DNA from: Candidatus Nomurabacteria bacterium GW2011_GWA1_36_15
Lineage (GTDB): Bacteria > Patescibacteriota > Minisyncoccia > Phycocordibacterales > UBA9973
DNA: 38,050 nt
Reading direction: 5' to 3'
NCBI GenBank assembly: GCA_000991415.1
Contig: LBRM01000012.1
Span: 1 to 38,050, forward strand
Below, one piece after another: positions 1 through 38,050 of the stretch. Below the pieces are notes generated by a model. It did no database searches and had not been told where the DNA came from. It saw only the letters and a list, made by a program, of their open reading frames with translations. The position numbers and the translations under genes are program-made. Every line of letters starts with the position of its first letter. Position 1 is the first letter of the stretch.

Positions 1-1779
1 TTTGTCATAGCAACTGCCATCGAGAAGAGTGCCACATCGTCCACCGGTATCAATGCCTGTCTCGGTACCATTCTGAATTCCGTCGTAACAAGTACCGACG
101 CCACTATCGCTACCATCAACACAGCCATTTGTTATAAAACTATAAACCTTTGGGTATATGCAAAATGATGCCGATGAGACAGGATTTGTTTTGAAACTCA
201 AAATAGATCCGTAAAATGTTTCACCTGAGTTAGTTGTGGCCACGGCTCTGAACTGGTATTTTGTGACTGGAGTCAATCCCGTCAAATCAAAATTAATATT
301 TCCGAAAAGACTTTTAGAAGTACCAATGTTATGGATATTTTGACCGGCATTTTTCCACTTCCACACTGAAGATACCTCTTCGCTTAGTATTTCTTTATAT
401 TGGAAATAAGTTGTGACTGTTTCAATAGAACTGTAGGAACCGTTTAATCTGGCAGAATCCGATCTTATGCCCGTTGCATAATTGGTCCTTACTATAGTTT
501 TAGGAATAGGACTTGTCGTAAAACTTAAAGTAGTTCCATAAATTGTTTTTCTCTCTGCACCCGAACTGGTTGTGGCTACAGCTCTAAACTGGTATTTTGT
601 GACCGGAGCTAACCCTGTCAGAGTGAAATTAATATTTCCGGAAACATTAGCTTCGTAAATGCCATTCGGGTTTCTTTGTTTGTTGTGTACTTCTATACTA
701 GACTCCAGTTTTTCCCAAGCTAAAGGCGCCTCTCCGCTTGCGGTAGCCTTTTTATATTCAAAATAAGTGGTGACGTTTTCAATAGAATTATAGGACCCAT
801 TTAATTTAGCGGAATCTGAACCTACTGACGTTGCTCCGCTGGTTCTTATAGTAGTTTTATAAGAACTAGTACGAAAATCCATAACTATATTACTTCCGCC
901 ATAGGCTATATTTTCCTTATTTGAAATTATGGCGCAATAATAATATTTTGTATCCGGAGTTAGATTAGTTATATTTTGAGAAAAAGGTTTTGAGCTTACA
1001 TTTTTACCTAATGCGGGTATATACTCAATTCTTGTTGTACCTATGTCGCTTAATTTTATATCTTTAGTTGAAACCATATTTGTGCCATAAATATCATTAC
1101 AATAAATCGGCGAGATATCTTTTTTTGAATATCTAAAATAGGCAGTCATTGGAAGTGTTGGATTTGCCATTAAATCTCCTCCCGCACCAAGCAATTTGGC
1201 TGTAGTATAGGTAATATCCTCTGCCTCGAGAGTAGTAACATACAGATTAGAATAAGTATTAGTGCCGTTTGGAATAGTGCTAAGATCAACGCTGACTGTC
1301 ACAGATTTAGCATTGCTTGCGCCGGGCCTAGAACAGGTGATTCCGTAGGTTTTTTCTGAGGTTAAATTACCAGTTGAATCAATTCCAGAGATTGGCTTAG
1401 ATCCTGACCAATCATCGGTTGCAAAACAAGAAGTTGCATTAGTTGATGACCAGATTATGGCACTAGCAGTGTTGTATGGAATTGGGTTTGGATTGGCAGA
1501 GATAGTAATGACTGGCGCTTCTGGAGAATCGCAATATGATCCAATACTAGTGGTTCCTCCACAAGCATCATAAGAAGGATATTGAGTTTCTGAACCAAAA
1601 GAACATCCACCTCCATCATCAAAAGCGGAACCACAATAATTATATCCATAACAACTACAATCACCCGCAAAAACATTATTTGTAGACAATATTCCAATTC
1701 CAACTATAAAAACTAATATTGTTAAAATTGTTAGTATATATTTTCTTATTTTCTTATTTTTTAATGTATTTTTTTGCAT
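1..1779 (-). CDS. Large exported surface protein with fibronectin-III-like repeats (3' end cut by window edge)
   Basis: I read this frame by hand: it opens at ATG 1779 and stays open for 593 codons to base 1, so the ORF track missed it because no stop lies in the window. The N-terminus has lysines followed by a hydrophobic stretch (YILTILTILVFIVGIGIL) and an Ala-rich cleavage region (NNVFAGD), a Sec signal peptide. A cysteine-rich segment follows, then an Ig-like module containing IIWSSTNATSCF. Two related units of about 110 residues start near residues 308 and 428 (DSAKLNGSY and DSARLNGSY; each ends GL-PVTKYQFRAVATT), resembling fibronectin type III. The visible end has a Cys/Gly/Asp-rich stretch with GIQNGTETGIDTGG. 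It starts 8 nt after the stop of the 983-aa gene, so it is probably co-transcribed. Cell-surface adhesion is an inference; the substrate is unknown. Confidence 0.85.
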   Translation of the reverse strand, partial: MQKNTLKNKKIRKYILTILTILVFIVGIGILSTNNVFAGDCSCYGYNYCGSAFDDGGGCSFGSETQYPSYDACGGTTSIGSYCDSPEAPVITISANPNPIPYNTASAIIWSSTNATSCFATDDWSGSKPISGIDSTGNLTSEKTYGITCSRPGASNAKSVTVSVDLSTIPNGTNTYSNLYVTTLEAEDITYTTAKLLGAGGDLMANPTLPMTAYFRYSKKDISPIYCNDIYGTNMVSTKDIKLSDIGTTRIEYIPALGKNVSSKPFSQNITNLTPDTKYYYCAIISNKENIAYGGSNIVMDFRTSSYKTTIRTSGATSVGSDSAKLNGSYNSIENVTTYFEYKKATASGEAPLAWEKLESSIEVHNKQRNPNGIYEANVSGNINFTLTGLAPVTKYQFRAVATTSSGAERKTIYGTTLSFTTSPIPKTIVRTNYATGIRSDSARLNGSYSSIETVTTYFQYKEILSEEVSSVWKWKNAGQNIHNIGTSKSLFGNINFDLTGLTPVTKYQFRAVATTNSGETFYGSILSFKTNPVSSASFCIYPKVYSFITNGCVDGSDSGVGTCYDGIQNGTETGIDTGGRCGTLLDGSCYDK

Positions 1780-1786
1780 TTCATTT

Positions 1787-4738
1787 TTAATAAACTCCGA
1801 TTATGGATTCAAATGGTCCATTCATTACATAGCCTCCTTTTAGATTCGTTATTGATTGTGCTTTACTCCACTCTGTTGTTTGTGAAGTTTTACCAAGTGA
1901 CATCGGGTTACCATGCATAGGCAGAAGGTCTCCTATTTCAAGCTCACATTGATATGAAACTTTATTTATATTACTCCAATCAAATTCTTTATCTCCATTT
2001 GTTGCGCAAAGATGATTCCCATATTCGTTATTGCTATTTAATTGGAATATAAAGTAACTTAAGAAACCAGGACCTATAGAACCATCGAGATATTCAGGAC
2101 CATTTTGACCGATGAAAATACCAGGGGGATTATCTGTGAAATCAGATTTCATTTTATTTACATTCGAACCCATCATATTCAAAGGATCCGGCAAGTTCTC
2201 ATCTAACCCGAAGTTGTTATAATCATAGAGAATTGGAAATGGATAAGTCATTCTCTTGGTGTTATGAATTCGCTCAGCAAGTGGCTGTTTTCTTAATTCC
2301 AGATCTTTTTCACAACCGTAAGGTCCTTTTAAGAGATTTTTGTATATATAATCCTTTTTATCAGTAATCTGTTTTAATAAGTTGTCAGCTTTAGCGATAT
2401 CATTTCCATTAACCATACTAGAAGATAGTCTGCCAAATGCGTTTATTTGATCTTTTAATTTATTTTCATATTCTTCTATTAATTCTTCCTCTGTTTTTTC
2501 AGAGTTAGGTATGAATTGACCATATGTATCTTTATATTCTTCATTTAATGCATCAACCTCATCTTTTATATCTCCTAGCAGATTTACGGTAGTTTTTAAT
2601 AAAGATATTTTTTCTTCGTTGTTCTTTGCCATTTGATTATATCCTGTTATTTGATAGTAACTTGTAGTTGCTTCTCTGGTTACATCCGGCAGAAACTTCG
2701 GATTAAATACTTTGTGAATAAGATAAATATATCTATCTAATATGGTATTTAAAACATGAACAGACGCATATTTGCTTTCTATATTAGCTGCTTGTTTGTT
2801 CGTTCCAGACCCTTCTCCTGGTGGATTTTCAGGATTGATAGCTATGCCTGTTAAAGCTCCAAGTTGAGAGGCATAATAGAGTCTAGCTTTATAAAAACCA
2901 TCATCATCACCACCGAAAAGACTAATAATCCAACCGACCACAAGTCCTATAGCTGCACCAATTATCGTGCCAACAACAGGGGCGACTGACCCAAGCGATG
3001 CGCCGAATGCAGTAGTAGAAGCAGTAATTGATAAACCAACTGCTGTGCCAGCTAATGTGGAGAGTCCTTTAACAGAGCCAACAATTTCGTTTTCATCTCT
3101 ATCGGCAAGACTTGCTGGTGATTCAGGGACAATTACATCCGCTACTGCTGCTAAAGTTCTTCTAGAATCTTCTTCAAAACCTGGATGCGGTCCCGGGATA
3201 CAATAATCTAGCTGATAAATAACTGGTATAAGTCCATCAGCGTTGGATATTTTTTTAACAGGGTCATAATCGAGTTTGTAATCTTGGCCATCGGTCGTAG
3301 ACATTAATTTTTCATTTTGTAATTTAAGTTTGTCAGCATATGTCCTCTGTTCATCTATCAAAGCTTGGGTAAGGTCCGTGCGGATATTGAAATTCGGATT
3401 GGCGGCAAGCCAAGAACTTGAAAGTTGAGACGGCATAAAATCTTTTTCCGTTTGGGTTCTGAATGTGTTATTCATTCTACTTGAATCATAAACCAAAGAC
3501 CCGTCAGCTCCCTCGTTCCCAAGATTAGCAAAACCTTTTTCCATTATATTGGAAGAGAATTGACTCAAGAGAGCATCTAAAATAGCAGCTACTGCATCAT
3601 TTAAGTCTTCAACGTTTAGGTAAGCATTATTTTGATAACCCATTACATTTGTAGCTGCTTCTGATACTAATTTTCCAGGGGTAACATATTCCCAATTTCC
3701 TCCTGCTACTTTACATGGATCTTCCCTTTGTGCCGTTGCATCTTCTCTTCTTTGTTGTTGGGTTATACCAGTATCACTACCAGAAGAATCAACACAACGC
3801 ATATCACCCAAAAAACCATCTGCTTGAGACAAAGCTTCATGCACTTGTTCAGCAGTTGATTGACTTGTTCCCGCCAGTCTTCTTTGTATTTCATTATCAG
3901 CCATTAATTTAAAACCGAGAGGATTGTTAGCTGGCACTTGAGTCATAGCTGTCCAAGCATTCCATCCACCTTGGCTGAAGTCTTGTTGAAAAGTTTCAGC
4001 AGTAAATTCTGGATTAGTATTTTGAATAAGTTCATTCAAGGAATATCGCGCATTGTCTTGGAATTTATTATTGAAAGCCAGGGCCGTATTTTGCATCCAA
4101 GCCCTACCGAATGGAAATAATTCCGGATTATTTATTTCCAAACCGAATTGCAGTATTTCGTTCTTGGCTATGTCGTTAAAAAACTTCCCCGGATCTTGAA
4201 TAAAAGCAGGATTGCCGTCAAAACCGCTGTTAATCCAAGCAACCGTGCTGACTGTTAATTTTTGTAAAAGCATTTTAATAATCAATCGTCCGATGCTTTG
4301 GATGCAAGTAGAATTTGCGTTAAGAGATTCAGTACTCTGTTTTATTGCTTCTGATTGTTTTTTTAATGCATCAAGTTTTTTATTTGCTTCTGTATCAAAA
4401 ACATTAATATTATCAAATTGACTTGCTGCTGAACTGGCTACACTCTCTAATGAACTTGCTGCTGAACTGGCTGTGTCGTCTAAGTCACTCATATCTAATA
4501 GTGGACCTTCATCACTACTAAACAAACTTTCTATTCCACTAAATAAACTTTTTATTCCACTATTTATCACTTCTTTACATTGCGGCAAACTAGCAATAGC
4601 TGGAGCTAGTCCGCTGGTGTATCCTGATATGCCTATCTGAGCTTCTGCTTTTTTAGGTATAAAACTCAAAGGCATTAATATTGTGCTGACAATTAATATG
4701 AATGAAATTATTGAATTATAAAAATATTTTTTCTGCAT
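1787..4738 (-). CDS. Large exported or membrane protein of unknown function
   Basis: 983 codons. The N-terminus (SIISFILIVSTILMPLSFIP then KKAEAQIG) is a signal peptide or anchor. Most of the protein is hydrophilic and predicted helical, with a Ser/Ala-rich stretch near residues 85-110. One long Gly/Ala-rich hydrophobic region near residues 560-605 (VGTIIGAAIGLVVGWIISLF) could be a membrane hairpin, followed by an acidic GGDDDG turn. I recognise no family. It sits inside a minus-strand series with a 314-aa membrane protein upstream and the FN3-like protein 8 nt downstream, so it probably belongs to a cell-envelope operon. No Shine-Dalgarno sequence is visible before the ATG. ORFs called on the opposite strand here are shadows. 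Confidence 0.8.
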   Translation of the reverse strand: MQKKYFYNSIISFILIVSTILMPLSFIPKKAEAQIGISGYTSGLAPAIASLPQCKEVINSGIKSLFSGIESLFSSDEGPLLDMSDLDDTASSAASSLESVASSAASQFDNINVFDTEANKKLDALKKQSEAIKQSTESLNANSTCIQSIGRLIIKMLLQKLTVSTVAWINSGFDGNPAFIQDPGKFFNDIAKNEILQFGLEINNPELFPFGRAWMQNTALAFNNKFQDNARYSLNELIQNTNPEFTAETFQQDFSQGGWNAWTAMTQVPANNPLGFKLMADNEIQRRLAGTSQSTAEQVHEALSQADGFLGDMRCVDSSGSDTGITQQQRREDATAQREDPCKVAGGNWEYVTPGKLVSEAATNVMGYQNNAYLNVEDLNDAVAAILDALLSQFSSNIMEKGFANLGNEGADGSLVYDSSRMNNTFRTQTEKDFMPSQLSSSWLAANPNFNIRTDLTQALIDEQRTYADKLKLQNEKLMSTTDGQDYKLDYDPVKKISNADGLIPVIYQLDYCIPGPHPGFEEDSRRTLAAVADVIVPESPASLADRDENEIVGSVKGLSTLAGTAVGLSITASTTAFGASLGSVAPVVGTIIGAAIGLVVGWIISLFGGDDDGFYKARLYYASQLGALTGIAINPENPPGEGSGTNKQAANIESKYASVHVLNTILDRYIYLIHKVFNPKFLPDVTREATTSYYQITGYNQMAKNNEEKISLLKTTVNLLGDIKDEVDALNEEYKDTYGQFIPNSEKTEEELIEEYENKLKDQINAFGRLSSSMVNGNDIAKADNLLKQITDKKDYIYKNLLKGPYGCEKDLELRKQPLAERIHNTKRMTYPFPILYDYNNFGLDENLPDPLNMMGSNVNKMKSDFTDNPPGIFIGQNGPEYLDGSIGPGFLSYFIFQLNSNNEYGNHLCATNGDKEFDWSNINKVSYQCELEIGDLLPMHGNPMSLGKTSQTTEWSKAQSITNLKGGYVMNGPFESIIGVY

Positions 4739-4789
4739 TTTGACTTTACAAACTTTATAACTTTATGAACTTTCTACTGTTGTATTGTA

Positions 4790-5734
4790 TCATTGTTTTA
4801 ACAAAGCTGTCTCTAAATTTGCCACTGCTTTAACCAAATCGTCGCTATATTTTTGATATTGAGAAAGCCCCGAGAGTCCAACAATAGGGTCGTCTATAAT
4901 TTTTCCCATACTAGATACGCTTATACCGGTATTATTGGAAGTATTGGCTATTTGTAAATGATATTGCACAAAACTTGAAGGAACGCTCATTTCCATTATT
5001 TTTTTGGCAAAATCCTGATAGGCATTAGCTATGGTTGATAATTTACTGTCTTGGTCAATATTGCCAGCTGTTCCATTTGCCGAATTTGAAGCGAGTTCCT
5101 TGCTGATTATATCCAGTTCATCTCCCAACCCGACCGATTGGTAACTTTTGAATAAATTTTGCATATCTTGGTAATATTTCTGTTTGGTGGCAAAGTTATC
5201 AAGAGCGCTTGTCTTTATATCTGTCTCTTTATAATAGTCAATCAAGGCTGGGTTCACTATTTTTTGTCCTAAGGCGTTGGAGAAGCTGTTGATAGTGTTA
5301 TTGTCCACTTGACCGGAAGATTTCATGGCGGAATAACTGCTGAAAAATTCTCTGGCGAATTTTTCGGTTTCTGTCAGTTTTGTTTCGTTTATACTCTGCT
5401 CTATTTTTAATTCTTTCTTCTTATTTTCTATGTAAGTGGCATCAGGCATATCATTAAAAGTTATTTTTTTGTTTTTATCAGTACCCCACAGAGCTTCTTC
5501 CCAATCGGCTATACCATCACCATCAGAATCATTTTGGATTAAACTTATGATAGTTTGATTTTCTATTTTAAGAGCGGAGTTTTCTTCTTTATCTCCCGTA
5601 ATGAAATTTTCTCCCGAGGATGACATAAAAAAAATCACGAAAATAACTACTGCTAAAACAATAACGGCACTCAATATTAGTATAAATTTTTTACTTGGTA
5701 AGTATTTTAAATATTTTTCTTTATTAAAATTCAT
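4790..5734 (-). CDS. Membrane-anchored protein with a calcium-binding-type DxDxDG loop
   Basis: 314 aa. A Lys-rich N-terminus is followed by one transmembrane helix (residues about 16-37, ILILSAVIVLAVVIFVIFFM), so it is probably anchored with its C-terminus outside. Residues near 67-80 contain NDSDGDGIADWEE, the loop typical of thrombospondin type-3, dockerin or EF-hand-like calcium sites. The rest is predicted helical and Ser/Asn/Lys-rich with no family I recognise. A TATAAA box ends 7 nt before the ATG, so a short or absent leader is possible. It lies between the 154-aa and 983-aa envelope genes on the same strand. Calcium binding is inferred from the motif only. Confidence 0.75.
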   Translation of the reverse strand: MNFNKEKYLKYLPSKKFILILSAVIVLAVVIFVIFFMSSSGENFITGDKEENSALKIENQTIISLIQNDSDGDGIADWEEALWGTDKNKKITFNDMPDATYIENKKKELKIEQSINETKLTETEKFAREFFSSYSAMKSSGQVDNNTINSFSNALGQKIVNPALIDYYKETDIKTSALDNFATKQKYYQDMQNLFKSYQSVGLGDELDIISKELASNSANGTAGNIDQDSKLSTIANAYQDFAKKIMEMSVPSSFVQYHLQIANTSNNTGISVSSMGKIIDDPIVGLSGLSQYQKYSDDLVKAVANLETALLKQ

Positions 5735-5794
5735 TATTCTTTTTATATTCGTATTTACTTTATGAACTTTATAACTTTTTACTTTATGATTTGT

Positions 5795-6259
5795 TTACCT
5801 TCTTGATGTTCCAAAAAGATTTATCGTATCTAAACTGACGGTTGTGGTAATTGGAGGATCTGACGGAAGAGTGCAAGTTATCATTGTTTGCCCGCTATAT
5901 CTACCCAATATCAATTGTCTAATCGCTGGGGTGGTTCTGGTTCTTGGTGTTATGTAAGATGGTATGAAATAACTAGTCGGAGTGCCTGGAGGTGAACCGA
6001 TAGGAACGATAGAGATTGAAGTACCAAACAAGGGACAAATATAGCCGGCTGCTTCCATTTCTGCTATTTCTAAAGCTGGCATACTTATTATTCTTCCACC
6101 AAAAACTCCTCCAAAAAATGAATACGCAAAAACTATTCTAGCACCAACAAATACCAGAAAAATAATTAGCAAAATGAAAATAATGCTTTTTCTTGTCCCG
6201 TTAGAAATATTCTTATTTCTATTTATTATTTTATCCATACCACAATAGCCCATTAGCAT
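5795..6259 (-). CDS. Small membrane/exported protein, unknown function
   Basis: 154 aa with one strongly hydrophobic segment (SIIFILLIIFLVFVGARIVFAY) and then a Gly/Pro/Thr-rich extracytoplasmic part with two cysteines (GYICPLFG and ITCTLP). The start is uncertain. ATG 6259 (MLMGYC) lies in the loop of a hairpin, while ATG 6238 (MDKIINRNK) gives a more usual basic N-terminus before the membrane segment. An AAGGTG sequence, downstream of a TATAAT that overlaps the rsmA stop codon, could be the ribosome site, but it lies 15 nt from the first ATG. It heads the run of envelope genes down to base 1. I do not recognise the family. Confidence 0.65.
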   Translation of the reverse strand: MLMGYCGMDKIINRNKNISNGTRKSIIFILLIIFLVFVGARIVFAYSFFGGVFGGRIISMPALEIAEMEAAGYICPLFGTSISIVPIGSPPGTPTSYFIPSYITPRTRTTPAIRQLILGRYSGQTMITCTLPSDPPITTTVSLDTINLFGTSRR

Positions 6260-6272
6260 AATTTCTAATGGG
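6249..6272 (-). repeat. Perfect 8-bp hairpin holding a candidate start codon in its loop
   Basis: CCCATTAG and CTAATGGG flank an 8-nt loop containing the ATG of the first candidate start of the 154-aa gene. No T-tract follows on either side, so it is not a typical terminator. It could hide or present the start codon; this is inference. Confidence 0.45.
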
Positions 6273-6285
6273 ATTCACCTTTATA

Positions 6286-7056
6286 TTATAGCATCTTGGC
6301 AAGATCAATCCAATCTTTTAGTGTTAATTCCTCTGCTCTTTTATTCCCAAGTATGTCAAGGCCCGTCTTTGACATGCTTGATTTGAGGTTTGATGACAAT
6401 TTTTTTCTTTTGTGAGCAAAACCAGCACGGATTATTTCCCAAAATTTCTCTTCGTCTATATTATTTTCAATAAATATCTTTCTGGAGATGTTTTTTATGG
6501 CAATTACAGTTGAATCTACTTTTGGAGAAGGATAAAAATTTCCTCGGCTGACCTTGAATAAAATTTTAGGTTCGCCATAAGCTTTCACAGAAATAGAAAG
6601 CAGACTTTCCTTTCCATCTCGCGCCATTATTCTTTCCGCGACTTCTTTTTGGATCATTAAGGTCATGGATTTAGGTTTGTCCTTTTCGGAAAGAAATTTT
6701 TTTAATATAGCGCCAGTAATGTTATAAGGGATATTGGCAATTATTTTATAATTTCCAAAAAATTCGCAGTCCATTTTTTGGATATCAAATTTTAAAATAT
6801 CATCTTTTATTAAAATTAATTTTTTTTCTTCAATTTCCTTAGAAAATTTATTTTGCAAAAAATAAAAAAGTTCCCGGTCTTTTTCTACAGCAATCACATG
6901 ATTTGATTTTTCCAAAAGTTTTTCTGTTAGTATTCCCTTCCCTGGCCCAATTTCTAAAATAATATCGTCCTTAGAAACTTCTCCAGCCCCTACTATTCTA
7001 TTTAATACTGAAATAGATTTTAAAAAATTTTGTCCCAGGGATTTTTTTGGTTTCAT
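6286..7056 (-). CDS. rsmA: 16S rRNA (adenine(1518)-N6/adenine(1519)-N6) dimethyltransferase
   Basis: 256 aa, normal for KsgA/RsmA, which uses S-adenosylmethionine to dimethylate two adjacent adenosines near the 3' end of 16S rRNA late in 30S assembly. The N-terminal KKSLGQNFL motif, the SAM-binding EIGPGKGILTEKL and the catalytic NIPYN motif (residues about 110-114) are all present. The C-terminal helical domain includes GFAHKRKKLSSNL. It is downstream of uvrD on the same strand, separated by a palindromic repeat, and upstream of the envelope genes. No Shine-Dalgarno sequence is seen. A TATAAT overlapping its stop codon may start transcription of the next gene. Confidence 0.97.
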   Translation of the reverse strand: MKPKKSLGQNFLKSISVLNRIVGAGEVSKDDIILEIGPGKGILTEKLLEKSNHVIAVEKDRELFYFLQNKFSKEIEEKKLILIKDDILKFDIQKMDCEFFGNYKIIANIPYNITGAILKKFLSEKDKPKSMTLMIQKEVAERIMARDGKESLLSISVKAYGEPKILFKVSRGNFYPSPKVDSTVIAIKNISRKIFIENNIDEEKFWEIIRAGFAHKRKKLSSNLKSSMSKTGLDILGNKRAEELTLKDWIDLAKML

Positions 7057-7092
7057 ATTTTAAAGGAGTGAAACGACTATTAAAATTTGAAC

Positions 7093-7145
7093 TCTGTTAA
7101 ATAATTTTTGCAAAGCAAAAATTGTCCGAAGGACATTTAACAGGG
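7093..7145 (+). repeat. Three-way palindromic repeat, CTGTTAAAT family, copy 1
   Basis: An outer stem (CTGTTAAAT paired with a near-complementary right arm ending CAGGG) encloses two hairpins, AATTTTTGC-AAA-GCAAAAATT and GTCC-GAA-GGAC. The same design recurs at 32668-32727 and 33996-34055 in the opposite orientation. It lies between uvrD and rsmA. AT-rich flanks extend the pairing imperfectly to about 7064-7173. Confidence 0.8.
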
Positions 7146-7183
7146 TAAAGAAATTTATATTCATTTTATTCATTAAATTTCAT

Positions 7184-9313
7184 TTATATATAAATTGTTT
7201 TTATTTTATTATTTTCTCCCCGCCCGAACGACTGTCCAGTCGGGCAGGCTTCTTTTTCTAAAATATCACTCGGGATGTCCGAGATAAATTCGGATGGAGC
7301 ATTTATCTGACGCGAGCCAAAAATGGTGCGAAAATTCGCAAATGATAAAAACAATTTTTCTTTAGCGCGAGTAAGAGCAACATAAAAAAGTCTGCGTTCC
7401 TCTTCTCTGTCTTCGGCATTTTTTATTTCCTCATTTTTTTGGTGTGGAAAGAGCCCATCTTCTAGCCCGGTAATAAAGACGTGTCTGAACTCAAGCCCTT
7501 TTGAAGCATGAGCAGTCATTAATTTTATCCCGTTAGAGGTAGAGGGTCGCTGCGAGCCCTCGCGACCTCTAACGGGATTAGCTGTATTTATCATCAGACT
7601 ATCTTGGTCAGAAGCCAAAGATGCATCCTCCAAAAGTTTTTCTATCCCCTCTCCGTTTTTCAAATTATCATATTTTAGCGCAAGTGTTGCCAGTTCTTTT
7701 ATATTTTCTAATCTCTCCACCTCTTCTTCGGTTCCGGAAGAAAGTTCCATCTCAATTCCGGATTTTTTTACTGTGAATTTTACAATTTCAGACGCTTTTT
7801 CGTTTTTGATTTTATTTTTTATCTCTTCTAGTATTTTGTAAAAATTATCGATTTTGATTTTTGTTTTCGTTGGTAAATTTTCTGTGTCTTTTGCAAAAAT
7901 TTTAGCCAGCGTAGCCTTTCCTATTCCTCTTGCAGGAAAATTTATTGTTCTTTTTATATCAGAGAGACTTTCCGGATTAAGGGCTGCTCGAAGATAGGCA
8001 AGAGTGTCTTTAATTTCTTTTCTTTCAAAAAATTTAACTCCCAAAACTTGATATGGAATATTGTATCGAAGCATCGCTTCTTCCAACGCGCGCGATTGAA
8101 AATTTGCACGATACAAAATTGCAACCTCGGACAACAGTGGGGGTGCTACTTCTGCGGGGTCGCTGTCTCCGCGTGCTCGCGGAGCGCTGCCTCTCGGCCC
8201 GTCGGCCTGCGAGACACCCCGCAAAAGTACACCCTCACTGTTGTCCAGTATCTCTAAAATTTTTGTTGCTACGAAATTTGCTTCGTCGCTCTCGTCCAGC
8301 GCTTCATAAAAACCGATTTTTTCGCCGATTTTATTTTTGGTAAATAGATTTTTATCCGGTCTATATTTATTTTTCTTTATTATTTCATTTGCCGCCTCCA
8401 GTATGTTTTTAGTGGAGCGGTAATTTTCTTCCAGCAAAATTATTTTTACATCTTTGCCATAATCTTTTTCAAAACTTAAAATATTTTTTAAATTTGCCCC
8501 GCGCCAAGAATAAATATTTTGATCAGCGTCTCCAACCACGCAAATGTTTTTATTATTTTCCGAAAGCAAGCGGGACATTAGATATTGCACTTCATTGGTG
8601 TCCTGATATTCATCAACATGGATATAATCCCATTTTTTTTGGTAAATTTTTCTAATTTGCTCGTTTTCTTTTAATAGTTTAGTCGCCTTTAAAAGCAAGT
8701 CATCAAAATCCAAAGAATTTTCTTTTGCCTTTTTCCTTTCATATAAATTCCAAACTTGGGCTACTATTTTGCTTAGATAATCGCTTGCCCTTTCTTTGTA
8801 ATCTACCAGGTGTGTGAATTTTCCTTTTTCCCGACTAATTATGTTGCCTATTTTTTTGGGATCATATTGTTTTGGGTCTAACCCCATTTCTTTTGTTGCT
8901 TCTTTTATCAATGCCGTAGAATCTGATTCATCTAGAATAGTAAAATGTCTAGTTAGCCCTAAAATTTTTGCGTTTTCTTTTATGATATAAACCCCCAAAG
9001 AATGGAAAGTACTAACAAAAGGCATTTTTTCACTATCAAGATCGAACCTTGACAGTGATTTCTCGAGAACATTTTGCCCTTCGCTATTTAGTAAATGGTA
9101 GACCCTTTCCTTCATTTCTTTAGCTGCTTTGTTGGTAAAGGTAACAGCCAAGATTTTCTCTGGCGCTACCCCATTTTTTATTAGATTTAGTATCCTATGT
9201 GTTATGGTTTTAGTTTTTCCGGCACCTGCTCCAGCCACGATTAAAAGTGGTCCCTCCATATGGGTCGCTGCTTCTTTTTGTTTGCTATTGAGACCTGACA
9301 GATGATCTACCAC
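7184..9313 (-). CDS. uvrD: UvrD/PcrA-family superfamily-1 DNA helicase with palindrome-encoded insertions
   Basis: 709 aa from a GTG start; family members are usually about 650-750. It is an ATP-dependent 3'-5' helicase type used in repair and replication restart. Visible are the Q-motif/N-terminus (LNSKQKEAA), Walker A (GAGAGKT, residues about 28-34), motif Ia (FTNKAAKEMKERV), Walker B/motif II (DEYQDTN, about 236), motif III (DADQNIYSWRGA), motif IV (ENYRS), motif V (MTAHASKGLEF) and motif VI (ALTRAKEKL). Four segments absent from ordinary relatives coincide with DNA palindromes (residues about 85-94, 356-395, 578-595 and 688-698), all in frame. A TATATT box ends 6 nt before the GTG, so the mRNA may be leaderless. 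Whether PcrA, UvrD or Rep is the closest relative cannot be told by eye. Confidence 0.95.
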   Translation of the reverse strand: MVDHLSGLNSKQKEAATHMEGPLLIVAGAGAGKTKTITHRILNLIKNGVAPEKILAVTFTNKAAKEMKERVYHLLNSEGQNVLEKSLSRFDLDSEKMPFVSTFHSLGVYIIKENAKILGLTRHFTILDESDSTALIKEATKEMGLDPKQYDPKKIGNIISREKGKFTHLVDYKERASDYLSKIVAQVWNLYERKKAKENSLDFDDLLLKATKLLKENEQIRKIYQKKWDYIHVDEYQDTNEVQYLMSRLLSENNKNICVVGDADQNIYSWRGANLKNILSFEKDYGKDVKIILLEENYRSTKNILEAANEIIKKNKYRPDKNLFTKNKIGEKIGFYEALDESDEANFVATKILEILDNSEGVLLRGVSQADGPRGSAPRARGDSDPAEVAPPLLSEVAILYRANFQSRALEEAMLRYNIPYQVLGVKFFERKEIKDTLAYLRAALNPESLSDIKRTINFPARGIGKATLAKIFAKDTENLPTKTKIKIDNFYKILEEIKNKIKNEKASEIVKFTVKKSGIEMELSSGTEEEVERLENIKELATLALKYDNLKNGEGIEKLLEDASLASDQDSLMINTANPVRGREGSQRPSTSNGIKLMTAHASKGLEFRHVFITGLEDGLFPHQKNEEIKNAEDREEERRLFYVALTRAKEKLFLSFANFRTIFGSRQINAPSEFISDIPSDILEKEACPTGQSFGRGENNKIKTIYI
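7218..7249. repeat. In-frame palindrome near the 3' end of uvrD
   Basis: CCCGCCCGA and TCGGGCAGG are near-complementary around an inner CGACTG/CAGTCG stem. It is GC-rich against AT-rich surroundings. Read in uvrD it gives ACPTGQSFGRG just before the C-terminus. Confidence 0.75.
7527..7578. repeat. In-frame palindrome inside uvrD just before motif V
   Basis: Perfect 14-bp arms (ATCCCGTTAGAGGT and its complement) enclose a GC-rich hairpin (GAGGG TCGC / GCGA CCCTC). In the protein this is NPVRGREGSQRPSTSNGI, directly ahead of LMTAHASKGLEF, where ordinary helicases have a short linker. Confidence 0.85.
8129..8246. repeat. 118-bp GC-rich palindromic insertion translated inside uvrD
   Basis: The ends GGACAACAGTG and CACTGTTGTCC are perfectly complementary. 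The arms continue almost perfectly through GGGTG, TACTT and GCGGGGT for about 28 bp. Inside are two hairpins, one with CTCCGCG/CGCGGAG stems, giving a three-way junction. It encodes about 39 residues (EGVLLRGVSQADGPRGSAPR and on) placed just before the conserved EVAILYRAN, a surface-loop position. Its base composition is sharply GC-richer than the flanks. Confidence 0.88.
9030..9058. repeat. Short in-frame palindrome inside uvrD
   Basis: TCACT-a-TCAAG and CTTGA-c-AGTGA form an interrupted stem with a 7-nt loop. It encodes SLSRFDLDSEK immediately before the conserved FVSTFHSLG. It may be an older, shorter insert of the same kind. Confidence 0.5.
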
Positions 9314-9334
9314 TCATTAAATATAACACAAAAC

Positions 9335-9661
9335 TCAGTTTGTTTGTTCCAGTACTTCAGCTGATTCTTTTCTAAAATTTTCCGATTCCTCGACTACAAT
9401 TTGCAGGAAATTAGGAACTTTTTCAAAGAAAAAGTCTAGTAAGATATCAGCGTCCACATGGTTGTCCATCATTTTTTCGTATTCTGCTAAATCCTTTTCG
9501 TTTAGCGCTGGCAAAGATTTTATGAGGACAGATTGAAATATAATATTGCCGATGCGAGTAATAGCCTCTTCTCGTTTTTCTTCCGGAAGTTTTTCTATCT
9601 CAAACAATTCGATAATATTTTTACGGATCTCGTTTTTATTTGTTTGCTTGTTTGTGTTCAT
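9335..9661 (-). CDS. Small helical protein, possibly DUF5663-like
   Basis: 108 aa, highly charged, predicted all helical, with no signal peptide or membrane segment. The pattern ELFEIEKLPEEKREEAITRI followed by GNIIFQSVLIKSLPALNEKD resembles the small DUF5663-type proteins I recall from candidate phyla; this is from memory and unverified. It lies 22 nt upstream of uvrD and 27 nt downstream of the 439-aa gene on the same strand, so co-transcription is likely. Its role is unknown. Confidence 0.65.
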   Translation of the reverse strand: MNTNKQTNKNEIRKNIIELFEIEKLPEEKREEAITRIGNIIFQSVLIKSLPALNEKDLAEYEKMMDNHVDADILLDFFFEKVPNFLQIVVEESENFRKESAEVLEQTN

Positions 9662-9687
9662 AATTTTTTTTAGTTAGTTAATAATAA

Positions 9688-11007
9688 TTATAGCTTAACT
9701 TTTTCTATATAGGTAATTCCATTTGTATCTACTGTTGCTTTCAGTAATATTCCTTTAGATGCTTCTATTTGTAAAACATGTGTCATATATTCAATATTAG
9801 TTTCGGGAGATTGGAATATCGTAGTACTTCTTGGATGAATGTCTGTAATTTTTTCAAGCGCTTGGATATAAGAAATAACAGGTTTGTATGTTTGATTTAC
9901 GGTGTCTAGGTGTTGTTTTATTGTTTCCTCAGCAGTTAATTGTATGTGTTTAAATACTTCTGGATTTTCAGGCGAAATACTTTCTATGTTATTTTGATAG
10001 ACTTCATTTACTTTTCTTAACACTTCTTCTGAAAGATGATATGGATTATTTATAGATTCTTGAGATATAATATTTTCTTCCCCTTCTGGTTTTGAAGTGT
10101 CTTCATATTCAGTTCTGGTTTCGTTTTCTGGGGTGTCCTCGTATTCACTTATTATTTGTTTGTTAATATTCGGTTCTACGGGAGAATTAATATCTTCTTT
10201 TATTTCAGGAACATTATCTATCTCATTTGATTTTGTGTAACTGCTTTCATATTTATCTACTTTTTCTTCAAATTTGTCTCCTTCATGGTGGGTCTCAAGT
10301 ATTTCTCCTCCAACGGTTTTTTCTTCAACCAAAATATGTCCGTCTTCTATTTTAATTTCGTAAGCTATCTTGTCTGCTTCCGCCACTCTTACTTCATTTC
10401 CAGTGTTGTCGGCATAACCTTCCTTAATAGCTATAATATGAGCTTCTCGCCCAGCAAATTCATGCAAAACTTTTGTATCACTTGGATCTCCCTTAAATCC
10501 TAATTCTTTTGCCAGTTCCTGATTATTTTCAATTTGTCTAATAAAAGCGTGTTCCACTCCTTCTCCTTTGTGAACAGTTGCGTCTTTTAATTTTATTTCT
10601 TCTTCTATTTTTGCTTTCAGCTCTTCTAAATGTTTTTGTTCTTGCTGTTGCTTGAGTTTTACTTGTCTTTCCATTTCCTCTTTTAGTTTTGTTTCTTTTT
10701 GCTGTTTTTCAAATTCAATATCTTGTTTTCCTTTAGTCTCAATTTCAGCATTATGATGATATACCGCCATGGTGCCGAGTCCTGCAGCAATGATAGCAGC
10801 CCCTCCTATAGTGCTCTTTAGGAGTTTTAGGTTTTTTACTTTTGTCTTACTTTCCTCCGTGTTTTCATTTTCAAGTTTCTTTATTTTGTTATCAAAAACT
10901 CCATTAAGGATTCTTCTAAATGCATATCCTCCAACTCCAATGAGTGGTACGGCTAATCCTCCAGACAACAAAGCGGAAAATCCTATTCCTGCCCACAGAT
11001 GCCACAT
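9688..11007 (-). CDS. Membrane/coiled-coil protein, probably the 3' part of a frameshifted gene
   Basis: 439 aa. Residues 1-35 (LWAGIGFSALLSGGLAVPLI) and 66-86 (STIGGAAIIAAGLGTMAVYH) are hydrophobic and Gly-rich, like membrane segments. A Gln/Lys/Glu coiled coil (about 95-140) and a long acidic linker follow, then a C-terminal globular part. Its first 31 codons overlap the upstream 333-aa ORF in another frame, an overlap far longer than usual for bacteria. A TGA lies in this frame two codons before the ATG, so the ORF cannot simply extend upstream. I read it as either the second half of one disrupted or frameshifted gene of about 740 codons, or a translationally coupled partner. No family is recognised. 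Confidence 0.65.
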   Translation of the reverse strand: MWHLWAGIGFSALLSGGLAVPLIGVGGYAFRRILNGVFDNKIKKLENENTEESKTKVKNLKLLKSTIGGAAIIAAGLGTMAVYHHNAEIETKGKQDIEFEKQQKETKLKEEMERQVKLKQQQEQKHLEELKAKIEEEIKLKDATVHKGEGVEHAFIRQIENNQELAKELGFKGDPSDTKVLHEFAGREAHIIAIKEGYADNTGNEVRVAEADKIAYEIKIEDGHILVEEKTVGGEILETHHEGDKFEEKVDKYESSYTKSNEIDNVPEIKEDINSPVEPNINKQIISEYEDTPENETRTEYEDTSKPEGEENIISQESINNPYHLSEEVLRKVNEVYQNNIESISPENPEVFKHIQLTAEETIKQHLDTVNQTYKPVISYIQALEKITDIHPRSTTIFQSPETNIEYMTHVLQIEASKGILLKATVDTNGITYIEKVKL

Positions 11008-11917
11008 TGCTCAAATTTATTTCTTTTTTTAACCAGTTTTTCTTTTCATCTGGATTTTTTTCTTTTTTGGGTAGAAACTTGTTTATTAAATTTGAGGTAA
11101 CGGCCATGTTTAAGCCAGCTGCTGTCAACCCTCTACCGCCCATTTTGAGAGCGGTTATTGCAAAATTAGAAGTATTTATACCAAGGATAGCCCCGAGACC
11201 GATAGTCACTCCCGATAAAAGCAAAGCCTTTCCGGCAGCCTTTCCGGCGGTTTTTTTATCTACCTCTTTCCACCATTCTCCTGTTTTTGTTAAAGCACGT
11301 TTTAGTCGTCCGGAAGATTCTATGGTCTTATCATTGGAATCTTCTTTTGCTTTCAAGAACATCTCGGTTGCAATTGCTTGTTTTTGTTCCGGCGTAAATT
11401 CTATGTTTTCTACCTTTTCCTGTTCTTCAACAGTTTTATTTATTTCTTCTATTGTTTTTTGGACATCGAACTTTCTTTCTAGCCCTTCTTTCTCTTCGTT
11501 CTCAATACCTGCCAGGGTCGCTTTTGTTTTTTTTCTTGTTGTTTTAATTTCTTCTTTTTGTTCAAGTTCCGGTATATCATCCTCTCCGTAGACTTTATAT
11601 ATTTTTTTATCAGATTTTTCGTTTTCCTCATTTTCCTCTTTTTCATTAGTTAACGCTAAAATCTCGGAGTAATTTCCGTTGTTATAATCCTTAAGCAATT
11701 TAGTGACTAATTCTTCTTGTTTTTTTGCCTCTCCACTCTCGTTTTTATCAGCTCTTAACTTATCGCGCTTTTCCATTTCAGCTTCAAGAATGATTCCTGC
11801 TCCAACTCGGTCTTTATTCGGTTCTTCTGTCTTGAGATTATTCTGGTATGGAACAGGAAATCCTTCAGTTAAGGGTTTCTTACCCGAGTTTAAATTATTT
11901 CCTTGTTCTATGGCCAT
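10916..11917 (-). CDS. Charged protein with Gly-rich membrane segments, probably the 5' part of a frameshifted gene
   Basis: 333 aa. The first 200 residues are acidic/basic with no signal peptide and look largely unstructured or coiled. Residues about 228-275 contain two Gly/Ala-rich hydrophobic segments (ALLLSGVTIGLGAILGI and ITALKMGGRGLTAAGLNMAV). After KKEINLSN the sequence turns into Arg/Trp-rich residues unlike any domain, while the overlapping +1 frame continues with a clean membrane segment. That points to a frame change near 11005-11020. A TATAAT ends 9 nt before the ATG, so it may head its transcript with little or no leader. Function unknown. Confidence 0.6.
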   Translation of the reverse strand: MAIEQGNNLNSGKKPLTEGFPVPYQNNLKTEEPNKDRVGAGIILEAEMEKRDKLRADKNESGEAKKQEELVTKLLKDYNNGNYSEILALTNEKEENEENEKSDKKIYKVYGEDDIPELEQKEEIKTTRKKTKATLAGIENEEKEGLERKFDVQKTIEEINKTVEEQEKVENIEFTPEQKQAIATEMFLKAKEDSNDKTIESSGRLKRALTKTGEWWKEVDKKTAGKAAGKALLLSGVTIGLGAILGINTSNFAITALKMGGRGLTAAGLNMAVTSNLINKFLPKKEKNPDEKKNWLKKEINLSNVASVGRNRIFRFVVWRISRTTHWSWRICI

Positions 11918-12235
11918 AATATCTTCATTATAAAACCTCGGGCTTCTAATTCCTAATTTTTAAGAAAGTATAAAAGACTCAGATATTACAACCCATTAAG
12001 AAAACCTATCGATTTAGTTTTCCACAGTTGAGTTGACTTAGACACTAGATTGGGCTACCCTATTGGAAGTGGTTAGAAAGGAAGTATGAATCCATTGGTT
12101 GAACGCTAGAAATGACAGTAACCATCACGAGAACCTTATCCGCCGATTGGCGGTGCAGCACAATTCAGGTCGTCCTGTAGTTCTACCCTTATTTGCTAAT
12201 CTTTAATTGGGGTTGGAAAGGAAATCTTGTGATAA
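11918..12235. other. Gene-free divergent intergenic region
   Basis: No ORF of note lies here. The left part contains the promoter region of the minus-strand 333-aa gene (TATAAT just upstream of its ATG) and a near DnaA box (TTTTCCACA, about 12016-12024). The right part, about 12030-12226, holds several hairpins described separately. Confidence 0.5.
12033..12226 (+). ncRNA. Candidate structured RNA or 5' leader upstream of the LysM/M23 gene
   Basis: A TTGACT box precedes a region with nested complementarity. AGAAC and GTTCT enclose two perfect hairpins, CCGCC-GATT-GGCGG and CAGG-TCGT-CCTG, giving a three-way junction. GGGCTACCC forms a further small hairpin. A direct repeat, GGTTAGAAAGGAA and GGTTGGAAAGGAA, flanks the structure, the second copy looking like a ribosome site for the downstream gene. 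I could not match it to RNase P, tmRNA, SRP RNA, 6S or any riboswitch I know. Cell-wall hydrolase leaders often carry riboswitches, but that link is inference. Confidence 0.35.
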
Positions 12236-12295
12236 TTAATTTGTTTTATAAAATCTCAATTTAAAATATTCAGCTCTATTCTGGTCTTTTCCCTG

Positions 12296-13318
12296 TTGCT
12301 TGGGACGCTTTTTGTGCCTCTTAAGATGGAGGCGGGTTTTTTCTCCTCAATTTTGGGCAACGAAGCCTCTGCAGATGTGATGGATTCTTTAAGTTCTGTT
12401 CGGGTTGCAGAAAATTCCCAAACGCTGACCCTTCTTGAAGCTGATATCTCTTCTATTCCAACTTTACAAGATAAAAAAGATGGAATTGAAAATAGTGTTG
12501 ACGTTAATATAGTATCCGAAAATGCTCTCTTCCCTACAACTAGTCACATAAGTATCCCAGGTGAAACTGAAATTGGAGACCCCTATTCTGGTCAGATAAG
12601 CGTTTATGTGGTAAGAAAAGGTGATTCCATCTCACAAATAGCTGATATGTTTGGTGTCTCTGTGGACACCATTTTATCTGTGAATGAGATGAAAAAGGGC
12701 GATAAATTAAAAGAGGATGACGTATTGCTGATCTTACCTTTTTCCGGTATAGAACATATTGTCGCCAAGGGTCAAACGCTTCAAGGCATAGCTAATCTGT
12801 ATAAAGTTGAAATGGATGAAATACTTCTTGCAAATGATATTGATACAGATACCAAGCTTATTATTGGTGAAAAATTGATGATTCCGGGCGCTGACATGCT
12901 AGGTGAAACAAAACCAAAAACTGGAAGTAACATAACAAAAGGAGGTAGTTCATATTCTTCAATGCCAAACATTGTTGGTTATTTTAAAAACCCAGTTCCA
13001 AATGGTAAAAAGTCTAGAGGAGTAACTTCCAAACACAGGGGGGTTGATATTGCAGCCCCGACTGGAACACCTATCTATGCTTCTGCTTCTGGAAGAGTTT
13101 TGACTGCAAGAATGGGCTGGAATGGTGCTTATGGCAATATGATAATTTTGCAACATCCAAATGGTACTAGAACTTTATATGCGCATATGTCCAGACTTGG
13201 CGTTAATACGGGCGCGCAGGTTTCTCAAGGAGAAGTTATCGGTTATGTCGGCTCTACTGGCCGCTCAACCGGACCGCATCTACACTTTGAAGTCTTAGGA
13301 GCAAAAAATCCTTTCTAG
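12296..13318 (+). CDS. Exported peptidoglycan hydrolase: two LysM domains plus M23 metallopeptidase
   Basis: 340 codons as tracked from TTG. The two LysM domains (YVVRKGDSISQIADMFGVS and HIVAKGQTLQGIANLYKVE) bind glycan. The C-terminal M23/LytM domain has the zinc motifs HRGVDIAAP and HLHFE plus YAHMS, so a lysostaphin-type endopeptidase cutting peptide cross-links is expected. The true start is probably upstream: the open frame reaches 12236 and supplies the missing signal-peptide head (FIKSQFKIFSSILVFSLLLG). No ATG, GTG or TTG exists there, only ATT 12239 and ATA 12248. A non-standard start or a sequencing frameshift is possible; a GTG at 12229 after AAAGGAAA is in another frame. The gene is convergent with the zip gene. 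Confidence 0.9.
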   Translation: MLGTLFVPLKMEAGFFSSILGNEASADVMDSLSSVRVAENSQTLTLLEADISSIPTLQDKKDGIENSVDVNIVSENALFPTTSHISIPGETEIGDPYSGQISVYVVRKGDSISQIADMFGVSVDTILSVNEMKKGDKLKEDDVLLILPFSGIEHIVAKGQTLQGIANLYKVEMDEILLANDIDTDTKLIIGEKLMIPGADMLGETKPKTGSNITKGGSSYSSMPNIVGYFKNPVPNGKKSRGVTSKHRGVDIAAPTGTPIYASASGRVLTARMGWNGAYGNMIILQHPNGTRTLYAHMSRLGVNTGAQVSQGEVIGYVGSTGRSTGPHLHFEVLGAKNPF

Positions 13319-13341
13319 CTAATTTCAAAATTCTTCGAAGA

Positions 13342-14091
13342 TTATTCAAACAAAAGCAGAGAAACCATAGCTAAAATTCCAACTATAACTGCTGCTAGTT
13401 GCAACGCGGAATATTTTAGTTCTTTTGTTTTTTGGAGTTCAGGAATTAAATCAGCTACCGCAATGTAAATAAAACCGCCGGCTGCTATCGGCAAAATCCA
13501 TAAAGTGAAAGTTTCCGCAATCTTGCCAAAAATTAAAGCGATAGAAACTCCGATAATAGCGGTAAGAGCTGAAATAAAGTTTAACCATAAGGCCTTTTTC
13601 TTGTTATAGCCAGAATGAATAAGTACTGCGAAATCACCGATTTCTTGCGGGATTTCATGCAGAACTACTGCCAGGGTTGTTGCAATTCCGATTGGAACAC
13701 TTATTAAAAAACTTACCCCAATAATTATTCCATCTATCAAATTATGAAAACTGTCGGTAAAAAGCAGTAATTTTCCCACTGGATATATATGTTTTTTTTC
13801 TGTGTCGTCTTCATGATGATGCCAATGAAGAAATTTTTCTATTATAAAGAATACAAGAATACCGGACACTATTAAAAGACTTACCATGGTAGAATCGGGA
13901 GAATTTCTAAAAGCTTCAGGTATTAAATGGATGAATGCATCGCCCAAAAGCGCACCGACAGCCAGACTTATAAATAGGCCGATGTATTTTTTTACGATTT
14001 CCTCCTTTAAAGAAAGGGAAAATATTCCAATTACAGAAACAAGACTCACTATAATAACGCTCATAAATGCATATATATATATTGTTACCAT
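13342..14091 (-). CDS. ZIP-family divalent metal transporter
   Basis: 249 aa, about eight transmembrane segments, normal for the bacterial ZIP (ZupT/GufA) group that imports Zn2+ and other divalent metals. The conserved metal-site helices are visible: HNLIDGIIIG in TM4 and HEIPQEIGDF in TM5. A His-rich loop (HWHHHEDDTEKKH) between TM3 and TM4 is also typical. ATG 14091 lies one base after the 3' end of tRNA-Gly(TCC) on the same strand. ATG 14064 (MSVIIVSL) is an alternative start with a TATATA box 7 nt ahead. Either the mRNA is released by tRNA processing or it has its own leaderless promoter. It is convergent with the M23 gene. Confidence 0.93.
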   Translation of the reverse strand: MVTIYIYAFMSVIIVSLVSVIGIFSLSLKEEIVKKYIGLFISLAVGALLGDAFIHLIPEAFRNSPDSTMVSLLIVSGILVFFIIEKFLHWHHHEDDTEKKHIYPVGKLLLFTDSFHNLIDGIIIGVSFLISVPIGIATTLAVVLHEIPQEIGDFAVLIHSGYNKKKALWLNFISALTAIIGVSIALIFGKIAETFTLWILPIAAGGFIYIAVADLIPELQKTKELKYSALQLAAVIVGILAMVSLLLFE

Positions 14092-14092
14092 G

Positions 14093-14163
14093 TGCGGGAT
14101 GGGAGAATCGAACTCCCAACCTCAGTTTGGAAAACTGACGTTTTACCATTAAACTAATCCCGC
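14093..14163 (-). tRNA. tRNA-Gly (anticodon TCC)
   Basis: A full cloverleaf can be drawn: acceptor GCGGGAT/ATCCCGC, D-loop with AATGGTA, anticodon loop TTTCCAA in stem TCAGT/ACTGA, T-arm GGGAG-TTCGATT-CTCCC and discriminator A. CCA is not encoded (CAT follows). The zip ORF begins one base downstream. Confidence 0.95.
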
Positions 14164-14206
14164 TTTCGCTAAAGCTTCGGCGAGCAGGCCCGCATAAACT
14201 TCAACT

Positions 14207-14280
14207 TGGTCGGGCTGCTGGGAATCGAACCCAGTCTAAACGCTCCCAAAGCGCTTGTACTACCGGTATACTACAGCCCG
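14207..14280 (-). tRNA. tRNA-Pro (anticodon TGG), 3' CCA encoded
   Basis: Acceptor CGGGCTG/CAGCCCG, anticodon loop TTTGGGA, T-arm CTGGG-TTCGATT-CCCAG. Discriminator A is followed by an encoded CCA, unlike the two tRNA-Gly genes nearby. It lies 43 bases upstream of tRNA-Gly(TCC) on the same strand. A damaged second copy lies just upstream. Confidence 0.94.
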
Positions 14281-14317
14281 TTAACTTATTAAATTATAAT
14301 ATATCTATACCGACTAA

Positions 14318-14371
14318 AGTCTAAACGCTCTCACCATTAGGCGCTTGTCTATACCGGTATACTACAGCCCG
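14318..14371 (-). pseudogene. Truncated, altered copy of tRNA-Pro
   Basis: It shares the 5' acceptor strand, the D-arm and both anticodon-stem flanks with the intact tRNA-Pro (for example CGGGCTGTAGTATACCGGTA and GCGTTTAGACT). The anticodon loop is replaced by CTAATGGTGAGA, which itself looks like a D-loop. The T-arm and 3' acceptor strand are missing. It cannot form a normal tRNA. Confidence 0.75.
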
Positions 14372-14376
14372 TTTCT

Positions 14377-14456
14377 AAAAACCGGAACATAAAAGTTTTC
14401 GCCTGCGGGCACTGGCTTCGTTTTGTCCGCCAGAAAATTTTTATGTTCCGGTTTTT
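14377..14456. repeat. Long-armed hairpin with structured GC-rich tip (tip type 2)
   Basis: 24-nt arms beginning AAAAACCGGAACATAAAA are complementary except for one G-U position. They enclose a 32-nt GC-rich tip (on the minus strand TGGCGGACAAAACGAAGCCA and on). Poly-A and poly-T edges make it a plausible terminator for yraN, whose stop lies just to the right. It shares the design, not the tip sequence, of the 49-nt-core family. Confidence 0.8.
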
Positions 14457-14463
14457 AACTATA

Positions 14464-14892
14464 TCATAAAATAATATCGCTTACTACTTTTACCTTTGCT
14501 TTTTTCTCTTTTTGACATAGATAAACAACAAGCAGATCAACTTGCCATTCTTTTCCTTCATCTATATTTTTACTTAAAAAGTAGGTCTGAATTGTCCTTG
14601 ATAATCTTTTCAGTTTCCATGGGTGCATATTATCTTCCGGTCTATGTTCGTATCTTTCATCCGAATCAGCATAAGATTTGGGTATAAAGGTATTTAAGGT
14701 TTCACGGGAAACACTTTTTACCTCAATAAAATATAGCTTGTTCCCTTTTTCAGCCACAATGTCTATTTCACCCCATTTTTTAGTATAGTTACGGTCTATT
14801 ATGGAAAAACCGTGTTTCACAAGAAACTTTACAGCTATGTTTTCACCGATTTCTCCTATTTTTTGTGTTTCCGAAGTAAAAACTTTTGGCAT
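14464..14892 (-). CDS. yraN: YraN/UPF0102 family, predicted endonuclease-like protein
   Basis: 142 aa; the family is usually 110-130. The N-terminal GEIGENIAVKFLVKHGF and the core WGEIDIVAEKGNKLYFIEVK carry the GEID and EVK residues of the PD-(D/E)XK nuclease fold. The cellular role of the family is not settled; links to repair or recombination are suggested. It is transcribed toward the long-armed hairpin at 14377-14456. The upstream intergenic region contains a parS-like palindrome and a DnaA box. No Shine-Dalgarno sequence precedes the ATG. Confidence 0.92.
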   Translation of the reverse strand: MPKVFTSETQKIGEIGENIAVKFLVKHGFSIIDRNYTKKWGEIDIVAEKGNKLYFIEVKSVSRETLNTFIPKSYADSDERYEHRPEDNMHPWKLKRLSRTIQTYFLSKNIDEGKEWQVDLLVVYLCQKEKKAKVKVVSDIIL

Positions 14893-14977
14893 AATAAGTA
14901 GTGAAAAGTTTATAAAGTTCTTAAGGTTATCAAGTTTTTTTAGGTTTTAATTCACTTTCTACTTTATGGACTATTCA

Positions 14978-14993
14978 TGTTTCACGTGAAACC
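14978..14993. promoter_or_regulatory. parS-like ParB binding site
   Basis: TGTTTCACGTGAAACC is a 14-bp perfect palindrome (GTTTCACGTGAAAC). It matches the widespread bacterial parS consensus TGTTNCACGTGAAACA at all but the last base. It lies in the AT-rich gap between yraN and tRNA-Gly(GCC), 115 bp from a consensus DnaA box. Confidence 0.65.
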
Positions 14994-15108
14994 TTTTACT
15001 TAATTTTGTGTCTTTTATTAAAATATCCTTATTCTACAATATATTTTTCATATAATGATCATAAAAGACAATACCTTTATATGTCCTTTATGAACATTAC
15101 CAACACAG

Positions 15109-15117
15109 TTATCCACA
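15109..15117 (+). promoter_or_regulatory. DnaA box (TTATCCACA)
   Basis: An exact match to the strong DnaA box consensus, inside a very AT-rich stretch. A 7/9 match (ATAACCACA) is at about 15327-15335. No dnaA or dnaN is in the window, so this alone does not prove an origin. Confidence 0.5.
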
Positions 15118-15191
15118 GTTTTTCATAAAATCGTTATAAATAAAGAGATAATTAAAAATAAATAAAGGACAGATTTTTAAAATATTTTTTG

Positions 15192-15262
15192 TGCGGCTAG
15201 GGAGAATCGAACTCCCGTCTCATCCTTGGCAAGGACGTGTTCTACCACTAAACCATAACCGC
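15192..15262 (-). tRNA. tRNA-Gly (anticodon GCC)
   Basis: Acceptor GCGGTTA/TAGCCGC with one G-U pair, D-loop TTAGTGGTA, anticodon loop TTGCCAA in stem CGTCC/GGATG, T-arm GGGAG-TTCGATT-CTCCC, discriminator A. CCA is not encoded. Confidence 0.95.
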
Positions 15263-15411
15263 AATTTATCTTTTGATCTATGAATGTCTTTTTTAATGGT
15301 TTTACTACGTGAAAAGACCACTAAATATAACCACAGTATAAAGTATATTTTATTATAGTATTTTAATTAAACTAATGCAATTCTTAATTTAAGCTTTATT
15401 TTTAGGGCTAT

Positions 15412-15440
15412 TTGTTAATTCGCAAAAGAAGGTGTAAAAT
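15412..15440 (+). promoter_or_regulatory. Promoter of tRNA-Arg and cca
   Basis: TTGTTA and TAAAAT are separated by 17 bp. The -10 ends about 20 nt before tRNA-Arg. No other promoter is visible before cca, so both are probably one transcript. Confidence 0.55.
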
Positions 15441-15460
15441 ATAAATATTATAAATAAAAA

Positions 15461-15532
15461 GCACCCGTAGTGAAATGGATATCACGCGACGCTTCGGACG
15501 TCGTATTGTGGGTTCGAATCCTGCCGGGTGCG
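15461..15532 (+). tRNA. tRNA-Arg (anticodon TCG)
   Basis: Acceptor GCACCCG/CGGGTGC, D-loop with GAAATGGATA, anticodon stem CGACG/CGTCG with loop CTTCGGA, T-arm with GGTTCGAATC, discriminator G. CCA is not encoded. The start codon of the CCA-adding enzyme follows 7 nt after the 3' end. Confidence 0.94.
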
Positions 15533-15539
15533 CAAAAAA

Positions 15540-17108
15540 ATGGATACTTCAAAAAAAATAATATTAAAAATTCCGAAAGAAGTCTCACATATAATAAATA
15601 CACTTGAGAACAAGGGTTTTAAAGCGTATTTAGTTGGTGGCTGTGTTCGAGATCTTTTAATGGACAGGGAACCGAAAGATTGGGATATAACAACTGGTGC
15701 TAAGCCGGACCAGATTATTGAACTTTTTAAGAAAACAGTGTATGAGAATGTATTTGGAACAGTAGCTGTTATAAATGAAGATGTTTCTTGTGAAACGTTG
15801 CGTCAAATAGAAGTTACCCCATATAGAATTGAAGCAAAATATAGCGATTTTAGGCATCCGGATAAAGTAAAATTTAGCGATAATTTGGAAGATGATCTAA
15901 AAAGACGTGACTTTACAATAAATGCTATGGCTTGTAGAAATGGACAGGTAACTGATATATTTGGTGGTTTAAAGGACATAAAAGACAAGATATTGAAGGC
16001 AGTAGGGGATCCCGATGACCGTTTTAAAGAAGATTCACTTAGAATGCTTCGGGCGGTACGTATCGCTTTACAACTTGGTTTTTCTGTGTCTTATGAAAGC
16101 AGTGAAAGTATTTTGAGAAATTCAAATTTAATAAAAAAAATATCATCTGAAAGAATTCGTGATGAGCTTTCAAAAATAATTATGTCACCGAATCCATCTA
16201 TTGGGATGGTGATGCTTCAGAAGTTTGGTTTGTTGAAAAATATAATTCCAGAATTAGAAGAAGGGATCGGGTGTGAGCAGGCAGGTGAGCATATTTATGA
16301 TGTTTGGGAGCATTTGCTTCATGCCTTGCAGCATTCGGCGGAGAAAAATTGGTCTTTGGAAGTGAGACTAGCTGCACTTTTTCATGATATTGGGAAACCA
16401 AAAACCAGAAGGTTAGCTTCACCTGATACTTTTGCTCAGGTCCTCGGGTCGCCTGTACGGGATTCTAAAAATGAACAGGCTCAACCAGACCATTCGCAAA
16501 AGCATACAGGTTCAGCTAAAAAAAGATTTACTTTTTATGGCCATGAAGTGATTAGCGCGCGAATGGCGAAAAAAATAATGGAACGATTAAAATTTTCCAG
16601 AAAAGAAATTGATTTAGTGGAAAAATTAGTTCGCAATCATATGTTTTTCTCTGATACTGAATTGATTACTCTTTCTGCGGTGCGGAGAATTGTCACAAAA
16701 GTCGGGGTAGAAAATATTTGGTTGTTAATGAATGTTCGTGAATGCGATAGGGTAGGAATGAAGAAAAAAGAAACACCATATCGCTTGCGAAAATATTTTG
16801 CCATGATAGAGGAAGCACTACATAGTCCAATTTCCGTTGGCCAGCTTAAAATTGACGGAGAATTTATGATAAAAAAACTTAATATAAAACCGGGACCTCG
16901 CATGGGATGGATTTTGCATGCTCTTTTGGAAGAGGTTTTAGATGATCCGACTAAAAATGAAGAAAAACATCTTTCAGAACTAGTTAGATCACTAAATCTT
17001 TTGCCGGATGGGGCGTTGAAAGTGTTGGGAGATAGGGGGAAAGAAAAAAAAGAAGAATTAGAGGAACAAGAGATAGAAAAACTTCATTTGAAACATGGAG
17101 TGAGGTAG
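15540..17108 (+). CDS. cca: CCA-adding enzyme / tRNA nucleotidyltransferase with HD domain
   Basis: I prefer ATG 15540 (522 aa) over the tracked GTG 15528, which lies inside tRNA-Arg. The enzyme adds or repairs the 3' CCA of tRNAs using CTP and ATP, needed here because three of four local tRNAs lack encoded CCA. The nucleotidyltransferase head has YLVGGCVRDLL and the catalytic DWD, and RRDFTINAMA follows. The RNA-binding region has DDRFKEDSLRMLRAVR. An HD domain (ALFHDIGKPKTR) is near residue 285. A palindromic insert adds about 36 residues (ASPDTFAQVLGSPVR and on) between that motif and FTFYGHEVISARMAKK. With only 7 nt after the tRNA there is no Shine-Dalgarno site. Poly(A) polymerase activity cannot be excluded by eye. 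Confidence 0.93.
   Translation: MDTSKKIILKIPKEVSHIINTLENKGFKAYLVGGCVRDLLMDREPKDWDITTGAKPDQIIELFKKTVYENVFGTVAVINEDVSCETLRQIEVTPYRIEAKYSDFRHPDKVKFSDNLEDDLKRRDFTINAMACRNGQVTDIFGGLKDIKDKILKAVGDPDDRFKEDSLRMLRAVRIALQLGFSVSYESSESILRNSNLIKKISSERIRDELSKIIMSPNPSIGMVMLQKFGLLKNIIPELEEGIGCEQAGEHIYDVWEHLLHALQHSAEKNWSLEVRLAALFHDIGKPKTRRLASPDTFAQVLGSPVRDSKNEQAQPDHSQKHTGSAKKRFTFYGHEVISARMAKKIMERLKFSRKEIDLVEKLVRNHMFFSDTELITLSAVRRIVTKVGVENIWLLMNVRECDRVGMKKKETPYRLRKYFAMIEEALHSPISVGQLKIDGEFMIKKLNIKPGPRMGWILHALLEEVLDDPTKNEEKHLSELVRSLNLLPDGALKVLGDRGKEKKEELEEQEIEKLHLKHGVR
16413..16519. repeat. In-frame palindromic insertion inside cca
   Basis: TTAGCT..ACCTG...CTTTTGC at the left is complementary to GCAAAAGC..CAGGT..AGCTAA at the right, with small mismatches. 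An inner stem GCCTGT/ACAGGC and GGTC/GACC pairing continue the hairpin. It encodes a segment absent from ordinary CCA enzymes, between the HD motif and FYGHE. Diverged arms suggest an old insertion. Confidence 0.75.
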
Positions 17109-17201
17109 AAATATAAAATTCAAAAGATTTCTGAGCCTTCGCCCTCGGAGACAAGAGGACAGGGGACCCACGACTCTTTAAATCTTTTGAATTTTATATT
17201 T
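17109..17201. repeat. 49-nt-core long-armed palindrome, copy 1 (bidirectional terminator position)
   Basis: Perfect 22-bp arms (AAATATAAAATTCAAAAGAT and on; 17109-17130 and 17180-17201) enclose a 49-nt core starting CTGAGCCTTCGCCCTCGGAG. It begins directly after the cca stop and ends before the convergent acylphosphatase-like gene. The core recurs at 19645 and 23899 with different arms. Confidence 0.92.
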
Positions 17202-17208
17202 TTATGAT

Positions 17209-17481
17209 TTACTCCCCAGTTTCACTGATCGAAAAATCTTCAAATTCGTGTCTAGCCCCACACCATTTTACAGAAAAATTTTCTACTGGAGAAAAAAGAG
17301 GAAAAAGAAAACGACCATGTTGTAATTTTTTTATAAAAAAAAGAAGATTTTTATCTTCTCCTTCCGCGATAACTTTTATGCTGCCATCATTCTTGAAAAA
17401 AGTGACACCTTTCAATTCCAGTCGGATTGCGTGACGGCGAATCCACAATAGATAATCATAACTTAAATTTTTTCCCCACAT
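17209..17481 (-). CDS. Acylphosphatase-like protein lacking catalytic residues
   Basis: 90 aa, the usual acylphosphatase length. RRHAIRLELKG, NDGSIKVIAEGEDKNLLFFI and the C-terminal ARHEFEDFSI align with the ferredoxin-like acylphosphatase fold. The active-site loop VQGVGFR is replaced by NLSYDYL, so the catalytic Arg is absent, and the catalytic Asn position is also changed (TFFKNDG instead of xxxNxxDG). It probably cannot hydrolyse acylphosphates and may be a binding protein or a decaying gene. It ends at the convergent palindrome after cca. The overlapping plus-strand ORF is a shadow. Confidence 0.7.
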   Translation of the reverse strand: MWGKNLSYDYLLWIRRHAIRLELKGVTFFKNDGSIKVIAEGEDKNLLFFIKKLQHGRFLFPLFSPVENFSVKWCGARHEFEDFSISETGE

Positions 17482-17592
17482 TACACTCTCTATACATTTG
17501 AGTATCCCAGTACTAAAATTTTAGTAACAGACATCACTCCAAATATAAAAAAGCTCTCTCAAAAATGGTTTGGTAAAAACATTAAACTAGAG

Positions 17593-18363
17593 TTAGTAAA
17601 TCTCTAGCCAAATAGGGCAATGGTCGGAACCGTAATAATCCGAAAACATTCCGGTTTTCTTTATTTTTGGCATAATTTCAGAACTGACAAAAAAATAATC
17701 AAGTCGCCAGCCGACATTTCGATCTCTAGCTCTTGTTTTTTGGTCCCAATAAGTATAGGCGCCAATTTTATTCGGATAAAATTTCCTGAAGATATCTACA
17801 AAATTATTTTTAATTACTTTACTGACCCAAGCGCGTTCAATAGGCAAAAATCCGGTGTTTTCTTCATTGGCTTTCGGGTTTGCCAGGTCAATGGCTTCAT
17901 GAGCAGTGTTTACATCTCCGCAAAAGATGATATGTTCGCCTTTCTTTCGAAGTTTTAAAATAAATTTTAAAAAAGCGTCATAAAATTCTAATTTATATTT
18001 CAAACGATGAGGGCCTTGTCCGCCGTTTGGGAAATAAACGGTTATGATAGTGAAATTTTTCAATTTTACGCCTACTAGTCTGCCCTCGTCATCGAATTTC
18101 TTAATACCCATTCCATAAAAAATTTCTTCCGGTTTTTCTTTAGAGTAAATTGCCACTCCGCTATATCCTTTTTTTAATTTAGAATGAGAAAAATAGGAAA
18201 AGTATCCGGAAATATTGCGTGTTTCTTCCGTGAGTTGTTCGGGATGCGCTTTTGTTTCCTGTAAACATAAAATATCAGGTTTTCCTTTCTGAAATAGAGG
18301 TATAAAAAAACCTTGTTTTACCGTTGCTCTCAGTCCATTTGTATTCCATGAAACGATTTTCAT
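17593..18363 (-). CDS. xth: Exodeoxyribonuclease III / AP endonuclease
   Basis: 256 aa, the normal ExoIII length. These Mg2+-dependent enzymes cut DNA 5' to abasic sites and trim 3' ends in base excision repair. Seen are SWNTNGLRA (metal-site Asn), LCLQETKA (catalytic Glu), YSGVAIYSK, the central FCGDVNTAHEAIDL with Asp and Asn, DYFFVSS, and the terminal GSDHCPIW with the Asp-His pair. The start codon is one base after the stop of the Xer gene, so the two form an operon. No Shine-Dalgarno sequence is seen. Confidence 0.96.
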   Translation of the reverse strand: MKIVSWNTNGLRATVKQGFFIPLFQKGKPDILCLQETKAHPEQLTEETRNISGYFSYFSHSKLKKGYSGVAIYSKEKPEEIFYGMGIKKFDDEGRLVGVKLKNFTIITVYFPNGGQGPHRLKYKLEFYDAFLKFILKLRKKGEHIIFCGDVNTAHEAIDLANPKANEENTGFLPIERAWVSKVIKNNFVDIFRKFYPNKIGAYTYWDQKTRARDRNVGWRLDYFFVSSEIMPKIKKTGMFSDYYGSDHCPIWLEIY

Positions 18364-18364
18364 A

Positions 18365-19282
18365 TTATTTTCTGCTGTGAAACTTTTTATGCACTTCTTG
18401 TAATTGTTTGTCAGTTATGTGGGTATAAATTTGAGTGGTAGAGATATTGGAATGTCCAAGCATCATTTGAACGCTTCTAATATCTGCGCCATTCTGTAAT
18501 AAATCAGTGGCGAAGGAGTGGCGAATAATATGGGGTGTTACTTTTTTAGAAATACCCGCTTTGATTGCATAGTATTTCACAATTCTTTCTATGGAACGCG
18601 GAGTTAGTCTTGAGAAATTTTTTTTATTGACAGTGGAAATTTGTATAAACATAGCTTCTTCCATATCCTTTCTTTTAGCTAAATATTCCTTGATTGCTTT
18701 TCGGGCAGTTTCCGATAAAAATACTACTCGCACCTTTTCTCCTTTCCCTCTGATGGAAAACTCACCTTTTGACAAATTCAGATCCCTATCTAGAGAAGTG
18801 AGTTCTGATACACGAAGTCCAGTAGAAAAAAATAATTCAAGGATAGCTTTATCTCGGAGGTTTTTTAGATCGGATCCGTTCGGCCCGGCAAGGAGTCTGT
18901 TTAGTTCTTCTACCGTAATTAAATCTAAACTTCTCTCTTTTATTTTTGCCAGTTCTATGCGATCGGGAGAAAGAGTTTGAATTTCGTTTTTCATTAGGTA
19001 TTTCAGAAATACACGAAGAGCGATCAAATAATAATTTTGAGTATTTTTTTTCATTGATGTTTCTACTTGTCCTTTTATTTTTATTCCAGATTGTCTGTTC
19101 AAAAAAAGTCTGAATTCTCTCACATTTTCATCCGTAATATCTCTCGGTTTTATTATTTTTCCGAATTTAAAAAAACGAGTTAAATATCTGTCATAATTTT
19201 CAACAGTCTTTAAGCTCGAACCCTTTTCTATTTCTAAATATTCTAAAAATTGCCTCTTTAATTTATCTATCTCAGATATCAT
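18365..19282 (-). CDS. xerC: Xer-type tyrosine recombinase
   Basis: 305 aa, matching XerC/XerD, which resolve chromosome dimers at dif. The N-terminal core-binding SAM-like domain spans residues 1-100. The catalytic domain has TGLRVSEL (first Arg), a Lys-containing GKGEKVRVVFL beta-turn, HIIRHSFATDLLQNGADI (His and second Arg), LGHSNISTTQIYTHIT (His and the Tyr nucleophile). No phage or integron genes adjoin it, so a housekeeping Xer role is likely. The C versus D label is nominal, since candidate phyla often have one Xer. An extended -10 (TGC-TATCAT) ends 6 nt before the ATG, suggesting a leaderless transcript that continues into xth. Confidence 0.9.
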   Translation of the reverse strand: MISEIDKLKRQFLEYLEIEKGSSLKTVENYDRYLTRFFKFGKIIKPRDITDENVREFRLFLNRQSGIKIKGQVETSMKKNTQNYYLIALRVFLKYLMKNEIQTLSPDRIELAKIKERSLDLITVEELNRLLAGPNGSDLKNLRDKAILELFFSTGLRVSELTSLDRDLNLSKGEFSIRGKGEKVRVVFLSETARKAIKEYLAKRKDMEEAMFIQISTVNKKNFSRLTPRSIERIVKYYAIKAGISKKVTPHIIRHSFATDLLQNGADIRSVQMMLGHSNISTTQIYTHITDKQLQEVHKKFHSRK

Positions 19283-19288
19283 ATCTTT

Positions 19289-19297
19289 ATGATAGCA
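19289..19297 (-). promoter_or_regulatory. Extended -10 promoter of xerC
   Basis: TGC-TATCAT, with AAAGAT (6 nt) and then ATG. No good -35 is seen at 17 bp, fitting an extended -10 promoter. Transcription should start at or next to the start codon. Confidence 0.5.
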
Positions 19298-19325
19298 TAA
19301 AATATTGTGCGACGTTGTTTTTGTC

Positions 19326-19354
19326 TTGCAAATTAGATGACTTTATGTTAAGAT
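19326..19354 (+). promoter_or_regulatory. rpsO promoter, implying a leaderless mRNA
   Basis: TTGCAA and TAAGAT are separated by exactly 17 bp. The -10 ends 6 nt before the rpsO ATG, so the expected transcription start is the A of the start codon. Confidence 0.7.
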
Positions 19355-19360
19355 AAAATT

Positions 19361-19624
19361 ATGTTAAATACAAAGAAAAAGCAACGGATTATAAAGAAAA
19401 ATCAAATTCATGAGAAAGATACAGGTTCTTCTGAGGTACAAGTGGCTGTTTTATCTACCCAAATAGAGGAATTGGCAAAACATTTGAAGAAACATAAAAA
19501 AGATAATAATTCTCGCCGGGGACTTATTAAAATGGTAGCAGACAGACGCACCCATTTGAAATACTTGGAACGCAAAGACAAGACTCGTTACAACGCTTTG
19601 ATGAAGAAGATGAATCTTGTATAA
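19361..19624 (+). CDS. rpsO: 30S ribosomal protein S15
   Basis: 87 aa, the usual S15 length. The family signature is clear: HEKDTGSSEVQVAVLSTQI, LAKHLKKHKKDNNSRRGL and the C-terminal RRTHLKYLERKDKTRYNALM. S15 binds the 16S rRNA central domain early in 30S assembly. Its promoter places the transcription start at the ATG, so the leader-based autoregulation known in E. coli cannot operate in that form. The common rpsO-pnp order is kept, but a palindrome, an NYN-domain gene and two more hairpins now lie between them. The stop codon is inside the left arm of the palindrome. Confidence 0.98.
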   Translation: MLNTKKKQRIIKKNQIHEKDTGSSEVQVAVLSTQIEELAKHLKKHKKDNNSRRGLIKMVADRRTHLKYLERKDKTRYNALMKKMNLV

Positions 19625-19719
19625 AAAAACAGCATAAGTAATTTCTGAGCCTTCGCCCTCGGAGTCATAAGGACAGGGAACCCACGACTCTTAAAATTAC
19701 TTAATGCTGTTTTTTATGT
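19621..19719. repeat. 49-nt-core long-armed palindrome, copy 2
   Basis: Arms ATAAAAAAACAGCATAAGTA (and on) and its complement (one bulged base) enclose the 49-nt core at 19645-19693. The core differs from copy 3 at only 2 positions. The flanking A and T tracts make it a bidirectional terminator candidate after rpsO. The promoter for the next gene overlaps or abuts the right arm. Confidence 0.92.
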
Positions 19720-19725
19720 TATAAT
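19697..19725 (+). promoter_or_regulatory. Candidate promoter of the NYN-domain gene
   Basis: A perfect TATAAT ends 8 nt before the ATG. The -35 at 17 bp (TTACTT) is weak and lies within the right arm of the palindrome. The leader would be 0-2 nt. Confidence 0.45.
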
Positions 19726-19733
19726 ATAAACAT

Positions 19734-20246
19734 ATGACTGTTATAAAACATAAAGAACAGAGGGTTGGAGTTTTTATTGACACTCAAAATCTATATCATT
19801 CAGCCCGCAATTTATATAATGCCAGGGTTAATTTTGGCGCAGTTTTAAAAGAAGCAGTAGCAGGCAGAAAACTTGTTCGGGCGGTAGCTTATGTTATTGC
19901 CACAGAAGCTGGAGAGGAGAAGAATTTTTTTGAAGCACTTACCAAGCTTGGCATTGAAACTAAAACTAAAGATTTGCAAGTTTTTCACACTGGCACTAAA
20001 AAGGGAGATTGGGATGTGGGTCTGACTGTTGATGTGATGAGAATGGCTAATCGTCTTGATGCTGTTATCATAGTTTCTGGAGACGGTGATTTTGTTCCGT
20101 TGGTTGAATATATGAAGAATCATACCGGTACTCAGGTAGAAATTGCTTCTTTTGGTAAGTCCACCTCTTCGAAACTTCGTGAGGCTTGTGATGATTTTAT
20201 TGACCTTTCTTTAAATCCAAAAAAATATTTAATAGGGATAAAATAA
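19734..20246 (+). CDS. NYN-domain (LabA/DUF88-like) predicted ribonuclease
   Basis: 170 aa. The PIN-like NYN fold is shown by its acidic residues in order: VFIDTQNLYHS near residue 15, KKGDWDVGLTVDVMRMA near 85-100 and VIIVSGDGDFVPLVEYM near 110-125, followed by the SFGKSTSSKLREACDDFIDL end. These Asp residues would bind metal for RNA cleavage. LabA/DUF88 proteins are linked to RNA processing, though substrates are mostly unknown. Its place between rpsO and pnp fits an RNA-decay role. Structured hairpins follow the stop codon. Confidence 0.85.
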   Translation: MTVIKHKEQRVGVFIDTQNLYHSARNLYNARVNFGAVLKEAVAGRKLVRAVAYVIATEAGEEKNFFEALTKLGIETKTKDLQVFHTGTKKGDWDVGLTVDVMRMANRLDAVIIVSGDGDFVPLVEYMKNHTGTQVEIASFGKSTSSKLREACDDFIDLSLNPKKYLIGIK

Positions 20247-20264
20247 AATTTTATTAGTTAATCG

Positions 20265-20333
20265 GTTCGCGTTCGGACAAAAAGTAATGTTCTACTAGAG
20301 ATCGAGGAACAATACTGTAGTCTGAACACGAAC
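20265..20333. repeat. Imperfect hairpin downstream of the NYN gene
   Basis: GTTCGCGTTCGGAC pairs with GTCTGAACACGAAC (two G-U-type positions). An inner GTA-TGTTC/GAACA-TAC stem caps the structure. No T-tract follows. It stands directly before the longer pnp-proximal hairpin. Confidence 0.6.
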
Positions 20334-20338
20334 TAAAG

Positions 20339-20455
20339 TAAATTTACAAAATATAAACTTTCTTCCGGTACGGATTTTTTGAAGCTTAAAAAATCCTGAA
20401 ATGCTCGGCTCGACAGCCTCGCAACCCCTTCAGAAAGTTATATTTTGTAAATTTA
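20339..20455. repeat. Long-armed hairpin with structured tip directly upstream of pnp (tip type 3)
   Basis: 25-nt arms beginning TAAATTTACAAAATATAAAC are complementary with one bulge. The 68-nt tip holds two hairpins, GGATTTTTT/AAAAAATCC and GGCT-CGAC-AGCC. It overlaps the 22 extra codons in the tracked pnp ORF, which therefore should not be counted as protein. Confidence 0.82.
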
Positions 20456-20466
20456 TAAAATATAAT

Positions 20467-22593
20467 ATGAAAAAGAAAGAATATAGTGTAGAAATTGGTG
20501 GTAAAATGCTAACTGCTATTTTCTCGGACTTAACAGAACAGGCACATGGATCAGTCATTTTAAAATATGGCGAAACAATTGTGCTGGCCACTGCTTGCAT
20601 GTCTAAAGATAGGCAAGAGGGTTTAGGGTTTTTTAATTTGACAGTAGATTATTTGGAGAGATTTTATGCTACTGGAAAAATTTTGGGATCTCGGTTTATG
20701 CACCGAGAAGGCAAACCGTCAGAAGATGCCATACTTGCTAGCCGAGTGATTGACAGGACCCTCCGTCCACTTTTTGATCAGTCAATCCGCCACGCAGTGC
20801 AAGTGATTACTACTGTTATATCTCTTGATGAAAACGACCCTACTGTTTTGGCGATCAATGCTGCTTCACTTGCTCTGGCTGTGTCCGATATTCCTTGGGC
20901 AGGACCAATTGGTGCAGTACGTATTGGGAAATACAATAATGACGATTTGATGATAAATCCTTCGCAGGCACTGCGTTTAGATAATACCCAATATAAATTT
21001 GACCTAACTATTTGCGGGAAGGATGGCTACATAAATATGATTGAAGCATCAGCTCACCAAATAAAAGAAGAAGAACTAGAGGAAGCATTTAAAAAAGCGA
21101 GTGAAGAAATAACTAAATTAGAAAATTTTCAGAAAAAGATAGTAACCGAAATAGGCGTTCCTAAAAAAGTAATAGAAAAAGAAAAAGTATCAGAAGAATC
21201 AGTAAAATTATTTAATAAAGAAATTTTACCCAAGATGGAGGATGCTATTTTCACTGGATCTGGAAAAAAGAGGATAGATGATTTACATAGTGCTTGGAAC
21301 AAAATGGCGGCAGAAAAATACCCGGAGAGAGATGATTTTGTGATGGAAGACAATCTTTTTGACAGCACAGAAAACAGTATTTTGCACGAAAAAGCTATAA
21401 ATAATAATCAACGCGCTGATGGTAGAGCCATGGATGAACTTCGCGATCTTTATGTCCAGGCTGGAGGAATATCTTCGATTTTGCATGGCAGTGGAATTTT
21501 TTATCGTGGAGGAACACATGTGCTTTCTGTTCTTACTCTGGCTGGTCCCGAAGAAAAACTGCTGATTGATGGTATGGAGTCGAAAGAAGAAAAAAGATTT
21601 ATGCACCATTATAATTTTCCGCCTTACTCAAGCGGGGAAGTCGGCCGTATAGGCACCACCAATCGCAGGGAAATCGGTCACGGCGCTCTGGCTGAAAAAG
21701 CACTGGCTATGGTATTACCAACGGTGTCAGAGTTTCCTTACACCATGCGTTTAGTATCTGAATCGATGGCATCAAATGGTTCCACTTCCCAAGCCTCAAT
21801 CTGTGCTTCCACCCTTGCTTTGATGGATGGAGGAGTTCCAATTAAAGCGCCGGTAGCCGGTGTGGCTATGGGATTGATGATGGGGAAAATATCCGCCAGA
21901 AGCGGACAAGAATATAAAATCTTAACTGATATCCAAGGGCCGGAAGATCATCATGGCGATATGGATTTTAAAGTAGCTGGCACTAGGGAAGGTATAACGG
22001 CTATCCAATTAGATGTAAAAGTAGAAGGGATACCGATAAAAATATTGGGTGAAGCTATGAAACAGTCCAAAAAAGCGCGAATAGCAATCCTGGATAAAAT
22101 TGAAAAAGAAATTCCAAAACCAAGAACTGAAATTTCCCCGAACGCGCCGAAGATTTTAATTATAAAAATTAAACCGGACCAAATTGGTATGGTTATCGGT
22201 GGCGGGGGAAAGACTATTAAAGAAATAAAAGAAAAATCAGGGGCAGAAATAACTATTGAAGATGATGGAACAGTATATTTGACAGGCAAAGGTGACAGTG
22301 CCGAGTTAGCCAAGAAGGTAATAGAGGAAATGACCCACGAATTTAAAGTTGGAGAAGTATTGAAAGGGGAAGTAGTCAGAATTGCGGATTTTGGAGCTTT
22401 TGTCAGATTGAATCACTTTACTGACGGTATGGTGCACATTTCTGAGATGGTCCCATTTCGCGTGGAACGAGTTAGCGATATAATAAAGGATGGAATGATT
22501 GTGCCGGTGAAAATTATAAAAGTGGACCGGGAACAAGGGAAAATTAGTTTATCTATCAAAGAAGCCGACCCTGGTTTTTTTAGGAAACCTTAA
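20467..22593 (+). CDS. pnp: Polyribonucleotide nucleotidyltransferase (PNPase)
   Basis: 708 aa from ATG 20467 (MKKKEYSVEIGG), the normal size. I reject the tracked start at 20401 because it lies in a hairpin. PNPase degrades RNA 3'-5' with phosphate and can add tails. Two RNase PH domains are visible; the second carries NGSTSQASICASTLALMDGG and the active-site region DIQGPEDHHGDMDFKVAGT. A KH domain (GMVIGGGGKTIKEIKEKSGA, about residues 560-620) and an S1 domain (GEVVRIADFGAFVRL to the end) follow. A TATAAA ends 7 nt before the ATG, so either a leaderless start or a hairpin leader is possible. In E. coli, pnp is autoregulated through a leader hairpin. Confidence 0.97.
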   Translation: MKKKEYSVEIGGKMLTAIFSDLTEQAHGSVILKYGETIVLATACMSKDRQEGLGFFNLTVDYLERFYATGKILGSRFMHREGKPSEDAILASRVIDRTLRPLFDQSIRHAVQVITTVISLDENDPTVLAINAASLALAVSDIPWAGPIGAVRIGKYNNDDLMINPSQALRLDNTQYKFDLTICGKDGYINMIEASAHQIKEEELEEAFKKASEEITKLENFQKKIVTEIGVPKKVIEKEKVSEESVKLFNKEILPKMEDAIFTGSGKKRIDDLHSAWNKMAAEKYPERDDFVMEDNLFDSTENSILHEKAINNNQRADGRAMDELRDLYVQAGGISSILHGSGIFYRGGTHVLSVLTLAGPEEKLLIDGMESKEEKRFMHHYNFPPYSSGEVGRIGTTNRREIGHGALAEKALAMVLPTVSEFPYTMRLVSESMASNGSTSQASICASTLALMDGGVPIKAPVAGVAMGLMMGKISARSGQEYKILTDIQGPEDHHGDMDFKVAGTREGITAIQLDVKVEGIPIKILGEAMKQSKKARIAILDKIEKEIPKPRTEISPNAPKILIIKIKPDQIGMVIGGGGKTIKEIKEKSGAEITIEDDGTVYLTGKGDSAELAKKVIEEMTHEFKVGEVLKGEVVRIADFGAFVRLNHFTDGMVHISEMVPFRVERVSDIIKDGMIVPVKIIKVDREQGKISLSIKEADPGFFRKP

Positions 22594-22595
22594 AA

Positions 22596-23447
22596 ATGGA
22601 AAACGAAAATAAATTAAAAAACAGAAATGTAGAAACTTATACCGACGACATGGTAAAGGCTATTGAAAATGATAAAGGGGGACTAATAAAAAAAATAATT
22701 CACGAAGAAGAAGAACATGAAGCCGAGAAGATAAATTTATCTCCCAGGTCAAGGAAGAATAGATTATTTATGTTTATCAGTATTGTATTTATATTTTTAG
22801 CTTTGGCTATTCTGGTTTTTTTAGCTTTTTTTGACGAAAATAGTAATATCGTTCAAGTTGCGCCGCAATTTACCCCAATTGTTTTTACCGACCAGAGCAA
22901 TATTCAAGCGATTGATGGATTCACCAAAGAAAAAATAGCGGAGACTGTTCTAGACCAAGTTAACAATACTAAAGTAAAAGTTGGAGAAATGGAAGGAATA
23001 TATTTAACAGAGAATAAAAAGGCTGTAGGATTTAAAAGATTTGTTACACTTATCAAAGGCAATTTTGTTTTAGATCAAATTGATTTTGTTAGTGATAATT
23101 TTTTGTTCGGGGCGGTAAATAACGAAGTGAAGGATCTTTTTATACTACTGAAGGTGCGTTCTTTTACAAATGTATTTTTAGCTATGCATAATTGGGAAGA
23201 TAAAATGTTGTACGACTTGTATGGATTTTTTGGAATAGATATTTCTCCCGAGACAAATTATTTGTTTACTAAAAATTGGCAGGACGGCATTGTTGAAAAC
23301 AAAAATGCAAGAATTCTCGAGAATAAAGACGGGAAGATTGTTTTGATGTATGTGTTTATTAATGATTCATCTATTGTTATCACCAATTCTGAAACGGCAG
23401 TTCGAGAAGTAATCCTTCGCCTTGCTTTTGGCCAGATAAAGAAATAG
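22596..23447 (+). CDS. Single-pass membrane protein, unknown function
   Basis: 283 aa, beginning 2 nt after the pnp stop, so surely co-transcribed. About 55 charged residues come first, then one membrane helix (LFMFISIVFIFLALAILVFL), then about 205 mostly hydrophilic residues predicted to be a mixed alpha/beta extracytoplasmic domain with aromatic-rich stretches (NVFLAMHNWEDKMLYDLYGF). There is no signal-peptidase site and I recognise no family. The pnp link may be only transcriptional. Confidence 0.75.
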   Translation: MENENKLKNRNVETYTDDMVKAIENDKGGLIKKIIHEEEEHEAEKINLSPRSRKNRLFMFISIVFIFLALAILVFLAFFDENSNIVQVAPQFTPIVFTDQSNIQAIDGFTKEKIAETVLDQVNNTKVKVGEMEGIYLTENKKAVGFKRFVTLIKGNFVLDQIDFVSDNFLFGAVNNEVKDLFILLKVRSFTNVFLAMHNWEDKMLYDLYGFFGIDISPETNYLFTKNWQDGIVENKNARILENKDGKIVLMYVFINDSSIVITNSETAVREVILRLAFGQIKK

Positions 23448-23471
23448 ATGGTATTGTCTATTGTAAGATAT

Positions 23472-23499
23472 TTGCTATAAGAATTAAAAGTGTTATTAT
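23472..23499 (+). promoter_or_regulatory. Promoter of the DksA/TraR-like gene, implying a leaderless mRNA
   Basis: TTGCTA and TATTAT are separated by 16 bp. The -10 ends 6 nt before the ATG. Confidence 0.6.
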
Positions 23500-23505
23500 T
23501 CAGGA

Positions 23506-23862
23506 ATGTTAGACAAGAAAAAAATTAAAGAAAAATTGGAAAGAGAAAGGGATATGCTGCTCGACCAGATTCATGATATCGGGAAATTAAATCCGGAAAC
23601 CAATGAATGGGAAGCGATTCCTGAGGAGCTAAATTCTAGAGAATCAGATCAAAATGATATGGCGGATAGGTTTGAAGATTTTGAAGCCAGAAGCATTATG
23701 ATAAAAACCTTGGAATCAAGACTAAATAATATTTTAAGCGCAATCAAAGGATTGAACAGAGAATCTTTCGGTAGGTGCGAGATATGTAAAAAGGACATAG
23801 AAATGGACCGCATGGAGGTCAATCCTGCGGCTCGAACGTGCAAGAAGCATTTGAATAATTAG
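23506..23862 (+). CDS. DksA/TraR-family zinc-finger protein
   Basis: 118 aa. A charged N-terminal helical hairpin is followed by the family zinc finger near residues 88-115 (FGRCEICKKDIEMDRMEVNP then CKKH). The usual fourth cysteine is His, giving a C-C-C-H ligand set. DksA-like proteins bind the RNA polymerase secondary channel and modulate transcription. Acidic tip residues are not certain by eye (SRESDQNDMADRFEDFEARS lies in the tip region). It has its own promoter and is followed by copy 3 of the 49-nt-core palindrome. Confidence 0.85.
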   Translation: MLDKKKIKEKLERERDMLLDQIHDIGKLNPETNEWEAIPEELNSRESDQNDMADRFEDFEARSIMIKTLESRLNNILSAIKGLNRESFGRCEICKKDIEMDRMEVNPAARTCKKHLNN

Positions 23863-23874
23863 AAAAAATAATAT

Positions 23875-23970
23875 AAATTGTGAAAATTTAAAAAATTTCT
23901 GAGCCTTCGCCCTCGGAGTCAAGAGGACAGGGAACCCACGACTCTTAAAATTTTTTAATTTTCACAATTT
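23875..23970. repeat. 49-nt-core long-armed palindrome, copy 3
   Basis: Arms AAATTGTGAAAATTTAAAAA (and on; 23875-23898) and the complement 23948-23970, with one bulge, enclose the core at 23899-23947. It sits between the DksA-like gene and comM. The weak comM promoter (TTAAAA-N17-TTTAAT, -10 ending 6 nt before ATG) overlaps its right arm. Confidence 0.92.
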
Positions 23971-23979
23971 AATCAAATC

Positions 23980-25461
23980 ATGGCTTTTGCAAGAGTTTAT
24001 TCGGCACAAGTAAACCTCCTTTCTGGACAAATCGTAACGATTGAGGTTGATTTGTCGAAGGGTTTACATACTTTTAATGTAGTAGGCCTTCCAGACAATG
24101 CTGTAAATGAATCAAAAGATAGAGTAAGTTCTGCTATAAAAAATTCTGGTTTCAAATCTCCTAAAGCCAAAAACCAAAAGATTATTGTTTCTCTTTCGCC
24201 GGCCGATCTGAAAAAAGAAGGACCATTTTTTGACCTAGCCATTGCTCTTGCCTATATGCTAGCATCTGATGATTTGAAGTTTGATTCAGAAAAAAGAATT
24301 TTTTTGGGAGAACTTGGACTGGATGGAACTCTGAGACGTATTAGAGGAGCATTGCCATTAGTTATGGAAGCTAAACGGGCGGGATATGAGGAAATTTATT
24401 TGCCGAAAGAAAATGCCATTGAAGCGGCCTTAGTTGAAGGGATAAAAATTTTTGGCGCGAACAGTTTAAAAGAAGTGGTAGAACACATTAATGAAACAAA
24501 AGAAAAGAAAGAGAATAAAAAAATTCCAATCCAGCCAAAAACAGAAATAAGTTATAAAAAAGAGAGAAAAAATTCGGACTTCTCTGATATTAGAGGGCAA
24601 GAAGGCGCAAAAAGAGGGCTTGAGATAGCGGCTGCCGGTGGACATAATATTGCTATGTATGGCCCGCCTGGTACCGGAAAAACAATGCTGGCGCGAGCTT
24701 TTTCTGGATTGTTACCAGACTTAGGACTGGAAGAAGTTTTAGAAATTACTGGTATCCATTCTGTGGCAGGAGTATCGCGGGGAGAATTAATTTCTGCTCC
24801 TCCATTTCGTGCTCCTCATCACACTTCCTCTTATGTATCAATTATCGGAGGAGGAACTTTTCCAAAACCTGGAGAGATAACTTTGGCCCATAAGGGTGTA
24901 TTGTTTCTTGACGAATTTCCAGAATTTGAGAAACGAGTAATAGAATCTTTGCGACAACCACTGGAAGACAATGTGGTTTCCATTTCTCGAGCCAAAGGTT
25001 CAGCAATTTTTCCTTCTAATTTTATTTTGGTGGCGGCTATGAATCCTTGTCCGTGTGGGAACGCTGGTTCAAAACAAAAAGCTTGTATTTGCAGACCTTC
25101 TGATTTAGATAGGTATAAAAGAAAATTGTCGGGACCGATAATAGACCGCATTGATCTTTGGGTTTCTGTGGGGAATGTTGATTATAAAAAATTGGGCGGA
25201 GAGGGAAGCGGAGAAAAAAGTGAAAGAATAAAAGATAGAGTGATAAATGCACGCGAAGTTCAGAAAAAAAGATTTGAAAAATTTAAGAGAAACATAACAA
25301 CTAACGGTGAAATGAACGTGAAAGATTTGTCTCTCTCTGCCCGAGCTTATCACCGAGTAATCAAAATCGCTCGTACCATAGCTGACTTGGAAAATTCCGA
25401 AGAAATTAATTCAAACCATATTCTGGAAGCGATACAATATAGACCGAAAGTGAATACATAA
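23980..25461 (+). CDS. comM: YifB/ComM-family AAA+ ATPase (Mg-chelatase-like)
   Basis: 493 aa, typical of YifB/ComM. An N-terminal Lon-protease-like ChlI domain (VVGLPDNAVNESKDRVSSAI, LSPADLKKEGPFFDLAIA) precedes the AAA+ core with Walker A (YGPPGTGKTML, about residue 226), RAPHHTSS, Walker B (FLDEFPEF) and the cysteine-containing insert NPCPCGN plus CICRP. In naturally competent species ComM is a helicase driving branch migration during transformation; the same role here is inference. A weak promoter overlapping the upstream palindrome would give a leaderless message. It is convergent with the HU gene across a strong terminator. Confidence 0.95.
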   Translation: MAFARVYSAQVNLLSGQIVTIEVDLSKGLHTFNVVGLPDNAVNESKDRVSSAIKNSGFKSPKAKNQKIIVSLSPADLKKEGPFFDLAIALAYMLASDDLKFDSEKRIFLGELGLDGTLRRIRGALPLVMEAKRAGYEEIYLPKENAIEAALVEGIKIFGANSLKEVVEHINETKEKKENKKIPIQPKTEISYKKERKNSDFSDIRGQEGAKRGLEIAAAGGHNIAMYGPPGTGKTMLARAFSGLLPDLGLEEVLEITGIHSVAGVSRGELISAPPFRAPHHTSSYVSIIGGGTFPKPGEITLAHKGVLFLDEFPEFEKRVIESLRQPLEDNVVSISRAKGSAIFPSNFILVAAMNPCPCGNAGSKQKACICRPSDLDRYKRKLSGPIIDRIDLWVSVGNVDYKKLGGEGSGEKSERIKDRVINAREVQKKRFEKFKRNITTNGEMNVKDLSLSARAYHRVIKIARTIADLENSEEINSNHILEAIQYRPKVNT

Positions 25462-25464
25462 AAA

Positions 25465-25494
25465 ACAAAAACCCGCCAGCTGACGGGTTTTTGT
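25465..25494. terminator. Bidirectional intrinsic terminator between comM and hup
   Basis: ACAAAAACCCG and CGGGTTTTTGT form an 11-bp perfect stem around an 8-nt loop, with T-tracts on the exit side for either strand. Confidence 0.85.
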
Positions 25495-25520
25495 AACCAA
25501 TTCTTTTCGCGCGAAAGGAA

Positions 25521-25793
25521 TTATGCAACTGCGTCCTTTAAGGCTTTTGCAGCTCTGAATTTTGGAACTTTCTTAGCAGCCACCTTGACTTGTTCTCCAG
25601 TTTTTGGATTGCGAGCCATTCTTGCTGCTCGTCCTTTTACTGAAAAGATTCCGAAGCCGGCAATTGACACTTCGCCACCTTTCTTCATAGTGCTGACGAT
25701 AGCATCAAACAAACCATCAACAATTTCCTCAGCTTGTACTTTTGTACCACCAAGTTTACCGTGTACCCACTCAGCTAATGCTTGTTTATTCAT
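25521..25793 (-). CDS. hup: HU-family DNA-binding protein
   Basis: 90 aa from ATG 25793 (MNKQALAEWV), the standard HU length; the tracked start 12 codons upstream adds residues not found in HU. Family features are GEVSIAGFGIFSVKGRAARM, the DNA-binding arm with ARNPKTGE and the KVPKFRAAKALKDAV end. HU bends and compacts DNA and assists replication and recombination. Its own promoter (TTGCCT-N16-TATAAT) lies 62 nt upstream of the ATG, giving an ordinary leader, unlike several neighbours. No Shine-Dalgarno sequence is visible in that leader. Confidence 0.96.
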   Translation of the reverse strand: MNKQALAEWVHGKLGGTKVQAEEIVDGLFDAIVSTMKKGGEVSIAGFGIFSVKGRAARMARNPKTGEQVKVAAKKVPKFRAAKALKDAVA

Positions 25794-25854
25794 ATTTATA
25801 AAAAGTAATTTTTGTAATATTTCGACCATTTGCTTATAAAATTGACACCCCTAT

Positions 25855-25882
25855 ATTATATAGTAATAGTTTTTTTAGGCAA
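25855..25882 (-). promoter_or_regulatory. hup promoter
   Basis: On the minus strand TTGCCT and a perfect TATAAT are separated by 16 bp. The predicted leader is about 55 nt. Confidence 0.7.
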
Positions 25883-25923
25883 GTCCCATATAGTTAATTA
25901 TAAAAAATAACAAAAGTCAAAAT

Positions 25924-27453
25924 TTATCTCGCATATTCAATAATTCTGGTCTCTCTAATGATGGTAACTTTGATTTCGCCAGGATATTTTAGTTCTTGTT
26001 CTATTTTTACAGCAATATCGTGGGCCATAATTTTTGATTCAGCGTCTGAAACTTTTTCCGGGGTGACGAATATGCGGATTTCACGGCCCGCTTGCAAAGC
26101 ATATGATTTTTCAACTCCAGGGAATGCGTTTACCAAGGCCTCAAGTTCTTGCAATCTTTTCAGATAATTTTCCACTGAATCACGGCGTGCTCCAGGTCGG
26201 CCGCCGGATATGGCATCAGCCGTTTGAACGATTACCGCCTCCACTGTTTCATATGGATAATCTTCATGGTGGCTTTTCATAGCTGTAATAATACGTTCAT
26301 CTGCTCCGAATTTTTGCAAAATTCGCATACCTATTTCAATATGGGTACCTTGTACTTCATGATCAAGCGCTTTACCGATGTCATGTACTAAAGCGCCCGC
26401 TTTAGCTATAGCCACATCTGCGCCCAATTCTTCGGCAATCATCCCGGCGATATGAGCCATTTCAATGGAATGCTGGAGCACATTTTGTCCATAACTTGTA
26501 CGAAAATATAATCGTCCGATGATAGCTACGATGCGTGGATCAAAATTGAATATTCCACATTCATATACCGCTTGCTCACCTTTTTCTTTGATAATTTTAT
26601 TTATTTCTTCTTTAGCTTTTTCTACTAATTCCTCAATCTTGGCCGGCTGGATACGTCCATCTAAAATCAGATTTTCAAGCGCCAGACGGGCGATCTGTCT
26701 TCTAATTGGATCGAATGAAGAAATGATTATTGAACCAGGAGTATCATCTACAATAAGCTCAACCCCGGAAACTCGTTCAAAGGCCCTTATATTTCGGCCT
26801 TCTTTCCCAATAACCTTGCCTTTTATTTCGTTGTTCGGGATATTTACAATGGTAGTCATTAGTTCGGAGGCAGTACTTGAGGCAAGACGCTGAATAGAAG
26901 TAGCTAAAATATCTTTTGCCCTTTTATCCAATTTTTCTTCGTTGCTATTTTCAAGTTTTTGAATTCTGATTAAAATATCTTCCTCATATTTCTTTTCGAT
27001 GTCTCTCATTAATTCTTCCTTTGCTTCTCCCTCGGTTAATTTTGATACTCTTTCAAGTTCGATCCTTTTTTCTGTTTCTATACTCGTCACTTTTTCTTGA
27101 ATCTTTTTTATTTCTTCTATTTTGAGTTTAATATTTTCAGTTTCTTTGTCTATCTCAACTTGTCGAGCGTCTAAAAACTCGTCTTTTTTTATAAGTCTTT
27201 TTTCTGTTTCTTTAAGTTCCTGTTCTTGTTTTTTCTCTTCCTCTTTTAACTCTGCGAGCTTTTTTTCTGCTTTATCTTTGGCTTCATCTATAATTTTTTG
27301 TGCCTCCTCTTTAGCCCCGACCAGTATTTGTTTTATATCTATCTCTATAGATTTTATTTTTCCCAGCGCGACAAGCACTCGCAAATAATATCCGATTCCC
27401 GCACCCAAAAACAGGATCCCGACCCCGATTAGAATTATCATTAATGAGCTCAT
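25924..27453 (-). CDS. rny: Ribonuclease Y
   Basis: 509 aa, the usual RNase Y size. This membrane-bound endonuclease starts bulk mRNA decay in bacteria lacking RNase E. An N-terminal membrane helix (IILIGVGILFLGAGIGYYL) precedes a long Lys/Glu coiled coil (about 35-185), the KH domain (GKVIGKEGRNIRAFERVSGV, from about 198) and the HD metal phosphohydrolase domain (VLQHSIEMAHI near 328 and ALVHDIGKALDHE near 356). The terminal KYPGEIKVTIIRETR is also standard. A hairpin (ATAAGCC/GGCTTAT) immediately precedes and partly covers the start codon. It is upstream of hup on the same strand. Confidence 0.97.
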   Translation of the reverse strand: MSSLMIILIGVGILFLGAGIGYYLRVLVALGKIKSIEIDIKQILVGAKEEAQKIIDEAKDKAEKKLAELKEEEKKQEQELKETEKRLIKKDEFLDARQVEIDKETENIKLKIEEIKKIQEKVTSIETEKRIELERVSKLTEGEAKEELMRDIEKKYEEDILIRIQKLENSNEEKLDKRAKDILATSIQRLASSTASELMTTIVNIPNNEIKGKVIGKEGRNIRAFERVSGVELIVDDTPGSIIISSFDPIRRQIARLALENLILDGRIQPAKIEELVEKAKEEINKIIKEKGEQAVYECGIFNFDPRIVAIIGRLYFRTSYGQNVLQHSIEMAHIAGMIAEELGADVAIAKAGALVHDIGKALDHEVQGTHIEIGMRILQKFGADERIITAMKSHHEDYPYETVEAVIVQTADAISGGRPGARRDSVENYLKRLQELEALVNAFPGVEKSYALQAGREIRIFVTPEKVSDAESKIMAHDIAVKIEQELKYPGEIKVTIIRETRIIEYAR

Positions 27454-27472
27454 AAGCCTTATGTTGGCTTAT
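27452..27472 (-). promoter_or_regulatory. Hairpin at the rny start codon
   Basis: ATAAGCC-AACATAA-GGCTTAT is a perfect 7-bp stem whose 3' arm overlaps the first two bases of the ATG. It could limit translation initiation; this is inference. Confidence 0.4.
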
Positions 27473-27671
27473 AAAAACAGGCCGCTATATTTGTAGTTTT
27501 GTTTCTGTGCAAAAGATATGAAAATTTTTCTTTAACGACAACATATATGGAATATTCCTATAAACCAATCGAAAATAAATTTGTAAAATCCAACACTTAC
27601 AATATAACAAATTACATACATTTTGTCTATATGCTATATTTCTGTAAACTATATCGGCAGATTTTTAGAAA

Positions 27672-28271
27672 TTAAGCTTTTGCAGTAGGTGCTTTTGATT
27701 TAGTTACTATTTCGTCCACAATTCCGTATTTTTTAGCCTCCTCAGCATCCATAAAGAAATCTCTTTCAACATCTTTTTCTATTTGGATTAAGAGCTTACC
27801 CGTATTTTTAGCTAAAATTTTATTTAAACTGTCTCTTGTTTTCAGAATATGTTTTGCCGTTATAGCAATATCTGTCGCCTGACCTTCAACTCCACCCAGA
27901 GGCTGATGAATCATAACTTCTGCGTTAGGTAAGATAAAACGTTTGCCTTTTTTACCGGCAGAGAGAATAAGGGCTCCGCCTGAAGCAGCCAGTCCGACAC
28001 AAAAAGTGGAAACATCTGGGCGCACATGGCTCATGGTATCTACTATGGCCATGGTGGAAGTGACAGATCCACCGGGTGAATTTATATATAAATAAATGTC
28101 CTTTTTTGCGTCTTCGGATTCAAGAAAAAGAAGTTGGGCGATAATAATATTTGCCGTGTGGTCATCAATTGGCCCGCCTAAAAATATAATGCGTTCCCGC
28201 AGAAGTCTGGAATATATATCATAAGCCCTTTCCCCAAACTGTGATTTTTCTATAACGGTGGGTATTAACAT
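27672..28271 (-). CDS. clpP: ATP-dependent Clp protease proteolytic subunit
   Basis: 199 aa from ATG 28271 ([20 protein letters not shown]), the usual ClpP length. I reject the tracked GTG 28286 because the -10 box lies there. Catalytic Ser is in [11 protein letters not shown] (near residue 95), His in MIHQPLGG (near 120), and the Asp region in [20 protein letters not shown]. ClpP forms the barrel that degrades proteins fed by Clp ATPases; none is encoded in this window. It lies just downstream of tig, the frequent tig-clpP pairing, but has its own strong leaderless-type promoter. Confidence 0.97.
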
Positions 28272-28277
28272 GTCTTT

Positions 28278-28306
28278 ATAATACACCTAATTTCTAGCTT
28301 TTTCAA
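28278..28306 (-). promoter_or_regulatory. clpP promoter, implying a leaderless mRNA
   Basis: TTGAAA and TATTAT are separated by 17 bp. The -10 ends 6 nt before ATG 28271. This supports the shorter start. Confidence 0.7.
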
Positions 28307-28347
28307 GTTGAATTGAGTCCATTTTTTATAACTACTACCATAAAATT

Positions 28348-29415
28348 CTATTTTTGATTCTCCAAAAATTGGAAGACTTTTTCGTTAGTGAGAACATTCT
28401 CAACGTGGAATTTAGCGCGCTCCGGGTCAGCATCTTTATAGTGTTCCAATATTTTTGCTATTTCGAGAGCCACTTGTTCCGGATCTGCAACAATTTTTTC
28501 AAGTTCAGCGATTTTATTTAAAATAAGAGCAAATTTCGCTTTTTTTTCAGCGTCAACTCTGAATTCTTTTCTTAAATCTTCTACGGTTTTGTTCAAATGT
28601 TTCAAATAATCTCCAAATTTTAACCCCATTTGACTGATGTCAGATTCCATTCGATATAAAATTTTATCTAATTCTACTCCAATTAAAATTTCCGGGATAT
28701 CAACTTTCAAATCATCGATTATTTTTTCAATTATTTTTAATCTTGTTTTTTCTTTGGCTTGATTTTCTTTTTCCAATTTTATATTTTCTTTCAATTTTTC
28801 TTTGAAGTCTTTTATATCCTTAAAAGGGCCGAGTGCTTGCACGAAAGTATCATTAAATTCAGGCAGTTCTTCCGTCAACGTGGCGGGTTGACTGTCTTTC
28901 TCAGTTAGTTCTACGCCTTCTTTAATATGTATTTTAGGAGCACGGGATTTCCTAATATCCATAATTGTATCTTCAACTTCTTTTTCCGTTACATTTACAT
29001 TTTTTTCTTCATCTTTCATTTCAGAGAGCACTTTCTTGGCGATTTGCTTGTAGTCAGGAATTTGCATCTCTGGCATGATAGCGGTTTTGATTTTAAATCC
29101 CAGAGGATTCTTGCGGGCTAGTTTTGTAATAGAAATTTGAGGATGACCAATGGCATCGATTTTTTCTTTTTCTAGTATTTTGGGATAATACTCACTGAGC
29201 GCCATCTCTGCCATTTCTCCAAGGATTTGTGCCTCCGGAATATTTGAAAGCAGAACGTTTTCTGGCACTTTTCCTTTTCTAAAACCAGGCAGTTCTAATT
29301 TTTCACCGATTTTCTTTAGTGCCTTACTAAAATATGCTTCAAAGGCATCAATTTCTACTTCTCCTTCAATTTCCAATTCGCTTTTCGGCAGTTTTTTTAT
29401 GTTTATCTTAAGCAT
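28348..29415 (-). CDS. tig: Trigger factor lacking the PPIase domain
   Basis: 355 aa against about 430 in most bacteria. The N-terminal ribosome-binding domain is intact with LPGFRKGKVPENVL. After the linker near residue 185 the sequence goes straight to the C-terminal chaperone region (LPEFNDTFVQALGPFKDIKD), so the FKBP-type PPIase domain (normally about 90 residues) is missing. The helical arms (DIPEILIGVELDKILYRMES and on) are present. It should bind nascent chains at the exit tunnel without proline isomerase activity. The promoter TTGACA-N17-TAATAT puts transcription at the ATG. clpP follows on the same strand. Confidence 0.94.
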   Translation of the reverse strand: MLKINIKKLPKSELEIEGEVEIDAFEAYFSKALKKIGEKLELPGFRKGKVPENVLLSNIPEAQILGEMAEMALSEYYPKILEKEKIDAIGHPQISITKLARKNPLGFKIKTAIMPEMQIPDYKQIAKKVLSEMKDEEKNVNVTEKEVEDTIMDIRKSRAPKIHIKEGVELTEKDSQPATLTEELPEFNDTFVQALGPFKDIKDFKEKLKENIKLEKENQAKEKTRLKIIEKIIDDLKVDIPEILIGVELDKILYRMESDISQMGLKFGDYLKHLNKTVEDLRKEFRVDAEKKAKFALILNKIAELEKIVADPEQVALEIAKILEHYKDADPERAKFHVENVLTNEKVFQFLENQK

Positions 29416-29421
29416 ACGATT

Positions 29422-29450
29422 ATATTATATTTATCAGTGTTTTTTGTCAA
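29422..29450 (-). promoter_or_regulatory. tig promoter, implying a leaderless mRNA
   Basis: Consensus TTGACA and TAATAT are separated by 17 bp. The -10 ends 6 nt before the ATG. An overlapping TATAAT at 15-bp spacing would give nearly the same start. Confidence 0.75.
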
Positions 29451-29455
29451 AAAAA

Positions 29456-29485
29456 TAAAAATCCAGTTTTATAACTGGATTTTTA
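29456..29485 (-). terminator. Intrinsic terminator downstream of the 84-aa gene
   Basis: ATCCAGTT and AACTGGAT form an 8-bp stem, extended by A/T pairs, around a 4-nt loop. A T-rich tract follows on the minus strand. It separates the upstream genes from tig. Confidence 0.85.
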
Positions 29486-29498
29486 TTTTTGGAATTTT

Positions 29499-29753
29499 TT
29501 ATTGTACACTCTCTATGGCGCTGGCGCCAAGATCTATATCTGCTCCGTTGATGTCATTGTCCAATACATCTAATTCTTCCGCATCAGCGTCTGTCGGTGC
29601 GGCGGTTTCCGTTTGAGCATTTTTTTCTTCCAATGCCTTTTGTACTTTAGACTGCCAAATATATATTCCACCGACTATCAGAATGATGATAATGATTATT
29701 GACCCTATAAGCGCTCCGTTTGATTTTTTTTCTGGTTCCATATTATTCTCCAT
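29499..29753 (-). CDS. Small single-pass membrane protein
   Basis: 84 aa: a short charged head, one membrane helix (LIGSIIIIIILIVGGIYIW), then an acidic Asp/Glu/Ala-rich tail (TDADAEELDVLDNDINGADI). GGAG lies 6 nt before the second ATG (29741, MEPEKKS), so that may be the real start. It is followed by an intrinsic terminator. The function is not recognisable. Confidence 0.7.
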   Translation of the reverse strand: MENNMEPEKKSNGALIGSIIIIIILIVGGIYIWQSKVQKALEEKNAQTETAAPTDADAEELDVLDNDINGADIDLGASAIESVQ

Positions 29754-29781
29754 ATTTTTATTGTTATTATCTAATAATCAA

Positions 29782-30576
29782 TTAATTAGTTGTTTCGTTT
29801 TCTGTTTCATTTGTCTCCGTGGTTTCAGATTTCATCGCTTCTCTTTTAGCTTTTACAGCATCCCTTAATGATTTGATTGCATCTTTGAGCGCATTACGAG
29901 CATCCTTAATGAGCACTTGTGTCTCGTCTCTCAATGTTTTTAATTTTGTTTTATTTTCCGCTGAGATTTCGTTCGTGGATACCGCGAGCAATGCATTTAT
30001 TTCTATAATTTTTGCTTTGGCTGCATCTAACTTTGTTTCCGCTTCCGCTGTCAGACTTTCTGCCTCTATGGTGTCTACCCCTTTCGCTTCAAGTTTGATT
30101 ATCTGAGCACTAACTTTCTCTTTCAATAAATTAAGCCTTGCTATCACATTATCAAACACCCTCAATGCATTTTCTCGTCCAATTATTCTATTTTCTTTTA
30201 TTTGAGCTTTAACTTTGTCTTTTTCTTCCTTTATGCTTTCTCTTAAGTTCTGCATCTTTTGTTTTAGTTCTTCTCTTTTTATCTCTATCTCGGTTTTAAT
30301 CTCTTCACGTTTTAATTTTATTTCTTCTCTCTTTTTTTCTATTTCTTCTTTAACTTCTTCTCTTTTAGCCCCCAGTGCCTCTCGAGCTGCTTCTCTCTTG
30401 GCTTTTAACTCTTTCATTTTTGATTCAAACTCCGCTCGGCGAATTTTTATTTGTTCAGATACCGAAGAACCACTGCCAGAATTTGAGGTGGAACCTGTTT
30501 CTTCCGCTTTTGCTGAGTTGATGTCCACTATAGTTAGCATCATCAAAACTAAAAATAAACTTAAATATTTTTTCAT
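29782..30576 (-). CDS. Exported long coiled-coil or helical protein
   Basis: 264 aa. A signal peptide (KKYLSLFLVLMMLTIV then NSAKAEE) leads into a very long Lys/Glu/Arg-rich helix (EEVKEEIEKKREEIKLKREE and similar, residues about 45-125) and a second helical region rich in Ala and Lys, ending in a Thr/Glu/Asn tail. It has no cysteines or known domain. It is probably an extracytoplasmic rod or tether; this is inference. A TAATAT ends 8 nt before the ATG. It lies 28 nt upstream of the 84-aa membrane protein on the same strand. Confidence 0.75.
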   Translation of the reverse strand: MKKYLSLFLVLMMLTIVDINSAKAEETGSTSNSGSGSSVSEQIKIRRAEFESKMKELKAKREAAREALGAKREEVKEEIEKKREEIKLKREEIKTEIEIKREELKQKMQNLRESIKEEKDKVKAQIKENRIIGRENALRVFDNVIARLNLLKEKVSAQIIKLEAKGVDTIEAESLTAEAETKLDAAKAKIIEINALLAVSTNEISAENKTKLKTLRDETQVLIKDARNALKDAIKSLRDAVKAKREAMKSETTETNETENETTN

Positions 30577-30615
30577 ATTTCTTTATATTAAATTAATAAT
30601 CAGACCCTAGTTAGA

Positions 30616-32628
30616 TTATAGCATAAAAGCCACTAACAATAACGCAACAATATTTAGAATTTTTATCATTGGGTTAATGGCAGGACCGGCTGTATCTTTG
30701 TATGGATCACCGACAGTATCACCAGTGATAGCTGCTTTGTGAGCATCACTTCCCTTACCCCCCAAATTTCCTTCCTCAATATATTTTTTTGCATTATCCC
30801 AAGCGCCTCCGCCAGAGGTCATAGATATTGCCACGAAAAGTCCAGTGACAATAGAACCGACCAGAAGTCCACCCAAGGCAACCGGTCCAAGCAATAAACC
30901 AACCAATATTGGCGCAATTACTGGAATAAGAGCTGGTAAAATCATTTGTTTAATAGCGCTGGCCGTGACAAGATCTACACATTTTCCGTATTCTGGTTTT
31001 GCTATACCTTCCATTATTCCTTTTATTTCTCTAAATTGTCGGCGTACTTCTTCCACGACTTTTCCTGCCGTTTTGCCTACCGCTTCCATGCATAGAGCAC
31101 CAAAATAATAAGGCAAAAGTCCACCCAGGAAAAGTCCGGCTATAAGTTTTGGATCTTCAATAGTGAAATTTAAATTTATTCCGGCATTTGAAAATTCTTG
31201 AGTGTAAGAAGCAAACAAAACTAAAGCAGCAAGACCAGCCGAACCGATAGCATAACCTTTGGTGACAGCTTTGGTTGTATTACCTACTGAATCAAGAGCA
31301 TCTGTAACGACACGCACTTCTTTGTCCATTCCTGACATTTCGGCTATTCCTCCGGCGTTGTCAGTTATTGGTCCATAAGAATCAATTGCCACGATAATAC
31401 CTGCCATGGAAAGCATACTCATAACAGCGATAGCTATACCATAAAGTCCAGCGAAATTATATGAAAGTAAAATTCCAGCCACAATAACAATAAGAGGCCA
31501 GGCAGTCGATTTCATTGAAATAGCTAACCCTTGAATAATATTTGTACCATGACCTGAAAGGGAAGCCTCGGCAATTGATTTAACCGGGGAGTATTTTGAA
31601 GAAGTAAAATATTCGGTGATTACTACAAGCAAAGCGGTTATAACAAGCCCCACAAGAGAAGCGAAGAAAAGATTTAGAATGCTGTAAACTCCATTTTCTC
31701 CCATAAGTATTTTTGTAATCGGATAAAAAAGAATGGCTGAAATAATTCCTGTGGCTATCAATCCTTTATAAAGGGCGTTCATAATTTTTGGAGACCCGCC
31801 TGCCTGGGCAGGTTTTCCCAAGCGTACAAAAAAAGTTCCTGCGATTGAAGCGAGAGCTGCAACACCACCCAAGGCAAGAGGATAAATTAGAGCATTTGGC
31901 AATCCGGGAAAAATAAAAGAACCCAAAAGCATTACGGCTATAGAAGTAACAGCGTAAGTTTCAAAAAGGTCAGCGGCCATTCCGGCGCAATCCCCGATAT
32001 TATCCCCGACATTATCGGCGATGACGGCTGGATTCCTCGGGTCGTCCTCAGGAATACCAGCTTCTAATTTTCCGACTAAGTCAGCTCCAACATCAGCAGC
32101 TTTGGTAAAGATACCTCCGCCTAAGCGGGCGAATATTGATATTAGAGATCCTCCAAAACCAAAACCAACCAGAGCTTTTACATCATTAGTTATTACAAAG
32201 AAAAGAGCTACTCCTAAAAGGGCAAGTCCGATAACCAGAAGCCCTGTGACTGTTCCACCTTTAAAAGCGATAGACAACGCTTCTTTCAAGCCGCTCTTGG
32301 CGGCTTCGGCTGTGCGTATGTTTGCCCGAACAGAAACATTCATCCCGATATAACCAGCTAGAGAAGAAAGTATTGCTCCGAAAATAAAACCAATGGCTAA
32401 AGTAAATCCTAATCCAACCCAGAGAATAAGGAAAAGCACGATTGCAATAATACCGATTGTTTTATATTGCCTATTTAAATATGCTTTTGCTCCTTCAGCT
32501 ATGGCGGCTGCGATAGATTTCATTTTTTCAGTGCCTTCACTCTTTTTTGATATTATTTTGGCAAGCGACAAGCCATAAACTATTGTTACAATGGAACTGA
32601 TAATTGCAAACAATAAAAACTGATTCAT
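30616..32628 (-). CDS. hppA: Membrane-bound ion-translocating pyrophosphatase, predicted K+-independent
   Basis: 670 aa with about 16 membrane helices, typical of this family, which hydrolyses pyrophosphate to pump H+ or Na+. Signature motifs are [20 protein letters not shown] then [27 protein letters not shown] and the C-terminal [20 protein letters not shown]. The sequence [10 protein letters not shown] has Lys where K+-dependent enzymes have Ala, so a K+-independent, probably H+-pumping type is expected. A small palindrome adds [10 protein letters not shown] near residue 273. A three-way palindromic repeat separates it from nusA upstream. No Shine-Dalgarno sequence is seen. Confidence 0.96.
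31799..31812. repeat. Small in-frame palindrome in hppA (PAQAG)
   Basis: CCTGCC-TG-GGCAGG is a perfect palindrome that encodes PAQAG in hppA. Nearly the same unit encodes PAQAG in nusA. Confidence 0.6.
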
Positions 32629-32667
32629 AAATAATTTTCTTGAGCGAAAGCGATTAGAAAATTTTTA

Positions 32668-32727
32668 CCCTGTTAAATGAAATATTTTATATTTCAAATT
32701 TTGCTTTGCAAAATTTATTTAACAGGG
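32668..32727 (-). repeat. Three-way palindromic repeat, CCCTGTTAAAT family, copy 2
   Basis: CCCTGTTAAAT and ATTTAACAGGG pair perfectly and enclose two hairpins, one with TTTTGC/GCAAAA as in copy 1. Imperfect outer pairing (TGAGCGAAAGCGA against TCGCTACACTCA) extends it to about 32641-32753. It lies between nusA and hppA. Confidence 0.85.
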
Positions 32728-32774
32728 TTTTTAAAATATACTCGCTACACTCATTATTTTAATAAATAATAATT

Positions 32775-33956
32775 TTATTCTTCTTCTTTTACTTCCACTT
32801 TTTCTCCGTCAGTAGAAGTTATTTCTTTAGTATTACCCTTAATATCTATTCTCCAACCAGTAAGTTTAGCAGCCAGACGCACGTTTTGTCCACCTTTACC
32901 GATAGCCAGAGAAAGCTGGTCGTTGGCGACCTCTATTGTAGCCTTATGTTCTTTTTCGTCCATTTCTATTGAAATAATTTTCGCTGGGGAAAGGGAATTT
33001 GAAACAAACTGTTTTGGATCTTCTGACCAAGGAATTATATCAATCTTTTCACCTAAAAGCTCCTGAGTAATAGTATTTACTCGAGTGCCTTTTTGTCCAA
33101 CACATGAACCGACTGGATCAATATGTTCATCATTTGAATGCACTGCTATTTTAGAACGAGCACCTGCTTCTCGGGCAATAGATTTTATTTCTACGGTTCC
33201 GTTTTCTACTTCTGGTGCTTCAATAGCAAAAAGTTTTTCTATAAATTTGGGATGGGTACGAGAAAGACGGAGGTTTATACCTCTTTGAGTATCTTCCACT
33301 GAATATAAATAAGCTCGCACCCGTTGTCCTCTTTGAAAAAATTCTCCCGGAATCTGTTCTTCAGCAGGCAATATTCCAGTAGCGCGATTGAAATCAACAT
33401 AAACATTTCCCCTTTCTATTTTCTGCACTATGCCTACCACTATCTCTTTTTCTTTTGTTTCATACTCATTTATTATAGAAGTTCGTTCAGCTTCACGAAT
33501 TCTTTGAATGATAACTTGTTTGGCTGTTTGAGCTGCGATGCGTCCGTAGTCTTCTTTTGACTCAAGTGGAAAAATAACTTCGTCATTTAACTCTACGTCC
33601 TTTTTTATTTTTTTTGCATCTTCTAGCATTATGTGATGTTCTCCATTAAAACGTACTCGTTCATCACTGTCATCTTTTACAGAATACTCTTCTTCTTTTC
33701 CTGCTTGCGCAGGCAGGTCATTTCCTTCCTCTATCTTTGCAATAGAATCATCAACCACTATTTTAATTTGAAAGAAGTCTGTTTTGCCAGTTTCCAAATC
33801 AAACTTAGCGCGAATAATTTGTCCCTTTTTGCCATAATCTTTTTTATAAGCGGCAGCCATAGCTTGTTCTATGGCGTCCAGTATTTTTTCTTTTGGGATT
33901 TTTTTCTCTTCTTCCAGTTGTTCCAATGCCGATTTGAATGTTTTTATGTCTAACAT
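32775..33956 (-). CDS. nusA: Transcription termination/antitermination factor NusA
   Basis: 393 aa. The N-terminal polymerase-binding domain (SALEQLEEEKKIPKEKILDA) is followed by the S1 domain (VGIVQKIERGNVYVDF) and two KH domains (VGQKGTRVNTITQELLGEKI and LAIGKGGQNVRLAAKLTGWR). It binds RNA polymerase and affects pausing, termination and antitermination. A small palindrome inserts DLPAQAGK in the N-terminal domain near residue 82. No rimP or infB neighbour is seen, unlike the classical operon; hppA is downstream and a three-way repeat lies on each side. Confidence 0.96.
   Translation of the reverse strand: MLDIKTFKSALEQLEEEKKIPKEKILDAIEQAMAAAYKKDYGKKGQIIRAKFDLETGKTDFFQIKIVVDDSIAKIEEGNDLPAQAGKEEEYSVKDDSDERVRFNGEHHIMLEDAKKIKKDVELNDEVIFPLESKEDYGRIAAQTAKQVIIQRIREAERTSIINEYETKEKEIVVGIVQKIERGNVYVDFNRATGILPAEEQIPGEFFQRGQRVRAYLYSVEDTQRGINLRLSRTHPKFIEKLFAIEAPEVENGTVEIKSIAREAGARSKIAVHSNDEHIDPVGSCVGQKGTRVNTITQELLGEKIDIIPWSEDPKQFVSNSLSPAKIISIEMDEKEHKATIEVANDQLSLAIGKGGQNVRLAAKLTGWRIDIKGNTKEITSTDGEKVEVKEEE
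33700..33717. repeat. Small in-frame palindrome in nusA (PAQAG)
   Basis: CCTGC-TTGC-GCAGGCAGG encodes LPAQAG in the nusA reading frame. It is GC-rich in AT-rich surroundings. Confidence 0.6.
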
Positions 33957-33995
33957 GACTATTTAAAATGAACAGAGCGATTATTTAAATTGTCA

Positions 33996-34055
33996 CCCTG
34001 TTAAATAAAATCCTTCGGATTTTAGCTTTTGTTTATAAAAAGCTATTTAACAGGG
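33996..34055 (-). repeat. Three-way palindromic repeat, CCCTGTTAAAT family, copy 3
   Basis: The outer stem CCCTGTTAAAT/ATTTAACAGGG is identical to copy 2. Inner hairpins AAATCC-TTC-GGATTT and AGCTTTT..AAAAGCT differ in sequence but keep the position and, for one, the CCGAAGG tip of copy 1 in reverse orientation. Imperfect outer arms starting TGAAC extend it to about 33969-34082. It lies just upstream of nusA. Confidence 0.85.
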
Positions 34056-34093
34056 TTAATAAAATTATATTCACTTCGTTCATTAATTTTTAA

Positions 34094-34119
34094 TTAAAAA
34101 GCCCTGTTGCGACAGGACT
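34094..34119 (-). terminator. Intrinsic terminator-like hairpin
   Basis: On the minus strand AGTCCTGT-CGCA-ACAGGGCT (one G-U pair) is followed by TTTTTAATT. It may end the lipoprotein transcript. Confidence 0.65.
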
Positions 34120-34179
34120 TATACGATATATAGAATAGCACAAGATGTATTTGAATGCAACTCCTTATAAAATTAAATA

Positions 34180-34206
34180 GGGTCTTAAAATATTATTTTA
34201 AGACCC
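34180..34206 (-). terminator. Hairpin directly after the lipoprotein gene
   Basis: GGGTCTTAAAA and TTTTAAGACCC form a perfect 11-bp stem with a 5-nt loop, followed on the minus strand by a T-rich stretch. It is the first terminator candidate after the lipoprotein stop. Confidence 0.7.
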
Positions 34207-34230
34207 CCGATATTGAAACCAGAAAAAGAA

Positions 34231-35154
34231 CTAAAAAGAACGAATTACTAATACACTACTAGTATATTCCTTAAAGGAGTTACAAATTAATCCGTTGCTT
34301 TCCGGTTTAAGATTAAATATAACTGTCAAAGCAAACCTTTTATCCCATGAAGTTTCCTCATAAGACCAATAAAAACTTCCTTCTAATCCCAGTTCAATTT
34401 TTTTAGAATACATTAGAAGAAGTTCATTAATAGAAGGCAATCTTCCTCCTTTTTCAGATGCATTTTTTTTTGCATCTTCCCAATTTTTTAAATCAGGCAA
34501 CTCTTCAAAGACCAACCCATGCTGACCAGAAGAATCAATTGAGAAAATGATTCCATTCTTATAATAACTCCCGATTGATATTGGGGTTACCGTTGCCGTA
34601 ACCTCTTCCGTGACGGTTTTTCCGTCAATTCCAGTACAGATTATTCCATAAGTGGTGGTAGTGGTTGGAATAACCTTAACACTACCGAACCCAAGATTAT
34701 TGGTATTGAAATTTACTCCTTTTGTTTTTATAACGTTTTTTGTATCCCAAGTTAAAGTAACTTGGGTTCCCAAAACTACAAGAGAAGGTGTAACTTCAAA
34801 TTTTTCAATCTTTGGTACTGGCGCAACATCAATAGTGACTACAACAGAATCAATCGCTCTGCCTCCTGGACCTGTTAAGGTAATTATAAAAGTTTTTATG
34901 GCAGTGATATTCCTTATTGTCTCAGTACCAGATAAACTTTTGTCGCCAGACCAATCACCACTGGCAACACAAGTTGTTGCATAAAAGGATGACCAATCCA
35001 AGGTTGTAGTTCCGTTGTATGGAACAAACATGACACTAGCGTGAATTTTAACCTCTGGAAGGTTGGCTATTGGATCCGTAGGCGATTCACATCCTAATCC
35101 TATTAATCCTAATAACAGGATTAATGATACGAAAAAATTTTTCAATTTTTTCAT
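34231..35154 (-). CDS. Lipoprotein with Ig-like modules and a DUF1566/Lcl-like C-terminus
   Basis: 307 aa. A lipoprotein signal is clear: KKLKNF, hydrophobic LILLLGLIGL, lipobox LGLGC with Cys near residue 23. Residues about 33-110 form an Ig-like module (TTLDWSSFYATTCVASGDWS) related to those in the left-edge and right-edge surface proteins. A second beta module follows (QVTLTWDTKN near 130). The C-terminal part (EDAKKNASEKGGRLPSINEL then YWSYEE) resembles DUF1566/Lcl domains. It is the only gene here with a perfect GGAGG at ideal spacing. It is divergent from the right-edge surface protein. Ligand unknown; a surface role is inferred. Confidence 0.85.
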   Translation of the reverse strand: MKKLKNFFVSLILLLGLIGLGCESPTDPIANLPEVKIHASVMFVPYNGTTTLDWSSFYATTCVASGDWSGDKSLSGTETIRNITAIKTFIITLTGPGGRAIDSVVVTIDVAPVPKIEKFEVTPSLVVLGTQVTLTWDTKNVIKTKGVNFNTNNLGFGSVKVIPTTTTTYGIICTGIDGKTVTEEVTATVTPISIGSYYKNGIIFSIDSSGQHGLVFEELPDLKNWEDAKKNASEKGGRLPSINELLLMYSKKIELGLEGSFYWSYEETSWDKRFALTVIFNLKPESNGLICNSFKEYTSSVLVIRSF

Positions 35155-35159
35155 TTATT

Positions 35160-35164
35160 CCTCC
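35160..35164 (-). promoter_or_regulatory. Canonical Shine-Dalgarno site of the lipoprotein gene
   Basis: GGAGG with 5 nt (AATAA) before ATG. It is exceptional in this window, where most starts have no such site. Confidence 0.75.
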
Positions 35165-35359
35165 TATTTAATTTACGATGAATTATTTACCTAAAATATA
35201 CCATATTTGAGCTATTTATCAATTGTCAAGGAGAGAAAAGCTCTAAAAAATGTAATATTTTCATAAGTTATTAACAGTTTTATGCACCTTTATTTTTTTA
35301 TTAGGTATAATAAATGAATTATTAATATTTGAGGTAAAAGAATCTGAAAATAAAATATT

Positions 35360-38050
35360 ATGTATAAAAGAATATTTCTCTTTGTGTCGGTATTATCAAT
35401 AATCGGATGGTTATTCATCCCCAGTCTCTCATATACAGCAGGCATTGCCTCTTTTAGTGTTTCGCCGACATCATTATTAGAAATAGTGCCTGAATCAAAC
35501 GGGCTTTTTACTTTGACTGGCGCTGGATTTATTTCAAACTTAGAATCTATTGATCTGACATATAATACATCTTCGTCATCAGGAACGATTGCCTTTCGCC
35601 AAACACCTAGCGGAAGTAATTATTCAAGTATTTCATTAACTAAAACCTCTCCAACAGCGTATTTGTTCGTCGGGCAAGGCGGACTTAACTATGGCATTGT
35701 TTATACAATTAGTATCAATGGGAAAATATATAATGCAAACGATGTGTTGGTTGGCAATTCTTCACAAAGCGTTACATTTTCTTTTAAATATCCCTTCACT
35801 ATTTCTACAGACAAGAGTTCATTGATTCTTAATGCGAATTCAAGCGGGTATGTAGATGTCACGGTTACTCGTGCTAATAGTTTTGTCCCCGCATTAACCA
35901 TAGATGATATTACGGTGGTGGGCATAACAGTTTCAAATCCCTCAAATCTTACTTATTCCAAAAGTCTCACATCTTCATCTGGTCTTGTTCAGAGTTTTAG
36001 AGTAACGTTTTCAACAGGGAAAAATACAGGTGCCCAGAATTACGATGCTGAAATACAAGCATCAAAACTCAATTCGACGAGGGGAAGAGATGTTTTTATT
36101 ACAGTAAATAAAGGTTCTGGACCTGTTGTTACTTTGAGCCTTAATCCAAACTCTGGAGTAGTGAATGTAGGAGGAGAAACTTCTACTGCCATTGTAGCTC
36201 CATCAGGTTCATATTTAGCAAATTTTCTAGGTGAATATGGATGTGTTAGATATGGTGGACAAGGTACTGCTTCTCAAGGTTTAGGTTGTATGGCGTATTT
36301 TGATAATCCTTCTTCAGCTTCTATAAGTCCTTCAGGAGGCAATTTCACAATCAGTAAAGGAAGTGGAACATATCCCACATATGTTTTAATTAAAGCAAAT
36401 AATAATGGTGCAACTTCAGGCATATACACATTTCAAATACCATATGTAATAGGTACTTGGAGTACAGGATCAGCTCCATATATTGTAGGAAGTGGAACAG
36501 CTTCTTTTGCATTAACTGTTAATAATACTTTGACAATAAATCCTTCTTCTCTTAGCCGTACGCTGGTTAATTTTTCCCCTTGGCAACCATTTCCTTATGC
36601 TATTCAAGCGGATGTTTTATATGACGAAGTAAGCATAGTAAATAAATTAGATATATCAAATGTTAGCGCTAAACTTACTACAGGAGTAATTTCTTCTCCA
36701 GTTTCACTAGCTATAAATAAAGGTGGAACACAAAATGATAACAGTGGTCCAAGTCGTTTGTATATAGGTGGTTTTGTTGATTCTTTCAAGTCCAATATGA
36801 ATTCTACGCAGGCTACTGGAACATTATCTATAAACTATTACAAAGGATTATCAGTCACTGCTCCGATAACTATAAATTGCCCTAGCTGTACTCCTTCTGT
36901 GGATTTAACTGCTAATGGTTTAGACAATGTCTCAATTCCTTTTGGTAGTTCTCCTTTGTTAAAGTGGTCTTCAACTTATGTAGGTTCTTGTTCGGCTTCA
37001 TGGACAAATAGCACGGCAACTAACAATAGTGTCGGTGTTGCTCCAGCCATACCACCAGTTGGAACTCATACTTTTCGAATAGAATGCACAAACAGTATGG
37101 GAGCTAAAGTATATGATACTGTGACAGTTACAGTAACTCCACCACCTATAATGTCCGGCACTCTCACTCCCGCCTCAACTTCTTGTGTTATTGATTCTGA
37201 TAAAAGTAGTTGCACCATAAATTTTTCTTGGAACACCACAAATCCTATAGGCACTTCTGCTGTTACTAGCCCTACTAATAACAATGGATTTCCTAAAGGA
37301 AATACTACTGTAGCAACTGGAAATTCAGGCACCAATGTTCCTTTTACTGTTCCATACAATACTAGAACATTTTATCTTTATAATAATAGTGATTCTCTTG
37401 TTCCTACTTCTGAGTCTCCAAATGGTTCTGGTGTTCCTGTTACTTCAGACTGCGATACAAAAACAGATAAATGGGATGGTATTAAATGCGCACCAATTGT
37501 CAACGGTGGCTGGAGTGCTTGGAGTGCTTGTAATGTGACAGCTTGTGGAAGTAAAGGAACACAAACTCGTACTTGTACTGAACCAGCTCCGGCAAATGGA
37601 GGAAAGGATTGTAGTTCACTTGATGGTGGTAATTCTTCACAACTTTGTAGTACACCAGCATGTCCTAATATGTCCGGCACTCTCACTCCGACTGCCACTT
37701 CTTGTCTTATTGCTACCGGGGAAAGTAGTTGTAGTGTAAATTCTTCTTGGAGCATAACCAATCCCGAAGGAAATCAAACTAACATCACAGCCAGTGGAAT
37801 GTCGGATATAAATTTGATTGGAAAATCAGGCACCCAATCTTTAACCGTTCCATATTCTGGCAGAACATTTTATCTTTACAATAACAATAAATCACTTGTT
37901 CCTACTTCTGAATCTCCAAAGGGTTCTGGCGTTATGGTCAAGGCCAATTGTGATTTAGATGTTGATAGCTGGAATGGTCAAAAATGTATATCAGGGAAAA
38001 GTGGTCCAATGTCCGGCACTCTCACTCCCACTGCCGCCACTTGTGTCATT
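35360..38050 (+). CDS. Large exported surface protein with Ig-like, TSP1 and tandem repeat modules (3' end cut by window edge)
   Basis: I read this frame by hand: ATG 35360 opens 897 codons without a stop to the window end, and the track missed it. A signal peptide is present (YKRIFLFVSVLSIIGWLFIP then SLSYTAG). Ser/Thr/Gly/Asn-rich beta modules follow. Near residues 510-595 lies an Ig-like module (SPLLKWSSTYVGSCSASW) like those in the lipoprotein and left-edge protein. From about residue 598 a repeat beginning MSGTLTP occurs three times. Between the first two is a thrombospondin type-1 domain (GGWSAWSACNVTACGSKGTQ then RTCTEP), with paired Trp and Cys. It probably acts in adhesion or host/partner contact, which is inference. 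Opposite-strand ORFs are shadows. Confidence 0.88.
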   Translation, partial: MYKRIFLFVSVLSIIGWLFIPSLSYTAGIASFSVSPTSLLEIVPESNGLFTLTGAGFISNLESIDLTYNTSSSSGTIAFRQTPSGSNYSSISLTKTSPTAYLFVGQGGLNYGIVYTISINGKIYNANDVLVGNSSQSVTFSFKYPFTISTDKSSLILNANSSGYVDVTVTRANSFVPALTIDDITVVGITVSNPSNLTYSKSLTSSSGLVQSFRVTFSTGKNTGAQNYDAEIQASKLNSTRGRDVFITVNKGSGPVVTLSLNPNSGVVNVGGETSTAIVAPSGSYLANFLGEYGCVRYGGQGTASQGLGCMAYFDNPSSASISPSGGNFTISKGSGTYPTYVLIKANNNGATSGIYTFQIPYVIGTWSTGSAPYIVGSGTASFALTVNNTLTINPSSLSRTLVNFSPWQPFPYAIQADVLYDEVSIVNKLDISNVSAKLTTGVISSPVSLAINKGGTQNDNSGPSRLYIGGFVDSFKSNMNSTQATGTLSINYYKGLSVTAPITINCPSCTPSVDLTANGLDNVSIPFGSSPLLKWSSTYVGSCSASWTNSTATNNSVGVAPAIPPVGTHTFRIECTNSMGAKVYDTVTVTVTPPPIMSGTLTPASTSCVIDSDKSSCTINFSWNTTNPIGTSAVTSPTNNNGFPKGNTTVATGNSGTNVPFTVPYNTRTFYLYNNSDSLVPTSESPNGSGVPVTSDCDTKTDKWDGIKCAPIVNGGWSAWSACNVTACGSKGTQTRTCTEPAPANGGKDCSSLDGGNSSQLCSTPACPNMSGTLTPTATSCLIATGESSCSVNSSWSITNPEGNQTNITASGMSDINLIGKSGTQSLTVPYSGRTFYLYNNNKSLVPTSESPKGSGVMVKANCDLDVDSWNGQKCISGKSGPMSGTLTPTAATCVI
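37151..38050 (+). repeat. Tandem MSGTLTP protein/DNA repeats
   Basis: Units start at 37151, 37670 and 38009, each with nearly identical DNA at its head (ATGTCCGGCACTCTCACTCC). Unit 1 is 173 codons because it carries the TSP1 insertion; unit 2 is 113 codons; unit 3 runs off the window. Shared internal motifs are RTFYLYNN and LVPTSESP. Confidence 0.85.

Follow-up and report, generated by a model that had tools for sequence, protein, structure and literature searches.

Palindromic elements with unrelated cores lie in frame within uvrD and other housekeeping genes of a Patescibacteria genus

The gene for a UvrD/PcrA-type helicase in Candidatus Nomurabacteria bacterium GW2011_GWA1_36_15 carries four palindromic DNA segments that leave its reading frame open, which raises the question of what these segments are and how they come to lie inside such a gene. 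The gene is part of the window analyzed here, by which we mean the whole stretch of 38,050 nucleotides of contig LBRM01000012.1. An earlier note on this DNA had described the palindromes as a phenomenon of one helicase gene. The phenomenon is real there, but many housekeeping genes across the genus are affected, and what uvrD shows is only part of a system that extends over the whole genus. In this study, we compared 36 genomes, the organism's own and 35 searched genomes of the same genus (G and L numbers below are our labels for genomes and loci). Judged by UvrD, the named genomes nearest to this organism are Candidatus Nomurabacteria MAGs. We consider it probable that the segments are small nonautonomous palindromic mobile elements of unrelated core families, which entered permissive loops in frame and are translated and tolerated. 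Translation is inferred here, and we have no transposition, transcript, or peptide data.

Four palindromes within uvrD

All four palindromes were found where the earlier note had placed them, in the minus-strand open reading frame of the helicase gene (Table 1). Its view that they are in-frame additions is borne out by an alignment of UvrD orthologues, in which the proteins without a palindrome also lack the residues that it encodes; the refuting outcome that it had named, orthologues sharing these residues as ordinary loops without any palindrome, was not met. By sequence, and without a three-dimensional model, the inserts adjoin rather than interrupt helicase motifs, as had been claimed, and lie in the gap between motifs Ia and Ib, after motif IV, before motif V, and in the C-terminal tail. 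The best solved relative of this UvrD is PcrA (1pjr), in which the counterpart of the position of insert 3, after motif IV, is a loop of a few residues (~348-353). That the insert loops are exposed on the protein surface is an inference.

Table 1. Features of the window: the helicase gene, its palindromic inserts, and intergenic elements of family I
Feature	Position	Strand	Description
uvrD/pcrA-type helicase gene	7184..9313	-	709 aa; carries all four inserts; PF00580 (7.5e-86), PF13361 (1.2e-58)
Insert 1	7218..7249	-	REP-like hairpin; C-terminal tail (~688-699); peptide ACPTGQSFGRG
Insert 2	7527..7578	-	Family K-type palindrome; ATCCCGTTAGA ends; directly before motif V (~576-595)
Insert 3	8129..8246	-	118 bp; family A element; after motif IV (~360-394); ~30-bp arms; core model match 8149-8226
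Insert 4	9030..9058	-	Short hairpin; between motifs Ia and Ib (residues ~77-97)
Family I element, intergenic	17106..17204	+	Site-specific complementary arms
Family I element, intergenic	19621..19717	+	Site-specific complementary arms
Family I element, intergenic	23874..23971	+	Site-specific complementary arms

The inserts are palindromic and in frame, as first described, but they are not one kind. Because they match family A (insert 3), family K (insert 2), REP-like hairpins (insert 1), and a hairpin adjacent to a Y1 gene (insert 4), we assign them to four different repeat classes. Insert 3 encodes approximately DNSEGVLLRGVSQADGPRGSAPRARGDSDPAEVAPPLLS and matches the family A model R1 with an E value of 3.1e-22. 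The paired ATCCCGTTAGAA termini of insert 2, characteristic of family K, occur at four further places in a 238-kb sample of the genome, and a similar insert is present at the same site in the UvrD of G025. Hairpins resembling insert 1 were found at L243:10225 and L244:16856; the insert itself is missing from the UvrD tails of other species, two of which (G004 and G033) have a different hairpin there. Insert 4 weakly resembles a hairpin beside a Y1 transposase gene. When the DNA folding of each palindrome region was compared with 200 dinucleotide shuffles, the z scores were -9.5 for insert 3 (region 8120-8255), -5.9 for insert 2 (7518-7588), -3.4 for insert 4 (9020-9068), and -2.6 for insert 1 (7210-7260). 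Inserts 1 and 4 are short, statistically the weakest of the four, and modest when taken alone, and we are less certain of them.

A wider search showed that the cores of these palindromes recur in other genes and in intergenic DNA. In the same 238-kb sample, taken from a genome of 617 kb, we counted 28 strong hairpins compared with 1 in a shuffled copy; 9 are inside open reading frames, 6 at their edges, and 13 outside. In 200 kb of a control genome from the same order, there were 5, compared with 2 after shuffling. This census requires gap-free arms and therefore undercounts bulged elements such as those of family A.

Cores shared among genes, sites, and species

Family A was modeled from 14 UvrD copies, which gave 78 positions and 27 pairs. 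The core is laid out as GGGGTGTCTCGCAGGCYGACGRGCCGAGAGGCAGCGCT, a stem whose sequence is free and whose loop is AGCA, and AGACAGCGACCCC, forming two hairpins on one stem, and compensated double changes at 11 of the 27 pairs confirm the internal three-way junction that had been proposed for the 118-bp insert. Matches to the model occur in 33 of the 36 genomes. The organism's own genome has two strong matches, in uvrD and in tgt (G000:C4:50464), and two weak ones. Among 59 distinct strong copies in the genus, 54 are well within open reading frames of at least 190 codons; some copies in G007 lie outside long reading frames. The host genes, identified with NCBIfam and Pfam, encode TsaD, PolA, LeuRS, CCA nucleotidyltransferase, UvrB, MnmA, Tgt, Fmt, IleRS, RecG, Def, a pseudouridine synthase, and UvrD, about 13 kinds in total. 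One core is found at different sites and in different genes in two orientations, each of which is read in a single phase (GVSQADGPRGSAPRARGDSDP or GSLSPRARGALPLGSSACETP). Across the core and inner arms, a stop codon falls in the used phase in 4 of the 59 copies, compared with 57 of 118 for the other two phases, and this avoidance of stops is the indirect evidence from which we infer that the open frame is really translated. The tgt genes of G000 and G006 carry family A in opposite orientations with nearly identical arms, as if the element had been flipped in place.

In the UvrD alignment, the largest insertion site, that of insert 3, is bounded by conserved VATKILEILD and LSEVAIL (residues ~356-396). 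Orthologues differ in whether it is filled: a palindromic insert is present in 27 of the 31 genus UvrDs that were scored, and a short linker alone is found in the other 4 and in nine genomes from other families of the order. The site is also occupied by different cores, of at least six unrelated types (A in both orientations, B, C, D, J, and one-offs), and three species have a tandem pair of elements there. Core types were labeled by eye, so the counts per type are approximate; the insert of G030, which could be labeled B or E, was assigned by nhmmer to family B on the opposite strand. The site between motifs Ia and Ib likewise holds family A in G019, G024, and G025, family B in G003, G022, and G028, and family C in G005, G012, G017, and G031. 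On a UvrD tree from which the insert columns were left out, and which has modest support on many inner branches, the types at the largest site require 17 changes (minimum, 8; mean after shuffling, 23.0). Family A alone requires 10 changes compared with 10.5 after shuffling and is thus scattered across species. Sister genomes often differ at this site (G003 with A and G022 with J, G000 with A and G028 with D, G004 with A and G033 with D, G024 empty and G025 with A). When we looked for a nearly identical pair of filled and empty genomes, no pair exceeded ~82% in uvrD.

Families I, B, C, D, H, and J each combine a conserved core with site-specific complementary arms. Family I has at least 10 copies in the organism's own genome, three of which are in the window (Table 1), and its core is also found in coding DNA, in frame in the mnmA genes of four species. 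The mnmA loop contains an insert, mostly palindromic, in nearly all of the 21 genus genomes in which it could be parsed; in G011 there is a short linker instead. In the sampled part of the organism's own genome, hairpin inserts are also present in ligA, leuS (twice), smc, mnmA, and a gene resembling FAD-linked oxidases.

Outside the genus, among 286 genomes sampled from the whole phylum, strong matches to family A are confined to the order. G081, which belongs to another family of the order, has about ten nearly identical copies, mostly outside long reading frames, with conserved 30-bp arms (CTGTCCGGGGAAAATTCTCTTTTTGGGGG and its complement); its uvrD has a family A core at the largest site as well. 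As a mostly intergenic repeat with near-identical copies and conserved arms, family A is MITE-like in this genome, where it is short, is multicopy, and has inverted ends at unrelated loci. Two of the G081 copies (L280 and L281) have a GC-rich hairpin (CCTGCCCGCCGAAGCCTCGGCGCAGGCGGGG) nested within the core.

Several other repeats and insertions were observed along the way. Another palindromic repeat, which is intergenic, has ACCCTGTTAAAT and ATTTAACAGGGT as its ends and inner hairpins that vary; it occurs at 7087-7136, 32659-32737, and 33987-34065 of the window. Near the contig ends, 222-859 and 37145-38050 contain internal direct repeats of 87 to 148 nt that are 72 to 80% alike, as in tandem-repeat proteins. 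The UvrDs of G013 (L035:1755-2855) and G020 (L037:2580-3680) contain a 367-aa intein (PF14890, E=1.4e-12 in G013) that lies shortly before the GDADQ motif; it is in frame and is a different kind of insert from the palindromes. By eye only, we noted a Nudix-like segment inside LeuRS of G004 (L087) and a histidine-phosphatase-like segment inside IleRS of G027 (L097).

Complementary arms and competing explanations

The ~30-bp arms of in-gene copies vary by site and remain complementary. Between orthologous copies, differences in which both sides have changed and still pair outnumber one-sided differences by 913 to 287; these are comparisons between pairs of sequences and not events. Arm likeness is 0.55 within one locus and 0.43 between loci. 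At the largest site, arms are more alike in more closely related species even when the cores differ (mean z of 0.73, 1.31, and 1.80 by class of closeness), a modest trend. Arms derived solely from the target are ruled out by the conserved arms of the G081 copies, and arms derived solely from the element are an unsatisfactory account, given the higher likeness within loci and the following of host relatedness across cores. Most in-gene family A copies have an extra base ~14 positions out in the element's 3' arm, which is absent from the G081 copies and which we infer makes the length of the element a multiple of three.

The explanation that we favor is that of MITE-like or REP-like elements of several unrelated core families, which would insert between genes. 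In this genus, they would also have entered permissive loops of housekeeping proteins many times without disturbing the frame. The inserts would then be translated as extra loops and tolerated, and that they persist through tolerance rather than benefit is our inference. A Y1 (IS200/RAYT-type) transposase may move at least the short REP-like class. Complementarity of the arms would be kept mainly by template-switch palindrome correction, a role that is inferred and unproven, and selection on the folded single strand may contribute in family A. The fixed arms of the G081 copies, set against the variable arms of in-gene copies, count against this explanation, as the route between the two states has not been seen.

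The enzyme that moves the elements is likewise unproven. Y1 genes (IS200-type, PF01797) are present in 28 of the 36 genomes, with five in the organism's own. One of them (L240:16232-16953) has the hairpin TTGGGAGCTCGGCTCCCAA on both flanks and one copy within its reading frame, and the same hairpin is doubled inside leuS (L237:6487-6526), so a RAYT-type mobilizer is likely for the short hairpin class, by inference. A short hairpin flanking a Y1 gene, the mark of REP/RAYT systems, was not seen for family A, to which no transposase could be tied. Y1 as the sole mobilizer was rejected, since its presence does not track family A and genomes without Y1 matches, such as G008 and G022, still have the family.

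More tentatively, a hairpin in a coding loop could itself be the landing site, persisting with the host lineage as unrelated mobile cores swap at its apex and host-derived arms are rematched by template switching. We keep this possibility open, doubtful as it is, because of the modest likeness of largest-site arms in closer species despite differing cores. If true, it would amount to an insertion system that is guided by structure and preserves the frame, with coding hairpins serving as docks.

It is improbable that the palindromes originate and lengthen where they stand, through template-switch mutagenesis of variable loops and without any mobile element. Site-specific and co-changing arms, their tracking of host relatedness under different cores, and perfect palindromes without a core in the mnmA loops of G004, G020, and G034 speak for such growth. 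Against it, conserved cores turn up again at unrelated loci, facing either way, and in a second family of the order. Template-switch mutagenesis is nonetheless likely as the process behind arm maintenance and the coreless palindromes.

The strong covariation, and the retention of the same sites in many species, might also suggest functional host mRNA structures under selection for regulation, decay, or translational pausing. We regard this as very unlikely, since unrelated cores replace each other at one site, some species have none, and family A occurs in either orientation. Moreover, mismatches on the element's own strand in family A are G.T in 67 cases and A.C in 17 (P = 3.5e-8, which is optimistic because the copies share descent). 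The bias is found in sense (28:12) and antisense (39:5) genes alike, which suggests that G.T is tolerated in the element's own folded single strand and not in the host mRNA; for family A, a host mRNA structure is accordingly disfavored. Families I, B, C, and D showed no such strand bias, and we do not generalize it beyond family A.

Small structured mobile elements that interrupt genes are known in some yeast mitochondria as bypassing elements. The formal likeness to these raises the idea that the inserts are spliced from the RNA or skipped by the ribosome, leaving a protein without them. This is hardly tenable in view of lengths that keep the frame and a used phase that is almost free of stops when the other phases are not; in addition, an Rfam search of positions 6000-10000, covering the uvrD region, found no family above its gathering score and no known intron or ribozyme. 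Ordinary variable loops with chance palindromes, or assembly artifacts, can be dismissed, and for inserts 2 and 3 are refuted: the inserts do occupy variable loops, and numbers 1 and 4 are modest alone, but the shuffle controls, the recurrence in dozens of separately assembled genomes, and the covariation all speak against them.

Relation to known palindromic repeats and implications

Rickettsia palindromic elements (RPEs; Ogata et al. 2000, 2002) are long stem-loops of ~100 to 150 bp in several families, as described in PMC2229807. They occur both between genes and, with the frame kept, within conserved protein genes of a reduced genome, as here. The protein-coding palindromic repeats of Wolbachia (Ogata et al. 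2005, cited in PMC2229807) are likewise in a reduced genome and in a different phylum. RPEs lose repeat identity over time (PMC6649704). The earlier note had likened the uvrD inserts to RPEs in another organism, and this likeness holds up: the repeats are self-complementary and multicopy, their cores recur elsewhere, and they lie in frame in conserved genes whose orthologues have empty sites. The Nomurabacteria elements work like the protein-coding palindromic elements of Rickettsia and Wolbachia and are a separate set of families in Patescibacteria, a statement made without comparison to RPE sequences. Apart from the difference in phylum, the same loops here hold unrelated cores in different species, elements at one site can face either way, and arms that are specific to their site still complement each other.

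Coding palindromes with arms that evolve in concert, for which template switching was proposed, are found in the mitochondria of Nematomorpha (PMC6649704). These are also long inverted repeats inside genes with coevolving arms; however, they have no shared mobile core and both arms encode conserved protein regions (PMC6649704), whereas in Nomurabacteria the same conserved cores are found in different genes, and variable loops hold most of the inserts. REP/RAYT systems consist of short hairpins beside Y1 transposase genes, some of them intragenic and many in replication and repair genes, and different REPs sometimes occupy about the same site of a gene, as in recB of Xanthomonas (PMC3733652). 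REPs are 20 to 40 bp long with GTAG or CGTC tags (PMC3733652), unlike family A and similar elements, which are 90 to 130 bp long with structured cores and in which we noticed no tag, without a systematic scan. Bacterial MITEs such as ERIC, RUP, and Correia elements (PMC2229807) are similar in size (~100 to 200 bp), in their inverted arms, in the lack of coding capacity of their own, and in the intergenic multicopy form seen in G081. They differ in that the elements described here occur strongly within genes and in frame, their in-gene arms differ between copies, and no parent transposon has been identified, nor a target-site duplication with filled and empty genomes no closer than ~82% in uvrD. 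We found no report of such elements in Patescibacteria in the literature, as far as open-license papers go. What is new is the combination of three features: different species carry unrelated cores at one and the same loop, replacement is frequent, and the arms match each other but vary by site.

Collectively, our results suggest that translated selfish palindromic DNA is pervasive in a reduced Patescibacteria genus and not a rickettsial oddity alone, and functional enzymes with core roles in replication, repair, and tRNA metabolism appear to contain translated selfish DNA. As a caution for annotation, a loop in a Patescibacteria protein that is long and poorly conserved may be a repeat. Because the elements occur in many species, at shared sites, in two orientations, and with several kinds of core, comparative tests become possible of how coding palindromes enter genes, why their arms stay matched, and to what extent mobile hairpins drive the evolution of protein loops.
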